The notes below the pieces were generated by a model, which did not search any database, was not told the origin of the DNA, and was given only the letters and a program-made list of their open reading frames with translations. This document shows, one piece after another, positions 1 through 64,000 of a stretch of 64,000 nucleotides of DNA. This stretch comes from Acidobacteriaceae bacterium (GTDB taxonomy: Bacteria > Acidobacteriota > Terriglobia > Terriglobales > Acidobacteriaceae), in assembly GCA_003139095.1 (NCBI GenBank), contig PLHW01000029.1:1-64000 (forward strand), given 5' to 3'. The translations under genes and the position numbers were made by a program. How positions within the stretch are numbered: position 1 is the first letter of the stretch; each line of letters opens with the position of its first letter.

Positions 1-21
1 TCAAGCATGCTCGGCACACGA

Positions 22-51
22 AATAAAAAGGCCGCGCGGGGCGCGGCCTTT
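22..51 (-). terminator. Rho-independent terminator after skp
   Basis: A perfect 11-bp stem (27-37 with 41-51) with a three-base loop lies 35 bp beyond the skp stop. Read on the minus strand it is followed by a T-rich tract (TTTTTATTT). This is the usual intrinsic terminator layout and would end the bamA/skp transcription direction. Confidence 0.85.
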
Positions 52-85
52 GGAACTTTCGCGACACACGCGGTGTCGTGAAAAA

Positions 86-784
86 TTACTTGGCGGGCGG
101 TGCAGTTGACTTGGGAGCCGCCGGCTTTGGAGTCACGGGTTTGGCTGCCCCACCAGGAGCGGCCGGGGGCGGCACGCCGGACTGCGCGTTATAGACGTCC
201 ACCACCGCCTTGGTGATGTCTCCTTGTTCGCCATACCACAGCAACGGGCTTTGCGGCCAGGGGTTCGAGGTGTCCATAACCATGGCGAAGCCGCTATCCT
301 GCGCGTGTTTCACAATCACGGGCGCCATCTTCTGCAGAATGCGCTGAAAAATCTCCTTCTGCTGATTCTGGAAATCTTCCTGAGCGTCTTGCACCGAACG
401 ATCAAATGATTTCTTCTTGGTCTCGATCTGCTTCACGAGGTTCGCGCGAGCGTCCTCGTTGAGCTTGTCGCCCTGGGTCTGCAGCTGCTTCTGCAAGCTC
501 TCGAGTTCATCGTTCTGCCCCTTCAATTCGTTTTGTTTTGGCTCCAGCTTTTTTCGCAAAGCCTCGAAGTCGCGTTGACCTTCGTTGGTGCCCATCACGG
601 CTTGCTCAATGTTGATGGTCCCGAGCTTGCTGCCGGTGGCAGTCGCTATCGGAGTGGAGGGCGCCGTGGTTGCGGGGGAAGTAGCCGCGCCCGCGGGGGC
701 AGCCGCGCCACCGGTTTGGGCCCAGGCGGAAATCATCGAGAAAACCGCAATGGCCAGGACAGAACGCACGAGCTTGCTTGTCAT
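86..784 (-). CDS. skp: Periplasmic OmpH/Skp family chaperone
   Basis: The 232-residue product is an OmpH/Skp-type periplasmic chaperone that holds unfolded outer-membrane proteins on their way to the BAM complex. It starts with a signal peptide ending near AWA-Q (residues 21-23). A Pro/Ala/Thr-rich linker runs to about residue 50. The helical OmpH core (about 52-190) is rich in Lys, Gln and Glu with coiled-coil character. The tail (about 200-232) is again Pro/Ala/Lys-rich. Family members are usually 160-180 residues, so the low-complexity ends account for the extra length. An AAGGAG lies about 13 bases before the ATG. bamA sits directly upstream on the same strand, the classical bamA-skp order. 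Confidence 0.9.
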   Translation of the reverse strand: MTSKLVRSVLAIAVFSMISAWAQTGGAAAPAGAATSPATTAPSTPIATATGSKLGTINIEQAVMGTNEGQRDFEALRKKLEPKQNELKGQNDELESLQKQLQTQGDKLNEDARANLVKQIETKKKSFDRSVQDAQEDFQNQQKEIFQRILQKMAPVIVKHAQDSGFAMVMDTSNPWPQSPLLWYGEQGDITKAVVDVYNAQSGVPPPAAPGGAAKPVTPKPAAPKSTAPPAK

Positions 785-1069
785 TGGATCGCTTAAACTC
801 CTTGGAACATTGTTCCGGTGAATATGGTTCCGGGAATGAACTCAGATTACCCTTCTCAGGCAACGCTGGGCCGTACTCACGAGGTCTTCGTCTGTTCAAA
901 CGGCCGCCGTCAGACGTTATCGGACCGGGCGCACTAGATTGCCAGCGTCACACGCCGGGGTCGCGGACGTGTCGTCCACCCCTGGTCAACTTTCTGCAAT
1001 GGTGTGGATCGAAGCAATTATAGATAGCCTTCTGAGCCGCCGTCAAACTGCATACAACGTGCCGCAGTC

Positions 1070-3892
1070 TCAAAATGTGGTCGCCACCGTGAAGCGGAAC
1101 GTCTTGCGCGGCTCGCGTAACAGGAAGCTCGGAGCGTAGGTGTTGACGGCCAAGTGATACGTGTAGTCGCCGGCGGCCGTATTGGGGAACATGGAACGGG
1201 TAATCGGGATGGGCGGAGTCGCCGGGTTATCCAGCCGCAGCGGGTTGTAAGCCCAGTAGATGCGGAAGGGTGCGTTAATCACTGGCAGGAACATCTGGAG
1301 CTCGAGACCGGTGGACATTCTCGGTCTCCAGTTAGTCGATCCAAGGACCTGCAGCTGATCCGAGGGCAGCGGTTTCAAGACACTGCCCGGAGTGCAGCCG
1401 GTACCGCTCGGAGTGGCCGTCGCCTGATCCTGTGCCGGACATCCAAATTGCTGGCTGATCACCTGATCGTATTGCACCGAGGCAATCTGCAACTGCGACG
1501 GTCGCAGAATGGGGTCAATCCCCGCGTCCATGAATGGGGCCAGGGCTACCGGTCCATAGATGGTGATGCGGTACTCAAAGTTGGTAACCACGCTCAAATC
1601 GCCGCCCGGGAAGGTGATCTGGTCCACCGGGATTGGAATCGTCAAATTTCCGAGGAGAGGATTTTGAGCGTTCTTGAGGACGGGAGTGCCGTCAGGGTTG
1701 GTCAGCACGATGGAGCCAACGCTGGGCAGGAATGCTACCGGAGACACGGAACGGATGTCGAATCCGCGCAGGTCATTCTCGCCGCCCATGTAAGAACGCT
1801 GGAACGGGGGAGCGACTAGCCCGGCGTAGCCGGTGATGAACGATCCCTGGACATTGAAGCCCAAAGCGTTGCGACGGTTCTGGACTGGAATAAACTTCTT
1901 GTACTGCACGATCGGCCGGATCGAGCGAACGGTGCCCCCAATCCCTGCCAATTCAGCGCCCAATGTAAACTGATGTCCGTGGTGGGGTGAGATTGGATTA
2001 TCGATGGTATTGAAGGAGAAGTTGGGAAAGATCTTGCTGGTGATGATTCCTTCCAGCGCATTGGGCCCGGAAATTCCGCGGAAGGCGAGGAACTCGAACA
2101 GATTCTTCGATGCTGAACTTAGCGCAAGCAGCGAGGAGCGGTCGAACGAATAGGTAATTCCCACGCGTTTAAAAGAGCGGCGCAACGGATAGCTTAACGA
2201 CGAGGTGAATCCGACGCTCGACTGCGTGTAATTTTGCAGATTCTGCAGCACGGTGTTGGGGAGGTTCAGGTTCTGCCCACCGAAAATTGAGAGTTGCCGG
2301 GCCTGGTTATAGCTGACCTTGTTCAAATACACGTTGAATCCGAACTGCAACGGCCGGTCAAAAAGGTAAGGCTGAGTAAACCCGAAACGCACGCTCCGCG
2401 CCAGGTTTCCGATGCTGGCCTGAACCTGAAGCGTCTCGCCCAGGCCGAGGAAATTGTTGGTCGAGTAGTTAATGCCGACGAAGGCGCCTTCCAATCCGCT
2501 CACGCCGCCGTTCAGGCCGATGCTGTTCTTGCCCTTTTCCTTGACCTTCAGCGTTAGGTCAACCAAGCCGTCTTTCTCATCCAGTTTTCGGTCCGTGACG
2601 TTGGGATCGTCGGGCTTCAATTGGTCGAAGTAGCCGAGTTGATTCAAACGCAGCAGGCTCAATTCCCAAAGCCGCGAATTGTAGATGTTGCCTTCTTCGA
2701 GCGCGATCTCGCGCCGGATCACCTTGTCACGGGTCGTAGTGTTGCCCTGGAATTCGATGCGGCGGACATAGAACTGCTTGCCTTCATCCACGTCAATGTC
2801 GAGGAAGATCAGCTTTTTGTCGTCGTCAAATCTCGTCTCCGGCACCGAAGTGAAGTTGATATAACCTTGCTCCCCGTAGGCCTTGCGCAGATTTTCCAAA
2901 CCCTTGGCCACTTTATCTTTGCTGAAAATATCCCCATCTTTGATGGGAAAAAGGTTGCGGAGTGCTTTCACGTTCGAGACTGCCTTATTGTTCTTGAAGG
3001 TGATCGAACCGAGAGTGTAGCGGTCACCCTCCTCGATGGGCATGGTAATGTCAACTGCCTTGCCCGGCCCACTCTGCAAGAGTGGAATGTGAGTACCCTT
3101 GTGTCCCGTGTCGTGGATTTGCGTCTTGGGCTCGTTCACGATGACTTTGAAATATCCGCGATTCTGGTATTCGTTGCGAACGCGTTCCGTATCTTCGTCC
3201 AGCTTAGTGGCGTCGTAGGTTCTGGCGAAGATGTTTTCCAGGAAGATCGAGTGCGGGATGCCGATGGGGCGCAAGTTCTTCATGGCATAGCGAAGGACCC
3301 GCGTATTCACATTCTTGTTGCCCTCGAACCTAATCTTGCCCACCTTAACCTTGGGGCCTTCTTTGATCACAAACGTAATGCCAACAGCGGCGGGAGGAAT
3401 CTGCCGGATCTCCGTCCGGATGGTGGAAAACTGGCGGCCGTGTTCAGCCAGCAGACCTTTGATCGCCACTTCCGCTTTCTTCAATTTCGTCGGGTCATAC
3501 TGACTCTCTACTGACAAGCCGACTTTTGCTTCCTTGAAGCGGTCCAGCACGTCACTGGTGGAGACTGAACTGAGGCCTACGTAATTGATTTCGCGGATGG
3601 TTGGCTTTTCTTTGACTTGGATAATCAACCGCCAGCCCTTGGGGGTCTGCTCGCGGGTGAAGCGAATATCCTCGAAGTAGCCGGTATTCCACAGCGCATT
3701 GAAATCGCGCTCCAGCGCGGCGGGATCATAGATATCTCCGGAGTGAGTGAAAATGCGGGCTTTGACAGTTTCCGAAGGAATTCTGCGGTTGCCCGTGACA
3801 TTGATCTCCGAGATGACGTCGGTTTGTGCCCAGCTAGCGGAAGCGGAAAAAAGCGCCAGCACAATGCCCAGCGCCCACCCGCGGCGCTTCAT
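1070..3892 (-). CDS. bamA: Outer membrane protein assembly factor BamA
   Basis: The 940-residue protein is the BamA/Omp85 insertase that folds beta-barrel proteins into the outer membrane. Residues 1-22 form a signal peptide (cleavage near SWA-Q). About residues 25-430 carry successive POTRA domains, each opening with the usual pattern (EINVTGNRRI, GKIRFEGNKNV, YTLGSITFKNNK, RRIEFQGNTTT). The 16-stranded barrel follows and includes the LRGFD motif (residues about 702-706), the Omp85 lid-lock signature. The chain ends in Phe, as BAM substrates do. It is longer than E. coli BamA (810) through loop insertions in the barrel. skp follows after 285 bp. lpxD, its common neighbour elsewhere, lies about 51 kb away. 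No strong ribosome-binding site is seen before the ATG. Confidence 0.96.
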   Translation of the reverse strand: MKRRGWALGIVLALFSASASWAQTDVISEINVTGNRRIPSETVKARIFTHSGDIYDPAALERDFNALWNTGYFEDIRFTREQTPKGWRLIIQVKEKPTIREINYVGLSSVSTSDVLDRFKEAKVGLSVESQYDPTKLKKAEVAIKGLLAEHGRQFSTIRTEIRQIPPAAVGITFVIKEGPKVKVGKIRFEGNKNVNTRVLRYAMKNLRPIGIPHSIFLENIFARTYDATKLDEDTERVRNEYQNRGYFKVIVNEPKTQIHDTGHKGTHIPLLQSGPGKAVDITMPIEEGDRYTLGSITFKNNKAVSNVKALRNLFPIKDGDIFSKDKVAKGLENLRKAYGEQGYINFTSVPETRFDDDKKLIFLDIDVDEGKQFYVRRIEFQGNTTTRDKVIRREIALEEGNIYNSRLWELSLLRLNQLGYFDQLKPDDPNVTDRKLDEKDGLVDLTLKVKEKGKNSIGLNGGVSGLEGAFVGINYSTNNFLGLGETLQVQASIGNLARSVRFGFTQPYLFDRPLQFGFNVYLNKVSYNQARQLSIFGGQNLNLPNTVLQNLQNYTQSSVGFTSSLSYPLRRSFKRVGITYSFDRSSLLALSSASKNLFEFLAFRGISGPNALEGIITSKIFPNFSFNTIDNPISPHHGHQFTLGAELAGIGGTVRSIRPIVQYKKFIPVQNRRNALGFNVQGSFITGYAGLVAPPFQRSYMGGENDLRGFDIRSVSPVAFLPSVGSIVLTNPDGTPVLKNAQNPLLGNLTIPIPVDQITFPGGDLSVVTNFEYRITIYGPVALAPFMDAGIDPILRPSQLQIASVQYDQVISQQFGCPAQDQATATPSGTGCTPGSVLKPLPSDQLQVLGSTNWRPRMSTGLELQMFLPVINAPFRIYWAYNPLRLDNPATPPIPITRSMFPNTAAGDYTYHLAVNTYAPSFLLREPRKTFRFTVATTF

Positions 3893-4088
3893 TCGGCGAC
3901 AAAGCCGTGCGAATGAAGAGGATGGGGTGTAAGTGGCTCCGGAAGGGCCGCAGCCGTTCTCGGGCGCAACGATGTCCGTATGAAAGCGAAGATGAATCGC
4001 TACGACCTCAGCCTCTGGGATGTGGGAAAACGATCATTATACGGTAGAGATAGAGAAAGCGTCCAAGTCGCCACTCTTGCTGGTGGCT

Positions 4089-6275
4089 TCATGGAAAGGA
4101 CTTGGTTGACTCCACATCAACCAAGACGGAATAAAACGTGGCGGAGTTGCCCAGGTCGGAAAGTTTTTCTGAGGTCAGCACGTTTATATTACGCAACCCG
4201 GCGCTCAACTTCGCCCAATTCAGTCTCGCCGAGACCACTCCCGGCTGAACCGAGCCATCCACCCGTGCCTTTAGAAAGATCTCTCCTCGATGGTTGAACA
4301 CTCTTACCATCTGTCCGTCAGCAATGCCACGAGCGCCGGCATCGGCAGAATGCATCTCCAGAAGGTTTACCGCTTCCATCTGCTGAACTGAAGGCTGGTT
4401 TGTGAAAGTTGAGTTCAGGAAGTTGTCAGCCTTGCGCGCCAGGAGTTCCAGCGGGAACGTTGCCTTTTCGGCTCCATGGCGCGATTCCGACGGAGGCTTG
4501 AACTCGGCAACGGGATCAAGGCCCAGCGCCTTCATCGCTTCGCTATACAGTTCAGCCTTCCCCGATGGGGTACGGAAGTTGCCTTGAGCGAAGGGAAGGA
4601 ATGGAGCCGGGACACTTCCAGTTTGCCCGTCCGAAGCGTCGGGGGAGGCGGCGAAATTCAGCCGAACTTGGCCTTCGCGTTCCAGGCGCTCGCGAGTGAT
4701 GCCCTGCAGCCACGGATTCGTGGAAGCCAGCGCACCTTCGATCATCTCGTCGACGCTCTCGCTGAAGCATTCGTCGTCGAATCTCATCCGGGCAGCCAGC
4801 GCGCGGAATAGCTCAACATTTGCGCGGCACTCTCCCAGCGGCTCAATCGCCTGGTCCGAAACTTGCAGGTAGTAGTGGCCATACGCCGTCTGCAAATCCT
4901 TGTGCTCGAAGAATGTCGTTGCCGGCAAGACGATGTCGGCGTAGTCGGTGGTGTCGGTGAAGAACTGCTCGTGGACCACGGTGAAAAGGTCCGTGCGCTT
5001 GAGGCCGCGCACGACTTCGTTGTGGTTCGGACAAACCGCCGCCGGATTGGAGCTGTAAACAAATAATGCCTTCAACGGCGGATCGCTCAGCGTGTTCAAT
5101 GCCTTGCCCAGTTCCACCATGTTTACAATCCGAGAAGGTTTGAGACCCTGGGGCCTGAGGTCGGGGCGCCTCAAGGCGTCCTTGTTTAGATCAAAGGCAC
5201 CGCTGGTAGACAAGTGGATTCCGCCGCCCACTTCTTTCAGTGAGCCGATGATGCAAGGCAGCATAGCGATCGCGCGCGTCGCCATCCCACCGCCATCCGA
5301 GCGCTGCACACCGTAATTTACTCGAATCACCGATGGCCGTACTGTGGCGTATTCTCGCGCCAGCTTGCGAATGTCTTCCGCCGCAATTCCCGTCCACTGC
5401 GCTGCGTGCTCCGGCGGATAGGCTTTCACTTTCTCGCTCAGTTCGTCGAAACCCAGTGTGTAGTTCTCTACATAGTCGGCATCGTACAGGCCCTCGCCGA
5501 TGATCACGTGCATCATGGCGAGCGCGAGCGCACCATCCGTGCCGGGATTGATGGGAAGATACCAGTCGGCACATGCCGCAGTGCGCGTGCGGTAGGGATC
5601 GATTACGACCAGCCTCGCGCCCTTGCGCCGCGCTTCCACTATGTACGGCCATAGGTGAACATTGTTGCCGTGAATGTTCGAGGCCCAGACGATGATGTAG
5701 CGGGAGTGGATAAACTGGTCGGGCTCGGTGCCAAGCTTGACGCCCATGACGGACTCCAGCCCAGCCTCTCCAGCCGAGGAACAAATCGTGCGTTCCAGCT
5801 CAGAAGCGCCGAGGCGCGTGAAAAATCGGCGGTCCATGGAAGCGCCATTGAGCGCGCCGAGCGTGCCGCCGTAGGAGTAGGGCAGAATGGCTTCGGGGCC
5901 GATGTCGTCGGCGATGCGGCGGAGGCGGTGAGCGACTTCGTCGAGGGCTTCGTCCCAGGAGATGCGGGTGAAGGCGTCGGCCGCGCAATTGGGCGCGAAG
6001 TTTTCGCGGGCAGGGGCAAACCGGGCCGGGTTGCGTGAGTCCGCGCCAGACGGGCCTTTTGGGATGGTTGCCTTGCGCCGCATGGGATAGAGAACGCGGT
6101 CAGGGGAGTAGACGCGGTCGAGGTACTTGGCGACTTTGGCGCAGAGGAAGCCGCGGGTGACGGGATGCGCGGGGTCGCCCTGAATTCTGGTGGCGCGGCC
6201 GTCTTCGATGGTGATCAGCACGCCGCAGGCGTCGGGGCAATCGTGCGGGCAGGCGGCATGGACGACCGACTTCAT
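4089..6275 (-). CDS. Molybdopterin-dependent oxidoreductase (BisC/DMSO reductase family)
   Basis: This 728-residue protein is a bis-molybdopterin enzyme catalytic subunit. The N-terminus holds a Cys cluster (CPHDCPDAC at about 8-16, and a fourth Cys in GFLCAK near 48) for one [4Fe-4S] cluster. Next come the large molybdopterin domain, with CSSAGEAG near residue 170 as the likely Mo-ligand region, and a C-terminal molydop-binding domain (about 600-728, starting near PLELLARKADNFLNS). I start it at the ATG at 6275; the frame extends 26 codons further, but those residues are Arg-rich and not conserved-looking. There is no twin-arginine signal, so a cytoplasmic location is inferred. No iron-sulphur or membrane-anchor subunit lies next to it, so the electron partner and substrate are unknown. 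Confidence 0.88.
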   Translation of the reverse strand: MKSVVHAACPHDCPDACGVLITIEDGRATRIQGDPAHPVTRGFLCAKVAKYLDRVYSPDRVLYPMRRKATIPKGPSGADSRNPARFAPARENFAPNCAADAFTRISWDEALDEVAHRLRRIADDIGPEAILPYSYGGTLGALNGASMDRRFFTRLGASELERTICSSAGEAGLESVMGVKLGTEPDQFIHSRYIIVWASNIHGNNVHLWPYIVEARRKGARLVVIDPYRTRTAACADWYLPINPGTDGALALAMMHVIIGEGLYDADYVENYTLGFDELSEKVKAYPPEHAAQWTGIAAEDIRKLAREYATVRPSVIRVNYGVQRSDGGGMATRAIAMLPCIIGSLKEVGGGIHLSTSGAFDLNKDALRRPDLRPQGLKPSRIVNMVELGKALNTLSDPPLKALFVYSSNPAAVCPNHNEVVRGLKRTDLFTVVHEQFFTDTTDYADIVLPATTFFEHKDLQTAYGHYYLQVSDQAIEPLGECRANVELFRALAARMRFDDECFSESVDEMIEGALASTNPWLQGITRERLEREGQVRLNFAASPDASDGQTGSVPAPFLPFAQGNFRTPSGKAELYSEAMKALGLDPVAEFKPPSESRHGAEKATFPLELLARKADNFLNSTFTNQPSVQQMEAVNLLEMHSADAGARGIADGQMVRVFNHRGEIFLKARVDGSVQPGVVSARLNWAKLSAGLRNINVLTSEKLSDLGNSATFYSVLVDVESTKSFP

Positions 6276-6440
6276 CTTTATCTCTGCATTATAGGATGAT
6301 CGGGGGCGGCGGTTAGCGGCGTGGCGGGGCCGCATCCTCCGGCGATTGGCCAAGCTGGCGTCGCGGAACGACCGAGTACGCGGGCGTTGCGACGCGGTAG
6401 TATGTTGAATTCACGCCTTTCGCACTTTCAGGAGGCCTGC

Positions 6441-7652
6441 ATGCGCACGATTCCCGCATTTTTTCTCTCAATTTTATTTCTCTTCGTCGTTCTCTCGATC
6501 GCGTTGCCCGCGCAGAATTGCAGTGGCATGGCGCTGGGCATTGGGGCGTCGTTGAATGGATTTATCCCGTTTCCTGCCGATAGTCTGTGGAACGAAAACA
6601 TTGCCGGAGCGGCGGTCGATCCGAACTCGGAAAACATTATTAATTTCATCGGAGCGAATGTGCCGCTGCATCCGGATTTTGGAGCGGGACTTTATGGGGG
6701 CCAGTCGATTGGCATTCCGTACATTGTGGAGAGCGGGTCGCCGCTGGTTACCATTAAATATAAGTTGTACGGCGACGAGAGCGATCCGGGGCCGATGCCG
6801 ATCCCGGCGAATGCGCCGATTGAAGGGTATCCGAAGCCGGGCGACGGAGACCGGCATGTGCTGGTGCTGGATCGCGACAACTGCTGGCTGTACGAACTCT
6901 ACGATTCGCACGAGCTGAAAAACGGCAACTGGAACGTTGGCTCGGGAGCGGTGTGGAATCTGCTTGCCGACGAAACGCGGCCCTACACCTGGACTTCAGC
7001 CGATGCGGCGGGGCTGCCGATTTTTCCGGGCCTGGCGCGCTACGATGAAGTTGCGGCGGGCGCGATCGACCACGCGCTGCGCTTTACGCTGCAATACAGC
7101 CAGGCGGCGTTTACTCCGCCGGCCAGCCATTGGGCGGCGAACTCCACTAATCAATACGCGGCGCCCATGGGCATGCGGATGCGGCTGAAGGCGAGCTTCG
7201 ACATTTCGGGATTTCCGCCTCAATCGCAGGTGATTTTGCGCGCGCTGCAACAGTACGGCATGATCATGGCCGACAGCGGGAGTTCGATCTACATCAGCGG
7301 CGCGCCCGACGACCGCTGGAACAACGACGACCTGGGCGCGCTGAAGAGCGTGCCAGCGTCGGCGTTTGAGGTGCTGCTGATCAGCCCGCTCTACACGCAG
7401 AATAATTATCCGCAGGGGCCGAATCCGACGATTGCGAGCTTCACGACGAATCCGCCAATCGTCAGCGCGGGCTCGCCGGTGACGTTGAGCTGGAATGTTT
7501 CCGGCGAGGAGTACAACATTATCTCGCCGCAGGCGGGAGTGGTGACGGGAACGTCGGTGGTGGTGACGCCGGCGAAGACTACGCTGTACACGCTGGATTC
7601 GACGAATGAGTATGGGCGGACGACGGCGAAGGTGAAAGTGACGGTGCAGTGA
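6441..7652 (+). CDS. Secreted protein with C-terminal Ig-like domain, function unknown
   Basis: A 403-residue exported protein. AGGAGG stands six bases before the ATG at 6441, which fixes the start, although the frame is open upstream. Residues 1-24 are a clear signal peptide ending LPAQ. The body (about 30-310) contains phrases such as FPADSLWNE and HPDFGAG, which I associate with an uncharacterised acidobacterial family. It has no recognisable catalytic motif. The last 80 residues (from PTIASFTTNPP) form a bacterial Ig-like/PKD-type beta-sandwich. It probably works in the periplasm or outside the cell, possibly binding a carbohydrate; this is inference. It stands alone between genes of unrelated function. 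Confidence 0.75.
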   Translation: MRTIPAFFLSILFLFVVLSIALPAQNCSGMALGIGASLNGFIPFPADSLWNENIAGAAVDPNSENIINFIGANVPLHPDFGAGLYGGQSIGIPYIVESGSPLVTIKYKLYGDESDPGPMPIPANAPIEGYPKPGDGDRHVLVLDRDNCWLYELYDSHELKNGNWNVGSGAVWNLLADETRPYTWTSADAAGLPIFPGLARYDEVAAGAIDHALRFTLQYSQAAFTPPASHWAANSTNQYAAPMGMRMRLKASFDISGFPPQSQVILRALQQYGMIMADSGSSIYISGAPDDRWNNDDLGALKSVPASAFEVLLISPLYTQNNYPQGPNPTIASFTTNPPIVSAGSPVTLSWNVSGEEYNIISPQAGVVTGTSVVVTPAKTTLYTLDSTNEYGRTTAKVKVTVQ

Positions 7653-8064
7653 GCGCGCCAGATCGGCGGCGCGGGGAGAAAACTGGTGGCCTAGCCGCTA
7701 CGATTCATATTTTATCGAGTGAGCGGTCCCCAGCTTAGCTGACCCATCGGCTCGCACGTCCGCTTGCCGATTGGCTCACGACGACGCACGCGGGCAGGAC
7801 GCCCTTCGACGCGCTCAGGGACGGCCCTTCGGCACGCACTTTGCCATCCCCTTTGCTACGCAAACCTCCACGCCACGCCGTCCTCCGCTGGAGATCGCGC
7901 CCCAAGGACCGTGGTAAGCTATCCCTTCTTTGTGCGCAGACCGCTCCCCCTTTTCAAGGAGCAGGTCGAAGAAGTAACGTCTCCGAAAAACGTAGATCTC
8001 TGGAAAGACCAAAGGCCGCGCCGGAAGCGAATTGCCGCGCCGGCGATTTTCGCAAGGAAGGGAC
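7653..8064. other. Gene-free stretch with one small palindromic motif
   Basis: No convincing gene was found in these 412 bases; the open frames here lack ribosome-binding sites and family signals. At 7802-7820 the partly palindromic motif CCCTTCGACGCGCTCAGGG occurs, a type of short intergenic repeat seen in many bacterial genomes. The promoter of the downstream membrane protein should also lie here, but I cannot place it. Confidence 0.4.
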
Positions 8065-9618
8065 ATGACCAAAGCCGCCATGGACAAAGGACAGTCGAAA
8101 TCGGCGCGTCTACCGAGAGAGAAGATGGCCGGGCGGTCGCTGACGCACTATTCCGTGCACGCCATCGCGTTTTTTTCCGGCGGCGTGGTATTGCTGCTGG
8201 AAATTCTGGGAACGCGGATCATAGCGCCCTACATGGGAACGTCGTTTTCGGTGTGGGTGAGCATCATCGGAACTATCCTGGGCGCGCTCTCCCTGGGCTA
8301 TTACCTGGGCGGCATCCTAGCCGACCGAAACCAAAAACTGCTGCCCATAATTTTGCTGGCTGGCGCCTGCGCGTGCGCCCTGGTGCATTTTGAGAAACCA
8401 CTGATCCAGGACTTCGGAAGCCTGGGCCTGGAGTGGGGCTCCCTGCTGACGGCAATTTTGTTGTTTGCTCCGCCGAGCGCAGTCCTGGGCATGGTTTCGC
8501 CCTATCTCATCAAGATTGCCGCCGACGATCCGGAGCGGATCGGACGCACCTCGGGGACCATCTACGCGGCGTCCACCATAGGCAGCATTGCCGGGACATT
8601 CCTGGGTGGTTTCTTTCTCATTCCGCATTTTCCGGTTTCGTCCATCCTCTGGGGGATGGTGGCCGTGCTGCTGGCGCTGTCGGCATGGGCAGCCGGGGCG
8701 ATCCGGCCCTACTGGGCGGTCACGGCGGGAGTGCTGCTGACGGCGGTGGCAATTCAGGCGTTCACGTCGTCTGGCGAATGGTCAAGCTATGTGGGCGTCA
8801 GCCACGTGTTCGAGGAAAACAGCCGGTATTACAGCATTCGCGTGAATGAGATCGATGGAGCGGAGAGACTGTTGCTGCTCGATGGGGGGATCAACAGCGG
8901 GCGCGACTTGCAGAGCGACAAAATACTTTTTCCGTACGTTGAACTTTCGGCGAAGCTGATAGAGAGTCTGAAACCGTCGCCGGAGTCAGTATTGATTATT
9001 GGCGGCGGCGGATATACGGTGCCCGAGATCATTAAGCAGTATGCGCCGCAGTCCGACGTGACCGTGGTTGAAATCGATCCTGACGTTACCAAGGTGGCGA
9101 GGCGGTTCTTTTTGAAGACGCCCGACATCGGCATCACCAACCTGAATGAAGACGGGCGCGTTTTTCTCAACCGCAATCGGCGGCAATTCGACCTGGTTTA
9201 TACCGATGCGTACGCGAACACCGGCGCGATCCCTCCGCATCTGGCGACCCGCGAGGCATTTGCCGCGATGGGGCGGGCGCTGAAACCGGATGGAGTGGTT
9301 ATCTTCAATGTCGGCTCGGCGCGGTCTGGCGACCTCGGGCTGGTGTACCAGGCGCTTTACCGGACGCTCCGTGACGTATTTCCCACGATTGCCACTTTTT
9401 CGACCTCGCCGGATGATCCAAGCGACGCGCAAAACCTGATCGTGATCGCAACCAATGCGAAGTCTCTTCCGGAAGATGCCTTGCGAGCCTTCGAACCCTC
9501 GCGCTGTCGCGAGGCGCCGGCCGCGGGTCTGTTGCTGACGGACGATTATTCGCCGACCGAATATCTGGCGCAAGGTATCATTCGGAGGATCTATCCGAAG
9601 GAGCGAAGATACCGGTAG
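8065..9618 (+). CDS. Membrane protein fused to a spermidine synthase-like domain
   Basis: The 517-residue protein joins a polytopic membrane half to a soluble Rossmann methyltransferase-like half. About residues 30-240 hold some seven hydrophobic segments, beginning HAIAFFSGGVVLLLEILGTRI, a typical opening of the fused MFS/spermidine synthase family. The second half carries the SAM-fold glycine loop (VLIIGGGGYTVPE, about 308-320), the acidic strand end VVEIDPD (about 333-339) and YTDAY at the spermidine-synthase active-site position. A GGAAGGGA ribosome-binding site precedes the ATG at 8065; 11 further codons upstream are open. The real substrate of these fusions is not established, so polyamine synthesis should not be assumed. 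Confidence 0.82.
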   Translation: MTKAAMDKGQSKSARLPREKMAGRSLTHYSVHAIAFFSGGVVLLLEILGTRIIAPYMGTSFSVWVSIIGTILGALSLGYYLGGILADRNQKLLPIILLAGACACALVHFEKPLIQDFGSLGLEWGSLLTAILLFAPPSAVLGMVSPYLIKIAADDPERIGRTSGTIYAASTIGSIAGTFLGGFFLIPHFPVSSILWGMVAVLLALSAWAAGAIRPYWAVTAGVLLTAVAIQAFTSSGEWSSYVGVSHVFEENSRYYSIRVNEIDGAERLLLLDGGINSGRDLQSDKILFPYVELSAKLIESLKPSPESVLIIGGGGYTVPEIIKQYAPQSDVTVVEIDPDVTKVARRFFLKTPDIGITNLNEDGRVFLNRNRRQFDLVYTDAYANTGAIPPHLATREAFAAMGRALKPDGVVIFNVGSARSGDLGLVYQALYRTLRDVFPTIATFSTSPDDPSDAQNLIVIATNAKSLPEDALRAFEPSRCREAPAAGLLLTDDYSPTEYLAQGIIRRIYPKERRYR

Positions 9619-9659
9619 ATTGGCGCGCGTGGCCGCAGTGTCAGGGTGGGTTGGGCGCG

Positions 9660-10250
9660 TTATTTGAACTCGAGAACTTCTTTCTCTTTTCCTTTGCTCA
9701 TCTCTTCCATCTTTTTGATTTCGTCGTCGGTGAGCTTCTGGATTTCTTCGAGCGCGCGCTTCTCGTCGTCCTCGGTAATTTTCTTGTCCTTCATGGCTTT
9801 CTTGATGGCGTCATTGCCGTCGCGGCGGATGTTGCGGATGGCGGTGCGGTGCTCTTCGAGAATCCTGTGCAGGTGCTTGACCATTTCTTTGCGGCGCTCT
9901 TCGGTGAGCGCGGGCACGGGCACGCGGATGAGCTTGCCGTCGTTCATCGGATTCAGGCCGAGGTCGCCGCTGCGAATGGCTTTTTCAATCGCGCCCAGCT
10001 GCGACGGATCGAAGGGCTGCACGGTGATCATCTGGGGCTCGGGCGCGTGCACGGTGGCGATCTGGTTGAGCGGCATCTGCGATCCGTAGTAGTCGACGGA
10101 AATGGTGTCGAGCATGTGGACATTGGCGCGGCCAGTGCGCGTGGCGGCCATTTCGCGGCGGAAATCCTCGACCGCTTTTTCCATCCGTGTTTTGAGCTGT
10201 ACGTACGTTTCTTTGAGGGCAGGATTCGCCGCCATTGAGGCTTGTGCCAT
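9660..10250 (-). CDS. frr: Ribosome recycling factor
   Basis: The 196-residue product is ribosome recycling factor, which with EF-G splits post-termination ribosomes. The hallmark segment [20 protein letters not shown] is present (about residues 38-57), as are the later patterns [13 protein letters not shown] and [16 protein letters not shown]. It is about ten residues longer than E. coli RRF (185), through a short N-terminal extension and a [11 protein letters not shown] tail. GGAGCC stands before the ATG; a second ATG five codons in is an alternative. pyrH normally precedes frr directly, but here an AAA ATPase gene lies between them. Confidence 0.96.
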
Positions 10251-10330
10251 AGTGCGAGGCTCCGAAGAATACAGGATTAAAACGCTCGATTATAAACCTT
10301 GTGTTCCCTCGAACAGGTGCGTTCAGGACT

Positions 10331-11521
10331 TCAAGTCTCCCATTCGTTTCCGGGCATGATTCGAATCATGAATTCATCGAACAGGGGGACAGTGAATGCT
10401 GTGTCTCCATGATTGGGACTCCAGATCATTCCCTTCACGATAAGTGCGCTTCGAACTGGTCCCAGCGAACTCACCGATCTTCTCAGCCTCTCCGCAATAT
10501 CGCCGGACCGGTGTGGGCCAGAGCCAATATCTGACATGGCCCGGAGGTAAGTCTTCTCAGTGGGCGTCAACCGATCGAAGCGAACTCTGAAGAAGCTCTC
10601 GTCGAGCGCCGCGATGGCAGCAACCGATGCAGCCTCGACATCCGCCTCCGTGATCGGACTGCGGTCTGCCGTATCCCAGGCATGTTTTCCCCATTCTTGC
10701 AAGAAATAAGGATAGCCTTTTGTCTTGGCAATGATCGCAGTTACAGCTTCACGAGCATAGTCCACCCCTTCATCACGTGCCGGCTTGACAATGGCGCGCT
10801 CCGCTTCCGTATCGTTCAACGCTCCGATCATAGGAAAGTCGAAGAGTCGCTCCGCATAAGATTTTGCCTTGCCCGCCATGCCTCGCAATTGCGGGAGACC
10901 CGCGCCCACCACCGTTATCGGGAGCGCATTTTGAGCGCAGCGGTGAAGAGCGGAGATGAGGGCCGCCAGCTGCTCTTCCTTGACGTATTGCAGCTCGTCA
11001 ATAAAGACGACAACCGCGGTTTGACCGGCTGCGGCCGCCATTGCAACCTGTTCCAGCAGCGATCCAAGATCCAGTTCCAAGTCACCATTGTCCGCGAGCC
11101 CCGCTTCGGGTTCGTAATCGAGACCAACCTCGATGTCTTTGTACCGGAGTTTGAGCCCTCTGGCAAATCCCGCCAAAGCCCGTAGCGCCCGCTTGGCGGT
11201 TTCAATCGCAGCGTGTTCACGACTCAACCGTAGGAGAACCTGTCGTAACTGGGGTGCAAGGAGGGCGGGCAACGACTTGTTCTCCGGCGCCTCCATCCGC
11301 ACGGTATAGATACCGGAGGCCTCGGCGTCTCGGCGAATCTGCTCCAGAAGAACCGTCTTGCCGACTCCGCGCAGCCCCACGAGAAGCACGCTCTTGGCGG
11401 GTCTGCCCTGGCGAATCCGAGCAATCGCGATTCGAAGCTGCTCCCGGAGAGCATCTCTACCCGCTAATTCTGGCGGAGTCGATCCGGCACCCGGAGAGTA
11501 GGGATTAGTGATCGAATCCAT
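10331..11521 (-). CDS. AAA-type ATPase with likely C-terminal winged helix, inserted between pyrH and frr
   Basis: A 396-residue STAND/MNS-like ATPase of unknown role. Walker A is GLRGVGKT (about 49-56) and Walker B is VVVFIDELQ (about 170-178). A sensor-like VVGAGLPQL follows near 205. The C-terminal third (from about 310, with LTPTEKTYLRAMSDI and a later region reading SALIVKGMIW) looks like a winged-helix domain, so DNA binding is plausible. Standalone relatives occur in many bacteria and archaea without an assigned function. It interrupts the pyrH-frr pair and is preceded by an AT-rich promoter with an inverted repeat, both suggesting later insertion and separate regulation. It could be a stress or defence ATPase, but nothing in the sequence proves that. 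Confidence 0.8.
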   Translation of the reverse strand: MDSITNPYSPGAGSTPPELAGRDALREQLRIAIARIRQGRPAKSVLLVGLRGVGKTVLLEQIRRDAEASGIYTVRMEAPENKSLPALLAPQLRQVLLRLSREHAAIETAKRALRALAGFARGLKLRYKDIEVGLDYEPEAGLADNGDLELDLGSLLEQVAMAAAAGQTAVVVFIDELQYVKEEQLAALISALHRCAQNALPITVVGAGLPQLRGMAGKAKSYAERLFDFPMIGALNDTEAERAIVKPARDEGVDYAREAVTAIIAKTKGYPYFLQEWGKHAWDTADRSPITEADVEAASVAAIAALDESFFRVRFDRLTPTEKTYLRAMSDIGSGPHRSGDIAERLRRSVSSLGPVRSALIVKGMIWSPNHGDTAFTVPLFDEFMIRIMPGNEWET

Positions 11522-11602
11522 GGCTTTATATCTAAATTAGTGAAGTTATCAACAATTGATAATATCTGTAATTAAGATACAAATCAACCAGTCGTAGTCG
11601 AA
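11522..11602 (-). promoter_or_regulatory. AT-rich promoter region with inverted repeat before the AAA ATPase gene
   Basis: This 81-bp spacer is far more AT-rich than its surroundings. At 11546-11562 it contains a perfect inverted repeat, TTATCAA-CAA-TTGATAA, about 25 bp before the ATPase start. That position fits an operator overlapping a promoter. Flanking TATATCTAAAT and TAATTAAGATA add further near-symmetry. No terminator for pyrH is visible here. Confidence 0.55.
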
Positions 11603-12319
11603 TCAGGCGCTGACCAGCGAGCCGATTTTTTCTCCGAGAATTACTTTGCGTAGGTTGCCGTGCTCGTTGAGGTTGAAGACGATGATGGGAAGATTGTTGT
11701 CTTTGCAGAGGGAGATGGCGGTGGAGTCCATCACCTTGAGGCCCTGCTTGAGAACGTCCATGTAGGTGATGTGGGAAAATTTCTTGGCGTCTTTCACCTT
11801 CATGGGATCGGCGTCGTAGATGCCGTCGACCTTGGTGCCTTTGAGGATGGCGTCGGCCTTGATCTCCATGGCGCGGAGCGAGGCGGCGGTGTCAGTGGAG
11901 AAGTAAGGATTGCCGGTGCCGCCAGCGAAAATGACCACGCGGCGTTTTTCGAGATGGCGAATGGCGCGGCGGCGGATGAACGGTTCGGCGACCTGGTTCA
12001 TCTCAATGGCCGACTGTACGCGGGTGAAGACCCGCTGCTTTTCGAGGGCGTCCTGGAGGGCGAGGGCGTTGATGACGGTGGCCAGCATGCCCATGTGGTC
12101 GGCGGAGACGCGATCCATGTCCTTGGCCTGATCGGCGACGCCGCGAAAAAAATTTCCGCCGCCGACCACGATGGCAATTTGCAGGCCGAGGTTATGCACG
12201 TCGGCAATTTCGCCCGCGATGGAGTGAATGTGGGCGGTGTCAACGCCGAAGCCCTGGTCGGCGGCGAGAGCCTCGCCCGAAAGTTTGAGAAGAATGCGCT
12301 TGAAGATGGGAGTAGACAT
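11603..12319 (-). CDS. pyrH: UMP kinase
   Basis: The 238-residue protein is bacterial UMP kinase, converting UMP to UDP with ATP in the pyrimidine nucleotide pathway; it belongs to the amino acid kinase fold. Seen motifs are [12 protein letters not shown] at the start, [10 protein letters not shown] (about 52-61), the acidic [14 protein letters not shown] (about 71-84), [17 protein letters not shown] (about 131-147) and VDGIYDADP. Length matches the family (about 240). It sits downstream of tsf with a 139-bp spacer that contains both the tsf terminator and a word-repeat array, so it may have its own promoter. Confidence 0.97.
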
Positions 12320-12330
12320 GGGGCCTCAGG

Positions 12331-12424
12331 GTTCAAGGTTTCAAAGTTTCAAAGCGTCAAGGTTTCAAAGTAAACCGGTTTCAAATCTTTTTCCAACTTC
12401 TTGAAGCCTTGGTCACTTTGAACC
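12331..12424. repeat. Word-repeat array in the pyrH-tsf spacer
   Basis: The 13-mer CAAGGTTTCAAAG occurs twice (12334-12346 and 12358-12370) with a GTTTCAAAG variant between. An opposite-orientation version (TTGAAGCCTTGG, then CTTTGAA) follows at 12401-12422, so the spacer can fold back on itself. The same 13-mer recurs at 14452-14464 in another spacer of this cluster. Confidence 0.8.
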
Positions 12425-12426
12425 GC

Positions 12427-12453
12427 AAACTAAAAGGGGCGCCGCAGCGCCCC
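12427..12453 (-). terminator. Rho-independent terminator after tsf
   Basis: A perfect 7-bp GC stem (12436-12442 with 12447-12453, loop CGCA) sits six bases beyond the tsf stop. On the minus strand it is followed by TTTTAGTTTG. This is a good intrinsic terminator and would reduce read-through into pyrH. Confidence 0.8.
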
Positions 12454-12458
12454 CTGAT

Positions 12459-13133
12459 TTATTTGGCAGCCGGAGCCGCCTCGCCCTCGTCGGGCTTGCT
12501 GCCGGTGGATGCCACGGTCGCGGTCGCGTCGCCGACTTTGAAGCGGGCGAAGCGGCGCACTGCGATGTTCTCTCCCAGCTTGCCGACCTTGGCGGCGATC
12601 AGTTGCGAGATGTTGATGGTCTGGTCTTTGATGAAGGGCTGCTCGAGCAGGCACACTTCCTCGTAGAACTTTTCCATCTTGCCGGTGACGATTTTTTCGA
12701 CCACCTGCGGCGGTTTGCCGGTGGCTGCGGCCTGCGCGCGATAGATGTCCTTTTCGCGCTCGAAGGCCTCGGGCGTTACGTCTTCCTTGCGCACGAACTT
12801 CGGATCGCTGGCCGCAATGTGCATGGCGATGTCGTGGGTCAACTCTTTGAAGTCGTCGGTGCGGGCGACAAAGTCGCTCTCGCAATTGACCTCGACCAGC
12901 ACGCCGATCTTGCCGCCGGCATGAATGTAGTGGGCAACCGAGCCTTCGCTGGTGACGCGCGCCGCCTTCTGCTGCGCCACGGCCGTGCCGCGCTTGCGCA
13001 GAATGACGATGGCCTTTTCAATGTCGCCATTGGATTCGGTCAGCGCCTTTTTGCAGTCCATCATGGGCGCGCCGGTTTTTTCGCGGAGATCTTTCACTTG
13101 TCCTGCTGAAATGTTTGCCATACTCGTACTCAT
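12459..13133 (-). CDS. tsf: Translation elongation factor Ts
   Basis: The 224-residue protein is EF-Ts, the nucleotide exchange factor of EF-Tu. The conserved N-terminal block reads VKDLREKTGAPMMDCKKAL, and VLVEVNCESDFVARTDDF (about 80-97) is the family signature that contacts EF-Tu. It is of the short EF-Ts type, clearly smaller than E. coli (283). I choose the ATG at 13133, preceded by GAGG at six bases. The open frame goes 17 codons further, into spacer repeats, and an ATG at 13121 is also possible. It lies between rpsB and pyrH as in most bacteria. The C-terminal tail (from about 205) is Glu/Ala/Pro-rich. Confidence 0.96.
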   Translation of the reverse strand: MSTSMANISAGQVKDLREKTGAPMMDCKKALTESNGDIEKAIVILRKRGTAVAQQKAARVTSEGSVAHYIHAGGKIGVLVEVNCESDFVARTDDFKELTHDIAMHIAASDPKFVRKEDVTPEAFEREKDIYRAQAAATGKPPQVVEKIVTGKMEKFYEEVCLLEQPFIKDQTINISQLIAAKVGKLGENIAVRRFARFKVGDATATVASTGSKPDEGEAAPAAK

Positions 13134-13150
13134 TAGAACCTCATCTGTCA

Positions 13151-13253
13151 AAAGTTTCAAAGTTTCAAGGTCTGAAGGTTTCAAGGAGAAGAGATCACAG
13201 GGTCAAACTTCAATGAGCACCCTGCAACCTTGAAACTTTGCAACCTTGAAACC
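13151..13253. repeat. Inverted word-repeat array in the tsf-rpsB spacer
   Basis: CAAAGTTTCAAGGT (13158-13171) is matched by its exact reverse complement at 13227-13240, giving a 14-bp inverted repeat with a 55-base loop. Further copies of the words GTTTCAAGG and CCTTGAAAC flank both arms. This is the same word family as in the pyrH-tsf and rpsB-rpsI spacers. Confidence 0.8.
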
Positions 13254-13261
13254 TGCTGTTA

Positions 13262-13296
13262 TAAAAGTCGACCCGCGCAGACCGGCCACGCGGGTC
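13262..13296 (-). terminator. Rho-independent terminator after rpsB
   Basis: A perfect 8-bp stem, GACCCGCG (13270-13277) with CGCGGGTC (13289-13296), stands about 50 bp past the rpsB stop. On the minus strand it is followed by GACTTTTATAA. The loop of 11 bases is a little long but contains GGCC and may tighten the hairpin. Confidence 0.72.
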
Positions 13297-13346
13297 AGAT
13301 CCTTCGGAATTGCTGGAGGCCATTCGCGAAGCGCCAGCAGCCGCTG

Positions 13347-14255
13347 TTATGACCGGCGCGTTTCCGCCTGGAGTTCGTCGATATCCTCTGTGATGGCCGC
13401 GGGGCGCTTGCGCGTACCCGTGCCGAGCACATCTTCCATGCTGATGTCTTCGCCCTCGGGAGCGATTGCGACCGCCTCGACCGCGACTTCGACCGGCACG
13501 CCCTCCGCCACAACTTCGGCTTGCGGTTCGGCATAGGCTGCGGCCTGGATCTCGGCCACCTGCTTATCGCCCAAGGCATTCACGCCTTCGGCGATAGACT
13601 CGGAAATCTTCGAGGTAAACAGACGGATCGCGCGCAGCGCGTCATCGTTGCCGGGAATCACATAATCGACTTCGGTCGGATCGCAGTTGGTGTCCACGAC
13701 GGCGACCACCGGAATGCCCAGCTTACGCGCTTCGCGCACGGCGATCTGCTCTTTGTTCGAGTCGATGACGAAAATCGCATCGGGCAGCCGCGACATATTC
13801 TTAATGCCGGCCAGGTTCGCCTGGAGATGCTTGCGCTCGCGCTCGAGCTTGATGACTTCTTTTTTCGGCAGAAGATCGTAGCGGCCATCGGTGGCCATCT
13901 CGTCGAGCTCTTTCAGCCGCTTCACGGATTTTTGCACGGTGACCCAGTTGGTCAAAAGGCCGCCCAGCCAGCGCTGGTTCACATAAAACATGCCGCAGCG
14001 CCCCGCCTCTTCGGCAATGGCGTCCTGCGCCTGGCGCTTGGTGCCCACAAAGAGAACCACTTTCCCTTCGGCCGCCAGATCCTGCACGAACTTCGACGCC
14101 TCTTTGAACATCTTCAGCGTCTTTTGCAGGTCGATAATGTAGATCCCATTGCGCTCGCCGAAGATGTACTCCTTCATGCGCGGGTTCCACCGCTTGGTTT
14201 GATGCCCGAAGTGCACACCCGCTTCGAGCAACTCTTTCATGGTGATGTTAGCCAA
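13347..14255 (-). CDS. rpsB: 30S ribosomal protein S2, TTG start
   Basis: The 302-residue protein is ribosomal protein S2. The start [22 protein letters not shown] is nearly invariant in the family, and [18 protein letters not shown] and AVVDTNCDP are all present. The first codon is TTG; AAGGAGG (14260-14266 on the plus strand) is a complete Shine-Dalgarno sequence four bases before it, while the next ATG, five codons in, is too far away. The protein is about 60 residues longer than E. coli S2 because of an Ala/Val/Glu-rich tail from about residue 235. tsf follows, the conserved order. Both neighbouring spacers carry word-repeat arrays. Confidence 0.97.
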
Positions 14256-14289
14256 TTAACCTCCTTATTTGGTCTGCATCCGGCGAATT

Positions 14290-14358
14290 GGTTGCCAGTT
14301 GCCGGTTGTCAGTTGCCAGTAAACCGCCTGGACACTGGCTACTGGCGACCGGCAACTG
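14290..14358. repeat. CAGTTGCC-type inverted word array in the rpsB-rpsI spacer
   Basis: The words GGTTGCC, CAGTTGCC, GGTTGTC and CAGTTGCCAGT run head to tail at 14290-14320. They are answered by ACTGGCTACTGGCGACCGGCAACTG-type complements at 14333-14357. The two halves can pair with a loop of about a dozen bases. The words differ from the GTTTCAAGG family beside it, so two unrelated word families share one spacer. Confidence 0.75.
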
Positions 14359-14431
14359 CTCTTCCGGATTGCCATTCCCGTCCCACCCATCTCGGGGGAG
14401 GTGGGGGGATGAATTGAACACCTAAATCAAA

Positions 14432-14524
14432 GTTTCAAGGTTTCAGAGTTTCAAGGTTTCAAAGACTCAAGGCGCTGCTCAGACAACGTTGAAACCTTGA
14501 AACCTGCGACACTCTGAAACCTGC
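14432..14524. repeat. GTTTCAAGG inverted word array before rpsI end
   Basis: GTTTCAAGGTTTC starts at 14432 and again at 14448 (period 16). The exact reverse complement of GTTTCAAGGTTTCA lies at 14490-14503, and CTCTGAAACCTGCG extends the second arm. The array ends at the rpsI stop codon, so in the mRNA it forms the immediate 3' flank of rpsI and could act as terminator, attenuator or stability hairpin. Confidence 0.8.
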
Positions 14525-14527
14525 GCT

Positions 14528-14923
14528 TTACCGCTTACTGAACTGGAAGCGCTTTCTTGCGCCCTTCTGTCCGTACTTTTTGCGCTCTTTGGCGCGCGGA
14601 TCGCGGGTGACCATGCCTTCGGCCTTCAGCTTTTTGCGCAATTCCACGTTAAAAAGCATGAGCGCGCGCGTGATGCCAAGGCGCACGGCCTCGGCTTGTC
14701 CCGCCACTCCGCCGCCGTTGACGCGGGCGAGCACGTTGAAACTGGCGCCCGTCTCTGTCGAAGCCAGAGCCTGCTTGGCACTTACGCGCTGCGAAGGGGT
14801 TACAAAGTATTCTTCGAACGCTTTGCCGTTGACCTTGAATTCACCGCTGCCCGGACGCAGAAAAACGCGCGCAATCGCCGCCTTCCGCCGCCCCGTTCCG
14901 TAGTATTGAACCGTCTCTGCCAT
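14528..14923 (-). CDS. rpsI: 30S ribosomal protein S9
   Basis: The 131-residue product is ribosomal protein S9. It shows [19 protein letters not shown] near the start, the conserved [15 protein letters not shown] (about 69-83) and the basic tail ending [12 protein letters not shown], whose last residues contact P-site tRNA in the family. Length agrees with E. coli S9 (130). It is the second gene after rplM, as in nearly all bacteria. The ribosome-binding site is weak (GAAGC), so translation may be coupled to rplM mRNA structure. Confidence 0.97.
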
Positions 14924-14928
14924 GTTTA

Positions 14929-15070
14929 GCTTCGGGCCTCGAGCTTCGAGTTCCGAGCGATCGTCGCACGGAAGGCTGAAGCGTCTGGCCTGATAACCTT
15001 TCTGAGAAATCTTAAACTCTTTTTGCTCGCAGCTCGCAGCTCTCGACTCGTAGCTCGCGGCTCGCAGCTT
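14929..15070. repeat. GAGCTTCGAG/CTCGCAGCTCG word array in the rpsI-rplM spacer
   Basis: AGCTTCGGGCCTCGAGCTTCGAG with TTCCGAG lies at 14929-14957. CTCGCAGCTCGCAGCTC, TAGCTCGCGG and CTCGCAGCTT fill 15025-15070, with roughly 70 ordinary bases between. The two blocks are loosely complementary. This third word family keeps the pattern that every spacer of the cluster carries its own repeated vocabulary. Confidence 0.7.
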
Positions 15071-15074
15071 CTTC

Positions 15075-15506
15075 CTACGCGAACACTTTCACTTCCGGTT
15101 TCTGCGCCGCGTGCGGATGCTTGTCGCCCTTGTATACCTTGAGCTTGGTGAACATCTGCTTGCCGAGTTTGTTCTTCGGCAGCATGCGCGAAACGGCCAG
15201 TTCAATCACCAGCTCCGGCTTGCGCACCAGGCGCTTCTTGACCGCCTCGGAGCGCAGTCCGCCGGGATAGCCGGTGTAATGGTGATAGGTCTTCTGCTCG
15301 ACCTTCATGCCGGTCATCTTGACCTGCTCGGCGTTGATCACAACGACGTGATCGCCGGTGTCGATGAACGGCGTATATTGCGGATTTTCTTTGCCCATCA
15401 GAATGCGGGCCACGCGCGAGGCGAGCCGGCCGAGCGACTGCCCGGTGGCATCCACCACAAACCACTTTCGCGCAATTTCCCCTTCTTTCGGGAAATAGGT
15501 TGACAT
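15075..15506 (-). CDS. rplM: 50S ribosomal protein L13
   Basis: The 143-residue protein is ribosomal protein L13, an early 50S assembly protein. Visible family segments are [44 protein letters not shown] and the end region [19 protein letters not shown]. Length matches E. coli (142). The start is the ATG at 15506, preceded by GGGAGAG; the open frame runs far upstream through the repeat leader and should not be translated. It heads the rplM-rpsI-rpsB-tsf-pyrH-frr direction. The upstream DNA contains a tandem GATCGATCCA array, possibly part of the leader. Confidence 0.97.
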
Positions 15507-16069
15507 CGCAACTCTCCCAAACTGAAAGAACGAATGATGAAGACCGCTGAGTGCCCCGATCGATCCAATAAAAAGATCGATCCAATTGAAGATCAATCCA
15601 CAGAAGATCGAACCTGAAAATCTATCCCGGTAAGATCGATCTAACGACGCAATCCACGCAGAACGCGCGCAAGGTGTTCCGGGCGGGCAGCCGCAGGACT
15701 TCCAAAGGAATTTAGGATAGCCCACGGACGGACCGATTGTCAACGAACAGATTCAGACCAAAGGGGTTATTGGGGCGGCTGGCCACTTTCGGGCCTCTCC
15801 GCCGATGATACCTGCCCCGGTGACGCCCATCACCGCGCAAAGTGCGGGGGCGCGGGAACATTAAGCCGTAAGCGCAAGCCTCGCAAGGAAGGAAGGGCAG
15901 CTAAGTGCTCCCGGGTCGTTCGTCTGCCGGGTTCACACGATCTTTCTCTGGCCATGCCCACAAGGGAGCGTCCCAACTTCCGACGGGCGGGCCAACCTCG
16001 AGGCCGGTCCGCGGCGCCTCGCGAAATCTTGCCAGGCCGTCCGCCTCCGGCTGCCGAAGGAGGTTTGTT
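15507..16069. other. Divergent intergenic region between rplM and the universal stress protein gene
   Basis: These 563 bases contain no gene I can support. The left part (15558-15655) holds the tandem GATCGATCCA repeats, presumably within the rplM promoter or leader. The right part must contain the promoter of the stress-protein gene. Frames that run through it come from the long open frames of both flanking genes and lack ribosome-binding sites. Confidence 0.5.
15558..15655. repeat. Six to seven degenerate tandem GATCGATCCA repeats upstream of rplM
   Basis: GATCGATCCAAT occurs exactly at 15558 and 15575. Variants follow at 15591 (GATCAATCCA), 15606 (GATCGAACCT), 15619 (AATCTATCCC), 15634 (GATCGATCTA) and perhaps 15646 (CGCAATCCA). 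The spacing is 13-17 bases. The core GATCGATC is its own reverse complement. The array begins 52 bp upstream of the rplM start codon. Confidence 0.8.
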
Positions 16070-16978
16070 ATGCCAGGCGTTGTTGCTCCCACCCGCATCA
16101 AGCTGGACAGCATTCTGTTCGCGACCGACTTTTCGCCCTCGGCCGAGACCGCTCTGTCCTATGCCCTCAATCTGGCTCATCACTACAACGGCTCCGTGTA
16201 TTCGGTCAACGTACTGCCGCATATGCCATTCATCGAGTGCCCGCAGGTCGCCTCCGAGCAAGCGCGGTTTCTGATGGAAGAACGAATGGCTGAATTCTCG
16301 GCGTCCCCATTTCTGCGCGACATTCGCCACAAGGAATTCATCGAAGAGGGGGAGGTGGCGGAGGTGCTGTCCAGACTGGCGGCTGAACACGACATCCATT
16401 TGATCGTGCTCGGAACCGGCGGCCGCAAGGGTTTCGGAAAACTGCTGCTCGGCTCGGTCGCGGAAGAAGTGTTCCGCAAGGCCGAGTGTCCCGTGCTCAC
16501 CGTGGGGCCGCACGCCACGCGCTGGGAAATCGAGGGCCATCTGCGGCATATTCTCTATGCCACCGATTTCGGCGCGGAGTCGCTGCACGCGCTGCCCTAT
16601 GCCGTTTCTTTGGCGGAGGAAAATCACGCTCGTTTGACGATGCTGCACGTTGCCCTGATGCCTGACGTGCCGATGACGGAGATAGAGGCGGGAGCGATGA
16701 GAGTGTACGATCGCGATGAAATATCGGCCGAAAGGTTAAGGCATCTGCGTAGTTTGATTCCCGAAGCCAACCAGCTTAGGCAAGAGCCTGAGTATCTGGT
16801 GGAATTCGGATCGCCGGTTGGCACGATACTGAAGGCGGCTGCGACCGCGGACCTTATTGTGCTGGGCGTAAAACGGCCAACCGTTCTAACAAAACATTTG
16901 GGCGCGGGCGTCGCCTATAAAGTGGCCTGTGACGCGCCTTGCCCGGTGCTTTCGGTGAGCGCGCGATGCCGCGATTAG
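16070..16978 (+). CDS. Tandem-domain universal stress protein
   Basis: The 302-residue cytoplasmic protein holds two UspA domains (about 8-148 and 153-300). Each opens with the typical strand phrase (ILFATDFSPSAE and ILYATDFGAESL). The first domain ends with the ATP-binding glycine pattern GGRKGFGKLLLGS, which fits G-2x-G-9x-G-S. The second has KRPTVLTKHLGAGVAY instead, so only the first half is likely to bind ATP in the classical way. GAAGGAGG stands seven bases before the ATG at 16070 and fixes the start. Tandem Usp proteins respond to starvation or redox stress; which signal applies here cannot be read. DUF202 and DUF302 genes nearby make a stress-related neighbourhood plausible. Confidence 0.9.
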   Translation: MPGVVAPTRIKLDSILFATDFSPSAETALSYALNLAHHYNGSVYSVNVLPHMPFIECPQVASEQARFLMEERMAEFSASPFLRDIRHKEFIEEGEVAEVLSRLAAEHDIHLIVLGTGGRKGFGKLLLGSVAEEVFRKAECPVLTVGPHATRWEIEGHLRHILYATDFGAESLHALPYAVSLAEENHARLTMLHVALMPDVPMTEIEAGAMRVYDRDEISAERLRHLRSLIPEANQLRQEPEYLVEFGSPVGTILKAAATADLIVLGVKRPTVLTKHLGAGVAYKVACDAPCPVLSVSARCRD

Positions 16979-17055
16979 CGCGAGGCGAGGCACTGGACGC
17001 CTGGAACGACGCGATTAGAAGGGCGGAGAAAGCGTTAGATAGCGCGGACTATGCA

Positions 17056-17103
17056 AATCGTTCGACTATCCAATCGCTCGGCTAACCAGTCGCCCGGCTA
17101 ACC
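17056..17103. repeat. Three 16-bp tandem repeats running over the rpiA stop codon
   Basis: The units are AATCGTTCGACTATCC (17056-17071), AATCGCTCGGCTAACC (17072-17087) and AGTCGCCCGGCTAACC (17088-17103). The last two differ at two positions. The third unit includes the rpiA stop codon (17098-17100), so the array has eaten into the end of the coding sequence or grown out of it. Confidence 0.85.
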
Positions 17104-17778
17104 AACGCGGATTTCTTCCACGCGATCGCCACGCCCAATCAGCGCCAGGGTCGCCAGACCGATAAAGAGCCCGTGTTCGACCACGCCCGGAATATTGCTC
17201 AGCGTGCGCGCGAGGGCAGGAGGGTCGCCGATTTTTCCGAACTCGCAATCGAGAATCGGGTTGCCGTTGTCAGTGAGATATAAACTGCCGCCGGCGCGAG
17301 TGCGCAGTTTGGGCGTAGCGCCCAGCGCCTGAATTTTCCTTTTGACCACGGCGCGCGCGAACCCGACAATCTCGACCGGCAGCGGAAACTTGCCAAGCGC
17401 CGGTACCAGTTTGGAGGAGTCGGCGATGACGACCATTCGCTTCGAGGCGGCGGCGATGACTTTTTCCCGCAGCAGCGCGCCGCCTCCACCTTTGATCAGC
17501 CGCAACTGCGGATCGATCTCGTCCGCGCCGTCGATATCGATGTCGATTTCCGGATGCTGATCGAGGGTCGCCAACGGAATGCCGACTTCGCGCGCCACAT
17601 CCGCAGTCGCGTTCGAGGTGGGAATGCCGACGATTTTCAGTCCAGCTTTGATGCGCTCACCGAGAGCGAGCATCGTAAAGAAGGCGGTTGAACCTGTGCC
17701 CAGGCCGACGACCTCGCCGTCGCGCACCAGTGCGGCGGCGGCGCGCCCGGCCAGTTCTTTCTCTTTTTCATTGGCCAT
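17098..17778 (-). CDS. rpiA: Ribose-5-phosphate isomerase A
   Basis: The 226-residue enzyme interconverts ribose 5-phosphate and ribulose 5-phosphate in the non-oxidative pentose phosphate pathway. Family motifs are present: VGLGTGSTAFF (about 24-34), IDIDGADEIDPQLRLIKGGGGALLREK as two adjoining stretches (about 79-105, with the catalytic acidic residues and the GGGGAL loop), and TDNGNPILDCEF. Length is normal (E. coli 219). The ATG at 17778 has a GGTGATT ahead of it. The C-terminal codons and stop lie inside a 16-bp tandem repeat. It is followed on the other strand by the stress protein and preceded by the DUF202 gene. Confidence 0.96.
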   Translation of the reverse strand: MANEKEKELAGRAAAALVRDGEVVGLGTGSTAFFTMLALGERIKAGLKIVGIPTSNATADVAREVGIPLATLDQHPEIDIDIDGADEIDPQLRLIKGGGGALLREKVIAAASKRMVVIADSSKLVPALGKFPLPVEIVGFARAVVKRKIQALGATPKLRTRAGGSLYLTDNGNPILDCEFGKIGDPPALARTLSNIPGVVEHGLFIGLATLALIGRGDRVEEIRVG

Positions 17779-17865
17779 GAATCACCGAAAATAGCGGATC
17801 AAAAATAGATCGCCGAAAGTGGATCATAAATTCCGCGCCCCGCCTCGATTTCGTTTTCGCGGCCG

Positions 17866-18255
17866 TCATTTTCTGAACAACTCAATGTAGACGAGATAGC
17901 CCGCCAGCGCGACCCCAAAAAGACCGAGCAGATAAGAAACGATATCGATGACGAAGCCGGCCGGCTCAAAACTGCCGGTGTCGAGTTGCACGCGCGTCTT
18001 GCGATAGCGCGCCAGACCGGCCAGAATGAGGAGCACTCCGCCGGCAATCGAGATCACGCCGAGCCATGCGGTAACTCCGTAGGTATTTGAGTCACTCCCT
18101 TGCAGGCGGAGAAATTCGCGCAGTGCGATGGAGAAGCGGCCGATTGCGAATCCGAAGATGATGGTGGCGATGCCGGTGCGCACCCAGGCGAGAAAAGTCC
18201 GCTCATTGGCGAGGTGGTCGCGGGCACGGTTGGGATTGGTCTCGGGCATCTTCAT
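17866..18255 (-). CDS. DUF202 (YidH-type) membrane protein
   Basis: A 129-residue inner-membrane protein of the DUF202 family. The conserved opening DHLANERTFLAWVRTGIA is present at about 13-30, followed by three hydrophobic segments (about 26-45, 63-83 and 105-125). The cytoplasmic N-terminus is hydrophilic. I start it at ATG 18255; an in-frame ATG two codons later and a longer upstream frame exist, but the family normally begins just before the ANERTFLAW motif. No function is established for the family. It follows the DUF302 gene by 25 bp and is probably co-transcribed with it. Confidence 0.87.
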   Translation of the reverse strand: MKMPETNPNRARDHLANERTFLAWVRTGIATIIFGFAIGRFSIALREFLRLQGSDSNTYGVTAWLGVISIAGGVLLILAGLARYRKTRVQLDTGSFEPAGFVIDIVSYLLGLFGVALAGYLVYIELFRK

Positions 18256-18280
18256 GCAAAATCTTTGGGCAAGCCCGCAA

Positions 18281-18664
18281 TTATTCCACAGCTTTGCGCA
18301 AGAGCGCAGCCGGCGCGGCGATGTTCTGCAAAAGATCGGCGGGCAGGCCGTGGCGCTGCTGAAGATATTCGGGCGCATTGTAGGAGAGCCAGACCTTGCC
18401 CTGCGCATCCTGCCAGGCCAGAGCTTTGAGTGGAAGGTCGATCGCCGCACTGGGCGCGGCGACCATGAGCGGCGTGCCGGCTTTCGGACTGCCGAAGATC
18501 AGCAGTTGGGTGGGACGCATTTCGAGGCCGGCTTTGGCGGCTTCTCCGCTGTGATCGACGAGCGCGAAGATGGTTACGCCTTTTTCTTTGAGCAGGGTTT
18601 GCAGGCGTGCCAGAGTTTCCGGCACGGAGTAGGGGCTGGGGATGTCGATGATTCCAGAGTTCAT
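18281..18664 (-). CDS. DUF302 family protein
   Basis: The 127-residue cytoplasmic protein shows the DUF302 core: an N-terminal LLKEKGVTIFALVDHSGEA and the later RPTQLLIFGSPKAGTPLM and LPLKALAWQDAQGKVWLSYN segments. Family structures are compact alpha/beta folds of unknown role, sometimes linked to redox or heme stress. GGAGG stands seven bases before the ATG at 18664. The DUF202 gene lies 25 bp downstream, and the pair is likely one transcript. Confidence 0.88.
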   Translation of the reverse strand: MNSGIIDIPSPYSVPETLARLQTLLKEKGVTIFALVDHSGEAAKAGLEMRPTQLLIFGSPKAGTPLMVAAPSAAIDLPLKALAWQDAQGKVWLSYNAPEYLQQRHGLPADLLQNIAAPAALLRKAVE

Positions 18665-18732
18665 GGGATCCTCCGCATGAATAGACGATGCGGCGCGTGC
18701 TGGCGTTGCAGAAGTTTGCTGGGGCGGGGCTG

Positions 18733-19554
18733 CTAGCCGCCGATCATCTTGCCCAGAATTTCTTTGAGCAGTTTGGCCGCGACCATGGCCGTCAATTGCG
18801 TATTGTCTTGCGCGGGATTGAATTCAACAATGTCGGCGCCCGCGACTCGGCCATTGATGGCGTGAATGTGGGCGATGGCTTCGCGCACGGACATGCCTCC
18901 CGGCTCGCGGTGCGAGATGCCGGGTGCGAATGCGGGATCGAGCGCGTCCATATCGAACGATATGTACACCGGACCGTCAACCTTCATGCGGTCGAGCGCG
19001 GGCAGGTGGCGCATCTCGATGACCTCGACGCCAAACTTTTTAGCCTGCTCGCGCTGGTGCGCGGTCATGGTGCGAATACCGACCTGAATCAGGCGCTTGG
19101 CCGCGCCTTTTTCCATGATGCGGGCGAAGGGGCAGGCGTGCGACAGGCGATTGCCTTCGAGTTCGTCATAAAGATCAGGGTGCGCGTCGAAGTGGATAAT
19201 CGTCAGGCCGGGAATGCGCTCGCCAAAGGCGCAGATAATCGGCAACGTGATGGAGTGATCGCCGCCCAGGCAAACCGGGCGCAGGTTGTGGTCGAGGAGT
19301 TCACCGATCTTCGATTCAATCGCGGGGAAGGGCGACTCAAACGTGAATTTCAGGTCGCCGGCGTCGCAGTAGGCGCCTTCTTCGCTGAGGTCGACGCCGG
19401 TTTCCGTGGTGGGATTCGACGAAGCGGAGCCGAACGCGACGCGAATAATTGGCGGAGCGCCCGCGGCGCCGCGCAGCCAGGAAGAGTTTGCGTCAAAGGG
19501 AATGCCGAGAAGAACGGGCGTTCCCGGCCTGGCAGATTTCAGAGAGATTGTCAT
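18733..19554 (-). CDS. Arginase/agmatinase-family ureohydrolase
   Basis: The 273-residue enzyme belongs to the arginase fold, which hydrolyses guanidino compounds with a binuclear Mn centre. All metal motifs are visible: GGDHSIT (about 104-110), HFDAHPD (about 126-132) and SFDMDALDP (about 207-215). The substrate (arginine, agmatine or formimidoylglutamate) cannot be fixed from sequence alone; the N-terminal GIPFDANSSWLRG and the ending favour agmatinase or formimidoylglutamase types. AGGA lies nine bases before the ATG at 19554; an ATG two codons earlier is too close to it. No urea, polyamine or histidine genes are adjacent. It faces sucA, with a shared promoter region of 170 bp. Confidence 0.88.
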   Translation of the reverse strand: MTISLKSARPGTPVLLGIPFDANSSWLRGAAGAPPIIRVAFGSASSNPTTETGVDLSEEGAYCDAGDLKFTFESPFPAIESKIGELLDHNLRPVCLGGDHSITLPIICAFGERIPGLTIIHFDAHPDLYDELEGNRLSHACPFARIMEKGAAKRLIQVGIRTMTAHQREQAKKFGVEVIEMRHLPALDRMKVDGPVYISFDMDALDPAFAPGISHREPGGMSVREAIAHIHAINGRVAGADIVEFNPAQDNTQLTAMVAAKLLKEILGKMIGG

Positions 19555-19724
19555 AGGCATACTTCCTAAGTCGACAATAGCTGCGAGGCGGGCGCGCTGG
19601 CAGTGATCGCAGACACATCGCGGAACGGCCTTTGCCGCAAAGATTGCCGCCGGGATATGCCCTCCCGGCCGCGCATGAATCGGCGACGGAAGCGCGATCA
19701 TCCGTTATTCTATAAGCACCTCTT

Positions 19725-22226
19725 ATGGCTATTTCTACTCACAATTCTACGGGCAGTGCAGAAACTGCGACCTCTGAAATCATCGACCACTATGAGCGCG
19801 AGCGCGTTTTCGGGCTTTTCCGGCAGTTTGGCTACCTTGAGGCGGAACTGAATCCGCTCGGGCTTTTGCCGCCGCAGCCTCATCCCGACCTTCAGATTGA
19901 CAGCGATTTTGCGCGCGAGGCACGGCGCATTTATTGCGGCAGCGTGGGCGTCGAATTCATGCACATCGCCGACCCCGAGCGCCGGCGCTGGATTCAGGAG
20001 CGCATCGAGGCTGAGCCCGAGCCGGTGGACCGCGCACGCGCCCTCGACTTGCTGATGCGCGCCGACCTGTTCGAGCAGACTTTGCAGCAACGATACCTGG
20101 GCAATAAAAGATTTTCGCTCGAGGGCAACACCTCATTGCTGCCCGCGGTCGATGAAATTCTTGACGTCGCCGGAGAGCGCGGCGCGCTCGAACTGGTGAT
20201 GGGCATGAGCCACCGGGGGCGCCTGAACGTCATCATCCATGTGGCAAAACGCCCGGGAGAACAGGTGTTTGCCGAATTCGAAGATGTGGACCCGCGCAGC
20301 GTGCTCGGCTCGGGCGACGTGAAGTATCACATCGGCGCGACCGGCGAGTACGAAACCAAGAGCGGAAAGAAAATCCATATCCACCTGGCGTCGAATCCCA
20401 GTCATCTTGAGGCGGTCGATCCGGTGACGGTTGGGCGCACGCGCGCCAAGCAGGATCGCGCAGGCGAAGGCGGCAAGGCAAAATATTTGCCGCTGCTCGT
20501 CCATGGCGACGCGGCATTTGCGGGGCAGGGGATTACCGCGGAGACGCTGAACTACGCGGACCTCGGGGGGTATACGGTCGGCGGCACGATTCACGTGCTG
20601 GTGAACAACCTGCTGGGATTTACGACGAACGCGCGCGACGAGCACTCCTCGCGCTTCTCGGCGCAACTGGCGCGGCGGCAGGCCGTGCCGATTTTTCACG
20701 TGAATGGCGAAGACGTGGACGCGGTGATGCGGGTTGCGCGCATTGCGGCCGAATACCGGTACACATTTTGGAGCGACGTAGTGGTTGACTTGATCGGCTA
20801 TCGCCGCCATGGGCACAGCGAAGTCGATGACCCGACCGTCACGCAGCCGCTAATGTACAAGGCCATCAAGGAGCATCGGCCGCTGTTTGAAATTTATGCG
20901 AAGCAGGTTGGAGTCGAGAACTTTGCCGAGCAGGCCGCGGCCATCAAAGCAGAGTTTGAGAGCGCACAAAAAGCGGCCGCGAAAGTCACCAAGAAGCCGC
21001 TGCTGCGCGAGTTACCCGGCTATTGGGATAGCTATTTCGGCGGCCGCTATAAGCCCGAATACGAGCAGCCGACGGGGCTCTCGCGCGAAGAATTGGCGCA
21101 ATTGACTGTGCGGCTGACCACGTATCCAGAGGGATTCCACATTCACCCGAAGGTGAAAAAGCTGCTGGAGCAGCGCGCCGAGATGGGCACGGGAAAAAAG
21201 CCGCTCGACTATGGAATGGCCGAAGCGCTGGCGTTTGCGAGCCTGCTGAAGCGGGGAATTCCGGTGCGGCTGAGCGGGCAGGACTCGCGGCGCGCGACCT
21301 TTAATCAGCGGCATTCGGTGCTGATCGATACCGAAAATGAAAGCGAGTTCGTGCCGCTGTGCAACGTCGCTGAAGGCCAGGCGCAGTGCCAGATCTACAA
21401 TTCTCCGCTTTCGGAAGCGGGCGTGATGGGATTCGAGTACGGTTATAGCCGCGATTTTCCCGAGGCGCTGGTGCTGTGGGAGGCGCAGTTTGGCGACTTC
21501 GCAAATGTGGCGCAGGCGGTGATCGATCAGTTCGTCAGCGCGGGAGAAGACAAGTGGGGACTGCTGTCGGGCCTGGTGCTGCTGCTGCCGCACGGCTATG
21601 AAGGGCAGGGCCCGGAGCATTCGAGCGCGCGCATTGAGCGCTTTTTGCAACTCGCGGCGCGCGATAACTTTCAAATCTGCCAGCCTTCGAATGCGGCGCA
21701 GTATTTTCACCTGTTGCGGCGACAGGCGCTCCGCCACTGGCGGAAGCCGCTGGTCGTGTTTACGCCGAAGAGCATGTTGCGGCATCCGGACGCGCTTTCG
21801 CCGCTCGACGATCTGACGCACCAGAAATTTTTGCCGGTAATTCCGGACACAGAGGCGCGCGACGCGAAGCGCATTCTGATTTGCACGGGAAAGATCGGCC
21901 ACGAACTGCGCGCGGAACGGCAGAGGCGCCAGGACATGAACACGGCCATCATTTTTCTCGAACAGATGTATCCGTTTCCCGAGGCCGAGCTTGAAGCCGA
22001 ATTCGAGCGCCACGAGACGGCACGCGATATTGTCTGGGTGCAGGAAGAGCCGTCGAACATGGGCGCGCTGTTTTACATGTTGCCGCGGCTGCGGCGAATT
22101 GCCGAGGACAGGCAGGTACTGTCGGTAAAGCGCTCGGGCAGCGCGAGCCCGGCGACGGGATCGGCGAAGGCACACGAGGTGGAGCAGAAGACGCTGCTGG
22201 CGCTGGCTTTCACCACGCAGGGGTAG
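19725..22226 (+). CDS. sucA: 2-oxoglutarate dehydrogenase E1 component
   Basis: The 833-residue protein is the thiamine-diphosphate E1 subunit of the 2-oxoglutarate dehydrogenase complex of the TCA cycle. Family features are LVMGMSHRGRLNVI (about 157-170), the TPP motif region GDAAFAGQGITAETLN (about 261-276) and VLVNNLLGFTT. Later come the transketolase-like pyrimidine domain with RLSGQDSRRATF and a C-terminal region containing WVQEEPSNMGA. It is about 100 residues shorter than E. coli SucA, mainly through a shorter N-terminus. E2 and E3 genes are not adjacent. No clear ribosome-binding site precedes the ATG. It converges with mazEF. Confidence 0.95.
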   Translation: MAISTHNSTGSAETATSEIIDHYERERVFGLFRQFGYLEAELNPLGLLPPQPHPDLQIDSDFAREARRIYCGSVGVEFMHIADPERRRWIQERIEAEPEPVDRARALDLLMRADLFEQTLQQRYLGNKRFSLEGNTSLLPAVDEILDVAGERGALELVMGMSHRGRLNVIIHVAKRPGEQVFAEFEDVDPRSVLGSGDVKYHIGATGEYETKSGKKIHIHLASNPSHLEAVDPVTVGRTRAKQDRAGEGGKAKYLPLLVHGDAAFAGQGITAETLNYADLGGYTVGGTIHVLVNNLLGFTTNARDEHSSRFSAQLARRQAVPIFHVNGEDVDAVMRVARIAAEYRYTFWSDVVVDLIGYRRHGHSEVDDPTVTQPLMYKAIKEHRPLFEIYAKQVGVENFAEQAAAIKAEFESAQKAAAKVTKKPLLRELPGYWDSYFGGRYKPEYEQPTGLSREELAQLTVRLTTYPEGFHIHPKVKKLLEQRAEMGTGKKPLDYGMAEALAFASLLKRGIPVRLSGQDSRRATFNQRHSVLIDTENESEFVPLCNVAEGQAQCQIYNSPLSEAGVMGFEYGYSRDFPEALVLWEAQFGDFANVAQAVIDQFVSAGEDKWGLLSGLVLLLPHGYEGQGPEHSSARIERFLQLAARDNFQICQPSNAAQYFHLLRRQALRHWRKPLVVFTPKSMLRHPDALSPLDDLTHQKFLPVIPDTEARDAKRILICTGKIGHELRAERQRRQDMNTAIIFLEQMYPFPEAELEAEFERHETARDIVWVQEEPSNMGALFYMLPRLRRIAEDRQVLSVKRSGSASPATGSAKAHEVEQKTLLALAFTTQG

Positions 22227-22259
22227 CGGGTGCGAAGAGGCGCTTAGGAGGCAGTCGTC

Positions 22260-22601
22260 TCAGTCTGGAATGAAAATTTCTACTAGCTTCGCCGATGTCT
22301 CAAGCGCGGCACTCGGCGAAATCGTCCCAAGTCTTTGCAGTAGACGCTGCCTGTCAACCGACCGAAGCTGGTCGAGCGCGATTTGCCCGCTTTTGCCCTG
22401 GAAGCGAACCGCAACCCTAGTTGGATAAGACCGTTTCACTGTCGTCATGGGAGCGACGATCACAGTCCTAAGGCTCTCGTTGGTCTCATCCGGTGAGACG
22501 ACCAAACACGGACGGATCTTTTGAATTTCGGCGCCTCGCGTCGGGTCTAAGCTGACGAGCCAAACTTCATCCCGCTGAGGGGCGCGGCCTACCACTGCCA
22601 T
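22260..22601 (-). CDS. mazF: MazF/PemK family toxin
   Basis: The 113-residue protein is a MazF-type endoribonuclease toxin. It has the opening RDEVWLVSLDPTRGAEIQKIRPCLVVS and the conserved VIVAPMTT; the segment GKSGQIALDQLRSVDRQRL completes the core. The Arg in RPCLVV and the Thr/Ser in APMTT are the expected active-site residues. The start overlaps the mazE end by 13 bases, so translation is coupled. Such a module normally cleaves mRNA at short motifs when the labile antitoxin is lost. Its target is unknown here. Confidence 0.93.
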   Translation of the reverse strand: MAVVGRAPQRDEVWLVSLDPTRGAEIQKIRPCLVVSPDETNESLRTVIVAPMTTVKRSYPTRVAVRFQGKSGQIALDQLRSVDRQRLLQRLGTISPSAALETSAKLVEIFIPD

Positions 22602-22837
22602 TCCTCGCGGTCAAACTCGTTGGGGAAATCAGGAAGCAGGAGTTCTTCGCGGTTCGTTACGTTCGCAGCGCGGAACGACTCGCGCCAACCTTGGCGGGGC
22701 CGACGCTCCGGCGAGATGATCAAACGGTTGTTCTCAACGCGTAAGTCGACGGTTTGACTGATGCCACACTGCTCGATGAGGGGTTTGGGAATGCGTATGC
22801 CGCGAGAATTGCCTATGCGAATGAGCTCAGCTTTCAT
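22589..22837 (-). CDS. mazE: MazE-type AbrB-fold antitoxin
   Basis: The 82-residue protein begins MKAELIRIGNSRGIRIPKP, the swapped-hairpin AbrB DNA-binding start typical of MazE. The acidic C-terminal tail (about 55-82: rich in Glu and Asp, ending DREEWQW) should wrap the toxin. GGGGAGC stands before the ATG at 22837; the frame is open 19 codons further but without a ribosome-binding site. It precedes mazF with a 13-base overlap and probably autoregulates the operon; no palindromic operator is obvious in the 137-bp upstream spacer. Confidence 0.92.
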   Translation of the reverse strand: MKAELIRIGNSRGIRIPKPLIEQCGISQTVDLRVENNRLIISPERRPRQGWRESFRAANVTNREELLLPDFPNEFDREEWQW

Positions 22838-22974
22838 GGATAGCTCCCCAAAATTCGTAATTACATTGTATCCACGAAAGACCCCCTTTGGCAAGGGTGA
22901 GAACAGCCGCTTCCACCTCGAAGAATAGTGAGCGAGAGCCTGGTCAGGAATTCTTTGGCGAGGCTCGCTTCTTT

Positions 22975-23223
22975 CTACGGCCAGCGCTTGGCTGCGTCTT
23001 CCCAGCCGGCGGCGCGCGCGGGCGCATTAACCGCCTGAGCGGCAACCGGCGACGACATCCGAATCGGTTGCTGCGGAGACGTGGTCAGCGTCGGCTTGGG
23101 CGCTTCGGCTTGCTCTTTATCCTCGGCCAGCAGCGGGGCTGCCAAGCGCAACGCTTCCACTTCTTTCTCCAGCCGCGCCAGTTCCAGCTCTTTCTGGCGT
23201 AACACTTCGAACACATTTTTCAT
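22975..23223 (-). CDS. Small coiled-coil protein of unknown function
   Basis: An 82-residue protein beginning MKNVFEVLRQKELELARLEKE, an amphipathic helix with a clear heptad pattern through about residue 45. The rest is Pro/Ala/Gln-rich and disordered-looking, ending AAKRWP. GAGAGGTGG lies upstream of the ATG at 23223; the open frame continues 61 codons upstream, but without coding character. I have met similar small proteins in acidobacterial genomes but know no function. A structural or scaffolding role is a guess. It sits between mazE and the GAF protein on the same strand. Confidence 0.7.
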   Translation of the reverse strand: MKNVFEVLRQKELELARLEKEVEALRLAAPLLAEDKEQAEAPKPTLTTSPQQPIRMSSPVAAQAVNAPARAAGWEDAAKRWP

Positions 23224-23386
23224 GCCTAACCACCTCTCCGATCCAAGAAACGCGTAAGCGCAGACTATGAGTTTTGGCCGGAACTTGTCAAGGATATCGG
23301 AGCCGGTTGTACCCTTCTTGCGAACGAACGCGCCGGAACCGGCGATCGAAAACCCGCGATCGGGAACCAGCGCCTGCCGACCAGCG

Positions 23387-24631
23387 CTAGCGAAAGAACA
23401 CCACAAACGCGACGAAGATCGCGACGATCAGCACCACGAACGCCAGCAGATTGAGGTGTCGCGACACCCACGATTCTTCGGCATGCAGCGAGTTGGCGAG
23501 AAATGCCGGCAGCATATCGTCGTCAGCGGCGGTCCCGAGTGAGTCCGCAGGTGGACCGGCCGCAACCGGATTTCCGTCCGCCCCGCTTTGGTTCGCGTCA
23601 ACCTCGCCAAGCGCACCGCCGCCTCTCTGCGCGCCCAGTCGCTTTTCATTCTCCTTCTTCTCAACATCGCGCTTCTCGCAGTCAAGACACAACGTTCTGC
23701 CCGAGGAGATCGGGAACCCGCACGAGGCGCATTTCTGCACGCGGCGCATAACCTCGGGAACCGCAGCAGAATCGGCGGGCGCAGGGTCGGGAACAGCCGC
23801 GAAGATGGGCGCGAGATCCTCCGCCGTGAGAAACGAATCGGCTGAACTGGAAGTCGCCGCGTCCTCGCCGCCTTCTGCGGGAGAAACATTCTCTGCGGGG
23901 ACTTCCGGGAGTTGATCGCCGCAAGTCGCCGATGATGGCGGTGCGATGGACGCTGGCTCCGACGAGCCCGGCGCAGTCGATCCTAACAAAGGCGCGACTG
24001 GCGCAATCGCGCCTGAAGAAGATAACGGCGGTGCTTCGGCGGGCTCGTCCGCTCTGGCGCTTGCCGCCGGAGCCGATTCCTGCCGCCGTTCCGCCAAGTC
24101 AAGCGCCGTGGTAGTGAGTGCCGCCATTCGCTCCAGCGCCACCAGGTCGCGTTCCTCGAACGCATAGGGATGGTCGGAGAACAACTCGAACAATCCCCGC
24201 ACCTCTCCGTTGCGCCGGAACAGGGGCAAAACGACGATGGAAGCGATGCCCAGCTCGCGGCAGGTTTCGAGGTTCACGCGCGGATCGGTCTCGGCATTAT
24301 CGCAGCGCAGCAACTGGCGACGGGCAATGCTCTCACCCGTCAGCCCGGAGCGTACCTGCAAACGCGCTCCAATGGCGGGCGCGCACGCACCGGCGCTGGC
24401 GCGGCAGACCATCTCGTCGCCTTGCGGAATCGCCAGCGCGGTCCCGGTCGCGCCCGTTATGTACAGTGCGCGCTCCACCAGCAACTGCAGCGCGGCTTCC
24501 AGTTCGCGCTCGTCGAAAGCAGATGGAGGGGCGTGGTCCGCGGCGGCGTCAGCAGCGGCCGATCCGGCGCGCAGCACTCCGCGCGGATCCGCGGAAAAGG
24601 CCGACTCGTCGGATTGGGGGGATCCGGACAT
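23387..24631 (-). CDS. GAF domain protein with zinc ribbon and C-terminal membrane anchor
   Basis: The 414-residue protein has an unusual order of parts. A GAF domain spans about residues 35-190 (with ALYITGATGTALAIPQGDE and GIASIVVLPLFRRNGEVRGLFELF). A long Pro/Ala/Glu/Ser-rich linker follows (about 190-305). Next is a four-cysteine ribbon, CASCGF then CLDCEK (about 310-332), then another low-complexity stretch. A single hydrophobic helix lies at the very C-terminus (about 392-414), ending in Phe-Arg. The whole protein should therefore be cytoplasmic and tail-anchored. The ATG at 24631 is chosen over a TTG three codons earlier. No catalytic domain is present; a sensor or adaptor role is inferred. 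Confidence 0.8.
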   Translation of the reverse strand: MSGSPQSDESAFSADPRGVLRAGSAAADAAADHAPPSAFDERELEAALQLLVERALYITGATGTALAIPQGDEMVCRASAGACAPAIGARLQVRSGLTGESIARRQLLRCDNAETDPRVNLETCRELGIASIVVLPLFRRNGEVRGLFELFSDHPYAFEERDLVALERMAALTTTALDLAERRQESAPAASARADEPAEAPPLSSSGAIAPVAPLLGSTAPGSSEPASIAPPSSATCGDQLPEVPAENVSPAEGGEDAATSSSADSFLTAEDLAPIFAAVPDPAPADSAAVPEVMRRVQKCASCGFPISSGRTLCLDCEKRDVEKKENEKRLGAQRGGGALGEVDANQSGADGNPVAAGPPADSLGTAADDDMLPAFLANSLHAEESWVSRHLNLLAFVVLIVAIFVAFVVFFR

Positions 24632-24837
24632 GTGCAGCAAGGTAAGGTTCGCTCGTCGAAACTCGAAATAGGGCGAGCGAAAACAATCATCTCTCCCCTG
24701 CGAAATTCCGCGAGGGAGCTAACCCGAGTCTCGCCTCGGAGACTCTGGCTGTCAAGGGTACCTGCGATGGGGGTGGAGGCGTGAAGAACGCGATGGAGGG
24801 GCCGACTACGAGGGTGCGGAAAACACACAGCCGCGGA

Positions 24838-25563
24838 TTACTGCGCGGCGTCTTTGTGCCGGAGCCATTCGATAAACATCTGCTCGCGCGGCTTGTCGTA
24901 GGCCATTAAAAGGTGGCGGATGCTGCGCCCGCTGACGAAATGGCAAACTTCTTCGGCCAGGTTCTTGGCGTGATCTCCAGCGCGTTCGAGCGACTGCGTC
25001 ATGAAGATGACTTGCAGGCTCGACCGGCGCTCGACGTTCTCCGGGTTCTCGATATGGCGCAGAAAAATCAGGTTGCGCAGGCGATCCATCTCGGCGTCGG
25101 CGCGCAGCACCTCGATGGCTTTTTTCACATCGCGCTGCGAGAATGACTGCCCAACGTCGGCCAGCATCTTTTCAAGAATCGTGGCCATCTGGGTCAGGTC
25201 GCGAATGTCCTGCGGATCGATATGCGCGCCCGCGGCCTGCGCGCTGGTGGCAAAACTCAATAGCAGATCGCCGATCCGCTCCAGTCCGATCATCAATTTC
25301 ATGCAGGCCAGCAACTGGCCGGTTTCCGTCTGGTCCACACGCGTGATCGTCGAGGTCACGCCCGAATCCACTTCCACGTCGATGGCGTCGAGATCTTTTT
25401 CGCACTGCCGAATCGCATTCAAGCGTGACATCGAACCGGTCGCGATGCCTTCCGCCGCAATGGATGCGGCCTCGCGCGCCAGTCCACATGCCTCCACGGT
25501 GCGCTTGACCAAGTCGGCGCTGGAAGGCTCCGGCGAGGGCGTTTTCATGCTGGCCGTGCTCAT
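24838..25563 (-). CDS. phoU: Phosphate signalling regulator PhoU
   Basis: The 241-residue helical protein is PhoU, the negative regulator linking phosphate transport to PhoR. It has two three-helix PhoU repeats (about 20-115 and 125-225), each with a family motif (MKLMIGLERIGDLLLSFA and MTQSLERAGDHAKNLAEEV). The E/DxxxD-type metal-contact residues lie in these motifs. It is somewhat acidic at the start. phoB and phoR lie upstream in the same direction, separated by 143 bp. No pstSCAB transporter genes are in the window. The ATG at 25563 has a weak AGG ahead; an in-frame ATG five codons later is possible. Confidence 0.93.
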   Translation of the reverse strand: MSTASMKTPSPEPSSADLVKRTVEACGLAREAASIAAEGIATGSMSRLNAIRQCEKDLDAIDVEVDSGVTSTITRVDQTETGQLLACMKLMIGLERIGDLLLSFATSAQAAGAHIDPQDIRDLTQMATILEKMLADVGQSFSQRDVKKAIEVLRADAEMDRLRNLIFLRHIENPENVERRSSLQVIFMTQSLERAGDHAKNLAEEVCHFVSGRSIRHLLMAYDKPREQMFIEWLRHKDAAQ

Positions 25564-25706
25564 AGACGATACCTACCCGGGTCTGGTGCAGAATCGATTT
25601 GCATTTTTTTTATCACGAATGCGCGAATACACCTATGGAAATGATAGGTGCCCGCGCCCCGCGAAAGGTTACGACGCGGTGAATTTCCGGCCCCCGCGCA
25701 TGAAAC

Positions 25707-27497
25707 CTACGCGGACTCCGCATGGGAAGCGGGCAAACTGAACAGAAACGTCGAGCCGTGATTCAGTTCGCTCTCCGCGCGAATCATTCCGCCGTGAGCG
25801 ATGATAATGTGCTTCGCGATCGCCAGGCCGAGGCCGGTCCCGCCCGATTCGCGCGACCTCGCCTTGTCGACGCGATAAAAGCGCTCGAAAAGCCGCGGAA
25901 CGTGCTCCGACGAAATTCCCGGGCCGAAATCCCGCACATAAAATTCCACCCCGTTTGCGATTGTGCCCGAAGGAGAGCTCGCTGTGCCCGTGGTGGACGC
26001 GCTCGTGGCCGTCCCTCCCGACGCCAACCGCGCCCCGAGCACAATTTCTTTCCCTGACGCGGCATACTTCAGCGCGTTTTCAATCAGGTTCGAAAAGATC
26101 TGGTGGATCGCCTCCCGGTCGGCGTCCACATGCGCATCGGGCGCGGCGTTGTCGACCTGAAGTTCCATGCCATACGAGCGAGCCACTTCGCGAAAGCTTT
26201 CGAGCGCATCGTGCAGCAACTCGTCAGTGCTGACCCTCTGAATATCGAACCGCTGCTCGCCCGATTCGACGCGCGCCAGCGTGAGCAGGTCTTCGGTCAA
26301 GCGCGACATGCGCGCGGCATTTTTGCGGATGATCTCCAGAAAATCGCGCACATGATTATCGGTGATCGAGCCGTCGAGCAGCGTTTCGGTATATCCCTGA
26401 ATCGACGTGAGTGGAGTTCGCAATTCATGCGAGACATTGGCGATAAAATCGCGGCGCGTTTTCTCCATGCGCTCGGTTTCGGTGAGGTCGCGCAACACGG
26501 CGACGGCGCCGCCTCCGGGCATGGGCGCGGCGGTGACATCGATGGTGCGCCCAGAAGCGATCGTGCTGGAACGGGCGGAGGTGACGACATTGTCGTTCGC
26601 GGCTTTCTGGATGGCGGCGAGAAAATCGGGATCGCGCACGCTATCAATCAGCGGCGCGTTCAGCCGGGGCGAGCGAAGCAGAAGACGGTTCATGCGGCGA
26701 TTCGCCCACTGCACACGCCCATCGGCGCCGACGGCGATCACGGCGTCCTGCATGCTGTTGAGGAGCGTCTCGAGCTCATTCTGGCTGGTTTGCACGCGGA
26801 CAAAGTTTTCTTCGACGCGCCGCGCCGTGCGGTCGAGTGCAGCGGCAACCTGCCCGACTTCATCTATCGAAGTGGAGGCGATTCTGGCAGTAAGGTCGCC
26901 GGCGGCGACGCGCTCGGCGAAACTCACGATGCGCTTCAGGCGTCGGCCGAGATATTGCGAGGTGACGGCTGCGAGCAGAAGGGCGATTCCGAACGCGATG
27001 AGCGATCCGCGCAGCAACGCCTCACCCAACGGCCGGTCGGTGATTTCAATCTCAGGCAACGGATAGGCCAGGCGCACCGCGCCTCCGGAGATGGGTGCGG
27101 CCACATAAATAAACGGAATGCCAACGGTGTGGCTGTCGCGCTCGTCGAGACCGATGGAACCGGAAAGCGCCGCGACGAATTCCTTGCGGCGCGCGTGATT
27201 TTCCATCGTGCTGGGATCGGCTTCGGAGTCGGCGAGCACCCTGCCGGTGGGATCGATGACGGTGGCACGGGCGCCGGCCGCCTGTCCCTCCTGTGAGGTG
27301 ATGTCAGCGAGGGAATGCTGGTGGTCGTTCTCCACGCGATAGGCAAACATCACCACTTTTTGCCGCAGGTCGCGCTCGATTTGCTCGTGCAGCGTATGTT
27401 GCCAGACATTGCGCACCGTCCACTGGAGCGTGACCGCGGTGACTGCGATCACCACCAGGAACACGAGCATCAACTTGACGAAGATGCGACTTCTCAA
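25707..27497 (-). CDS. phoR: PhoR-type sensor histidine kinase, TTG start
   Basis: The 596-residue kinase has an N-terminal membrane helix (about 4-24), a periplasmic sensor region to about 165, and a second membrane helix (about 168-188). A HAMP segment follows, then a PAS domain starting near LNSMQDAVIAVGADG. The HisKA box is NVSHELRTPLTS, with the phospho-accepting His. The HATPase domain carries the N box and FGPGIS and GTGLGLAIAKH glycine loops. I place the start at TTG 27497: it overlaps the phoB stop codon by four bases and begins directly before the basic RSRIF and the membrane helix. The 47 extra upstream codons would be antisense-like read-through of phoB. It should phosphorylate the PhoB-type regulator encoded just upstream. 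Confidence 0.93.
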   Translation of the reverse strand: MRSRIFVKLMLVFLVVIAVTAVTLQWTVRNVWQHTLHEQIERDLRQKVVMFAYRVENDHQHSLADITSQEGQAAGARATVIDPTGRVLADSEADPSTMENHARRKEFVAALSGSIGLDERDSHTVGIPFIYVAAPISGGAVRLAYPLPEIEITDRPLGEALLRGSLIAFGIALLLAAVTSQYLGRRLKRIVSFAERVAAGDLTARIASTSIDEVGQVAAALDRTARRVEENFVRVQTSQNELETLLNSMQDAVIAVGADGRVQWANRRMNRLLLRSPRLNAPLIDSVRDPDFLAAIQKAANDNVVTSARSSTIASGRTIDVTAAPMPGGGAVAVLRDLTETERMEKTRRDFIANVSHELRTPLTSIQGYTETLLDGSITDNHVRDFLEIIRKNAARMSRLTEDLLTLARVESGEQRFDIQRVSTDELLHDALESFREVARSYGMELQVDNAAPDAHVDADREAIHQIFSNLIENALKYAASGKEIVLGARLASGGTATSASTTGTASSPSGTIANGVEFYVRDFGPGISSEHVPRLFERFYRVDKARSRESGGTGLGLAIAKHIIIAHGGMIRAESELNHGSTFLFSLPASHAESA

Positions 27498-28195
27498 TGG
27501 GGAACCTCGAAGCGGTAGCCTGCGCCGCGGACCGTCTTCAGGTAGCGTGGATTTTCCGGATCGGGCTCGATTTTTTCGCGGATGCGGCGCACATAAACGT
27601 CCACCGATCGCGGCGTGACATACGCGGTGTCGCGCCAAACTGAGTCGAGCAATTGGTCGCGGGTGAACACGCGCCCCGCGTGCCGCATGAAGTAGTCGAG
27701 CAGCCGAAATTCAGTGGCCGTGGTCGGCACCTGCTTTCCGCGCACGGTCAACGTCATGGCCGCCGGATCGATGTGTACGTCCTCGATCTTGGTCGCCGTC
27801 GGCGGCAGCGGCCGTTCGAAGCGCCGCATCACCGCTTTCACCCGCGCCACCAGTTCGCGCGGGCTAAACGGCTTCGGAATGTAGTCGTCCGCGCCGAGTT
27901 CCAGCCCCAGAATGCGATCTGCCTCGCCGCTCTTTGCGGTCAAAAAAATCACGGGCACCGACGCCAGCGACACCGATTGCCGAATCTGCCGGCAAAGCTC
28001 CAGGCCGTCTTTTCCCGGCACCATGATGTCGAGCAGGAACAGCGCCGGGCGCTGCCGCTCCGCATCGGACACGACCAGATTGCCGGTCGAATACAGCCGC
28101 ACGTTAAAGCCTGCGCCCTCCAGGTGGTGGCGCACCAGCCGCGAAATATCCGGGTCGTCCTCGACGACAAATAATGTAGGTTTCACGGCCAACAT
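27494..28195 (-). CDS. phoB: PhoB-type response regulator
   Basis: The 233-residue regulator has a receiver domain (about 6-122) with the acidic pair in VEDDPD, the phospho-acceptor Asp in LLDIMVPGKDG (about 57) and the conserved Lys in KPFSPREL. An OmpR-type winged helix (about 135-230) ends in the VRGAGYRF signature. An extended linker joins them. tsaD lies 44 bp upstream in the same direction; phoR overlaps the 3' end by four bases. It should activate phosphate-starvation promoters, though no pho boxes could be identified confidently here. Confidence 0.94.
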   Translation of the reverse strand: MLAVKPTLFVVEDDPDISRLVRHHLEGAGFNVRLYSTGNLVVSDAERQRPALFLLDIMVPGKDGLELCRQIRQSVSLASVPVIFLTAKSGEADRILGLELGADDYIPKPFSPRELVARVKAVMRRFERPLPPTATKIEDVHIDPAAMTLTVRGKQVPTTATEFRLLDYFMRHAGRVFTRDQLLDSVWRDTAYVTPRSVDVYVRRIREKIEPDPENPRYLKTVRGAGYRFEVPH

Positions 28196-28239
28196 TGTAG
28201 ACCGGAAATGTAACAGTTCTGTAACAAGCGGGCGAGAAC

Positions 28240-29436
28240 TCAGCGCAGGCGCATCCCGGCCTCGGCCGAAAAGTCCATGGGGGCGAATTCGCGGCGCAGG
28301 AATTTGGGGAAGGCGGCGGCCGCAATCATGGCGGCGTTATCAGTGGAAAGCGAGCGGGATGGAAAGAAGACGGGCAGACCCTGCAACTCAGATTCGTGCT
28401 GAAATGTGGAGCGCAACTCCGAGTTCGCGGCCACGCCGCCGCTGACAAACAGCGTGCGCACGTCATATTCGCGGGCCGCCGCCAGCGTTTTCGCCACCAG
28501 GTCGCTCACCATCGCGCGCTGGAATGACGCCACCAAGTTGAGCGTCTGCCGGTCCGAGAGGCGAAGGTAATCGTCGAGAGTGGGCTGGGCGGGCTTGCTA
28601 TCGCCGTGCTTTTTGCCAATCTCGGCTAGCGCCTGCCGTCGCGCCTCAATCGACGGCGCGAGGTTTTCCGTCTCGACATATCGCAGCACCGCCGTCTTGA
28701 TTCCGCTGTAGGAAAAATCAAATCGCGGGCGCGCATTGGCCGGTTCGCGCGCGGGTGCGCCTTCGTGCCGCGAAGATTCTCGGCGGTCACGGTGCTTCAT
28801 CTGCGCAATCTGGAATTTCACCGCATACGGATCGCCATGCGGGGCGAGGCGGTCAATGATAGGCCCTCCCGGATAGCCAAGCCCCAGAAGTTTCGCGACC
28901 TTGTCAAACGCCTCACCCGCCGCGTCATCGCGCGTGTGTCCGATCTCCGCGTAGGTCCACAAATTTTCCCGCTCTTCGGCAAGATAGAGATGCGTGTGGC
29001 CGCCCGACACGACCAGCGCCAGCACCGGAAACTCAAGTTCATTTTTGTCGCTCTGCCGCTGCTCCAGCAGCACAGCATGTACGTGTCCCTCAAGATGGTT
29101 GACGGCGATCAGCGGCTTCGAAAGCGCGTACGAAAGCGCCTTGGCAAAGCTGATTCCGACCAGCAGCGCGCCCGCGAGGCCCGGCCCTTGCGTGACGGCG
29201 AGAGCGTCGACGGAGTTGTAGGTTTGTCCCGCGTCGGCCAGCGCCTGCCGCACTACGGGCACGATAGCGCGCAAATGCTCGCGCGACGCGAGCTCGGGAA
29301 CGACGCCGCCATAGGGGGCGTGCGTGCTGATCTGCGACGCGACTACGTTCGACAAAATCTCTTCGCCCGAGCGCACCACGGCCGCGCCCGTCTCGTCGCA
29401 CGAGCTTTCAATCCCGAGAATGATCGCGTCAGGCAT
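28240..29436 (-). CDS. tsaD: tRNA threonylcarbamoyladenosine transferase TsaD
   Basis: The 398-residue ASKHA-fold protein is TsaD, which transfers the threonylcarbamoyl group to A37 of ANN-decoding tRNAs. It shows [14 protein letters not shown] at the start, the metal-binding NHLEGHVHA (about 117-125), VVSGGHTHL and the C-terminal [12 protein letters not shown]. It is about 60 residues longer than E. coli TsaD (337), through a charged insertion (about 220-245, rich in Arg, Glu and Ala) and a C-terminal extension. The gene leads the tsaD-phoB-phoR-phoU direction. Its partners TsaB, TsaE and TsaC are not nearby. Confidence 0.96.
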
Positions 29437-29460
29437 GAGTGAACATCAGTGCCAAGTCTT

Positions 29461-29490
29461 AACCGCAGAGGACGCAGAGATCGCAGAGAA
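29461..29490 (+). repeat. Dispersed intergenic repeat, copy 1
   Basis: The 30-mer starts AACCGCAGAGGACGCAGAGA and continues TCGCAGAGAA. It matches the inverted copy at 50471-50500 at 26 of 30 positions. It consists internally of three CGCAGAG words spaced about ten bases. It lies between the divergent tsaD and cca genes. Confidence 0.75.
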
Positions 29491-29631
29491 CTTCTTCATC
29501 TTGCGACTAGTTGTGGCCACAAAATGCATCGTCTGAGAGCGACAGATACACGGAAAGCCGTCCTCTATGCCCTCTGTTTTTTCTGTGGTGAAAGCTCTTT
29601 GCGTCATGCAACGATCCAACTGCTAGTCTAA

Positions 29632-31020
29632 ATGAAGGAGACCGCGCTCTTGCCGGACGCTAAACAACACGCGACCAACATTGCCCGCGCGTTGCGCGAG
29701 CGCGGTTACCAGGCCTACTTTGCCGGAGGGTGCGTGCGCGACACGATCCTCGCGCGAGAACCCGCGGACTACGACGTGGCCACCGACGCCACGCCGCGGC
29801 AGGTTATGCAAATTTTTCCGCGAACCTTCGCGGTCGGCGCGCAATTTGGAGTTGTGCTTGTGCCCGACGACAGAGCGTCCGACGCTCCCGACCGCCCGGG
29901 CGAGGGCCGCAAAGGCGCCGTCGAGGTCGCCACCTTCCGCTCCGATGTCGGCTACTCCGATGGCCGCCATCCCGACGAGGTACGCTTTACTGCGAGCCCC
30001 AAAGAAGACGTGCAGCGCCGCGATTTCACCATCAACGGCATGTTGCTCGATCCCTTAGCTGCCAATTCAACAACTGATGGGATTTTGGATTTTGTTGGCG
30101 GATGCGACGATCTGAAAGCGGGCATCGTTCGCGCCATCGGCGATCCCTCCCGACGCTTTGCCGAAGACAAGCTGCGCATGCTGCGCGGCGTGCGCTTTGC
30201 GGCGCGCTTCGGATACCAGATCGAGCCCGCAACGTTTTCGGCAATCCAGCAACTGGCGCGGCAAATTCACCAGGTTTCGCAGGAACGCGTGCGCGAAGAG
30301 CTGACCAAAATGCTGACCGAAGGCCGCGCCCGGCAGGCGTTTATGCTGCTCGATGAGAGCGGACTGCTGCGGGAAGTGTTGCCGGAAATCTCAGCCATGA
30401 AAGGCGTCGAGCAGCCGCCGCAGTTTCATCCCGAGGGGGACGTTTTTGTACATACATTGTTGCTGCTCGAAAAGCTGCCCGCCGGATGCTCGAAGACGCT
30501 CGCTTGGGGCGCGCTGCTGCACGATGTAGGCAAGCCGGCGACCTTTCGCGTTGCGCCCGACCGCATTCGCTTCGATGGGCATGTGGAGGTCGGTGTCAAA
30601 ATGGCCGCCGAAATCTGCCGCCGCCTGCGCTTCTCGAACGATGAGACGGATCAGATTCTCGCCCTCGTCGACAATCACATGCGCTTCGCCGATGTGCATC
30701 GCATGAAAGAATCGACGCTGAAAAGATTTCTGCGCCTGCCCGCCTTCGACGAGCATGTGGAGTTGCACCGCATCGACTGCCTCTCCAGCAACGGCCAGCT
30801 CGACTCCTACGATTACGTGCGCGCCCAGATGCAGGCGATTCCGCCCGAAGAAATCCACCCGCAGCCACTCCTGACGGGCGACGATTTGATCGAGGCCGGC
30901 TACGAGCCCGGCCCGCGCTTCAAAGAAATTTTAGGAGCCGTGGAGGACGCCCAACTCGAAGGCCGCATCTCTACGCGCGAAGAGGCGATGGAGTACGTGC
31001 TCCGCGAATTTCCTGCGTAG
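29632..31020 (+). CDS. cca: CCA-adding tRNA nucleotidyltransferase / poly(A) polymerase family with HD domain
   Basis: The 462-residue class II nucleotidyltransferase has the head motif YFAGGCVRDTILAREPADYDVATDA (shown here as one region, about 25-50), in which the Asp-x-Asp metal ligands lie. RRDFTINGMLLDP (about 126-138) and the RNA-binding neck follow. An HD phosphohydrolase domain is seen at GALLHDVGKP (about 293-302) and further to LVDNHMRF. That makes it either a CCA-adding enzyme or a poly(A) polymerase; the head motifs do not separate them. An AAGGAG lies just inside the frame and could serve a TTG at 29650, six codons in, since no ribosome-binding site precedes the ATG at 29632. Confidence 0.88.
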   Translation: MKETALLPDAKQHATNIARALRERGYQAYFAGGCVRDTILAREPADYDVATDATPRQVMQIFPRTFAVGAQFGVVLVPDDRASDAPDRPGEGRKGAVEVATFRSDVGYSDGRHPDEVRFTASPKEDVQRRDFTINGMLLDPLAANSTTDGILDFVGGCDDLKAGIVRAIGDPSRRFAEDKLRMLRGVRFAARFGYQIEPATFSAIQQLARQIHQVSQERVREELTKMLTEGRARQAFMLLDESGLLREVLPEISAMKGVEQPPQFHPEGDVFVHTLLLLEKLPAGCSKTLAWGALLHDVGKPATFRVAPDRIRFDGHVEVGVKMAAEICRRLRFSNDETDQILALVDNHMRFADVHRMKESTLKRFLRLPAFDEHVELHRIDCLSSNGQLDSYDYVRAQMQAIPPEEIHPQPLLTGDDLIEAGYEPGPRFKEILGAVEDAQLEGRISTREEAMEYVLREFPA

Positions 31021-31040
31021 TTCTGTGCGATAACCCTCCG

Positions 31041-31787
31041 TTACTTTGCTTCCTGGGCGTGGAGTACGAGTCGGCCGCTGAGCCCCCCGACGATTGCTCC
31101 GACAAGGATTGTTGCGATGAGCGTATAGCCGCCTTCGATCAGGAGCAGATCGCGCGGGAGGCTCAGTGACGAGGGTAAAGTCACAACGAAGAGGACAAGC
31201 CAAAGGAAGATAGCAGAAAGAATTCCCTGCCAGACGCCTTTGCGGGAAGGCCAGGTTTGCAGCCAGGCGACACCGTAAGCAAACAGCAGGCATGCAGCGA
31301 TGCTAAGCAGGTGCGGAGACAACCAGTGGACCATCTCCTTCACCTCTGCCGGACTGAGGCCGAGGGCGGTGGTCCAGCGGCCACGGAACAGATACTCGGA
31401 ATGCCACCATAACCCAACGTAGCAGGCCACGAAAGCGGCCAGAAGCACGGGCAGATGATAAATCTGGCGGCGCGTCCGGGGGATTTGGATTTCGCCGAGC
31501 GTGTAGGGTTCGTTGTGCAGGGCTTCTTGGAGACACTCCTGTCCGCACTCGGCGCGCTCGGGCCAGCGCGTGCAATCGGAGAGTCGAAATTCAGCGGTGT
31601 CGCGCAGTCCGGTTGTGGCAGCGTGGCGGGCGTCGATGGTGACGCCAACTTGCTGCTGCGTCTCCGGGCAGGTAACGGCTCGAGGGGCAGAATACCGATG
31701 GTGGATTTCGCGCGCCCAAAGCGCAGGCATGAGGAGGATAAGGGCAACACCGAAGACGAACAGAAGGGACGCGAATAGCAGCAACAT
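31041..31787 (-). CDS. Membrane protein of unknown function
   Basis: The 248-residue protein starts at an ATG with a perfect AGGAGGTG upstream (31787). An N-terminal hydrophobic helix (about 2-22) is followed by a soluble loop (about 30-110) with several Cys (CPETQQQV, CTRWPERAECGQECL). Then come about four more membrane segments (about 118-138, 165-185, 195-215 and 220-240). The Cys-containing loop recalls metal- or heme-associated membrane proteins, but there is no CxxCH. I do not recognise a characterised family. It lies convergent with cca, 20 bp apart, and no partner gene adjoins. Confidence 0.7.
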   Translation of the reverse strand: MLLLFASLLFVFGVALILLMPALWAREIHHRYSAPRAVTCPETQQQVGVTIDARHAATTGLRDTAEFRLSDCTRWPERAECGQECLQEALHNEPYTLGEIQIPRTRRQIYHLPVLLAAFVACYVGLWWHSEYLFRGRWTTALGLSPAEVKEMVHWLSPHLLSIAACLLFAYGVAWLQTWPSRKGVWQGILSAIFLWLVLFVVTLPSSLSLPRDLLLIEGGYTLIATILVGAIVGGLSGRLVLHAQEAK

Positions 31788-31996
31788 GACAACACCTCCT
31801 GGACCGTGCTGGTCGCCAGAGAGCGATTCGTTCCTCTGGGTACACGATATCGCCGGCCCTGCGGCGAAGTCTGTGAGCGGGATCACGCATGGTTGACTTG
31901 GCAAGAAATCCGCTCACGTCTCCGCCCCGCGCAGAGAACGTTCCGCGAACATTCCTCACCCCTTACAGCGGAGTTCTCCGCCGTCGTTCCTCGCCT

Positions 31997-34900
31997 TTAG
32001 TCCCGGTCCTGCGAGCCGATCTCCGGGGCATCGGCAGGCGCGGGTTTTTGCAGGTCGAGCATCGGCAATTTCGCTTTCTTCAACTGCCGATTGACCTCCG
32101 CCAGCTCTTTCGCTCTAATCTCCACCCACACCGCCAACTGCTCCTCCACCGCCTTTTCCATCTCGCCGAACATTTCAACCTGCTGCGTGGTCGGCGGAGC
32201 GTCAGCGCTGTCGAGGGCCGCGAGCATTGCGTTGAATCCGCCATTCAGTCGCGACAAACTCCGCCCTCCCGGCGTCGCCAGGTAATGCGACATATAGTCG
32301 CCTTCGCTGCCTTCGAGCGCCGTCGCCCGCGCCTCAAGATCCTGAAGCGACCTTGCGAGCTGAGGATTTTGTTTTTTGTCGCTGAGCGTCTTCAACTGCG
32401 CCCGCAAGCTCCTCACCTCTTGCAGCGCTTCATAATCGCGGTGCAGCGCATCCGCAATCTTGCGGTCGAGTTCGAACTGCGCGCGCAATTCGTCCGGCGA
32501 AAATTTCACGCGCGGGTCCATGCGAATTTCCAGCGGCTGCGTGTACGTTTGCCCATCAACCGTCAGCTTCACCGTATATTTTCCCGGTAAAACCGTCGCG
32601 CCCAGCGGGTACAGCGGCGTGTCGTGCGGAATCGCCGAGATGGGAAAGTCGCGCGACAGCACGTCCGGCGCGGGATACGTCAAGTCCCACACAAATCGAT
32701 GCATCCCGGCCGCCCCCGAAGGCACGCGCGCCGGCCGTACCCAATACATCGGCACACTAAAATCCCTGGAATCGATCGCCTCAGGTGTGTCGGCGCTGGA
32801 AAATCGCCGCACCGTCTGCCCGTCCGCGTCATCGATCTCTAGCGTAACCGCGCCCGCCGCTGCTTTCAGCCAGTAGTCGAGAATCGCGCCATTCGGAGGA
32901 TTTTGTCCCGTCGGCTCTTCCGGCGGCAGCGGCGTATCTGGATAGTTGTCGCGCCGCAACCGATACGTAAGCTCCGGCGCGAATAAATGCGCGGGCGCGG
33001 CGGCAACTTCATTATTGAACTGCCGCAGCGCCGTGATGTCATCCAAAATCCAGAAGGATCGCCCGTGCGTGCCGACCACGATGTCATCGTTGTGTACGAC
33101 CAGATCGCGTACCGAAGTCGGCGGCAGATTCAGCTTCAGCGACTGCCAGTGGTCGCCGTCATCCCACGAGGCGTATACCGAGCGCTCGGTCGCGGCAAAG
33201 AGCAGTCCCTTGCGCTCCGGATCTTCGCGCACGCTGTTGACCGGCTCATCGTCCGGCAGCCCACTCACAATCTTCTGCCACGTCTTGCCGCCATCGTGGG
33301 TGCGATAGATATAAGGATGCAGATCGTCGAGCCGGAAACGATTGACCGCGGCATAGGCAGTTGAGGCATCGAAGTGTGACGCATCCATCTGCGCCAGCTT
33401 GCTCCACGGCGTCAGGTCCGGTGGCGTTACGTTCTCCCACGTTCTGCCGCCGTTGCGGGTCACCTGAATCAGCCCATCGTCGGTGCCAATCCAGATCAAA
33501 TTCGCGTCCTTCGGCGAGGGCGCAACGGAGTAGATTACGCCGCGATGCTTGCCCTTCGCCGGGTCATCGGCCACAAATTCTCCGAGCGTTGGCGGCGAGC
33601 CGGGATCGTCGCGCGTCAGGTCCGGGCTGATGACCTGCCAGCCATTTCCGCCGTCGCGCGTCACAAACAGCACGTTCGATCCCAGATACAGCGCGTGCGG
33701 ATCGGCCGCGGAAAAAATCAGCGGCGCCGTGCGGTCGAAACGATACTTGCCCGTGCGCAGAACGACCGGCGAAATATCGCGCGTCTGGCCTGTCGTGCGG
33801 TCAAACACCGTCGTCTTGCCGCCGTAAATTAAATTCGGATGGAGCGGGTCGGGAGCAACATAGCCATACTCTTCCACGCCCAGCGTGATCCAGTCGCGAA
33901 ATGTGATCTCGCCAAAATCGCTGCGGCTGGCGGTGCCAGCAGAACCGCTCTCCTGCTGGCCGCCATACACCCAATAAGGAAACTGATTGTCGGTGATCAC
34001 ATGGTAGAACTGCGCCGTCGGCTGGTTGTACCACGAACTCCACGTCTGCCCGCCGTTCACGCTGATGGTCGCGCCCTGATCTACGGCCAGCGCAATAATG
34101 TCCGGGTTGTCAGGATTGATCCAGATGGTGTGATAGTCGTCGCCGCCGGGCGCGCCTTTGATCGCCGTAAAAGTCTTACCCGCGTCGGTGGATTTGTACG
34201 TCGTGGTATTCGCCACGTAGATCACATCTTTATTGCGTGGATCGACGCGCACGCAGGCGAAGTCGTCGCCGCGCCCAGTGACGCGATCTTCCGAATTCAC
34301 CAGCGTCCAGCTTTCGCCCGCATCGTCGGAGCGATAAATCCCGCCGTTCTTCTTCGCGTATACCCAGGCATACATTCGAGTCGGATCGTTCGGCGAGATG
34401 CCAATGCCAATGCGCCCCACGCGCTCGGCTTCGCCCGGCAAGCCTTTTGTGATTTGCTGCCACGTGCTTCCGCCATCGGAGGACTTGTACAATCCGCTTC
34501 CGCTTCCGTTATATGCTCCTCCGGTCGTCCACGGCGGACGCCGCGACGCCCACATGCCGGCAAAAATCAACTGAGCATTGCGCGGATCGAAGGCCAGATC
34601 AACCGCACCCACGTTCTCGTCCTTGTACAGCACCTTCTGCCAGTTTTCGCCGCCATCGAGGGAGCGAAACACTCCGCGCTCCGCATTCGGTCCGTAAGGA
34701 TGCCCGAGCGCGGCCACAAACACGCGATTCGGATCCTTCGGGTCGACGATGATCGCGGCAATCTGCTGCGCGTCGTGCAGTCCCAGATGCCGCCAGGTCC
34801 GCCCGCCATCGCTGGATTTGTAGATGCCGTCGCCGACCGATAGATCGGGCCGCCGCAGCCCTTCGCCGCTGCCCACATAAACAATGTCGGGATTCGACGG

Positions 34901-35212
34901 CGCGAGCGCCAATGCGCCAATCGAACCGCTCGCCTGATCGTCAAAGATCGGATTCCACGTCGCCCCAAAATCCGTGGTCTTCCAGACCCCGCCGTTATTT
35001 GGCGCCATGTAGAAGACGTTCGGCTGCGCCGGTACGCCGGAAATCGCTACCGTCCGGCCGCCGCGAAACGGGCCGATCATGCGCCAGCGCAATTCCTGGT
35101 ACATCGCCGGATCGAATTGCTGCGCGCAAATCGGCGGACTCGAAAACGCTACCCACAGTCCAGCCACCATCACCAGAAACCGGATCACCCACCGCTCGAA
35201 TTGCCTTCCCAA
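31997..35212 (-). CDS. Large secreted VPS10/BNR-repeat beta-propeller protein
   Basis: This 1071-residue exported protein is a sortilin/VPS10-type propeller. After a signal peptide (cleavage near ICAQ, about residue 30) it carries many BNR-like blades with the S/T-x-D-x-G-x-T-W pattern (for example KTTDFGATW, KSSDGGRTW, RSDDAGESW, VTRNGGRTW) over about 50-740. A C-terminal region with a beta-sandwich and a helical part (about 900-1050) follows. Relatives are annotated as glycosyl hydrolases of the BNR type, but the catalytic residues are not shown. The start is uncertain: the first codon at 35212 is TTG, and GTG at 35188 or ATG at 35170 would also give a signal peptide. A second, shorter propeller gene lies upstream. 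Confidence 0.85.
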   Translation of the reverse strand: MGRQFERWVIRFLVMVAGLWVAFSSPPICAQQFDPAMYQELRWRMIGPFRGGRTVAISGVPAQPNVFYMAPNNGGVWKTTDFGATWNPIFDDQASGSIGALALAPSNPDIVYVGSGEGLRRPDLSVGDGIYKSSDGGRTWRHLGLHDAQQIAAIIVDPKDPNRVFVAALGHPYGPNAERGVFRSLDGGENWQKVLYKDENVGAVDLAFDPRNAQLIFAGMWASRRPPWTTGGAYNGSGSGLYKSSDGGSTWQQITKGLPGEAERVGRIGIGISPNDPTRMYAWVYAKKNGGIYRSDDAGESWTLVNSEDRVTGRGDDFACVRVDPRNKDVIYVANTTTYKSTDAGKTFTAIKGAPGGDDYHTIWINPDNPDIIALAVDQGATISVNGGQTWSSWYNQPTAQFYHVITDNQFPYWVYGGQQESGSAGTASRSDFGEITFRDWITLGVEEYGYVAPDPLHPNLIYGGKTTVFDRTTGQTRDISPVVLRTGKYRFDRTAPLIFSAADPHALYLGSNVLFVTRDGGNGWQVISPDLTRDDPGSPPTLGEFVADDPAKGKHRGVIYSVAPSPKDANLIWIGTDDGLIQVTRNGGRTWENVTPPDLTPWSKLAQMDASHFDASTAYAAVNRFRLDDLHPYIYRTHDGGKTWQKIVSGLPDDEPVNSVREDPERKGLLFAATERSVYASWDDGDHWQSLKLNLPPTSVRDLVVHNDDIVVGTHGRSFWILDDITALRQFNNEVAAAPAHLFAPELTYRLRRDNYPDTPLPPEEPTGQNPPNGAILDYWLKAAAGAVTLEIDDADGQTVRRFSSADTPEAIDSRDFSVPMYWVRPARVPSGAAGMHRFVWDLTYPAPDVLSRDFPISAIPHDTPLYPLGATVLPGKYTVKLTVDGQTYTQPLEIRMDPRVKFSPDELRAQFELDRKIADALHRDYEALQEVRSLRAQLKTLSDKKQNPQLARSLQDLEARATALEGSEGDYMSHYLATPGGRSLSRLNGGFNAMLAALDSADAPPTTQQVEMFGEMEKAVEEQLAVWVEIRAKELAEVNRQLKKAKLPMLDLQKPAPADAPEIGSQDRD

Positions 35213-35788
35213 GAAGCGCCCCCATGACCGAGAAAATAGACCAAGAGAATAAAAGAGGATAAACCAGACGGTGGGGCGTTGGCGCAGCCGTGTCGAGGCC
35301 GGTGGTGAAGAGGTTGGTGATTAAGCATCGCAGACTACCGGCGGCCTGCGCCCTTGAGAGAGTCCTTTACGAATCGCAGCCGGGGCCGGCGGGCGCGCCG
35401 CACTCTTTCCACAGCTTTTCCCAATTCCAGATTCCGGATGCCACCTCTTTCGGCTACCCCTGCCGGGCGGCTTGGCTTTCCACGCGGTTCGGTCAAGATG
35501 TTCGATGAGGATCTGGTTGATGCGATCATTGGCGGAAAAAATCTGGACTGCGGTCTGGCCCAGTTGAGTGTGAAGCTTGGGTTGGTGCGTGGTCACGGCT
35601 CCGCGCTCCTCGACCGATAGGGTTTCGGGGCCGCCGGCCATCTGCATTCCTTCTCCTGACGATAGAAGATCGCGCGCGGAAGCCCCTGTTTGTCAAGCAA
35701 TCCCGGGATTGGCGCCTGCTCCAGCAGACGCCTCGTTCGTGGGATACTCTTACCCTACCCCGGGCCCTTCCGTTGCTTCGGAACAGCC
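35213..35788. other. Intergenic region with decayed gene
   Basis: Apart from the DinB-like remnant (35321-35641), these 576 bases contain no supported gene. The left 108 bases should carry the promoter of the large propeller protein. The right part (35659-35788) includes only short GC-rich hairpins without a U-tract, so no terminator can be claimed. Confidence 0.5.
35321..35641 (-). pseudogene. Truncated DinB-like gene remnant
   Basis: The frame starts after AGGAGAAGGA (ribosome-binding site) at either of two ATGs (35647 or 35641). Residues about 1-60 read like the opening of acidobacterial DinB/YfiT-type proteins, with NDRINQILIEHLDRTAWKAK and PPGRG. After that the sequence changes to Arg/Pro/Gly-rich text without the expected helices and histidines, and no other frame continues the family. 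It looks like a 3'-deleted gene whose start signals survive. DinB-fold proteins bind divalent metal and act in thiol or stress chemistry. The identification rests on my memory of the family and is tentative. Confidence 0.4.
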
Positions 35789-36943
35789 TCACTTCACCGT
35801 CGTCGTATAAACATGCGCGTTGAATGACGAATCGTATCCTACGCACCACACCTGATGGCTGCCCTTCACCGGCTTGGTGTCGCAAGCGTCCATTTCGGCG
35901 CCCGTGTTCACGTCCAGCGTCCAAGTGTTGCCGCCGTCGTTCGAGAAATAAATCCCGCCAACTCCGGTATAGATGTTGCCGCCCGCGGCCCAGCCCGTCT
36001 TCGCATTCAGGAACAACACCTCGCGAATCGGCCACGGCCCATCCAGCGTGCGCCCGCTCCAGGTGTTTCCGCCGTTGGTCGTCACATGCACCCAGCCTTC
36101 CACGTTCGGAGAAATCTCGCCGCCCGCATCCCAGCCGTTCTTGTCGTTATTCAGAAAAAATACTTCGCCATCAAAAACCTGGTCGACCGCCGGGCCACAA
36201 CTCCATTGCGCGCCGGCATTCAAACTTTGGCAGAAATCAATGCCCGTGGCCCGCGCATGCAGGTTCGGCAAGAAGCTGAACTCCAGTTGGAACCAGCCTC
36301 CATCGGGATCGGAAATCACCGTGCTCCAATCGCTTGCTCCGGCGCCGCCGTCGGTCGTATATTGCGCGGTGTTTTCCTGCCCGCCAATCAAATCCATAAT
36401 CAAGCCGTTCTTCTTCTGGAATCGCACCCGTTGCACCCACCCCGTGCTGCTGAGATCAATATCACTGCTCCAGGTCTTGCCGCCATCGTGGCTCCAGCGG
36501 ATCAGCCCTTCGAACGTTTGTGAATCGTAAAAGCCCGAGATCACTACAGTCTTGGCGTTCAGCGCGTGCACGCCGTAAAAGTAATATGGGTAACTGAGGT
36601 TCAGAACCTCCGTCCAGGTCTTGCCGCCATCGGTCGTCTTCCAGACCTCGCCCGCTTCGGCAGCCGCATAGCCGATCAGCGGAGTCGCAAAAGAAATGTC
36701 GTGCACGACCGCGAAATTCAACGTCGCCAACTCGGTCCAGGTGTTGCCATCCGGACGCGTCTTCACTTCCGCGCCCGCCGCGGGCGCAACAAACGGCCGC
36801 TCGGCCGCGAGCTCTCGGCCCACGCCCGTCACCGGCACGCGACCCGAGACATGATGGACAAGCGCATTTTCCTGCGCCGCCGCAACCATTGAAATGCAGA
36901 TGGTGAAAATAAATATCAAACCTGAGATGCGAAGAGCTTTCAT
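35789..36943 (-). CDS. Secreted BNR/HCF136-like beta-propeller protein
   Basis: The 384-residue exported protein starts at ATG 36943 with AGGAGG ahead. The signal peptide ends near AAAQE (about residue 24). The body contains about five to seven blades with propeller motifs (KTTDGGKTW, WSHDGGKTW, VTTNGGNTW, FSNDGGNTW), like plant HCF136/Ycf48 and sialidase-type propellers. No hydrolase residues can be assigned. It is related in type to the large propeller protein downstream, and the DinB-like remnant lies between them. The location is periplasmic or extracellular. Confidence 0.85.
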   Translation of the reverse strand: MKALRISGLIFIFTICISMVAAAQENALVHHVSGRVPVTGVGRELAAERPFVAPAAGAEVKTRPDGNTWTELATLNFAVVHDISFATPLIGYAAAEAGEVWKTTDGGKTWTEVLNLSYPYYFYGVHALNAKTVVISGFYDSQTFEGLIRWSHDGGKTWSSDIDLSSTGWVQRVRFQKKNGLIMDLIGGQENTAQYTTDGGAGASDWSTVISDPDGGWFQLEFSFLPNLHARATGIDFCQSLNAGAQWSCGPAVDQVFDGEVFFLNNDKNGWDAGGEISPNVEGWVHVTTNGGNTWSGRTLDGPWPIREVLFLNAKTGWAAGGNIYTGVGGIYFSNDGGNTWTLDVNTGAEMDACDTKPVKGSHQVWCVGYDSSFNAHVYTTTVK

Positions 36944-37107
36944 GGAGGACCTCCTGGGCTGGTACGCGTGCGTATGTTATAGCGGCCGCCGCGTCGCAGC
37001 CGAAGTTTAGCACGGGAGACGGAGCCGGGCAATCGAGCCAGCAGCGCGCGTTTTCGGCTCTCGCCTAGAGAAAATCATGCGGCCACAACACCGAACTCGC
37101 CCAACCG

Positions 37108-37947
37108 CTACAATCCCTCGCCTTCGCTGATATAGCGCCGCAGCGCGTCCCGCCACTCGGGCATTTGCAGGCCGTACGCATGCAAGCTCGCGGGCGACAA
37201 CACAGAATTCGCCGGCCGCCGCGCCGGACGTGGGAACTGCGCGCTGGTCACCGGCTTGACCGCCGCGTCCAACCTCGCCATTTCTATAATTTCTCGCGCA
37301 AACTCATACCATGTGCATGCCCCGCTATTAGTCGCATGCACAATGCCCCGCGCCCCACGCCGGCACAACTCCACCAGCGCCGCCGCCAGGTCGGGCGTAA
37401 ACGTGGGCGATCCGCGCTGATCGTTCACGACTGACAGTTCCCGCTGCGTGCGCGCCAGCTTCAGCATGGTCGCCGGAAAGCACTTGCCTCCGTGGCCGAA
37501 CAGCCACGACGTGCGCACGATGCAAACCTCGGGCAGCATTTCCAGCAGCCGTTTCTCCGCGCGCGCCTTCGTCTCCCCGTAGTAGTTGATCGGATTTCTT
37601 CGGTCGTCAATTTCATACGGTGACGCCTTCGTGCCGTCGAACACGTAGTCGCTGCTCAAAAACATCAGCCGCGATCCGCACTCGCGAGCCGCCTCAGTCA
37701 CCCGCACCGCGCCCTCGCAGTTCACGGCCAGCGCCAACCCGCGGTTCGACTCGCAGCCATCCACATCCGCGTAAGCGGCGCACAGAATAATCCACTCCGG
37801 CCGCGACTCGCGCACCACTTCGCGCACGCGCGCCGCATCGCGAATGTCCGCATCTTCCCGCGAAAGCGCGGTCAACGCCTCGCCGTCGAGCGCGCGCGCC
37901 ACTTCGCGCCCAAGCAGTCCCGAGGCTCCGAAAACCGTAACGCGCAT
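37108..37947 (-). CDS. rfbD: dTDP-4-dehydrorhamnose reductase
   Basis: The 279-residue short-chain reductase makes dTDP-L-rhamnose in the last step of the pathway. Visible are the nucleotide-binding VFGASGLLGREVA (about 4-16), the active-site PINYYGETKARAEKRLLE (Tyr-x-x-x-Lys, about 119-136) and VRTSWLFGHGG. Length is typical (about 280-300). It lies on the minus strand about 1.6 kb outside the plus-strand polysaccharide operon, while rfbB and rfbA sit at that operon's far end. The pathway genes are thus split around the locus. Confidence 0.93.
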   Translation of the reverse strand: MRVTVFGASGLLGREVARALDGEALTALSREDADIRDAARVREVVRESRPEWIILCAAYADVDGCESNRGLALAVNCEGAVRVTEAARECGSRLMFLSSDYVFDGTKASPYEIDDRRNPINYYGETKARAEKRLLEMLPEVCIVRTSWLFGHGGKCFPATMLKLARTQRELSVVNDQRGSPTFTPDLAAALVELCRRGARGIVHATNSGACTWYEFAREIIEMARLDAAVKPVTSAQFPRPARRPANSVLSPASLHAYGLQMPEWRDALRRYISEGEGL

Positions 37948-38058
37948 AGCGAGATTGTAGCTGCGGTGGTGAATTAGCGGAGGCAGAATCGGCAGGATCA
38001 GACGGGCAGGCTGGTGTCGGACATGTGAAATCGGCGGGCTAATATCGAACGGAAATTC

Positions 38059-38457
38059 TTATTCGCTCTTCGGCAAGTCGGCGACGTCCCTGACATGCCG
38101 CCGCAGCCCATGCAGAATCAATGCTCCGCTGATGCCGAAGCATCCCACCGCGCCGAACGCCATGGCATCCAGTTTCGATCGCGGCATGCGGGCAAAGTCT
38201 CCAGACAACGATCCCGCCGCAAATAAAACGCCGGCTACATTCAGCCACAGCGAGGAGCGCGAACTCGGCAAGTCCCCGCGAAACCGCACCTGGAGCAACA
38301 GCGCGGCCACTCCGATCGCCGCCACCACCACCAGTGCGATCGGACTCACAAACGCCCTCGGCCCGGTATAAATCACCACCAGCGCCAGCGCCAGAATGAG
38401 CAGGCCGGCGGCAATCACCGTCCAGCGGCGTGCCGTCCCCGCACTCGGTCCCGTCAC
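38059..38457 (-). CDS. Small membrane protein of unknown function
   Basis: The 132-residue protein has four hydrophobic segments (about 12-32, 38-57, 73-92 and 100-118) and short charged ends. I start it at GTG 38457, with GAGG eight bases ahead; a TTG five codons earlier is the other candidate. The family is not recognised. It lies downstream of the LuxR-type regulator in the same direction, 60 bp away, and may be co-transcribed with it. A membrane role in polysaccharide production is possible only by location. Confidence 0.6.
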   Translation of the reverse strand: MTGPSAGTARRWTVIAAGLLILALALVVIYTGPRAFVSPIALVVVAAIGVAALLLQVRFRGDLPSSRSSLWLNVAGVLFAAGSLSGDFARMPRSKLDAMAFGAVGCFGISGALILHGLRRHVRDVADLPKSE

Positions 38458-38517
38458 CGCGCGGCCTCGCAACCTTGAAACATGCTGCCATTGTACCCTC
38501 GGTCGCGGGCCCGCCCC

Positions 38518-39243
38518 TTACGCGGTGCTCGGCATCCACTCCGCCGGTTTGTTCTCGCCGTGCGACATCGCGTAGAGCACCAGTTCTACGCGGCTCGAGA
38601 TTCCCACCTTGTCGAAAATCCGCAGCAGGTATTTCTTGATGGTGTGTTCGCTCAATCCGAGTTCGACGGCGACCTGGCGATTACTTAGTCCGTCCGCCAC
38701 CAGCGCGACCACCTGCTCCTCGCGCGGCGTCAGCAGCGATCTTCCATTGGCGTTTACCACGCGCAGCGTGGGAACTTCGCACAAGGTATCGAGCACGAAG
38801 TGCAGTTGCCGGTTGTTGATCCAGATCTCGCCGCGAAACACCGATTGAATGCATTTACAGAGCATGCGGAAAGGATCCTCCATAAAGAGGAAGATGCCCT
38901 TTGCGCCGGCGCGCAAAGCGTTCACCACCGGTTCGCGTTCGTCTTTTTCGGCGAGCAGCACGGGAGCGACCGTGGGATAGGTGATGCGCAACCAGCGCAG
39001 CAGCCCCCAATCCGGCAACTGGCTTCCCGCCAGCAACGCCACGTCCACGGCGTTCGATTCCAGGAAGTCGCTCAGCGCCGATTTCTCCAGCGCCACCGCC
39101 GAGACCTGAAATTCTCTGCGGCTGCGCAAGGCTCGCGTCAGCAATTGCGATTGCAAGGGTCCCGAGTCGGCCACCAGCACACGGATGGCTCCCTCGGCGG
39201 GCGGCATAGGAGAACTCTTGATATTCGAGGGTCTTCTTTTCAT
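38518..39243 (-). CDS. LuxR-type regulator with pseudo-receiver domain
   Basis: The 241-residue protein has a receiver-like N-terminal domain (about 20-135) and a C-terminal LuxR helix-turn-helix (about 165-225) with LTPREEQVVALVADGLSNRQ and VGISSRVELVLYA. The receiver lacks the phospho-acceptor: at the end of strand 3 it reads VALLAGSQLPDWG, with Ala-Gly where Asp is expected. The acidic pair is reduced to ADS, while the Lys in AGAKG remains. It should therefore act without phosphorylation. It is divergent from the polysaccharide export gene across 345 bp and is the best candidate regulator of that operon. Confidence 0.88.
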   Translation of the reverse strand: MKRRPSNIKSSPMPPAEGAIRVLVADSGPLQSQLLTRALRSRREFQVSAVALEKSALSDFLESNAVDVALLAGSQLPDWGLLRWLRITYPTVAPVLLAEKDEREPVVNALRAGAKGIFLFMEDPFRMLCKCIQSVFRGEIWINNRQLHFVLDTLCEVPTLRVVNANGRSLLTPREEQVVALVADGLSNRQVAVELGLSEHTIKKYLLRIFDKVGISSRVELVLYAMSHGENKPAEWMPSTA

Positions 39244-39588
39244 CCGCTCATCATCTCCAAAAAGGCGGGGGTCCGGATGTAGGCTGCGTCACATTAAATT
39301 CGTGATGAATCCGTCCCCCGCTATCCACTTTGGTGGATACACCCTGGTGCACCGGGTTTGCGGCAGTTGCCCCCGGCCTCGCTTGCCGCCTCCCGCCAAA
39401 ATGCCAATGGCAGCGCCGGATCGCGCCTATTCATCACATTCTCGATACTTTCGCCGTATCCCCTACGCCGGTAGACAATACTTTCCATGTCTTGTTCTGT
39501 TTGGTCGTTGGCGATACTTTCGTGCATAACAGCTTGATCGCCCGAGCTGCTAATTCGCCGTTCTGAGCGACGGTGAAAAGTAGGGAGA
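39244..39588. promoter_or_regulatory. Divergent promoter region of the polysaccharide operon with inverted and direct repeats
   Basis: These 345 bases separate the LuxR-type regulator from the export gene. A perfect inverted repeat TATCCAC-TTTG-GTGGATA lies at 39322-39339. Three copies of ATACTTTC occur at 39445-39452, 39478-39485 and 39514-39521, 33 and 36 bases apart, roughly three helical turns and all on one face of the DNA. Two of them extend to CGATACTTTCG (39443 and 39512). Both patterns look like protein-binding sites. No sigma-70 boxes could be assigned with confidence. Confidence 0.6.
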
Positions 39589-40413
39589 ATGAACGTAAAA
39601 GCAAAAAACGTCGTCCTGGTGGTTGCCAGCCTGCTCAGTTGGCAACTGGCCGTGATCATGTTTGCGCAGGAAACTGCTTCGTCGCCGGTTCCGGCGGGCG
39701 GGGCCTCTGCTTCACTGTCCGGCAAGTTCGCGGCAGCGGAGAGCTCGCAGAGCCCGGGCCGGACCATCGCGGGCAGCCTTCTGAGCGGCACGAACACACA
39801 ACCCGACACGGCGGGTGGCATGGGAGATCCTGCATTCGGAGGGGAACGCCACCCGCTTTATCGGCTTTCGAAATCTGACGTGGTAGATGCCAGTTTTACT
39901 TTTTCTCCTGACTTTAATCAGAGTCTGACGGTTCAACCCGATGGCTTCATAACCCTCAAAGGCGCCGGCACGCTGTTCGCCGAAGGCCTCACGCTACCGC
40001 AGCTTCAGCAAGCCGTAGCCGGCGCCTATGGCGCTTTCTTACACGACCCGGAGATTACCCTCACTCTTAAGGAATTCGACAAACCCTACTTCCTCGCCTC
40101 GGGCGAAGTGGCCCGGCCAGGGAAATATGAGTTGCGTGGTGATGTCACTGTCAACGAGGCCATCGCGATGGCAGGCGGCTTGACGCAGCAGGCCCGCCAT
40201 ACGCAGGTCGTGCTCTTTCGCCGCGTCTCCGATGGCCTCGCGGAGACTCACCTACTGGATGTGAAAAAAATGCTGGATGAGCGCGATCTGCGCGAAGACC
40301 TCCACCTTCGTGCCGGCGACTTCATCTTCGTGCCGCAAAGTCGTATTTCAAAACTTCGCAAGTTCGTTCCGACCAACTCCATGAGTTGGTATATGAACCC
40401 ACTTCAGTTCTAA
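39589..40413 (+). CDS. Polysaccharide export protein (Wza family)
   Basis: The 274-residue protein is an outer-membrane polysaccharide export protein of the Wza/OPX type, without the long C-terminal helix of Wza. The signal peptide is about residues 1-26 (AVIMFAQ). A Poly_export domain starts near YRLSKSDVVDASFTFSP (about 95) and contains LTVQPDGFITLKGAG. A SLBB domain follows (about 175-265: YFLASGEVARPGKYEL). There is no lipobox Cys. AGGGAGA precedes the ATG. It is first in the operon, directly before the chain-length protein, as usual for capsule and exopolysaccharide loci. Confidence 0.93.
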   Translation: MNVKAKNVVLVVASLLSWQLAVIMFAQETASSPVPAGGASASLSGKFAAAESSQSPGRTIAGSLLSGTNTQPDTAGGMGDPAFGGERHPLYRLSKSDVVDASFTFSPDFNQSLTVQPDGFITLKGAGTLFAEGLTLPQLQQAVAGAYGAFLHDPEITLTLKEFDKPYFLASGEVARPGKYELRGDVTVNEAIAMAGGLTQQARHTQVVLFRRVSDGLAETHLLDVKKMLDERDLREDLHLRAGDFIFVPQSRISKLRKFVPTNSMSWYMNPLQF

Positions 40414-40500
40414 AGCAAAGGAGCGCAGCCCCTCACCAAATTGCCCATCAATTAGTTCGGCGCTTCCCCGCGCCGATGGTGATGCGTTGCTAACAAAGCC

Positions 40501-42021
40501 ATGGCCTCCGGACTCACAGGAATACGTGTCCCCGATAACGCGCTGACCCCGCGCGACTTGGCCGCCACTTTGTTCCGCCGGCCCCGGCTCATGGTCGGCT
40601 CCTTCGCTTTGGTCGTGCTGGCCGTCATGGCGTTTGGACTCCTCTCCCCACGGTATGAGTCGCATTTCAAAGTTCTGCTGCGCCGCGGCCGCTTCGATCC
40701 CGTGGTCTCCGCCGCACCGCCCAGTGGCATGGACGTAACCCGTCCTGAAATTACCGAAGAGGAACTGAATTCCGAAGTCGAACTTCTGCGCGATGAAGAT
40801 CTGCTGCGGCAAGTCGTCGTCAAAGCGGGCCTGGTTCCCGCCGATAATCCGTCTGCCGCCGCCCGAGCCTCCGCCATCGAACACGCGCGCCGCAAAATCG
40901 AGCGCCGTCTTGACGTCAGCGCGCTCAAGAAGTCGAACCTCATCGAGGTTACATATAAGGATACGGACCCGGATCGCGCCGCCCGCGTGCTCACCAACCT
41001 CTCCGAACTCTATTTGGATCGCCACACCAGTCTGCAGCGGCCTTCAGGAGAGATTCAGTTCTTCGACCAGCAGACCGCCGACAGCGCCCGCCGTCTGCAC
41101 CGTTCCGAAGCGGAACTGGTGAACTTCACCCGCCTTCGTGGCGTCGTCTCCGCCGCCACGGAGCGCGATATCGCCCTGCAAAGACTGGGCGAGGCCGATG
41201 CCGCCTACCGTCAAATCGATGAGGACCGCGTCGCCACCGAGCACACCATCGCCTCCCTTAAAGAGCAACTCAAGTCTTTTCCTTCACGCTCGGTCACGCT
41301 CAAGCGCTGGGCTGACAACCCACAGTTGCAGGAAAAACTGAAAACCCATCTGCTTGAGCTTGAGCTTCAGCGCACCAACCTCCTCACGCGCTTCGTGCCT
41401 TCTTACCGTCTCGTGCAGGAGGTCGACAAGCAGATCGAGCAGACCAAGGCCGCCATCGCCGCTGAGGCTCTCACGCCCGTGCGCGACGAAACCACCGACA
41501 AAGATCCCAACTACGAGTGGGCGCGCATGGAACTGGAAAAGTCCGAAGTCCAGCTCAACGGCCTGCGTGCGCGCGAATCGGACGCCTTCACGCAGGTTGC
41601 GTCGCTCCGCAACACCGCCCAGCAGATGCAGTCCAGTTCCATCGACCAGCAGGATCTGATTCGTACCGCCAAAGCCGACGAAGACGCTTATTTGCTCTAC
41701 GTTCACAAGCGCGAGGAAGCGCGCATCAGCGACGCGCTGGATCGGCAACGCATTCTCAATGTCGCCGTCATCGAGCCGCCCCTGGCGCCCGCGCTGCCCA
41801 CCCACTCGGTTCTGCTCTATTTCGTGCTCGCCTTTGCGATTTCGTCAGTTTTCAGCATCGGCCTCGGCTTTGCCGCCGAATATTTCGACTCCACCTTGCG
41901 CACCCCCGACGAAGCCCAGCAATTGCTTGAAGTGCCCGTGCTCGCCTGGCTTCCGGCCCCCGAGCCTGCTACTCCGCATCTCCGCAGTTTCCTCGCGAAA
42001 GGTCCCAGGGTAGTTCAATGA
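40501..42021 (+). CDS. GumC/Wzc-type polysaccharide chain-length determinant protein
   Basis: The 506-residue inner-membrane protein has a Wzz domain flanked by two membrane helices (about 32-52 and 437-457). A long periplasmic coiled-coil stalk (about 190-400) lies between them. Family phrases are FKVLLRRGRFDPVV and LIEVTYKDTDPDRAARVLTNL. The cytoplasmic tail after the second helix is short and lacks a kinase domain; the separate next gene takes the place of a tyrosine kinase. Its stop codon overlaps the next start (ATGA). It should set chain length and link to the export protein. Confidence 0.92.
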   Translation: MASGLTGIRVPDNALTPRDLAATLFRRPRLMVGSFALVVLAVMAFGLLSPRYESHFKVLLRRGRFDPVVSAAPPSGMDVTRPEITEEELNSEVELLRDEDLLRQVVVKAGLVPADNPSAAARASAIEHARRKIERRLDVSALKKSNLIEVTYKDTDPDRAARVLTNLSELYLDRHTSLQRPSGEIQFFDQQTADSARRLHRSEAELVNFTRLRGVVSAATERDIALQRLGEADAAYRQIDEDRVATEHTIASLKEQLKSFPSRSVTLKRWADNPQLQEKLKTHLLELELQRTNLLTRFVPSYRLVQEVDKQIEQTKAAIAAEALTPVRDETTDKDPNYEWARMELEKSEVQLNGLRARESDAFTQVASLRNTAQQMQSSSIDQQDLIRTAKADEDAYLLYVHKREEARISDALDRQRILNVAVIEPPLAPALPTHSVLLYFVLAFAISSVFSIGLGFAAEYFDSTLRTPDEAQQLLEVPVLAWLPAPEPATPHLRSFLAKGPRVVQ

Positions 42022-42806
42022 GCGCACTCGGGGAACTTCTGAGAGCGATCCCGTGGGAGGCAGCGAGACCGCAGTCCTGGCGCGCCGCGAACGGCGAAGA
42101 CGCCCGGACAGCGCAAGACCGTAGCGCAAATGACCGTAACGCAAACGACCGCGCCGCAAGTGACGAGCCCGCATCTCCGCAGGTCGTCGACTTCGCCGCC
42201 CGGTGTGCCATTCCCTCCGCGGCCTCAATCCGCGACGAACAGATTCACAGCCTGGTACAGAAAATCTTTTTCCGCCAAACCGGCTTGCTGCGCAATGTCT
42301 GCTTCAGCCCCGTCGAACCCTCGTCGCAAGCCGCGCCTCTATGCCTCGAAGTCGCCACCGCCCTCGTCCCGGAAGGCCGGTATAACGTCGGTCTGTTCGA
42401 CGCCAGCGCTGACCCCGTGCCACTTCAAGAGCAGTTACATGTTCCCGAACCTTTCCATGCCAAATCCACCTGGCCGCTCTCCCCGCGCCTGTGGCTCGTC
42501 CCACGTCAAAGCTGGTGGCCGGCGAATGGCCTCCAATCGTTCAGCAGCCAGAATCTCGATCATCTCCGTGACTTGATGGCCGGTTTCGATTTTTGCATTC
42601 TCTACGGCGCTCCCGTTTCCTGGCTCGCTGTGAGAATTGCCGGCCTCTGCGATGGCCTCGTGCTTATTCTCACGGCCCACAAGACCCGCCGCCTCGCTGC
42701 CTCTCAAATCAAAGACCAACTGGCCAACGCGCACGTCCCTCTGCTGGGAACCGTCCTGGCGGACCGCCGACTGCCGGTGCCTGAAGCGCTCTACAGAAAA
42801 TTGTGA
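42018..42806 (+). CDS. Degenerate BY-kinase/CpsD-like protein lacking Walker A
   Basis: The 262-residue protein occupies the position of the cytoplasmic tyrosine kinase (CpsD/CapB/Wzc C-terminus) and starts inside the stop of the chain-length gene (ATGA overlap). The region IHSLVQKIFFRQTGLLRNVCF resembles the strand before Walker A. The P-loop itself is replaced by SPVEPSSQAAPL, and the Walker A' Asp-Ala-Asp by FDASAD. Later phrases (FDFCILYGAP, LAVRIAGLCDGLVLILTAHKT and GTVLADRR) follow the end of such kinases. ATP hydrolysis is unlikely; a structural partner role is inferred. The first 65 residues are Ala/Arg/Asn-rich. There is no terminal tyrosine cluster. Confidence 0.78.
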   Translation: MSALGELLRAIPWEAARPQSWRAANGEDARTAQDRSANDRNANDRAASDEPASPQVVDFAARCAIPSAASIRDEQIHSLVQKIFFRQTGLLRNVCFSPVEPSSQAAPLCLEVATALVPEGRYNVGLFDASADPVPLQEQLHVPEPFHAKSTWPLSPRLWLVPRQSWWPANGLQSFSSQNLDHLRDLMAGFDFCILYGAPVSWLAVRIAGLCDGLVLILTAHKTRRLAASQIKDQLANAHVPLLGTVLADRRLPVPEALYRKL

Positions 42807-42810
42807 GGCT

Positions 42811-44355
42811 ATGATGGGCGAACTAATTACCAATGCGCACTGGAACCCCGCTCCCCCGGATACACCGTCCCAGTATGCCCGGATGATCCCCGGGCTCTCC
42901 GCGATGCCGCCGCCGGCGACGGGACGCGGCCGGCAACCCTCAACCCATTCCTGGCGCGAGAAAAATCTCCGCCATATCCGACCTGCCAAACTTGCCGAAG
43001 CCCTGCTGCCCCACCCCATCGCCGAACCCTTCTATCTTTACCGTGGCGTGGCCGCCGATTTCATCTCTCTGGCCTTCTTCTTCACCGCGCAAAAACTCTT
43101 CTTGCCCCGGTGGAGCTTGTCGCTGTGCGATCTCCCGCTGCTCGCCGTTCTGGTCACGCTCTTCGGCTTCACCGAGGGCATATACGCCGAAGACGCTTAT
43201 TCGGGAATCCACAATGTCATTCCGCGGCTCGCCAGATCGGTCCTCGTCGCCATCACGCTGGTGTTTATCGCCGACCGCGGTCAAGTTCGCCTGGCGGCGA
43301 TTCTGGTCACCACCGGCAGTGGTTTCGCAGCCCTCTTGCTCTGCCGCTACTTGTCCCAATGCGCCTGGGCGCGGCGCAGCGCCGAAGACGAAGTTCGCAA
43401 CGTTCTGATCGTCGGCGGTGGACCCGCGGCTCGATCCATCGCCCGCACCCTTTGCAGCGATCCCCTGCGGCACGCATACGTCTGTGGCAGCGTCGATGAC
43501 GATCTGCCCCTCTCCGCTACCGTGCTCGGCCGCATTGCCGATCTCGACTGGCTGGCCCGCGCCGAATTCATCGACGAGGTCATCCTCGCTCTCCCCGGCA
43601 GTCCCGCGCAGGCGCGCGAGGCCGCCGACGCCGCCTTCCGCAATCACCTCGATATCCGCGCCGTTCCCGACCTTCCCGCCGGTTATTGGCCGGACGCCGA
43701 TGTCGATTTCATCGGAGACGTCCCCGTCGTCACTCTTCATCGCGAGCCGGTGCCGAGCACCCAGCTCTTTTTCAAGCGTCTGCTCGACTCGGTTTCAGCC
43801 GCCGCCGCTCTCGCCCTGTTCAGTCCCGTAATGGCGATCGTGGCTCTGCTCATCCGGATCGATTCACGCGGCCCAGTCATTTATGCTGCGGAGCGCGCCG
43901 GCGCCAAGGGCCGCCCCTTCCGCTGCTTCAAATTTCGCTCTATGGTTTCCGATGCCGACAACCTTAAGGCCGATCTGCGTCGCCGCAATCAGCGTCAGGG
44001 TCCAATCTTCAAAATCGTCGGCGACCCCAGAATCACCCGCATTGGAGGTTTCATCCGCCGCTACAGCCTCGACGAACTCCCGCAACTCTGGAACGTTCTG
44101 CTCGGCGATATGAGCATGGTCGGTCCGCGCCCGCATCCTGTCGACGAGGTCAACCGCTACGAACTTCACCACTATCGCCGCCTCGACATGAAGCCCGGCA
44201 TCACCGGCCTCTGGCAAATCACCGCCCGCCATTCGCCCTCATTCGAACTCAACATGCACCTCGATCTCACCTACATCGAGAATTGGAGCCTGCGCCTCGA
44301 CCTGCGCATCCTGCTCGGCACATTTCGCGTGTTGTTCGCGCCTGAGGGAGCCTGA
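42811..44355 (+). CDS. Initiating sugar-1-phosphate transferase (polyprenyl-phosphate type)
   Basis: The 514-residue inner-membrane protein is a WcaJ/WbaP-type priming transferase. It has about four N-terminal membrane helices (about 75-185), a Rossmann-like CoA-binding-type middle domain (about 195-310, [15 protein letters not shown]) and a fifth membrane helix (about 322-345). The catalytic transferase domain follows, with [30 protein letters not shown] (Asp-Glu pair), GPRPHP and KPGITGLWQ. It transfers a hexose 1-phosphate to undecaprenyl phosphate. The ATG at 42811 has GTGAGG ahead; the frame is open for 58 more codons inside the preceding gene. Confidence 0.94.
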
Positions 44356-44359
44356 CGCG

Positions 44360-45640
44360 ATGAGCAGCCACGCCATTGCCTGGGATCGCGATGACAACCC
44401 ACTCTGGGCCGTCTTCGCCGTCCTCTTGCGTCCGCTGCACCTGGCACTGGCTTTTCCGTCCATCCTTTATGTGGCGGCGATGACCGTCTTTCTCTTTCGC
44501 CCGCCCGACCTGTTCTCCTACTACGCCGATCGCATCGCCTTCGCCGTCCTCGTCTTCTTCGTCGCGCTCCGCACCATGGCGCTGCGCGAAAAATTCCCGT
44601 TCTTCGCCGGCATCTCCCTCCCCATGCTCGGCCTCGCCTCGCTCGCCGTCTTCCGCGCCCTGCGCGAGCCCTTCGAGCCTCAGCTCTGGAGCATTGTCGC
44701 CAGCAAATTCATCGTTCCCTTCGTGCTCTTCCACATCGCCGTGCTCGTCTTCCGCGGTCCCACCGAGCGCCGTCACTTTGAAATTTTCATGGTTCTCGCG
44801 CTCGCCTATCTCGTTTTCACCGCCATCGTTTTTCTCCTCGACGCCCGCTCGCTCATCTTCCCGCGTTTCATCCTCGATGACAGCCTCGGCTTCCATCCCG
44901 ATCGCGCCCGCGGCCCATTCCTTCAAGCTGTGGCCAACGGTGTCTCGCTCAACCTTCTCGGAATCCTCGTGCTCGTGCTCCCCAAAAAGCGCACCGTTTT
45001 CGTCACGCTGCTCTGGTTTGCGCTGCCGCTCGCCGTCCTCGCCACCCTCACCCGCGCGGTCTGGATCTCCTTTGCCCTCTCGACCATCGTCCTCGGCCTG
45101 CACTTCATTCAGCACCGCGTGCAAGCGCTCTGCATCCTGCTCGTGGTCGCCGGACTCCTCGGCGGCCTGGCCATCGGATTCAGCGACCACTCCCTCCAGC
45201 ACACGCTCTGGGACCGCACCGGGGAGCGCGGTCCCGTCGACGCCCGCATGGCCGTCTACCAGGCCGGATGGTCCATGTTTCGCGAGCGCCCGCTTACGGG
45301 CTGGCGCGCCGCCAACATGTATACCGAACTCGGCCGCCGCATGGAGGGCTACCACCTCCGCATCTTCTATGTCCACAACACCTATCTCGCTCTGCTCGTC
45401 GAGTTCGGCGTCCCTGGCCTCGCGCTCTACGCCCTTCTCTTCTTCAATCTCTTCCGCCTCGCCCGCCGCGCCCGGCCGCTCGAATCTCCCTGCATCGCCA
45501 GGCTTCGCAAGGCCTGGCCTCTCATCCTTTGCGTCTACCTCATCAACGCTTTCTTCGTCGATATGGCTTACCAGTTCGTCATCGGTCTCATGTTTACCGC
45601 CGCAGGAATTCTGTGTGCCCGAGAGGAGTCTGCCGCATGA
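44360..45640 (+). CDS. O-antigen ligase/polymerase (Wzy/WaaL) family membrane protein
   Basis: The 426-residue protein has ten or more hydrophobic segments and the large periplasmic loop typical of the O-antigen ligase fold (about 255-340, with GWRAANMYTELGRRM, and HNTYLALLVEFG as the signature near residue 340). It would polymerise or ligate the repeat unit at the outer face of the inner membrane. GAGGGAG precedes the ATG. The preceding gene ends four bases earlier, and the next gene overlaps its stop by four bases (ATGA). Confidence 0.87.
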   Translation: MSSHAIAWDRDDNPLWAVFAVLLRPLHLALAFPSILYVAAMTVFLFRPPDLFSYYADRIAFAVLVFFVALRTMALREKFPFFAGISLPMLGLASLAVFRALREPFEPQLWSIVASKFIVPFVLFHIAVLVFRGPTERRHFEIFMVLALAYLVFTAIVFLLDARSLIFPRFILDDSLGFHPDRARGPFLQAVANGVSLNLLGILVLVLPKKRTVFVTLLWFALPLAVLATLTRAVWISFALSTIVLGLHFIQHRVQALCILLVVAGLLGGLAIGFSDHSLQHTLWDRTGERGPVDARMAVYQAGWSMFRERPLTGWRAANMYTELGRRMEGYHLRIFYVHNTYLALLVEFGVPGLALYALLFFNLFRLARRARPLESPCIARLRKAWPLILCVYLINAFFVDMAYQFVIGLMFTAAGILCAREESAA

Positions 45641-46899
45641 CCACTATCGCTTACATCGCCAACCAGTTTCCCTCGCCCCTCGAACCCTACGTGATGGACG
45701 AGATCTCGGAGTTCCGCCGCCGCGGCCTCAAAGTCGTCTGCTGTAGCGGCCAGCGCGTCTCTCCCAACAACCTCAGTCTGGCCGAGCGCGCGTTTTGGAA
45801 AGAAACCCGCTTTTTCCAGCCGCTCTCTGACGATCAGCTCTTGCGCGCTACTCGCCAGCTCGCCGCCGATCGCTCCCGCCTTTGGGAACTCATTCGCCCC
45901 GCGCTCTTCGACTCGGGCTCGTCCCCCACGCTTCCGTTTCGCGCTCTCGGCCACACCTTGATGGGCTCCGCCCTCGCCGAGCAACTCGCTCCCCTCAAGG
46001 TCGAGCACATTCACTGTCATCACGGCTACTTCGCCTCCTGGATGGCGCTCGTCGCCGCTCGTCTCCTCGACATCGACTTCAGCTTTACCCTGCACGGCTC
46101 CGATCTTCTCCGCCGCGCCGACCTCCTCGCCGCCAAACTCGAAGCCTGCAAATTCTGCGTTACCATCTCCGAATTCAATCGCCAATACATCCTCGATCAC
46201 TATCCATCCACGTCTCCCGGCAAAATCCTTGTCCAGCGTCTCGGCGTCGATCGCGTCCTCCCCTGGCCCTCGGACTCGATCTTGACCGACTTGGACCATC
46301 GCCCCTTTTGTCTGCTGGCCGTCGGCCGTCTCCATCGCATTAAGGATCATTCTTTCCTCATTCAGGCTTGCCAGGCGCTGCGCGATCAGGGACTTGATTT
46401 CATTTGCTGGATCGTCGGCGAAGGTCCGGAGCGCCGCCGTCTTGAGCGTCAGATCGCCAAACTCGGCGTTCAAGCCTACGTCCATCTCGTCGGTCACGTC
46501 CCCCGCGCCGACCTCGTCGCCTACTATCGCAACGCGGATCTCGTCGTCATGACCAGCCAGAGCGAGGGCATTCCCGTCTCTCTCATGGAGGCCATGTCTC
46601 ACGAAAAACTCGTGCTCGCTCCGCACATCACTGGCATTCCCGAACTCGTCGAGCAGGAGAAGACCGGTTTCCTCTACCAGCCCGGCTCGTTGCTCAGTTT
46701 CGTTAACGCCGTTGCCTGGATTTACGCCAATCACGCTTTGCTGGCCCCCATCCGGCATCAGGCCGCGTCCAAGGTCGCCCATTCATTTAACCGCCAGCGC
46801 AATCTGCGCGCCTTTGCAGATGCGTTTCTGGCACGCACCCAGCAGTTCGGTGGAGAGTATGCGTATCCTGTATTGCAACAAGTACGACTATCCATTTAG
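45637..46899 (+). CDS. GT4-family glycosyltransferase
   Basis: The 420-residue protein is a GT-B glycosyltransferase. The donor-binding C-terminal domain contains LLAVGRLHRIKDHSFLIQAC, and the nucleotide-sugar region shows MTSQSEGIPVSLMEAMSHEK, with the Glu-x7-Glu pattern of family 4. The acceptor domain precedes it (HIHCHHGYFASWMA, TLHGSDLL). It should add one sugar to the lipid-linked unit in the cytoplasm. It starts at ATG 45637, within the preceding stop, with GAGAGGAG ahead. Its end overlaps the next gene by 41 bases. Confidence 0.92.
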   Translation: MTTIAYIANQFPSPLEPYVMDEISEFRRRGLKVVCCSGQRVSPNNLSLAERAFWKETRFFQPLSDDQLLRATRQLAADRSRLWELIRPALFDSGSSPTLPFRALGHTLMGSALAEQLAPLKVEHIHCHHGYFASWMALVAARLLDIDFSFTLHGSDLLRRADLLAAKLEACKFCVTISEFNRQYILDHYPSTSPGKILVQRLGVDRVLPWPSDSILTDLDHRPFCLLAVGRLHRIKDHSFLIQACQALRDQGLDFICWIVGEGPERRRLERQIAKLGVQAYVHLVGHVPRADLVAYYRNADLVVMTSQSEGIPVSLMEAMSHEKLVLAPHITGIPELVEQEKTGFLYQPGSLLSFVNAVAWIYANHALLAPIRHQAASKVAHSFNRQRNLRAFADAFLARTQQFGGEYAYPVLQQVRLSI

Positions 46900-49306
46900 C
46901 GGCACCGAATCCTATCTCTTCGATCTGATTCACCGCCTCGACCAGCGCGGCTACGGTACCGCGCTATTCAGCATGGAGCACGGCTCGCCGGACGCATTCG
47001 CCGGACGCAGCTATCGCGTCCCGCACGTCGATTTCAAGGATCCCGGCGCCAGCTTCCCGCGCAAAGTCAGAATGGCCGCCCACGCGGTTTATTCCCGCTC
47101 CACGCGCCGCGCCATGCGCGATTGCATCGCCGATTTCTCCCCCGACCTCGCCCACGTCCGCAGTATCTATCATCACCTCTCGCCCTCCGTCCTCTGGGAA
47201 CTCAAGCGCCGCCGCGTCCCCGTTATTTATCACCTCAACGATTTCAAAATGCTCTGCCCCACCTATAACTTCGTGGCCCAGGGCAAAGTCTGCGAAGCCT
47301 GCCGCAACGGCGCTTTTCACCGCGTCGTCACCAAGGGCTGTTACGCGGGTTCGCGCGCCAGTGCCGTCGTCCTCGCCGCCGAAGCCTACCTCCACAGGTG
47401 GCTCAAAACCTATGAGCGCTGCGTCGATCTGTTTCTCGCGCCCAGCGAATTTGTGCGCTCCAAGCTCATCGCCAGCGACCTTCCGGCCGACCGTATCGAG
47501 GTTCTCCCCCACTACCAGGAACTGCCTCCCGAAGATCAACTCGGCAACCACGAGGGATACCTTCTTTACTTCGGGCGTCTATCGGCGGAGAAGGGAGTCG
47601 ACGACCTCCTCCACGCCCTGGTGCGCGAGCCGCATATCCCTGTGATCATCGCTGGCGACGGCCCGGAGCGCCCGCGCCTGGAGGCCATGGCCCGCGATTT
47701 GAACCTCGATCGCGTCCTCTTTACCGGCCAGGTTACCGGCGAAAAGCTGCGCAAGCTGATCGCCGGGTGCACCTTTTCGATTTTTCCTTCCCACGCCTAC
47801 GAGACGCTGGGAAAATCCATCCTTGAATCCTTTGCCTATGGCCGCCCCGTCATCGCCTCCGATCTCGGTTCACGCCGCGAACTCATCGACCACGGTGTTA
47901 CCGGCTTCCTCTACAAAGCCGGCGATCGTGATGAACTCGCGCAGTCCATCGGCTACCTCTTCGATCATCCCGACTTCGCGCAAAAAGTAGGTGTGGCCGC
48001 GCGCGCCCGCGTCAAGGCCCGGCACGACCCCGAGCAGCACCTGCAAAAGTTGCTCGAGATTTACCGCCGCCTCAGCTTCTCGAGAACTTTTCTCACCTTT
48101 CCCGCGCCTCCCGAGCCCGCTCCGCGCCGCTCCGTCCGCGTCGCCTTCATCGGAGGCCGCGGCATCGTCTCCAAGTACAGCGGCATCGAGTCTTTCTACG
48201 AGCAGGTCGGCCGTGAGCTCGAACGCCTCGGCCACGAAGTCACCGTCTATTGCCGCAGTTACTTCACGCCGCCCGTTGAGAAGCACAACGGCCTGCGCGT
48301 GCGCCGCCTGCCCACCGTTCGCACCAAGCACCTCGAAACCCTCGTTCACACGTTCCTCAGCACCATCGACGCCATGTTTTCCGACTATGACGTCGTCCAT
48401 TACCACTGCCTCGGCCCCTCGCTGTTTTCTTTTCTCCCTCGCCTCGTGGGCAAAAAAACCGTGGTCACCGTGCAAGGACTCGACTGGCAGCGCGCCAAAT
48501 GGGGCCGCTTCGCCGCCCGCATTCTGCACCTCGGCGAATCCGCTTCCTCCGCCCTCCCCAACGCCACCATGGTCGTCTCGCGCACCCTTCAGCAGCGTTA
48601 CCGCGACCTGCACGGCCGCGAGACCATCTACGTTCCCAATGGAGCCATGCCCGCCGCCAGCCGCCTGCCTTGGCGCATCCTCGAATGGGGCCTCGTTCCC
48701 CAAAATTACCTGCTCTTTCTCGGCCGCTTTTCTCCCGAAAAAAACTGCCATCTCCTCATCGACGCCTTCGAAAAAATTCATACCGACATGAAGCTCGTCT
48801 TTGCCGGAGGCTCCAGCCATTCCGCTGCCTACGTCGAGGAGTTGCGCACCCACGAGTCGCCGCGCATCCGCTTCCTGCCTTATGTCTCGGGAAACGATCT
48901 CGACGAACTCCTCTCCAACGCCGCTCTCTTCGTCCTTCCTTCCGAGCTCGAAGGCCTCTCGCTCGCCCTTCTTGATGCCATGGCCGCGGGTGTTTGCGTG
49001 CTCACCAGCGATATCCCCGAAAACCGCGAGCTCGTCGACAGCGCCGGCTTCACCTTTCATCGCGGGGACGCCGCCGACCTCGAGCGCATGCTCAACCTGC
49101 TCATCCACGACCCCGAACTCCGCCGCCGCGGCGCCATTTGCGGCTCCGATCGTATTCAGGACCACTATCTCTGGTCCGATGTTGCCCGCTCGATTCAGGA
49201 CGTCTACTACAACGTCCTAGGCTGGACGACAGACGAGCAGTCGCAGACCGAAACAAGCAACCCCAAAAGCAAGCCGGCAAACCAACCGACAGTCGCGATT
49301 CGCTAG
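46859..49306 (+). CDS. Double glycosyltransferase: two GT4 enzymes fused
   Basis: The 815-residue protein contains two complete GT-B glycosyltransferases. The first (about 1-415) opens [20 protein letters not shown] and has [17 protein letters not shown] and the Glu-containing [16 protein letters not shown]. The second (about 430-790) opens [20 protein letters not shown] and has [20 protein letters not shown] and [28 protein letters not shown] precedes the ATG at 46859, 41 bases inside the previous gene. Both halves keep their catalytic-domain motifs, so two consecutive sugars may be added by one polypeptide. The linker is short and Pro-rich (about 417-428). Confidence 0.9.
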
Positions 49307-49383
49307 CCCCGCAAACGCCAAATCCCAACCAATTCCCGCCCCGCATTGTTAGAATCAACTCGCCGCCCAATGCGGCCATCAGC

Positions 49384-50457
49384 ATGGAAGATCTCATCCT
49401 CGTCACCGGCGGAGCCGGATTCATCGGCTCCAATTTCATTCACCAGTGGCTCGCCTCCGAGCCCGCACGCCTCCTCAATCTCGATAAGCTCACCTACGCC
49501 GGCAATCTCGGCAACCTTCGCTCCGTCGAATCCCACGCCCACTGCAGCTTTCAGCAGGGCGACCTCCTCGACCGCGACCTCCTCCGCCGCATTTTTTCCG
49601 CCAATCGCCCTCGCGCCCTCGTCCACTTCGCCGCCGAAAGCCACGTCGATCGCTCCATCCACGGCCCCGACGATTTCATCCGCACCAATGTCCACGGCAC
49701 CTTCGCCCTGCTCGAAGAGACTCGCGCCTACTGGTCCGCGCTCTCCGACTCCGAGCGCGCCGCCTTCCGCTTCCTTCACATCTCCACCGACGAGGTCTAT
49801 GGCTCGCTCGCGCCCGGCGATCCCGCCTTCACCGAATCCACGCCCTATGCGCCCAACAGCCCATACTCCGCGTCCAAAGCCGCTTCTGACCACCTCGTCC
49901 GCGCCTATCACCACACCTACGGCCTGCCCGTCCTCACCACCAACTGCTCCAACAATTACGGGCCCTATCAGTTTCCTGAAAAACTCATTCCGCTCATGAT
50001 CCTCAACGCCTGCGAAGGCAAGCCGCTCCCCATTTACGGCGACGGTCAGAATGTTCGCGACTGGCTCTACGTCGAAGATCACTGCCGCGCCATCCGCGCT
50101 GTCCTTGCCCGCGGCCGCGTCGGCGAAACCTACAACATCGGCGGCCGCAATCAGAAAAATAATATCGAACTGGTCCGCGCCATCTGCGCGCTCCTCGATC
50201 GCCTGCGTCCGACCGATCCAATCGTCCCTCACGAAAAATTAATAACTTTTGTCAAAGATCGCCCCGGCCACGACCGCCGCTACGCCATGAACACCGAGAA
50301 AATCGAGCGCGAACTCGCCTGGCATCCCCAGGAGACTTTCGAATCCGGCCTGGAAAAAACGGTGCGCTGGTATCTTGATCATGCAGACTGGGTGCGCGAC
50401 GTAACCAGCGGCAGCTATCGCCACTGGATCAAGCACCACTACGCGATTGAGCATTGA
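49384..50457 (+). CDS. rfbB: dTDP-glucose 4,6-dehydratase
   Basis: The 357-residue extended short-chain dehydrogenase catalyses the second step to dTDP-L-rhamnose. It shows [12 protein letters not shown] (about 7-18, NAD binding), [12 protein letters not shown] (about 81-92), [10 protein letters not shown] (the active-site Thr-Asp-Glu) and YSASKAASD (Tyr-x-x-x-Lys). [20 protein letters not shown] closes the core. Length is typical (about 355). The frame is open far upstream, but the ATG at 49384 gives the family start. rfbA follows after 83 bp containing a dispersed repeat. Confidence 0.96.
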
Positions 50458-50470
50458 AGTTTGTGGATGA

Positions 50471-50500
50471 TTGCTCTGCGATCTCCGCGAACTCTGCGGT
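50471..50500 (-). repeat. Dispersed intergenic repeat, copy 2
   Basis: Read on the minus strand this 30-mer starts AACCGCAGAGTTCGCGGAGA and continues TCGCAGAGCA, agreeing with the copy at 29461-29490 at 26 of 30 positions. It fills most of the rfbB-rfbA spacer. Orientation is opposite to copy 1. Confidence 0.75.
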
Positions 50501-50540
50501 TCAAGATGTTTGTCGTTCAAAATTGTACACTAATTAATAT

Positions 50541-51440
50541 ATGGACACAATCGTAAATACAAATCCAAAAGGTATCATCCTCGCCGGAGGCTCCGGCACT
50601 CGCCTCTATCCCATTACTCACGCCATCGCCAAAAGTCTGCTTCCCGTGTACGACAAGCCGATGGTCTACTACCCGCTTTGCACGCTCATGCTCGCCGGAA
50701 TTCGCGACATCCTCATCATCTCCACGCCCGCCGATCTTCCGCGTTTCGAGCAGCTCCTCGGCGACGGCTCCCGCCTCGGCGTGAGTTTTTCCTACGCTGC
50801 CCAGCCCCGCCCCGAAGGCATCGCCCAGGCGTTTCTCATCGCCAGAGATTTCCTCGCCTCCAGCCCCTGCGCCCTCGTCCTCGGCGACAACATTTTCTAC
50901 GGACACGATCTTGTCAAAGATTTGCGCGCCGCTGCCGCCCAGTCTACCGGAGCCCGCGTCTTCGCCTATCCCGTCCACGATCCCGAGCGCTACGGCGTCG
51001 TCGAGTTCGACGCCGCCGGCAAAGCCCTCAGCATCGAAGAAAAACCCGCCCAGCCCAAATCGCGCTACGCCGTCACCGGTCTTTATTTTTACGATCCCCA
51101 GGTTGTCGAGATCGCCGCCAGCCTGCGCCCCTCCGCCCGCGGCGAACTCGAGATCACCGACGTCAACCGCGCCTATCTCCACCGCAGCCAGCTCAACGTC
51201 TGCGTCATGGGACGCGGCATGGCATGGCTTGACACGGGCACGCACGACGCGCTTATGGAAGCTTCTTTATTTATTCAGACCCTCGAAAAGCGCCAGGGCC
51301 TTATGGTCGCCTGCCCCGAAGAAATCGCCTACCGCTCCGGCTACATCACCGCTGCCGACCTCGAGGCGCTAGCCCACCCCATGCGCAACAACGCCTACGG
51401 CGCCTACCTCCTCCAGCTCCTCAAAGACCGCGTCTTCTAA
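50541..51440 (+). CDS. rfbA: Glucose-1-phosphate thymidylyltransferase
   Basis: The 299-residue nucleotidyltransferase makes dTDP-glucose, the first step to dTDP-rhamnose. It contains [16 protein letters not shown] (about 11-26), [30 protein letters not shown] (about 112-121) and [19 protein letters not shown]. Length is close to the usual 290. The ATG follows a very AT-rich stretch (TAATTAATAT) without a ribosome-binding site, so it may be read leaderless from its own promoter or by coupling. It is the last gene of the polysaccharide operon and converges with the FG-GAP gene six bases away. Confidence 0.95.
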
Positions 51441-51446
51441 CCCCCA

Positions 51447-53990
51447 TCACGGCTGCACCACCTGCTCCAGCACCGCCGACATGCTCACCGCGTCATAAGT
51501 GTCCCCCAGATACTCCGCCGTGATCGCGTCCGTCCCCACCGGCAGCTTCGCCGTAATCAATGTAGCCACGCCGTTCTCGTCCACGGGCGCAATCCCGATC
51601 TTGCGTCCGCCATTCATAAATTTCACGCTCCCCGTCAGCGGCAATCCTCCCCACGACGACACCACGGCAGCCGTGAACGTAACACTCTCTCCCTTGCCCG
51701 AAGGATTCGGCGTCGAACTCAATGCTGTCGTCGTCGGCCACTTATTCACCACCTGTGTGAGATGCGCCGAGCTTTCGTGCCAGCCCAAGCCCGTGTTAAA
51801 CGTCGCCACAATACGGTGGTTCCCCACTGTTAGTGAATCCGTCGCCAGCGCGGCCATACAATTTTGTACGGGCATCGATCCCATCAACGTCTTGTCGTCG
51901 TAAAAGGAAACCTGCCCATCATTGCAAGTTATCTGTTCCCCATGACACCAGGAATTCGCAATCGCCTGCGCCGTAAACGTCACCGAATCCGTAATCATGG
52001 AGGGCGACCCCGACGTAGCCAGATAAGTCGAAGTCCCACATTGCTTCGAAGCATCGAGCGGCTGCGGCTTTGACCGGCCACTTTCATTCGCCGTCGCAGT
52101 CTCCGCTTCCGCCCCCTTTGTTACCAACTCTTGGTCAATCCCAAAACTGCCTTTGTGAAATGCATCGCCCGGATAGCTGGCCTTAATCGTGTACTGGCCT
52201 GTTTTCGCAAAAGACGCCGTTAGACTCGCCACACCGTTCTTCGTAGTGCCCGTTCCAATCCGCGCCTTCCCGTTATAAAAGACCACGCCATCCCCGTCGG
52301 GCACGGGAACTGTGGAACTAATCGTCGCCGTAAAAGTCACGCTCTCATTCACCACCGCAGGGTTCGGCACCCCGACCACGGTTGTTACAGTCGAGGCGAT
52401 AAAGTTGTTCAGCATCACGCCCACTACGCCACCGCTGGTGCAACTTCCTTTCCCACGAAGGGCGCACTGGTTCGCCACTACCCAATCCGGTCTGCCATCG
52501 CCGTTCACATCCAACAGCGCGACTGATTCCGCGTTCAGTCCGCCCGTGCCGTAAAGCACAGGATCCTTGAACGTTCCATCGCCATTGCCTAGTAGCACGG
52601 CCGCTTGGCCGGGCCCGAGCGTGCAGTCGCCTATGAGCCAGGTACACTGCTGGGCTACCACCAGGTCCGCCTTGCCGTCGCCGTTCATGTCCGCAATCGC
52701 GACCGACGCGGCAAAGAATCCTCCCGTGCCAAAGGTCAACGCGGGTTGGAAACTGCCGTCGCCATTCCCCAGCAGCACGCTTACCGGCGCTTCTTGAGGG
52801 CCGCATTGGTAAAAGCACCAAACGAAAGCCTCGCTGCCGACCACCAAGTCCAGCTTGCCATCGCCATTCAGATCGCCGATCGCGATCCCGGTCGAATCCG
52901 GGTAACCGGTGCTGTAGCTCACAGGCGCTTGCAGGGTTCCGTCGCCGTTGCCGAGCAGCACACTCACCGAACCATCACTGCATCCAGGAGGAGGGGATCC
53001 GCAGGCGTTAACCACGATCGCATCCAGCTTGCCATCCCCGTTCACATCCGCGACCGCCACGGAAACAGAATTGGCGTCCAATCCGCCGGCGCTGTAAGCT
53101 ACAGCGGGTTGAAACGTTCCGTCGCCATTGCCCAGCAGTACGCTGACGCCATCGTTCCCGCAGCTCTCGTCATGGCATGGCGAGGCCACGATCAGGTCCT
53201 GCTTGCCATCCCCGCGCAAGTCTCCAACCGCAACCCACTGCCCTCCAACATTCGTGTAGTAACCGTCGAACCCAACGCCGCCGGTGTCGTAGCTCACCGC
53301 CGGTTGGAAGGTTCCATCGCCGTTCCCCAGCAGCACGCTCACTCCGCTGTTCGTGCAGGCCTCCGTCTGGCATTGCGTGGCCACAATCAGATCGGGATGC
53401 CCGTCCCCATTTACGTCCGCGATCGCGACAGAAACCCAGCTGCCGCCCTCAATTAGAGGATACGAATACCCGCCCGCGTCGTAACTAACTGCCGGTTGGA
53501 ACGTCCCGTCTCCTCTGCCCAGGAGCACACTTACGTCAGCCGCCGAATTAGTGCAAGAGAGGAATTTTGAAAGGCCTCCCTGGCACGCGTTCGCCACCAC
53601 CACATCGGGAATGCCATCGCCGTTCACGTCTGCCACCGCTACAGAATCGGCCGACGCCCCGCCCGAGCCGTAAGTCGCAATCCTCGGAGAGCCCTCCGGG
53701 CCTTGCCCCGCCACAAGCGCGCCGGCAGCCTCGGCAGCTTGTTCTTCAGAGTTACTAACCCCGATAAAGCTGGGAACCTCAATTGACGAATGGCCCCGAG
53801 CGGATGGATTGAAACGAACCGCGGCATTCGTTTGCGCCTCCGCCGGCACACTGCAAGAGACGAGAACCAACATCAGAACAGCACTAGCAAACATGAGAAC
53901 TGGAAAACCAATAATGAAGCTGCGAACCGCGAAGCGGCGAACGCCGAAGTTGTGGACGGAGGATGAAGAGACGAACCGGAGAGATTTCAT
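51447..53990 (-). CDS. Secreted seven-bladed FG-GAP propeller with three Ig-like domains
   Basis: The 847-residue exported protein starts at ATG 53990 (GGAGG ahead). A long basic leader and a hydrophobic helix (about 24-47) end in LVSC, a possible lipobox. Residues about 105-560 hold seven FG-GAP/VCBS blades, each with a calcium-type loop (VNGDGIPD, VNGDGHPD, LRGDGKQD, VNGDGKLD, LNGDGKLD, MNGDGKAD, VNGDGRPD) and LLGNGDGTFQ-like strands. Every blade also has two Cys at the same place (for example ATQCQTEAC, ASPCHDESC). Three bacterial Ig-like (Big_3 type) domains follow to the end. Seven blades match an integrin-like closed propeller. An adhesive surface role is inferred. Confidence 0.88.
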   Translation of the reverse strand: MKSLRFVSSSSVHNFGVRRFAVRSFIIGFPVLMFASAVLMLVLVSCSVPAEAQTNAAVRFNPSARGHSSIEVPSFIGVSNSEEQAAEAAGALVAGQGPEGSPRIATYGSGGASADSVAVADVNGDGIPDVVVANACQGGLSKFLSCTNSAADVSVLLGRGDGTFQPAVSYDAGGYSYPLIEGGSWVSVAIADVNGDGHPDLIVATQCQTEACTNSGVSVLLGNGDGTFQPAVSYDTGGVGFDGYYTNVGGQWVAVGDLRGDGKQDLIVASPCHDESCGNDGVSVLLGNGDGTFQPAVAYSAGGLDANSVSVAVADVNGDGKLDAIVVNACGSPPPGCSDGSVSVLLGNGDGTLQAPVSYSTGYPDSTGIAIGDLNGDGKLDLVVGSEAFVWCFYQCGPQEAPVSVLLGNGDGSFQPALTFGTGGFFAASVAIADMNGDGKADLVVAQQCTWLIGDCTLGPGQAAVLLGNGDGTFKDPVLYGTGGLNAESVALLDVNGDGRPDWVVANQCALRGKGSCTSGGVVGVMLNNFIASTVTTVVGVPNPAVVNESVTFTATISSTVPVPDGDGVVFYNGKARIGTGTTKNGVASLTASFAKTGQYTIKASYPGDAFHKGSFGIDQELVTKGAEAETATANESGRSKPQPLDASKQCGTSTYLATSGSPSMITDSVTFTAQAIANSWCHGEQITCNDGQVSFYDDKTLMGSMPVQNCMAALATDSLTVGNHRIVATFNTGLGWHESSAHLTQVVNKWPTTTALSSTPNPSGKGESVTFTAAVVSSWGGLPLTGSVKFMNGGRKIGIAPVDENGVATLITAKLPVGTDAITAEYLGDTYDAVSMSAVLEQVVQP

Positions 53991-54554
53991 AACGCCTCCA
54001 GCAAGCTGGCAATTGTGCGGGACCTGCGAGACAAACCAGGCGCAATCCCGGCTCGCGGTGATTAACCTTAGGAGAGGACAAAAGCAGTCGAACACGGCAT
54101 CATGCTCCAAGCTGGACCGCACGTCAATACCGCCCGGTCGATTGCATCATGTTCACCCGCTTCGGCAAGTTCTGCGCGCTTCGCCACCGCTCAATCGAGT
54201 GGGTGATTGGGATTTACTGAAAGCCCCCCGCCATCTTGCGAAAGCGGGGATTTCACGAACGCCGGCCTTAACTCTCCGCTAACTCCTTTGTCCATAATAT
54301 CTTGTAAATTTCGGTCCTTTAGAATCAATATTTTGCGGACCAAGTACACGAACAATCCGCTAGCATTTTCCTAAGTAATTGAAAACAATAACTTAAGCAG
54401 TCATATCCTAACTCCTTATTTTTCAAAGATCTAACAAGGAATTATCGCTAACTGTTTGATTCTAAAAGATCGACCAAGGAGGCATTTGTTACCAATGAGT
54501 AAATAGATGTTCCGGCAATCTACACCCCAACAATGGTGCTGGCTTGCGCAGGCT
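53991..54554. other. Gene-free region with AT-rich island
   Basis: No gene is supported in these 564 bases. From about 54290 to 54500 the DNA is strikingly AT-rich against the GC-rich background. A perfect 10-bp inverted repeat, TTTAGAATCA (54318-54327) with TGATTCTAAA (54457-54466), frames most of it. At its end an AAGGAGG (54476-54482) precedes an ATG whose frame stops after three codons. The region may hold the promoter of the FG-GAP gene or be a remnant of inserted DNA. Confidence 0.5.
54425..54480 (+). repeat. Direct repeat pair in the AT-rich island
   Basis: AAAGATCTAACAAGGA (54425-54440) and AAAGATCGACCAAGGA (54465-54480) match at 14 of 16 positions and are exactly 40 bp apart, about four helical turns. 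Such spacing suits paired protein binding or a small duplication. Confidence 0.65.
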
Positions 54555-55190
54555 CTAATGGCCGCGGAGTCGAGCGCGAACGAACTCCACGAGTTCCGGC
54601 GTGACATAGTTCCCAGAGTCAATTTCGAAGGTTGGGCGATTCGCAACCGGCTTCAAACTCACCTGCTTCCAAATCGGAGTCTTGTTTCCGGTCGCTCCAC
54701 ACTTTGCGGGATCGCCGTTCGCGTGCATAAGCACCGCATCCGCCCGATCCAGAAATTCCTGTGCCGACGATTTGAAGTCCTCGGTCGCAGGATCGAGAAC
54801 GGTGATGTAGAGGTCGGGCTTCAGGAAACGCAGGATGCTATTCGATTCGATCATGGCATTTTGCGTGGACCCAAGAATTTGCCGAACGCGCGGCATGGCT
54901 TCAGCGAGGCGTCCTTGCTCCGTCCGAACCCACCACGAGTGCTCCGCGCCCGCAACCAGAAAGCGCGATGTGTCGGACTCGCCGCTGCGGTCGCGCTCTT
55001 CGGTCACGGCCCAGGAATGATCGCCCGTTGCGCAGTCGCACGCCGCGCCATTAGCCGAGCAGACACCATGTCCATATTGCGTGACCTTGAGCGCGGTCCA
55101 ATGCATCTCGCGCAGCGCCGAGATCAGGCCGCCAACAACGCTGGTCTTGCCAACGCTGCGACTGTGTCCGCCGATGATCACGATCGACAT
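54555..55190 (-). CDS. Uncharacterised P-loop NTPase with Cys motif, linked to lipid A genes
   Basis: The 211-residue protein has a Walker A loop GGHSRSVGKTS (about 7-17) after a short hydrophobic strand, like MobB and other SIMIBI-type P-loop proteins. Soon after comes HGVCSANGAACDCATGDHSW (about 41-60) with Cys-x6-Cys-x-Cys, which could hold a metal. ITVLDPATEDF and ADAVLMHANG (about 125-160) look like the later nucleotide-binding strands. I recognise similar acidobacterial proteins but know no function. It lies 58 bp downstream of lpxD on the same strand and probably belongs to that transcript. It is not LpxK by sequence. Confidence 0.75.
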   Translation of the reverse strand: MSIVIIGGHSRSVGKTSVVGGLISALREMHWTALKVTQYGHGVCSANGAACDCATGDHSWAVTEERDRSGESDTSRFLVAGAEHSWWVRTEQGRLAEAMPRVRQILGSTQNAMIESNSILRFLKPDLYITVLDPATEDFKSSAQEFLDRADAVLMHANGDPAKCGATGNKTPIWKQVSLKPVANRPTFEIDSGNYVTPELVEFVRARLRGH

Positions 55191-55248
55191 TGGTTAGGGT
55201 ACTGACCTCTTAGGCGCGGAGCTGTCTGCACAGTAACGCGCGGCTGTG

Positions 55249-56289
55249 CTACTTCCTTCTCGCGGCCCGCGACAGGAATGCCAGTTCCTTAAGATACTCC
55301 CCAATCGGACGCGCGGGAGTTCCCCAGAACACTATGCCTTTGCCGCGAATGACCTTCTTGGTTGGGATTCCGCTTTGTGCGCCGAGGATTGCCCCCTCCT
55401 CAATGCGCACGTGATCGGCAATCCCGACCTGGCCTCCAATGATGACATTGTTCTCAACCACGGCGCTGCCGGAAAGTCCGGTCTGCGCGGCGATCACCAC
55501 ATCTTCGCCGATCTGAACGTTGTGGCCGAGGTGAACCAGGTTATCGATCTTTGTGCCGCGGCGGATTCTTGTTTCGTCGAGCGCGCCGCGGTCGATGGTG
55601 GAATTCGCTCCAATCTCGACGTCATCCTCAATTACCAAGCGTCCGATCTGCGGAAACTGTTCATAGCGTCCGGTCCGCTCGTCGCGCACGTAGCCGAAGC
55701 CCTCGCTGCCGAGCACGGCCCCGGCTTGCACGACGACTCGATTGCCGAGTGTAGTGCCGGAGTAAATGGTCACATTGGCATCGATGCGGCACGCGGCGCC
55801 GATCTCAACACCTTCGCCAATCACGCAGCCCGCACCGATGGTGCTGCTATCGCCGATGCTCGCCTGCTCGCCGATGACCGCGCGCGGACCGATATCGACA
55901 TTGCTGCCGACAAGCGAAGCGCCGACGATAGCGGACGGATGAATGCCGCGACCTCGGCTGACGTCATCGCGAAGAAGCCGAGCCGCACGAGCGAACGCCA
56001 GACGCGGTTGAGCGGAGATGAGGGTTGTTTTACGGGTCTTCGTCGTTAGACCGGCGGCGAGATCGGCAGTGAGCTCGGCAATGGCCTTGGATTGCTCGGC
56101 GAAACATCCGGCGATTACGGCTCCCGCAGCGGACGCGAGCGCGGCCTCGAAATGCCTGGCATCATCGACGAAGACGAGGCTGGCAGCATTAGCGGACTTG
56201 AGACTGGAGAGGCGTTCCACCGTGATGGAACCGTCTCCGATAAGGCGGCAGTCGAGCTTTTCCGCGAGGGTGGCTAGAGATTGTTTCAT
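55249..56289 (-). CDS. lpxD: UDP-3-O-acylglucosamine N-acyltransferase
   Basis: The 346-residue enzyme adds the second 3-hydroxyacyl chain in lipid A synthesis. The N-terminal uridine-binding domain spans about 1-100 (SLKSANAASLVFVDD). A left-handed beta-helix of hexapeptide repeats follows (about 105-315), including the catalytic histidine segment NLVHLGHNVQIGEDVVIAAQTGLSGS. The C-terminal helix closes it. Length matches E. coli LpxD (341). AGGAGCG stands before the ATG. An LpxL-type acyltransferase lies 39 bp upstream, so two lipid A steps are grouped; lpxA, lpxC and fabZ are not in the window. Confidence 0.96.
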   Translation of the reverse strand: MKQSLATLAEKLDCRLIGDGSITVERLSSLKSANAASLVFVDDARHFEAALASAAGAVIAGCFAEQSKAIAELTADLAAGLTTKTRKTTLISAQPRLAFARAARLLRDDVSRGRGIHPSAIVGASLVGSNVDIGPRAVIGEQASIGDSSTIGAGCVIGEGVEIGAACRIDANVTIYSGTTLGNRVVVQAGAVLGSEGFGYVRDERTGRYEQFPQIGRLVIEDDVEIGANSTIDRGALDETRIRRGTKIDNLVHLGHNVQIGEDVVIAAQTGLSGSAVVENNVIIGGQVGIADHVRIEEGAILGAQSGIPTKKVIRGKGIVFWGTPARPIGEYLKELAFLSRAARRK

Positions 56290-56328
56290 GGCGCTCCTAT
56301 TGTCGCGTCAGCATGCGAGAGGCGCAAA

Positions 56329-57318
56329 TCAGTACAGCGGCGGTTCCCCTTCGGGCCGCGTCTTCCAGCGGCGATGCATCCACAGCCACTGGTCGGGGTA
56401 ACGACGGACATAGTCTTCAATCACGCCAGTGAACATCGCCGTGTTGGCGACGATATCGGCCTCGTCATTGTCATTGCCTGTGCGTACAAGTTTGAGCGCG
56501 GGATCGAAGCGCAGGATATATTTGCGCAGCTTCGCGTCCCAGGTGGTGAAGCCTGGAACTACGGCAGCATCTGTGCGGAGCGCGATGCGTGCCAATCCGC
56601 TTGCCGTGTAGGCAGGAATGCCGAAGAAGTTCACGAACACGCCTTGCGGTGGCGTCATATTGGTGTCCATGAGAATGCCCACGCATTGGCCCGCACGCAT
56701 CGCAGCCAGCAGGCCGCGGACGAAATCGTCTTTACTGACGGTGCGATTGCCGTGCATGGTGCGATATCGTTGCACGAAGGCGTCAATGTAAGGATTGTCG
56801 AGCGGCCGCATGACAACCGATAACGGGTGTCCGTGCAGCGAGTGCACGAAGGCGGAAAGCTCCCACGCGCCGAGGTGGCCAGTCAGAAACAGCACGCCTT
56901 TTCCGCGGGCGAATGCGCGCTCATAATTTTCCAGTCCGCTGTAGATAACAACGGACGAGACGTTCTCGCGCGTGTAGCGTGGGAAGAGACAGAATTCGGC
57001 AAGCTGGCGACCGAGCGAGAAGTACTCTCGGCGCAGGATGCGGCGGCGTTCGCCGGCGGGCATCTCCGGGAACGCAAGAGCGAGATTGCGCGTTCCCACC
57101 AAGCGCAAGCGCCGATGAGCATGGTAGACGGTTAATCCAACGGCGATGCCGACAGCGCGTGCAAGCGGTCGGGGAAGCAGGCCGAGGAGTTTGATCCAGG
57201 GCCAAACCAGAGCGTATTCGAGACGTTCACGCACTGTGCGCGAGTGTAGGGGTTCGAGGCGGTGCTGCGCAAGGAAGCGCGGGCGGCAGGTTGCCGGCTC
57301 TCTGTTAGTCGCGTTCAA
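56329..57318 (-). CDS. lpxL: LpxL/HtrB-family lipid A acyltransferase
   Basis: The 329-residue membrane-bound acyltransferase should add a secondary acyl chain to lipid A. A hydrophobic stretch near residues 40-65 serves as anchor. The catalytic His-x4-Glu is in LTGHLGAWELSAF (about 144-156). Later family features are SVVMRPLDNPYIDAF, GILMDTNMTPPQGVFVNFFG and the ending PDQWLWMHRRWKTRP. The start codon is TTG at 57318, overlapping the end of the HEAT gene by 14 bases; no strong ribosome-binding site is seen, so coupling is likely. lpxD follows. Confidence 0.88.
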   Translation of the reverse strand: MNATNREPATCRPRFLAQHRLEPLHSRTVRERLEYALVWPWIKLLGLLPRPLARAVGIAVGLTVYHAHRRLRLVGTRNLALAFPEMPAGERRRILRREYFSLGRQLAEFCLFPRYTRENVSSVVIYSGLENYERAFARGKGVLFLTGHLGAWELSAFVHSLHGHPLSVVMRPLDNPYIDAFVQRYRTMHGNRTVSKDDFVRGLLAAMRAGQCVGILMDTNMTPPQGVFVNFFGIPAYTASGLARIALRTDAAVVPGFTTWDAKLRKYILRFDPALKLVRTGNDNDEADIVANTAMFTGVIEDYVRRYPDQWLWMHRRWKTRPEGEPPLY

Positions 57319-57829
57319 GTTGAGCGAGCAGTTTACGGCTGCGGGCTTTCATCGCTGGTGTACCGCTACACTCGGCTCGATGCAGAAGATCAATCACGGG
57401 CACCCGCATGTCCGGATCCTGCTGGCCCAAGTCGGCTAATCCCTGGAGAGCGAACGTCTTCACGATGGAACTGCGGTCGTCCAGATAATCCTTCAGGAAA
57501 GCGGCTGCGCGTTGACGCTCTTTTGCATTGAGCACAAGCCGCGGAACCATGACCGCCAAATGCCAGCGCAATTCCTGCTGCCCGGTTTCGGCCATCAGAC
57601 CGAGCAGTTCGGCCTTATGAGGCGCGAGTAGTCCGGGATTCTTGCGCGAGGCCTTTTCGGCTGCGTCGGCCGCGCGCATTCGCACCAGTGGATCTTCGGA
57701 CCAGAAGCCATCGATGAGCCCAGGAAACAGCGCGGGATTTTTGGAGACAATTGCGGCGACTTTGTCAGCACGGCCGATGGATCGGCGATCGCCGCCCGCG
57801 AGTAGTTCGAGGATAGAGGAGCGGAACAC
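57305..57829 (-). CDS. HEAT-repeat protein
   Basis: The 174-residue protein is made of helical HEAT-like repeats, for example SEDPLVRMRAADAAEKASRK, ELRWHLAVMVPRL and SSIVKTFALQGLADLGQ. I prefer the GTG at 57829, preceded by AGGAACAGG; the frame is open to an ATG at 57895 inside the SYLF gene, but those 22 residues are Arg/Gly-rich and lack helix character. Similar proteins, beginning close to an LLAGGDRRSIG phrase, are known to me from acidobacteria as uncharacterised. It overlaps the acyltransferase gene by 14 bases and should be co-translated with it. A binding role is inferred. Confidence 0.78.
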   Translation of the reverse strand: MFRSSILELLAGGDRRSIGRADKVAAIVSKNPALFPGLIDGFWSEDPLVRMRAADAAEKASRKNPGLLAPHKAELLGLMAETGQQELRWHLAVMVPRLVLNAKERQRAAAFLKDYLDDRSSIVKTFALQGLADLGQQDPDMRVPVIDLLHRAECSGTPAMKARSRKLLAQLERD

Positions 57830-57870
57830 CCGAGGGCGCCTGTTCCTATGCAGCCCAACGTTCGGCTTGC

Positions 57871-58572
57871 CTACTTTGACGCGACCTGAGCCCATTTGGC
57901 GAGCGTGCTGAGGAACGGATATGCGGTTTTGGGAGCTTCGATCTCTCCCTTGAGCGAAGTGCGGAAGGGCACCATGTGTCCATAGAATTCACGCGTGCTG
58001 TCTTTGTCCTGCTTGATGACCGCGCCGTTGAGTTCGAGGCCGGCGAAGAGGCCGCGCGAGCGCGAGTAGGTGAGAACCTGGGCGCGCATCTTCCAATCCG
58101 TGTCCGCGGCGGCGTGGCGTCCCACGGGGCCGGCGGCGGCGCTCGCATCGCCGCCAATTTTGAATTTGCTGGAAAGCAGATTGTTCATGCCGCCCTTGTT
58201 CATAATAAGCATGACGACATCAGTGGCCTGGCCGCCGATCTGGAGGCCGAAGCTGCCGCCGCTGATCATGAAAAAAGCGGGCGCGCTCCAACCTTTTTCC
58301 GTGCGGCAACTGGCCACACCGCGGCCGTAGCGGGCGCCGACCACGAATCCTCCGTTGAGCAGCGACGGGACCACCGCGACGCATTCGGCTGAGCCGAGAA
58401 TTTCTTCCGGGATGCGGTTGTCGGGAGCATTTTGGATTTCGTCGAGCACCGTGCCAGCGTCTTCAACGCGAGAGGCCGCTTTGCCTCTGACTTCGGCCTT
58501 GGCGTCTTCATCGGCGGAAAGCAATGGGGTCAACGAACAAACGAGCACAAGAACCAACAGGAGATTGCGCAT
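57871..58572 (-). CDS. SYLF/Ysc84-family lipid-binding protein
   Basis: The 233-residue exported protein has a signal peptide (about 1-20, ending LLSADE) and a SYLF domain. The domain shows IPEEILGSAECVAVVPSLLNGGFVVGARYGRGVASCR, of which IPEEIL and GFVVGARYG are the key parts, GGSFGLQIGGQATDVVMLIM, and the end LTYSRSRGLFAGLELNGAVI. SYLF domains bind phosphoinositides or other anionic lipids in eukaryotes and are periplasmic in bacteria. GTGAGGC lies ahead of the ATG. It heads the envelope cluster (SYLF, HEAT, LpxL, LpxD, P-loop), which suggests a role in outer-membrane lipid handling. Confidence 0.9.
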   Translation of the reverse strand: MRNLLLVLVLVCSLTPLLSADEDAKAEVRGKAASRVEDAGTVLDEIQNAPDNRIPEEILGSAECVAVVPSLLNGGFVVGARYGRGVASCRTEKGWSAPAFFMISGGSFGLQIGGQATDVVMLIMNKGGMNNLLSSKFKIGGDASAAAGPVGRHAAADTDWKMRAQVLTYSRSRGLFAGLELNGAVIKQDKDSTREFYGHMVPFRTSLKGEIEAPKTAYPFLSTLAKWAQVASK

Positions 58573-58712
58573 GATGCCTCACTTGGGAGATCAAACCCTC
58601 GATCCCGGGTTTTGTTCCGGGAATTCGGGGCAAAACTTCTATTGCTCTGGATTCTAATTCATATAGATGCGGGTGAGTTCGGGTGGGTAGTGATTGCGAT
58701 GAGTCAGATGAG

Positions 58713-58764
58713 CAAAAAAATGCGGGGTTGAAAGCGGCGACCCTAATCTCCGTTTCCAACCCCG
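58713..58764 (-). terminator. Rho-independent terminator after the PMT-family gene
   Basis: CGGGGTTG (58723-58730) pairs with CAACCCCG (58757-58764), and the adjoining bases extend the stem imperfectly to about 15 pairs. Read on the minus strand the hairpin is followed by seven Ts. It lies about 100 bp past the stop of the glycosyltransferase gene. Confidence 0.78.
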
Positions 58765-58862
58765 TCTCCCAGGTTCTGTGGTAGGTGAAGCGAGTATGGA
58801 GCAGGTCGGAGAAAGCGACAAGATTACGGAGGTCACTGGCTAGAGGTAACCTGCAGTGATGG

Positions 58863-60038
58863 CTAATATCGCAATGCGGCGTAGAGCGGCCAGAGCGCAG
58901 AACCCACCGCGCAGGCAGTCACGATGAGATCCAACTGCAAACGCTTGAAGGACACGCCAGACATGGCAACGGCGAGGCCGATGGTGAGCCAAGTGAAGGA
59001 GTCAAGATAGTAGTAATAATATTGCGGAAGGGAATGCGCGAGCGCCCACTGAAGCATATGAAGGCTGTAGAGAGCCGGCAGCAATGGCTTCCGCTGCTTA
59101 AGCAACGCAAGTAGAGCAATCAGGCCGAGACTGGCGATGACGGGGTTTGCCATCAGTTGCATCAGGCTTTCTTGTTGTTGGAACCTGACGATGCACCCCC
59201 ACCACGGATCGCTTGGCCGCAGATCGATCATGGTCTGGCGATAGTGAGCGTGGGAGAGGAGAATGTCGCGGTTCGCGAAATACAGGTAGGCCAAGCTTCG
59301 ATGCTCGCGTATGAGGAGCGGAACCCAACTCACGAGGTAGGCCATCAAGGAAGAGCCAGCGATCAGCAGCAGGCTTTTGGTTACGCGGCGGAAACGGAAC
59401 AACAGGTAGAGACAGCAGACAACCAGGGCAGGCAGGCCACACCAGCGAGAAGCGACAGAGAGGCCGAGTAATGTCCCACTCCAGGCAAACCAGCCGGAAG
59501 AGTTTTCTCCGACGGCAACCAGGAAAGCCCATAGGCCCGCCACCTCGAACGCCACCTGGAAAATAATCAGATTGGCCGAGCGGCTTTCGACAAAGAGAAA
59601 ACCATTGGCCAAAAGCAGCACCCATGCAATGTAGGCACTGTGCAGGCTGCGCGTAAGGCGAAACGTGAGTCCGAAGCCAGACAAGGCAATCAATGCCCCC
59701 GCGAGACCGGACGAAAACCGAAAGCCTAAGGGTGAGTGGCCGAGGATTTTGATGGATAGTGCGATCAGGTATTTCGCGAATGGCGGATGCTCGACGTTGG
59801 TAGAGGGAGCGCCGGCGATAAAAGCTTCGGCGGCGCTGATGTAGAGATGCTCGTCAAGTCGGGATGTGTGGTCGGCCGCAACTCCGGCGGAGAGAATTGC
59901 GAGGCTGACAAAGAACACCGCCGCGTAGCGAGCGAGTTTGCCGGTAACAACCGGGGAGGGGTTCTGAACTTGCGGATCGGCGCTGTGAAACATCGGTTGA
60001 GCGTATTCTACCGGCGAGATGAAACCGATCTTCACCAT
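58863..60038 (-). CDS. PMT/GT39-type membrane glycosyltransferase
   Basis: The 391-residue integral membrane protein resembles dolichyl/polyprenyl-phosphate mannosyltransferases (PMT and ArnT class). After a first helix (about 33-53) the acidic loop HTSRLDEHLYISAAEAF and the NVEHPPFAKYLIALS segment (about 55-95) give the family signature. About eight to nine more helices follow. The start is unclear: ATG 60038, 15 bp after the regulator's stop, or ATG 59993; neither has a strong ribosome-binding site, and the frame is open far upstream. It would transfer a sugar from a lipid carrier to a periplasmic target, whose identity is unknown. Confidence 0.82.
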   Translation of the reverse strand: MVKIGFISPVEYAQPMFHSADPQVQNPSPVVTGKLARYAAVFFVSLAILSAGVAADHTSRLDEHLYISAAEAFIAGAPSTNVEHPPFAKYLIALSIKILGHSPLGFRFSSGLAGALIALSGFGLTFRLTRSLHSAYIAWVLLLANGFLFVESRSANLIIFQVAFEVAGLWAFLVAVGENSSGWFAWSGTLLGLSVASRWCGLPALVVCCLYLLFRFRRVTKSLLLIAGSSLMAYLVSWVPLLIREHRSLAYLYFANRDILLSHAHYRQTMIDLRPSDPWWGCIVRFQQQESLMQLMANPVIASLGLIALLALLKQRKPLLPALYSLHMLQWALAHSLPQYYYYYLDSFTWLTIGLAVAMSGVSFKRLQLDLIVTACAVGSALWPLYAALRY

Positions 60039-60052
60039 TGCCGGCGAAAAAA

Positions 60053-60709
60053 CTACTTTGCCGTCACCAGCGAATGCGTGATGGCGTGGACCGAGAGCGC
60101 GATGCGATTCTGCACTCCGACTTTGCGCATCAGTTTTGCGACGTGCGCCTTCACCGTGCGCTCTTCGATGCCGAGGGCCGAGCCGATCTCCTTGTTGGAG
60201 CGGCCGGCGACCAGCATCTCCAGAACTTCCTTTTCGCGATCGGTGAAGCTCACGCGGCCAGCGGGAAAGATGCGGCCGGGGGATGCACTGACGCGTTCGA
60301 TGAAGGTGGAGAGCACGCGCCGCGGCGCCCACACCGAGCCTTGGTGCACCATGCGGAGAGCCTGAATGAATTCCGTGGGAGCTGCCGCCTCATCCACGTA
60401 GCCTTTGGCCCCAGCGGCAATGGCTTTGAGGACGCTTTCGTCATCCATGCCTGCGCCCGTGACAATGATGCGCAGATCCGGGCGCACCGCTTTGAGGCTG
60501 GCCATAATGTCGTAAAGGTTTTGGCCGTTGCGGTTGCCGAGCAGGACGAGATCAATGCCGGTAAGCTGACCAACATCGGACAGCGAAGCGGAGACGAGTT
60601 CGAGATCAGGTTCGGTATCAAAGAGGGCCCGGAATCCGACGAAGCGCAGGGGATCGCTTTCCACTACAGCAACACGAATCACTGGTTTTTTCGCAACAGC
60701 AGGTTTCAT
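60053..60709 (-). CDS. LuxR-type regulator with pseudo-receiver domain (second)
   Basis: The 218-residue protein has a receiver-like domain (about 10-130) and a LuxR helix-turn-helix (about 150-210: FTDREKEVLEMLVAGRSNKEI and IEERTVKAHVAKLMRKVGVQ). The phospho-acceptor strand reads LVLLGNRNGQN, with Gly in place of Asp. The acidic pair (VVESD) and the Lys of AGAKGY remain. It should be phosphorylation-independent. The glycosyltransferase gene follows 15 bp after its stop and is probably co-transcribed. The small secreted protein is divergent, 128 bp away. Confidence 0.88.
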   Translation of the reverse strand: MKPAVAKKPVIRVAVVESDPLRFVGFRALFDTEPDLELVSASLSDVGQLTGIDLVLLGNRNGQNLYDIMASLKAVRPDLRIIVTGAGMDDESVLKAIAAGAKGYVDEAAAPTEFIQALRMVHQGSVWAPRRVLSTFIERVSASPGRIFPAGRVSFTDREKEVLEMLVAGRSNKEIGSALGIEERTVKAHVAKLMRKVGVQNRIALSVHAITHSLVTAK

Positions 60710-60837
60710 TAAGGTTTCCCTGTTAGGATTGCATCCTGTTCAAGCTTGCCTGAATCGGACCCGAATTGGAATGATTGTGGCCCGAGATCAATTACGGCGG
60801 TAACCCCTTGAAAGACGGGCCAATGGAGAGTTTTACG

Positions 60838-61332
60838 ATGGTCAAAACGTGGAAATTAGCGATTCATACGGCACTCATGATGAGTATGGTCGTAGCGGGA
60901 TTACGAATGGCGCAAGCCCAAAGTCAGACGTCAAGCGAGGCGCAGCCGCAACCCACGGGGATGTATCAGCCGAAATTTGCAGGCGATCCGGCAAGGTCGG
61001 AATCGGAAGCGGCCGCGCTCGGATATATGCGAGTGGTGTTGCGCGCCGAACACACTTACAAGCGGCGGCACGGCAAATATACGACATCGCTGTCGCAGTT
61101 GGCGGGAACGGGATCGTTCACGAAGCGCATGGCGCAGTCGGCCGATCGCGGCGATTACAAGGCGTCGTTCCGTCCGCACAAAACAGGGACCGGAGACGAA
61201 GAAGGATTCGTGCTGTCCATGACGCCGAAACACATGGACGCCGACCATCGCTCTTTTTATGCCGAAGAAGACGGCGCGATTCACGGCGACGATCAGAAGC
61301 CGGCGGACATGGATTCGCCGAAGGTGAAATGA
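60838..61332 (+). CDS. Small secreted protein of unknown function
   Basis: The 164-residue exported protein starts at ATG 60838 with TGGAGAG ahead. The signal peptide ends AQA-Q (about residues 24-26). The mature part contains LGYMRVVLRAEHTYKRRHGKYTTSL (about 60-84, given here as one region), a helix followed by a turn resembling the N-terminal region of pseudopilins without the prepilin cleavage site. The tail is rich in His, Asp and Lys. No family function is known to me. It is divergent from the second LuxR-type regulator and converges with the APC transporter. Confidence 0.7.
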   Translation: MVKTWKLAIHTALMMSMVVAGLRMAQAQSQTSSEAQPQPTGMYQPKFAGDPARSESEAAALGYMRVVLRAEHTYKRRHGKYTTSLSQLAGTGSFTKRMAQSADRGDYKASFRPHKTGTGDEEGFVLSMTPKHMDADHRSFYAEEDGAIHGDDQKPADMDSPKVK

Positions 61333-61384
61333 CGTTGGGGATGGTGGAGAAATAGCCGCGTTGAGCCGCGTTTTTGCGGGGCGA

Positions 61385-63760
61385 TCAGGAGTCGCGATGC
61401 GGGAAGGAGACGTCCTCATCGCCCTCTTTACGCACCAACTGCGGCGGAGTCGGATTCTTCGGGTCGCCGTAGGCCGGCGCGCTGCTTCCCAGCCGCTTAA
61501 GTTCCTTTAAGATTTCTTCGCGCTCGCGGGCGCCATAGTCGCGGGCAAAGCGCGTCAGCGCTTCGGTCAGAATTTCGTGGTGGTGCACGTTTTCCAGGCC
61601 GGGCTCCCTCGTGATGTTCAACCACAGGCGATGCAGCAGCAGCACATCCTCATCCTTCATGGTTGGTGTGTGCGGGCCGATGCGGAAGGTATCGAGGTTG
61701 CCTTCGGGGTGAACGACCTGAAGCACGAATTGGCGCTTGGGTTCGGACAAGGACTCCCATGCGCACCCCAGGGCGAAAGCCTGTTCCTCCGGCGACATCT
61801 TGCTGGAAACTCCGATTACAACTGCCGAGGAGTCCAGATTTTGCGCCGTTTGCACGATGGCGGACCATACATCGCCCGCGGGAACGACCAATAAAGAGAC
61901 CTTCTTGCCAAAACTTTCGGCGACTGAGACGGCGCGCGTGAACAAGGTCTGCTCGTAGTCGCTGAAAATCTGTTCCGGCACCAGATCGTAGGCGGCAGCG
62001 CCAAAGCGGCTTACGCGCGCCGACATTACCACCACGTCCTGCTCATGGATGTCGATCTTGTCGAGCGCCCAGCGCAGGTGGGTCAGGGTGTTGTAGTCGC
62101 GCACCGGAACGAGCACATTGCCGCGCCGGATGTTCAGGCTCTCGCGCTCGACCGTGTCGCGCTGGAGCAACTGGAACTGGTCGTTCATGTGCTGCTTGGA
62201 CATCGCGTGTTTTTTGTGGTTCGCGATCTCCGAAGCGGTAAAGATGGCGAAAAATATTACAGAAAACGCGATGCCGCTGACGGTGGCCACCGATTTGGTG
62301 AAAAGATTGATCAACGCCGTGGCCAGCAGCACGGCGGTGATCGAAGCCATGCCGAAAGGAATCTCGTAGCCGCCGATGTGGAAATTGACGGGGACTTTCC
62401 ATCCGCGCTCGCCTTTGTACTTGAAGCGCAACACCAGCATCGCCAGGCCTTTGAAGGCGAAGCTCCAGATCACGCCGAAGGCGTAGGCCTCGCCGAGCGC
62501 ATACACGTTGCCGCGGCTGGCGATAATCGTGAAAATCTGCAATCCGACAATGAGGTTGATAATGCGATAGCTGGTGCCGTATTTCTTGTGCGGGAAGCGG
62601 AACCAGTCGGAGAGAACGCCATCCTCGGAAACGCGATTGAGCACGCCATTGGAGCCGATGATGGCGGTATTCACGGCACCGGAGAGAATCAGGAATCCGA
62701 CGACGACGACAAAGCCGCGAAAGATCAGGCGCAGCAGTTCGGGTCCGTACATGTACATCGCGAGCCCGGCGATCAGATTGTCCTTATAAACGGGTACGCG
62801 AACCGCATCTGGAATCAGCATGACCGCGAGCAGCGCGGTCACTCCGGTGAAGAGGAAGCTGTAGAGAGCGATGACGATCGCGGCGCGCTTCAGGTTGGTG
62901 AGTTTGGGATGCGCGAGTTCGCGGTTGACCTGGGCCAGCGATTCTTCGCCGCTCATGGCGAGAACGGAATGCCCAAAGGCGATCATGATGCCGAGAATGC
63001 CGAACTTCTGCGCCAGACTCTGATCGGGAAAGTTGTGATGCAGGAAGCCCAGCGACTCTTTCGTGAAGTGCAGGTTGCCCGGCGTGGGCAGAGGCACATG
63101 CTGGAATCCGACTTTGAAGAGCGTGAAGGCCGACCATCCGAGCAGCGCCACGACCATGACAGTCGTGATCTGCATGACCCAAAGCGCCTTTTCGCTCGAT
63201 TCGTGGATGCCCTTAATGTTCTCCCACCAGTAATAGATGGTGACCGCGAGCGCGAACAGGACGGACGTCCAGTTCACGTCGAATTGCGGTGTGCCGTTGA
63301 AGATATTGTGAACGGCGCGCGGAATCCACCCATGCTTGTCGGCGGTGATCATGACCTCGTTGATCAAACCGACAATGTACTGCCCGGCCGACACGCCGGA
63401 GATCGGGCCGGTGAGCACGTAGTCGAACATCAGCGCGGAGACGCTGAGTTTGGCGAGTGTGCCGCCCAAGGCTTCCTTGACGACGCGGTAAACGCCGCCC
63501 CGCACGAACATCGAACAGCTTTCCACGTACACGGCGCGCACCGTAAACGAGAACAGCATCACGCCGACGATGAACCAGGGAGCGGACTTGCCGACCGCCT
63601 GCTCGGCAATTCCGCAGGCGTAAAACGCGGACGAGGCCAGATCGTTGAGGACGATGGCGGCCGCGCGCCAGTAGGAGATGAACGTGAGCATCACCGACGT
63701 CGCCACTACGATGCGAACGCGCTTGGCGGCGTTATTCACGGGCTGGATGGGCGATGACAT
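61385..63760 (-). CDS. APC-family amino acid/polyamine permease with C-terminal soluble domain
   Basis: The 791-residue protein has an APC-superfamily permease (about residues 15-510, some 12 hydrophobic segments; AIVLNDLASSAFYACGIAEQ near the start, AFGHSVLAMSGEESLAQVNRE in the middle). A cytoplasmic C-terminal domain (about 525-720) resembles a universal-stress-protein fold (VLVPVRDYNTLTHLRWALDK). A charged tail follows. The substrate is unknown; amino acids are expected for the family. A 49-residue membrane protein is encoded 18 bp upstream and probably belongs to the same unit. Confidence 0.87.
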   Translation of the reverse strand: MSSPIQPVNNAAKRVRIVVATSVMLTFISYWRAAAIVLNDLASSAFYACGIAEQAVGKSAPWFIVGVMLFSFTVRAVYVESCSMFVRGGVYRVVKEALGGTLAKLSVSALMFDYVLTGPISGVSAGQYIVGLINEVMITADKHGWIPRAVHNIFNGTPQFDVNWTSVLFALAVTIYYWWENIKGIHESSEKALWVMQITTVMVVALLGWSAFTLFKVGFQHVPLPTPGNLHFTKESLGFLHHNFPDQSLAQKFGILGIMIAFGHSVLAMSGEESLAQVNRELAHPKLTNLKRAAIVIALYSFLFTGVTALLAVMLIPDAVRVPVYKDNLIAGLAMYMYGPELLRLIFRGFVVVVGFLILSGAVNTAIIGSNGVLNRVSEDGVLSDWFRFPHKKYGTSYRIINLIVGLQIFTIIASRGNVYALGEAYAFGVIWSFAFKGLAMLVLRFKYKGERGWKVPVNFHIGGYEIPFGMASITAVLLATALINLFTKSVATVSGIAFSVIFFAIFTASEIANHKKHAMSKQHMNDQFQLLQRDTVERESLNIRRGNVLVPVRDYNTLTHLRWALDKIDIHEQDVVVMSARVSRFGAAAYDLVPEQIFSDYEQTLFTRAVSVAESFGKKVSLLVVPAGDVWSAIVQTAQNLDSSAVVIGVSSKMSPEEQAFALGCAWESLSEPKRQFVLQVVHPEGNLDTFRIGPHTPTMKDEDVLLLHRLWLNITREPGLENVHHHEILTEALTRFARDYGAREREEILKELKRLGSSAPAYGDPKNPTPPQLVRKEGDEDVSFPHRDS

Positions 63761-63778
63761 GAAAACGAGCGGGCGTAC

Positions 63779-63928
63779 TTAGGGGTGGTGCGGGTCCTCC
63801 CGTCCAAGCAGGGTTTCCACATCCTCGACAAAGGTGATGAGGAGAACGAGGGTCGAACCGAAGAGGCCCACAACAAACATCGCCTCGAGGATCCGCACAA
63901 AGAGGACGCCGATCAGGGAAATGACCAC
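63779..63928 (-). CDS. Small membrane protein upstream of the APC transporter
   Basis: A 49-residue frame starting with GTG (63928) reads VISLIGVLFVRILEAMFVVG and continues with a second hydrophobic stretch, then FVEDVETLLGREDPHHP at the end. It has one or two membrane helices and an acidic, His-ended tail. I recall similar small proteins next to acidobacterial transporters. The ribosome-binding site is weak (GTGGGG), and the start may lie further upstream, since the frame stays open. It precedes the permease by 18 bp, so a subunit or regulator role is possible but unproven. Confidence 0.6.
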   Translation of the reverse strand: MVISLIGVLFVRILEAMFVVGLFGSTLVLLITFVEDVETLLGREDPHHP

Positions 63929-64000
63929 CCCACATGCTATCTGATGGCGCGGAGGGGGACAACTTCCGTCTTGGGCTTCCGTCTTCGGCAGCCCGGTAAT

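Follow-up and report, generated by a model that had tools for sequence, protein, structure and literature searches.

The spacers of an Acidobacteriaceae genome carry tandem arrays of 7- and 8-nt words, some of which are mirrored into hairpins. We give about an even chance (roughly 0.48) to the reading that these arrays are palindromic spacer elements dispersed through the genome, namely REP/BIME-like hairpins built from tandem words. As a class, the arrays are a variant of known repeat kinds, in which word arrays are mirrored into hairpins and the words are swapped between relatives. We examined a window of 64,000 nt (contig PLHW01000029.1, assembly GCA_003139095.1) together with other parts of the genome and its relatives.

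Each of the four spacers in the rplM-rpsI-rpsB-tsf-pyrH cluster contains 7- or 8-nt words in tandem, together with inverted partners, as a sequence-only reading of the window had proposed, and the 13-mer that it singled out, CAAGGTTTCAAAG, does lie at 12334, 12358, and 14452. Tandem Repeats Finder, run on the whole window, gave only periods of 7 or 8 within 12320–15074 (one array also as 16). All of these arrays are in the four spacers; the coding regions between them had been described as showing nothing similar. See Table 1 for coordinates. A word that had been noted at 38471–38482 is there, as a single copy without an array. Folding z scores against 60 dinucleotide shuffles were -6.1 for the rpsI-rpsB spacer, -2.7 for rpsB-tsf, -2.3 for tsf-pyrH, and only -1.7 for rplM-rpsI, so the hairpin in the last of these is weak.

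Table 1. Arrays, inverted arms, and neighboring features of the cluster (window coordinates)
Feature	Position	Strand
tsf-pyrH array, five 8-nt words (TTCAAAGT phase), arm adjoining the pyrH start; partner at ~12408-12422	12332..12371	-
Terminator-like GC hairpin and T run 3' of tsf; array downstream of the hairpin	12434..12455	-
rpsB-tsf spacer 8-nt array, arm adjoining the tsf start	13149..13188	-
rpsB-tsf spacer inverted partner arm, GCAACCTTGAAACTTTG words	13224..13256	-
Terminator-like hairpin GACCCGCGT...GCGCGGGTC and T run 3' of rpsB; array downstream of the hairpin	13269..13297	-
rpsB leader, ends conserved among relatives	14258..14421	-
rpsB leader variable arm, 7-nt GTTGCCA words and inverted partner	14291..14358	-
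rpsI-rpsB spacer array after rpsI, 8-nt words TCAAAGTT/TCAAGGTT	14427..14472	-
Inverted partner of the preceding array; in mRNA sense begins a few nt past the rpsI stop	14485..14524	-
rplM-rpsI spacer GCTCGAA-type words, arm adjoining the rpsI start	14929..14957	-
rplM-rpsI spacer GCTCGCA words, arm adjoining the rplM stop	15022..15069	-
Inverted arms, tsf-pyrH spacer (80%)	12340-12354/12408-12422	
Inverted arms, rpsB-tsf spacer (84%)	13162-13186/13228-13252	
Inverted arms, rpsB leader (88%)	14296-14320/14334-14358	
Inverted arms, rpsI-rpsB spacer (86%)	14438-14458/14485-14505	
Tandem Repeats Finder arrays	12332-12371, 13154-13186, 14291-14320, 14427-14472, 15025-15069	

The arrays extend far beyond the cluster. 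We counted 25 copies of the 13-mer in the genome (5.53 Mb), against one for the reversed pattern. Our genome sample covered 1.127 Mb (198 kb intergenic and 929 kb coding); the 60 genome pieces came from contigs with the 13-mer (40) or without it (20), and gene calls came from a simple script based on codon usage rather than from a standard gene finder. With runs of N excluded from the coding counts, there were 102 intergenic versus 17 coding arrays at lag 7, and 53 versus 7 at lag 8, which gives 7- and 8-nt arrays a density ~30 times higher in intergenic than in coding DNA of the 1.13-Mb sample; periods 6 and 9 showed no such difference. The lags that stood out were 7/14 and 8/16, with 24 weakly so. 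Contigs with the 13-mer, together with the window, held 137 intergenic lag-7/8 arrays in 139 kb and 24 coding ones, and contigs without it held 18 in 59 kb and none in coding DNA.

Chance or composition as the source is practically negligible and is refuted by shuffle controls for arrays and stems alike. Arrays all but vanished when spacers were shuffled. At a looser threshold, 64 of 289 gaps contained arrays, against a shuffle mean of 4.0 of 289. Strong stems were found in 38 of 125 array gaps, in 13 of 456 array-free gaps, and in none of 125 shuffled ones. The stem overlapped the array in only 37 of the 125 array gaps, a point against dispersal, and inverted arms were found in part of the arrays only. 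The proposed architecture of forward words, gap, and inverted words is indeed concentrated in spacers and often lies directly past stop codons: in 27 of 45 tandem array gaps the array starts within 15 nt of the stop, where random placement gives 13.2 ± 2.2. No excess was seen near starts (14 of 45 tandem array gaps within 25 nt, versus 18.5 ± 2.5 at random). Arrays occupy 97 of 429 tandem gaps (22.6%), 24 of 137 divergent gaps (17.5%), and 20 of 110 convergent gaps.

A rival reading is RNA function, in which hairpins are selected as mRNA stem-loops (for 3'-end protection, processing, or intergenic translation separation) and word identity is irrelevant. We consider this unlikely, although the evidence on selection at mRNA boundaries, which the sequence-only reading had suggested, points both ways. 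The nearness to stop codons speaks for it. Spacers with arrays do out-fold array-free spacers in four of four slots (median z of -1.7 to -4.4 versus -0.8 to -2.0), and the rpsB leader arm is a helix whose words differ while pairing is kept. Ribosomal spacers of relatives had 93 GT and 67 AC mismatches (p = 0.048), but the ratio was 57:53 genome-wide and 26:28 in a smaller sample, and the per-stem sign test in the ribosomal cluster of relatives gave 23:13 (p = 0.13). Divergent gaps carry arrays too, and array polarity, described below, is independent of gene direction.

Intrinsic terminators made of repeated words are very improbable. In relatives, a short T run closes some of the hairpins 3' of rpsI; however, convergent gaps are not enriched over tandem ones, and for the spacers flanking tsf the idea is not supported, as the window has separate GC hairpins with T runs there, upstream of the arrays. 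These two sites are on the coding strand and separate from the arrays, which do not themselves show a GC-rich hairpin directly followed by a T run. By a crude pattern, a hairpin like that after tsf is present in 36 of 68 tsf-pyrH spacers, and the GCGGG[TC] half of the post-rpsB hairpin in 55 of 79 rpsB-tsf spacers. The region 11500–16000 has five terminator-like sites, below the shuffle mean of 6.4.

Next, we looked at what the words have in common. Word choice had been described as local, but the vocabulary turned out to be common to the whole genome and its relatives. In most scorable words in Acidobacteriaceae, an RRCY box recurs at intervals of 7 or 8 nt. This looser box fits 39 of 61 period-7 arrays (ARCY, 25) and 20 of 38 period-8 arrays (ARCY, 16); the pooled consensus R-C-Y-V-R-N-A is a mean over words. 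Words of the AATTTG and GATCGGG types in this genome lack the box. Among 37 hairpins in the genome sample, 27 are RGYY-first, none is RRCY-first, and 10 are ties. Where an array lies no more than 30 nt from a gene end, RGYY outnumbers RRCY in the outward direction by 70:4 in this genome and by 72:3 in relatives, omitting the many ties (48 and 59, respectively). The two boxes are almost equally frequent in the 332 tandem gaps that lack arrays, at 432:383 after the stop and 364:360 before the start.

These regularities bear on an origin in situ, in which slippage in 7–8-nt steps would amplify local sequence and fold-back template switching would copy the inverted arm, with no dispersal. Template switching from local sequence was the mechanism that the sequence-only reading had suggested. 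The strict 7/8 period speaks for such an origin, as do the lack of recent whole-unit copies and a unit-length difference of 16 nt in one arm of the tsf leader between the close species L037 and L048. The tsf-leader hairpin has no recent whole-unit copy in the genome, where near-full-length matches are 69–75% identical. Furthermore, pairing is better between the two arms of one hairpin than between an arm and same-slot arms of other species (37, 0, 0, and 0 of 5000 permutations). This cross-species arm swap supports matched words in both arms and fits selection or common origin alike. If arbitrary words were copied by fold-back, both polarities would be expected, so the 27:0 count weakens an origin in situ, and the shared vocabulary and box also stand against it. 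Within the GTTTCAAG word family (12 hairpins in the genome), own arms are no closer than foreign ones (1.245 versus 1.29 for other hairpins; the observed mean was reached in 4258 of 5000 permutations), which leaves arm-to-arm copying unsupported. We regard an origin in situ as rather doubtful. The equality of own and foreign arms, together with the absence of a genome-wide RNA-strand mismatch bias, speaks against construction of the hairpins in place and favors a dispersed class of REP-like palindromes with words homogenized by slippage.

A narrower form of the dispersed-element reading is a grammar-defined hairpin with tandem RGYY-N3/4 arms, RGYY-first, whose box and spacing would be recognized by a putative hairpin-processing or hairpin-copying machinery, such that words drift while the element persists. 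We consider this unlikely. The box grammar is not universal in the phylum, which counts against the dispersed-element reading as well: distant families also use other heptamers, and polarity is broken in G103 (9:8), with 12 other genomes pooling to 25:10 and 41 ties. Several genomes of the phylum have more hits to the reversed control than to the box pattern (148 versus 16 in G144, 170 versus 33 in G115, and 92 versus 1 in G365); hits in these pattern scans overlap within one array, so their totals, here and below, are not array counts. In one phylum, entered through a record titled Gammaproteobacteria, box matches occurred in 34 of 150 genomes, with a maximum of 20 per genome, where the control gave 14.

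Different gaps and different relatives have different words, but hairpin layout and direction are mostly constant. The words are enriched in spacers, and relatives often keep the array in the same spacer but change its word, so the sequence-only reading survives on this point. One slot shows at least 20 changes of word state among 45 rows, our own lists contain eight word groups, and some words are specific to single genomes among those compared. In the close pairs L037/L048 and L055/L057, whole hairpins differ while a neighboring array is almost unchanged; gene windows flanking the changed L037/L048 spacers are 93–99% identical. However, array-free spacers turn over as fast (median identity 0.63 versus 0.615), and whole-hairpin exchange is therefore not shown to be special to arrays.

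The arm of the rpsB leader is one example of word replacement. Across relatives, by our own reading, five word groups occupy one arm of this conserved leader; 46 of 47 leaders could be scored, with 13 arrays, 25 short arms, and 8 long arms in which no array was detected. No Rfam family reached the gathering score in 9000–18000, the leader included. The rpsB leader is an RNA whose outer helix was swapped for unrelated words during evolution.

On the dispersed-element reading, the unit inherited and replaced would be the whole RGYY-first hairpin, and lone arrays may be half-decayed hairpins. Polymerase slippage in one-unit steps would homogenize the word within an array, and some further process would disperse hairpins or words within a genome, so that every genome ends up with a dialect of its own. 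At the mRNA level, these elements would form additional stem-loops beside gene ends, which would be tolerated and might at times be used, possibly as the exchangeable outer arm of the rpsB leader. No mobile enzyme or mover was found for the array hairpins, which counts against this reading. Empty and filled slots compared by eye across species, as a check for MITEs, showed no target duplication. Phage carriage was considered and set aside: one stretch in a collection of 2.9 million viral contigs contains an 18-mer of the commonest word.

In these elements the sequence varies, and what stays constant is spacing, box, and polarity, unlike in repeat families normally found by sequence; homology searches will therefore miss them. 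Testable predictions on the origin of the palindromes follow from the polarity rule and from the slots whose words differ, and both may join heptamer repeats that have been described separately. The arrays are palindromic repeats dispersed in spacers, like the many spacer palindromes of REP/BIME elements with RAYT transposases described in the consulted part of PMC3733652. In L057, L037, and L040, a GTAGAGACG...CGTCTCTAC palindrome occupies slots that are taken by word hairpins in other species. Unlike REP/BIME, the arrays have no fixed family sequence, and no GTAG/CGTC tag was noticed by eye at the ends of the listed arrays. Matches to PF01797 (Y1 transposase) number 3 in the window's genome and occur in 258 of 396 genomes. 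Seven genomes (G105, G116, G146, G173, G182, G230, and G372) have 24–135 pattern hits (control 0–3) and no PF01797 match at E ≤ 0.001; this speaks against a RAYT as a necessary mover and, given how widespread PF01797 is, shows only that it is not required.

The arrays also resemble heptameric intergenic repeats in that tandem 7-nt units are concentrated in intergenic DNA, and on the grammar-defined reading they may be one phenomenon with the separate heptamer repeats of cyanobacteria, Beggiatoaceae, and Xanthomonas. They do not show one perfect or near-perfect unit per family, as heptameric intergenic simple-sequence repeats do, but many words, degenerate units, and period 8 as well. The consulted sections of PMC4692102 describe Xanthomonas GGGAATC heptamers as 89% and 93% intergenic in two species, with 70 and 75 inverted, convergent pairs, lying near an ORF on the 5' side (mean 28 nt versus 160 nt) in any ORF direction. 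Both systems thus have intergenic heptamers in inverted pairs. The Xanthomonas repeat, in those sections, is one G-rich word in conserved places, discussed as a G-quadruplex, whereas the present arrays have many words of 7 and 8 nt, mostly with an RRCY box, that differ in the same spacer among relatives.

The intergenic heptamer TAACTGA forms direct repeats in Beggiatoaceae, cyanobacteria, and Bacteroidetes, according to the consulted parts of PMC4679880. It contains AACT, an RRCY box as in the present words, and in a Beggiatoa genome it points mostly forward towards start codons, the polarity of our arrays; a Microcystis sample had repeats without a single orientation (PMC4679880). The Acidobacteriota genomes G400 and G347 contain ACTGATA words, which are this heptamer read in a different phase. 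As far as those parts go, the TAACTGA system differs in consisting of direct repeats with one inverted case, and related heptamers rarely repeat in the Beggiatoa genome (PMC4679880). Finally, in the consulted part of PMC4476775, the P6b stem of the Nostoc trnL intron is made of 7-nt repeats in which two unlike motif classes interchange while the stem persists. P6b, as described there, is a single locus with two motifs, whereas the present arrays are found in four core spacers and in hundreds of gaps, and their words fall into eight groups in our lists. The rpsB leader arm, which is not an intron, likewise builds the same stem from alternative heptamers in relatives, so that an RNA stem of 7-nt repeats whose motif is replaced while the stem persists is common to both.

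The window's ribosomal cluster is transcribed from the minus strand in the order rplM, rpsI, rpsB, tsf and pyrH. As the sequence-only reading had described, all four spacers of this cluster carry repeated words and their inverted partners; the words form tandem series (arrays) of 7- or 8-nt units. Tandem Repeats Finder reported 21 rows for the whole window, and those inside 12320-15074 all fall in cluster spacers, with a period of 7, 8 or 16. In mRNA sense, rplM is followed by an arm-gap-arm arrangement, rpsI, an 8-nt hairpin, the rpsB leader, whose outer arm is a 7-nt hairpin, and rpsB itself; next come a terminator-like hairpin, an 8-nt hairpin, tsf, a further terminator-like hairpin, an 8-nt hairpin and pyrH. 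Folding z scores against shuffles are -1.7 (rplM-rpsI), -6.1 (rpsI-rpsB), -2.7 (rpsB-tsf) and -2.3 (tsf-pyrH). The 13-mer picked out earlier was confirmed at its three sites; the genome has 25 copies of it, compared to one of the reversed pattern. The related word placed in a distant spacer is indeed present but stands singly, with no array there.

Coordinates of sequence features in the window and in pieces of the same genome (L097, L108 and L187)
Feature	Located in	Position	Remarks
13-mer	window	12334, 12358, 14452	
rpsB leader	window	14258-14421	minus strand
Related word	window	38471-38482	
Array of ~17-nt units	window	15558-15611	upstream of rplM; contains GATCGATC(C); other kind than the 7/8-nt words
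16-nt unit AATCGCTCGGCTAACC	window	17047-17105	two or three copies
AATTTG-type 7/8-nt inverted array	L097	3475-3658	no RRCY box
AATTTG-type 7/8-nt inverted array	L108	14546-14680	no RRCY box
AATTTG-type 7/8-nt inverted arrays	L187	about 2465 and 3926	no RRCY box

We measured periodicity in 278 spacers of 40-700 nt, drawn from the window together with 80 relatives' loci located through Tsf. Self-matches peak at lags 7 and 14 (14.3 and 11.1 per kb), with further peaks at lags 8 and 16 (8.5 and 9.0 per kb) and a weak signal at lag 24 (2.3 per kb); dinucleotide shuffles give at most 0.04 per kb at any of these lags. Arrays are borne by 39/63 rplM-rpsI, 39/73 rpsI-rpsB, 41/79 rpsB-tsf and 10/63 tsf-pyrH spacers. 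We also sampled 61 pieces of the genome that the window comes from, 1.127 Mb in all (intergenic 198 kb, coding 929 kb; genes called by a simple script). Here, 102 lag-7 and 53 lag-8 arrays are intergenic, and 17 and 7, respectively, are coding. At lags 5, 6, 9, 10 and 11, the counts are 0, 11, 11, 3 and 4 in intergenic and 7, 82, 48, 3 and 2 in coding sequence. Under a looser threshold, arrays occupy 97/429 tandem, 24/137 divergent and 20/110 convergent gaps. The first 464 kb has arrays in 64 of 289 gaps, compared to a mean of 4.0 after mononucleotide shuffling. On contigs with the 13-mer, the 864 kb sampled yielded 137 intergenic lag-7/8 arrays; on contigs lacking it, 263 kb yielded 18. By extrapolation, the genome would hold some 400 to 900 arrays.

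The proposal that words are chosen locally did not hold; phasing, box fit and common words point instead to a vocabulary. When 145 period-7 arrays of the window and of relatives were phased without supervision, one degenerate heptamer emerged, R-C-Y-V-R-N-A; 66 period-8 arrays gave AACYTTGA in one orientation. A periodic RRCY box (reverse complement RGYY) fits 39 of the 61 period-7 arrays in the window's genome. After cutting to whole units the fit is 69%, compared to a mean of 23% and a maximum of 38% in 200 trials with permuted unit columns. In the first 464 kb, AAACCTTG and AAACTTTG are the most frequent words, together in 23 arrays, followed by AGAGCTG, AACTGGC and ACGAGCT. The window's tsf-leader hairpin has many genome matches, and since the near-full-length ones are 69-75% identical, it has no recent whole-unit copy.

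The degenerate pattern is patchy across the phylum, with matches in 186 of 396 genomes and zero hits in many. Counting overlapping hits, the pattern exceeds its reversed control by 244 to 11 in the window's genome, 653 to 36 in genome G091 and 125 to 0 in G182. The control is the commoner in G144 (148 to 16), G115 (170 to 33), G365 (92 to 1) and G347 (82 to 8); these genomes thus use other heptamers. Words are genome-specific; one of them, ACTGATA (G400, G347), is a phase-shifted TAACTGA. A second phylum has matches in 34 of 150 genomes, with at most 20 hits each, and the control scores 14 in the 20-hit genome. Intergenic lag-7 arrays occur in 11 of 12 other sampled genomes, often with words lacking the box; G379 showed none in 40 kb sampled. 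One locus titled Gammaproteobacteria (L067) has a Tsf 80% identical to the window's beside a PyrH 56% identical. It is either a mis-binned contig or a transfer, and its genome has no heptamer-pattern match.

Relatives carry different words in the same slot. On a tree of 70 rows, word state changed at least 20 times after rpsI (45 rows, eight states including none), at least 15 times in the tsf leader (49 rows) and at least 9 times in the rpsB leader arm (38 rows), using hand-chosen word lists under which 19, 33 and 29 rows, respectively, scored none. In close species, whole hairpins differ while neighboring arrays persist. For example, the tsf-pyrH array of loci L037 and L048 is 98% shared, their rpsB-leader hairpins are different, and the 120-nt gene windows adjoining their changed spacers are 93-99% identical; L044 has a short arm in the rpsB leader. 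A unit-length change, read by eye, is a 16-nt difference in one tsf-leader arm of L037 and L048. Before tsf, L055 has a word hairpin and L057 a GTAGAGACG...CGTCTCTAC palindrome. As a caution, across 13 independent close pairs, array spacers diverge no more than array-free ones (median identity 0.615 with arrays in both, n=22; 0.625 in one, n=10; 0.63 in none, n=11). Palindromes of the GTAGAGACG...CGTCTCTAC type were seen in slots that hold word hairpins in other species (L057 rpsB-tsf, L037 rpsI-rpsB, L040 rplM-rpsI and rpsB-tsf). A CATCCTGAGCGAAGCGAAGGACCT-type element lies at the window's tsf-pyrH array site in L010, L013, L031 and L044, the last with an inverted copy.

The clearest case of turnover is the rpsB leader. 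The window's leader and those of 46 relatives' loci have conserved ends, TTCAATTC..TCC ... GGGAATGGCAATC[arm]GATGCAGAC..AGGAGG. Between the conserved flanks GGCAATC and GATGCAGAC, 46 of 47 leaders were scorable: 25 arms are short (19-32 nt), 13 are arrays (68-107 nt) and eight are longer without a detected array, although one of these (L042) resembles an array by eye. By reading, the array arms form five word groups: GTTTCAAG, GTTTCTAG/GTTTCTGG, AGTTGCC, GACGACC and GAGTCGC. RNAalifold predicted a weak structure for 26 short leaders (ten pairs, -7.1 kcal/mol), with most pairs nearly invariant and one showing four standard types; this model supports only the base of the variable arm. No Rfam family matched the leader at gathering score. 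It is possibly an S2 autoregulatory leader.

Strong inverted stems were found in 38 of 125 array gaps (60-600 nt), 37 of them overlapping arrays. Among array-free gaps the count is 13 of 456, and shuffling leaves 0 of 125; by this stem measure, a strong stem is missing from ~70% of array gaps. Among 267 cluster spacers, median folding z scores against shuffles, with and without arrays, are -1.7/-0.8, -3.1/-2.0, -3.6/-1.3 and -4.4/-1.8 for the four slots. Hairpin arms pair better with their own partner than with same-slot arms from other species: 37, 0, 0 and 0 of 5000 shuffles reached the observed own-arm mean for 39, 28, 11 and 22 array-bearing slots.

The sequence-only reading suggested that a mechanism such as template switching builds the hairpins from local sequence. 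Fold-back switching on local words predicts both polarities as well as arms sharing private variants. However, 27 of 37 hairpins have RGYY in the 5' arm and none the reverse; several of the 10 ties involve the self-complementary AGCT or a word without the box. Across the 12 hairpins of the GTTTCAAG family, the score is 1.245 for own arms and 1.29 for foreign ones, and 4258 of 5000 permutations reach the observed mean. Template switching was therefore not borne out.

The same polarity appears at gene ends, where we read the box outward from the gene in arrays within 30 nt. Tandem gaps give RGYY to RRCY ratios of 36:1 at one end and 16:2 at the other, convergent gaps 12:1 and divergent gaps 6:0; the total is 70:4 with 48 ties, and relatives give 72:3 with 59 ties. 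Boxes are roughly balanced in 332 array-free tandem gaps, whose first 40 nt contain 432 RGYY and 383 RRCY and whose last 40 nt contain 364 RRCY and 360 RGYY. Lone arrays follow the same rule, with RGYY 18 and RRCY 1 near stops, and RRCY 6 and RGYY 2 both near starts and in between. As the rule is independent of gene direction, polarity belongs to the hairpin as it sits in its gap. It is weaker in 12 other genomes, 11 from other families (25:10, 41 ties), including G103 at 9:8 and G124, of the window's family, at 4:1.

Selection on RNA predicts more G-U than A-C mismatches on the transcribed strand. The ratio is 57:53 in 32 stems from tandem gaps of the window's genome and 93:67 in 55 stems from relatives' ribosomal spacers (p = 0.048; per stem 23:13, p = 0.13). 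Given these counts and the results on polarity and arm similarity, we favor a DNA-level process, in which the hairpins are a dispersed class of fixed-polarity palindromes and slippage in 7- or 8-nt steps would homogenize their words. Spreading of the palindromes is a step that we infer. Heptamer excess has been linked to the DNA segment that the polymerase holds, in passages of PMC4679880 and PMC4692102 that both report Mrazek 2007. A Y1 transposase is not required: PF01797 matches 258 of 396 genomes but none of seven in which the pattern scores 24-135 hits.

Heptamer and inverted-pair features are already known elsewhere, as excerpts of several papers describe. Xanthomonas GGGAATC repeats are intergenic, have an ORF close to their own 5' side regardless of which way that ORF runs, and also occur as inverted pairs in convergent orientation (PMC4692102). 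Beggiatoa TAACTGA repeats mostly run forward toward start codons (PMC4679880), which is the polarity seen here, whereas a Microcystis sample in that paper deviates. Two heptamer classes are swapped within one stem in Nostoc trnL P6b (PMC4476775), tandem heptanucleotide families occur in Geobacter metallireducens (PMC2700814), and REP families are treated in PMC3733652. Judging by titles, abstract openings and excerpts, we found no account of such arrays in Acidobacteriota in the open-access literature searched, which mostly excludes subscription papers. What the present arrays add to these known systems is a shared box, a many-word vocabulary, units of 8 nt, and a core cluster whose orthologous slots carry different words.
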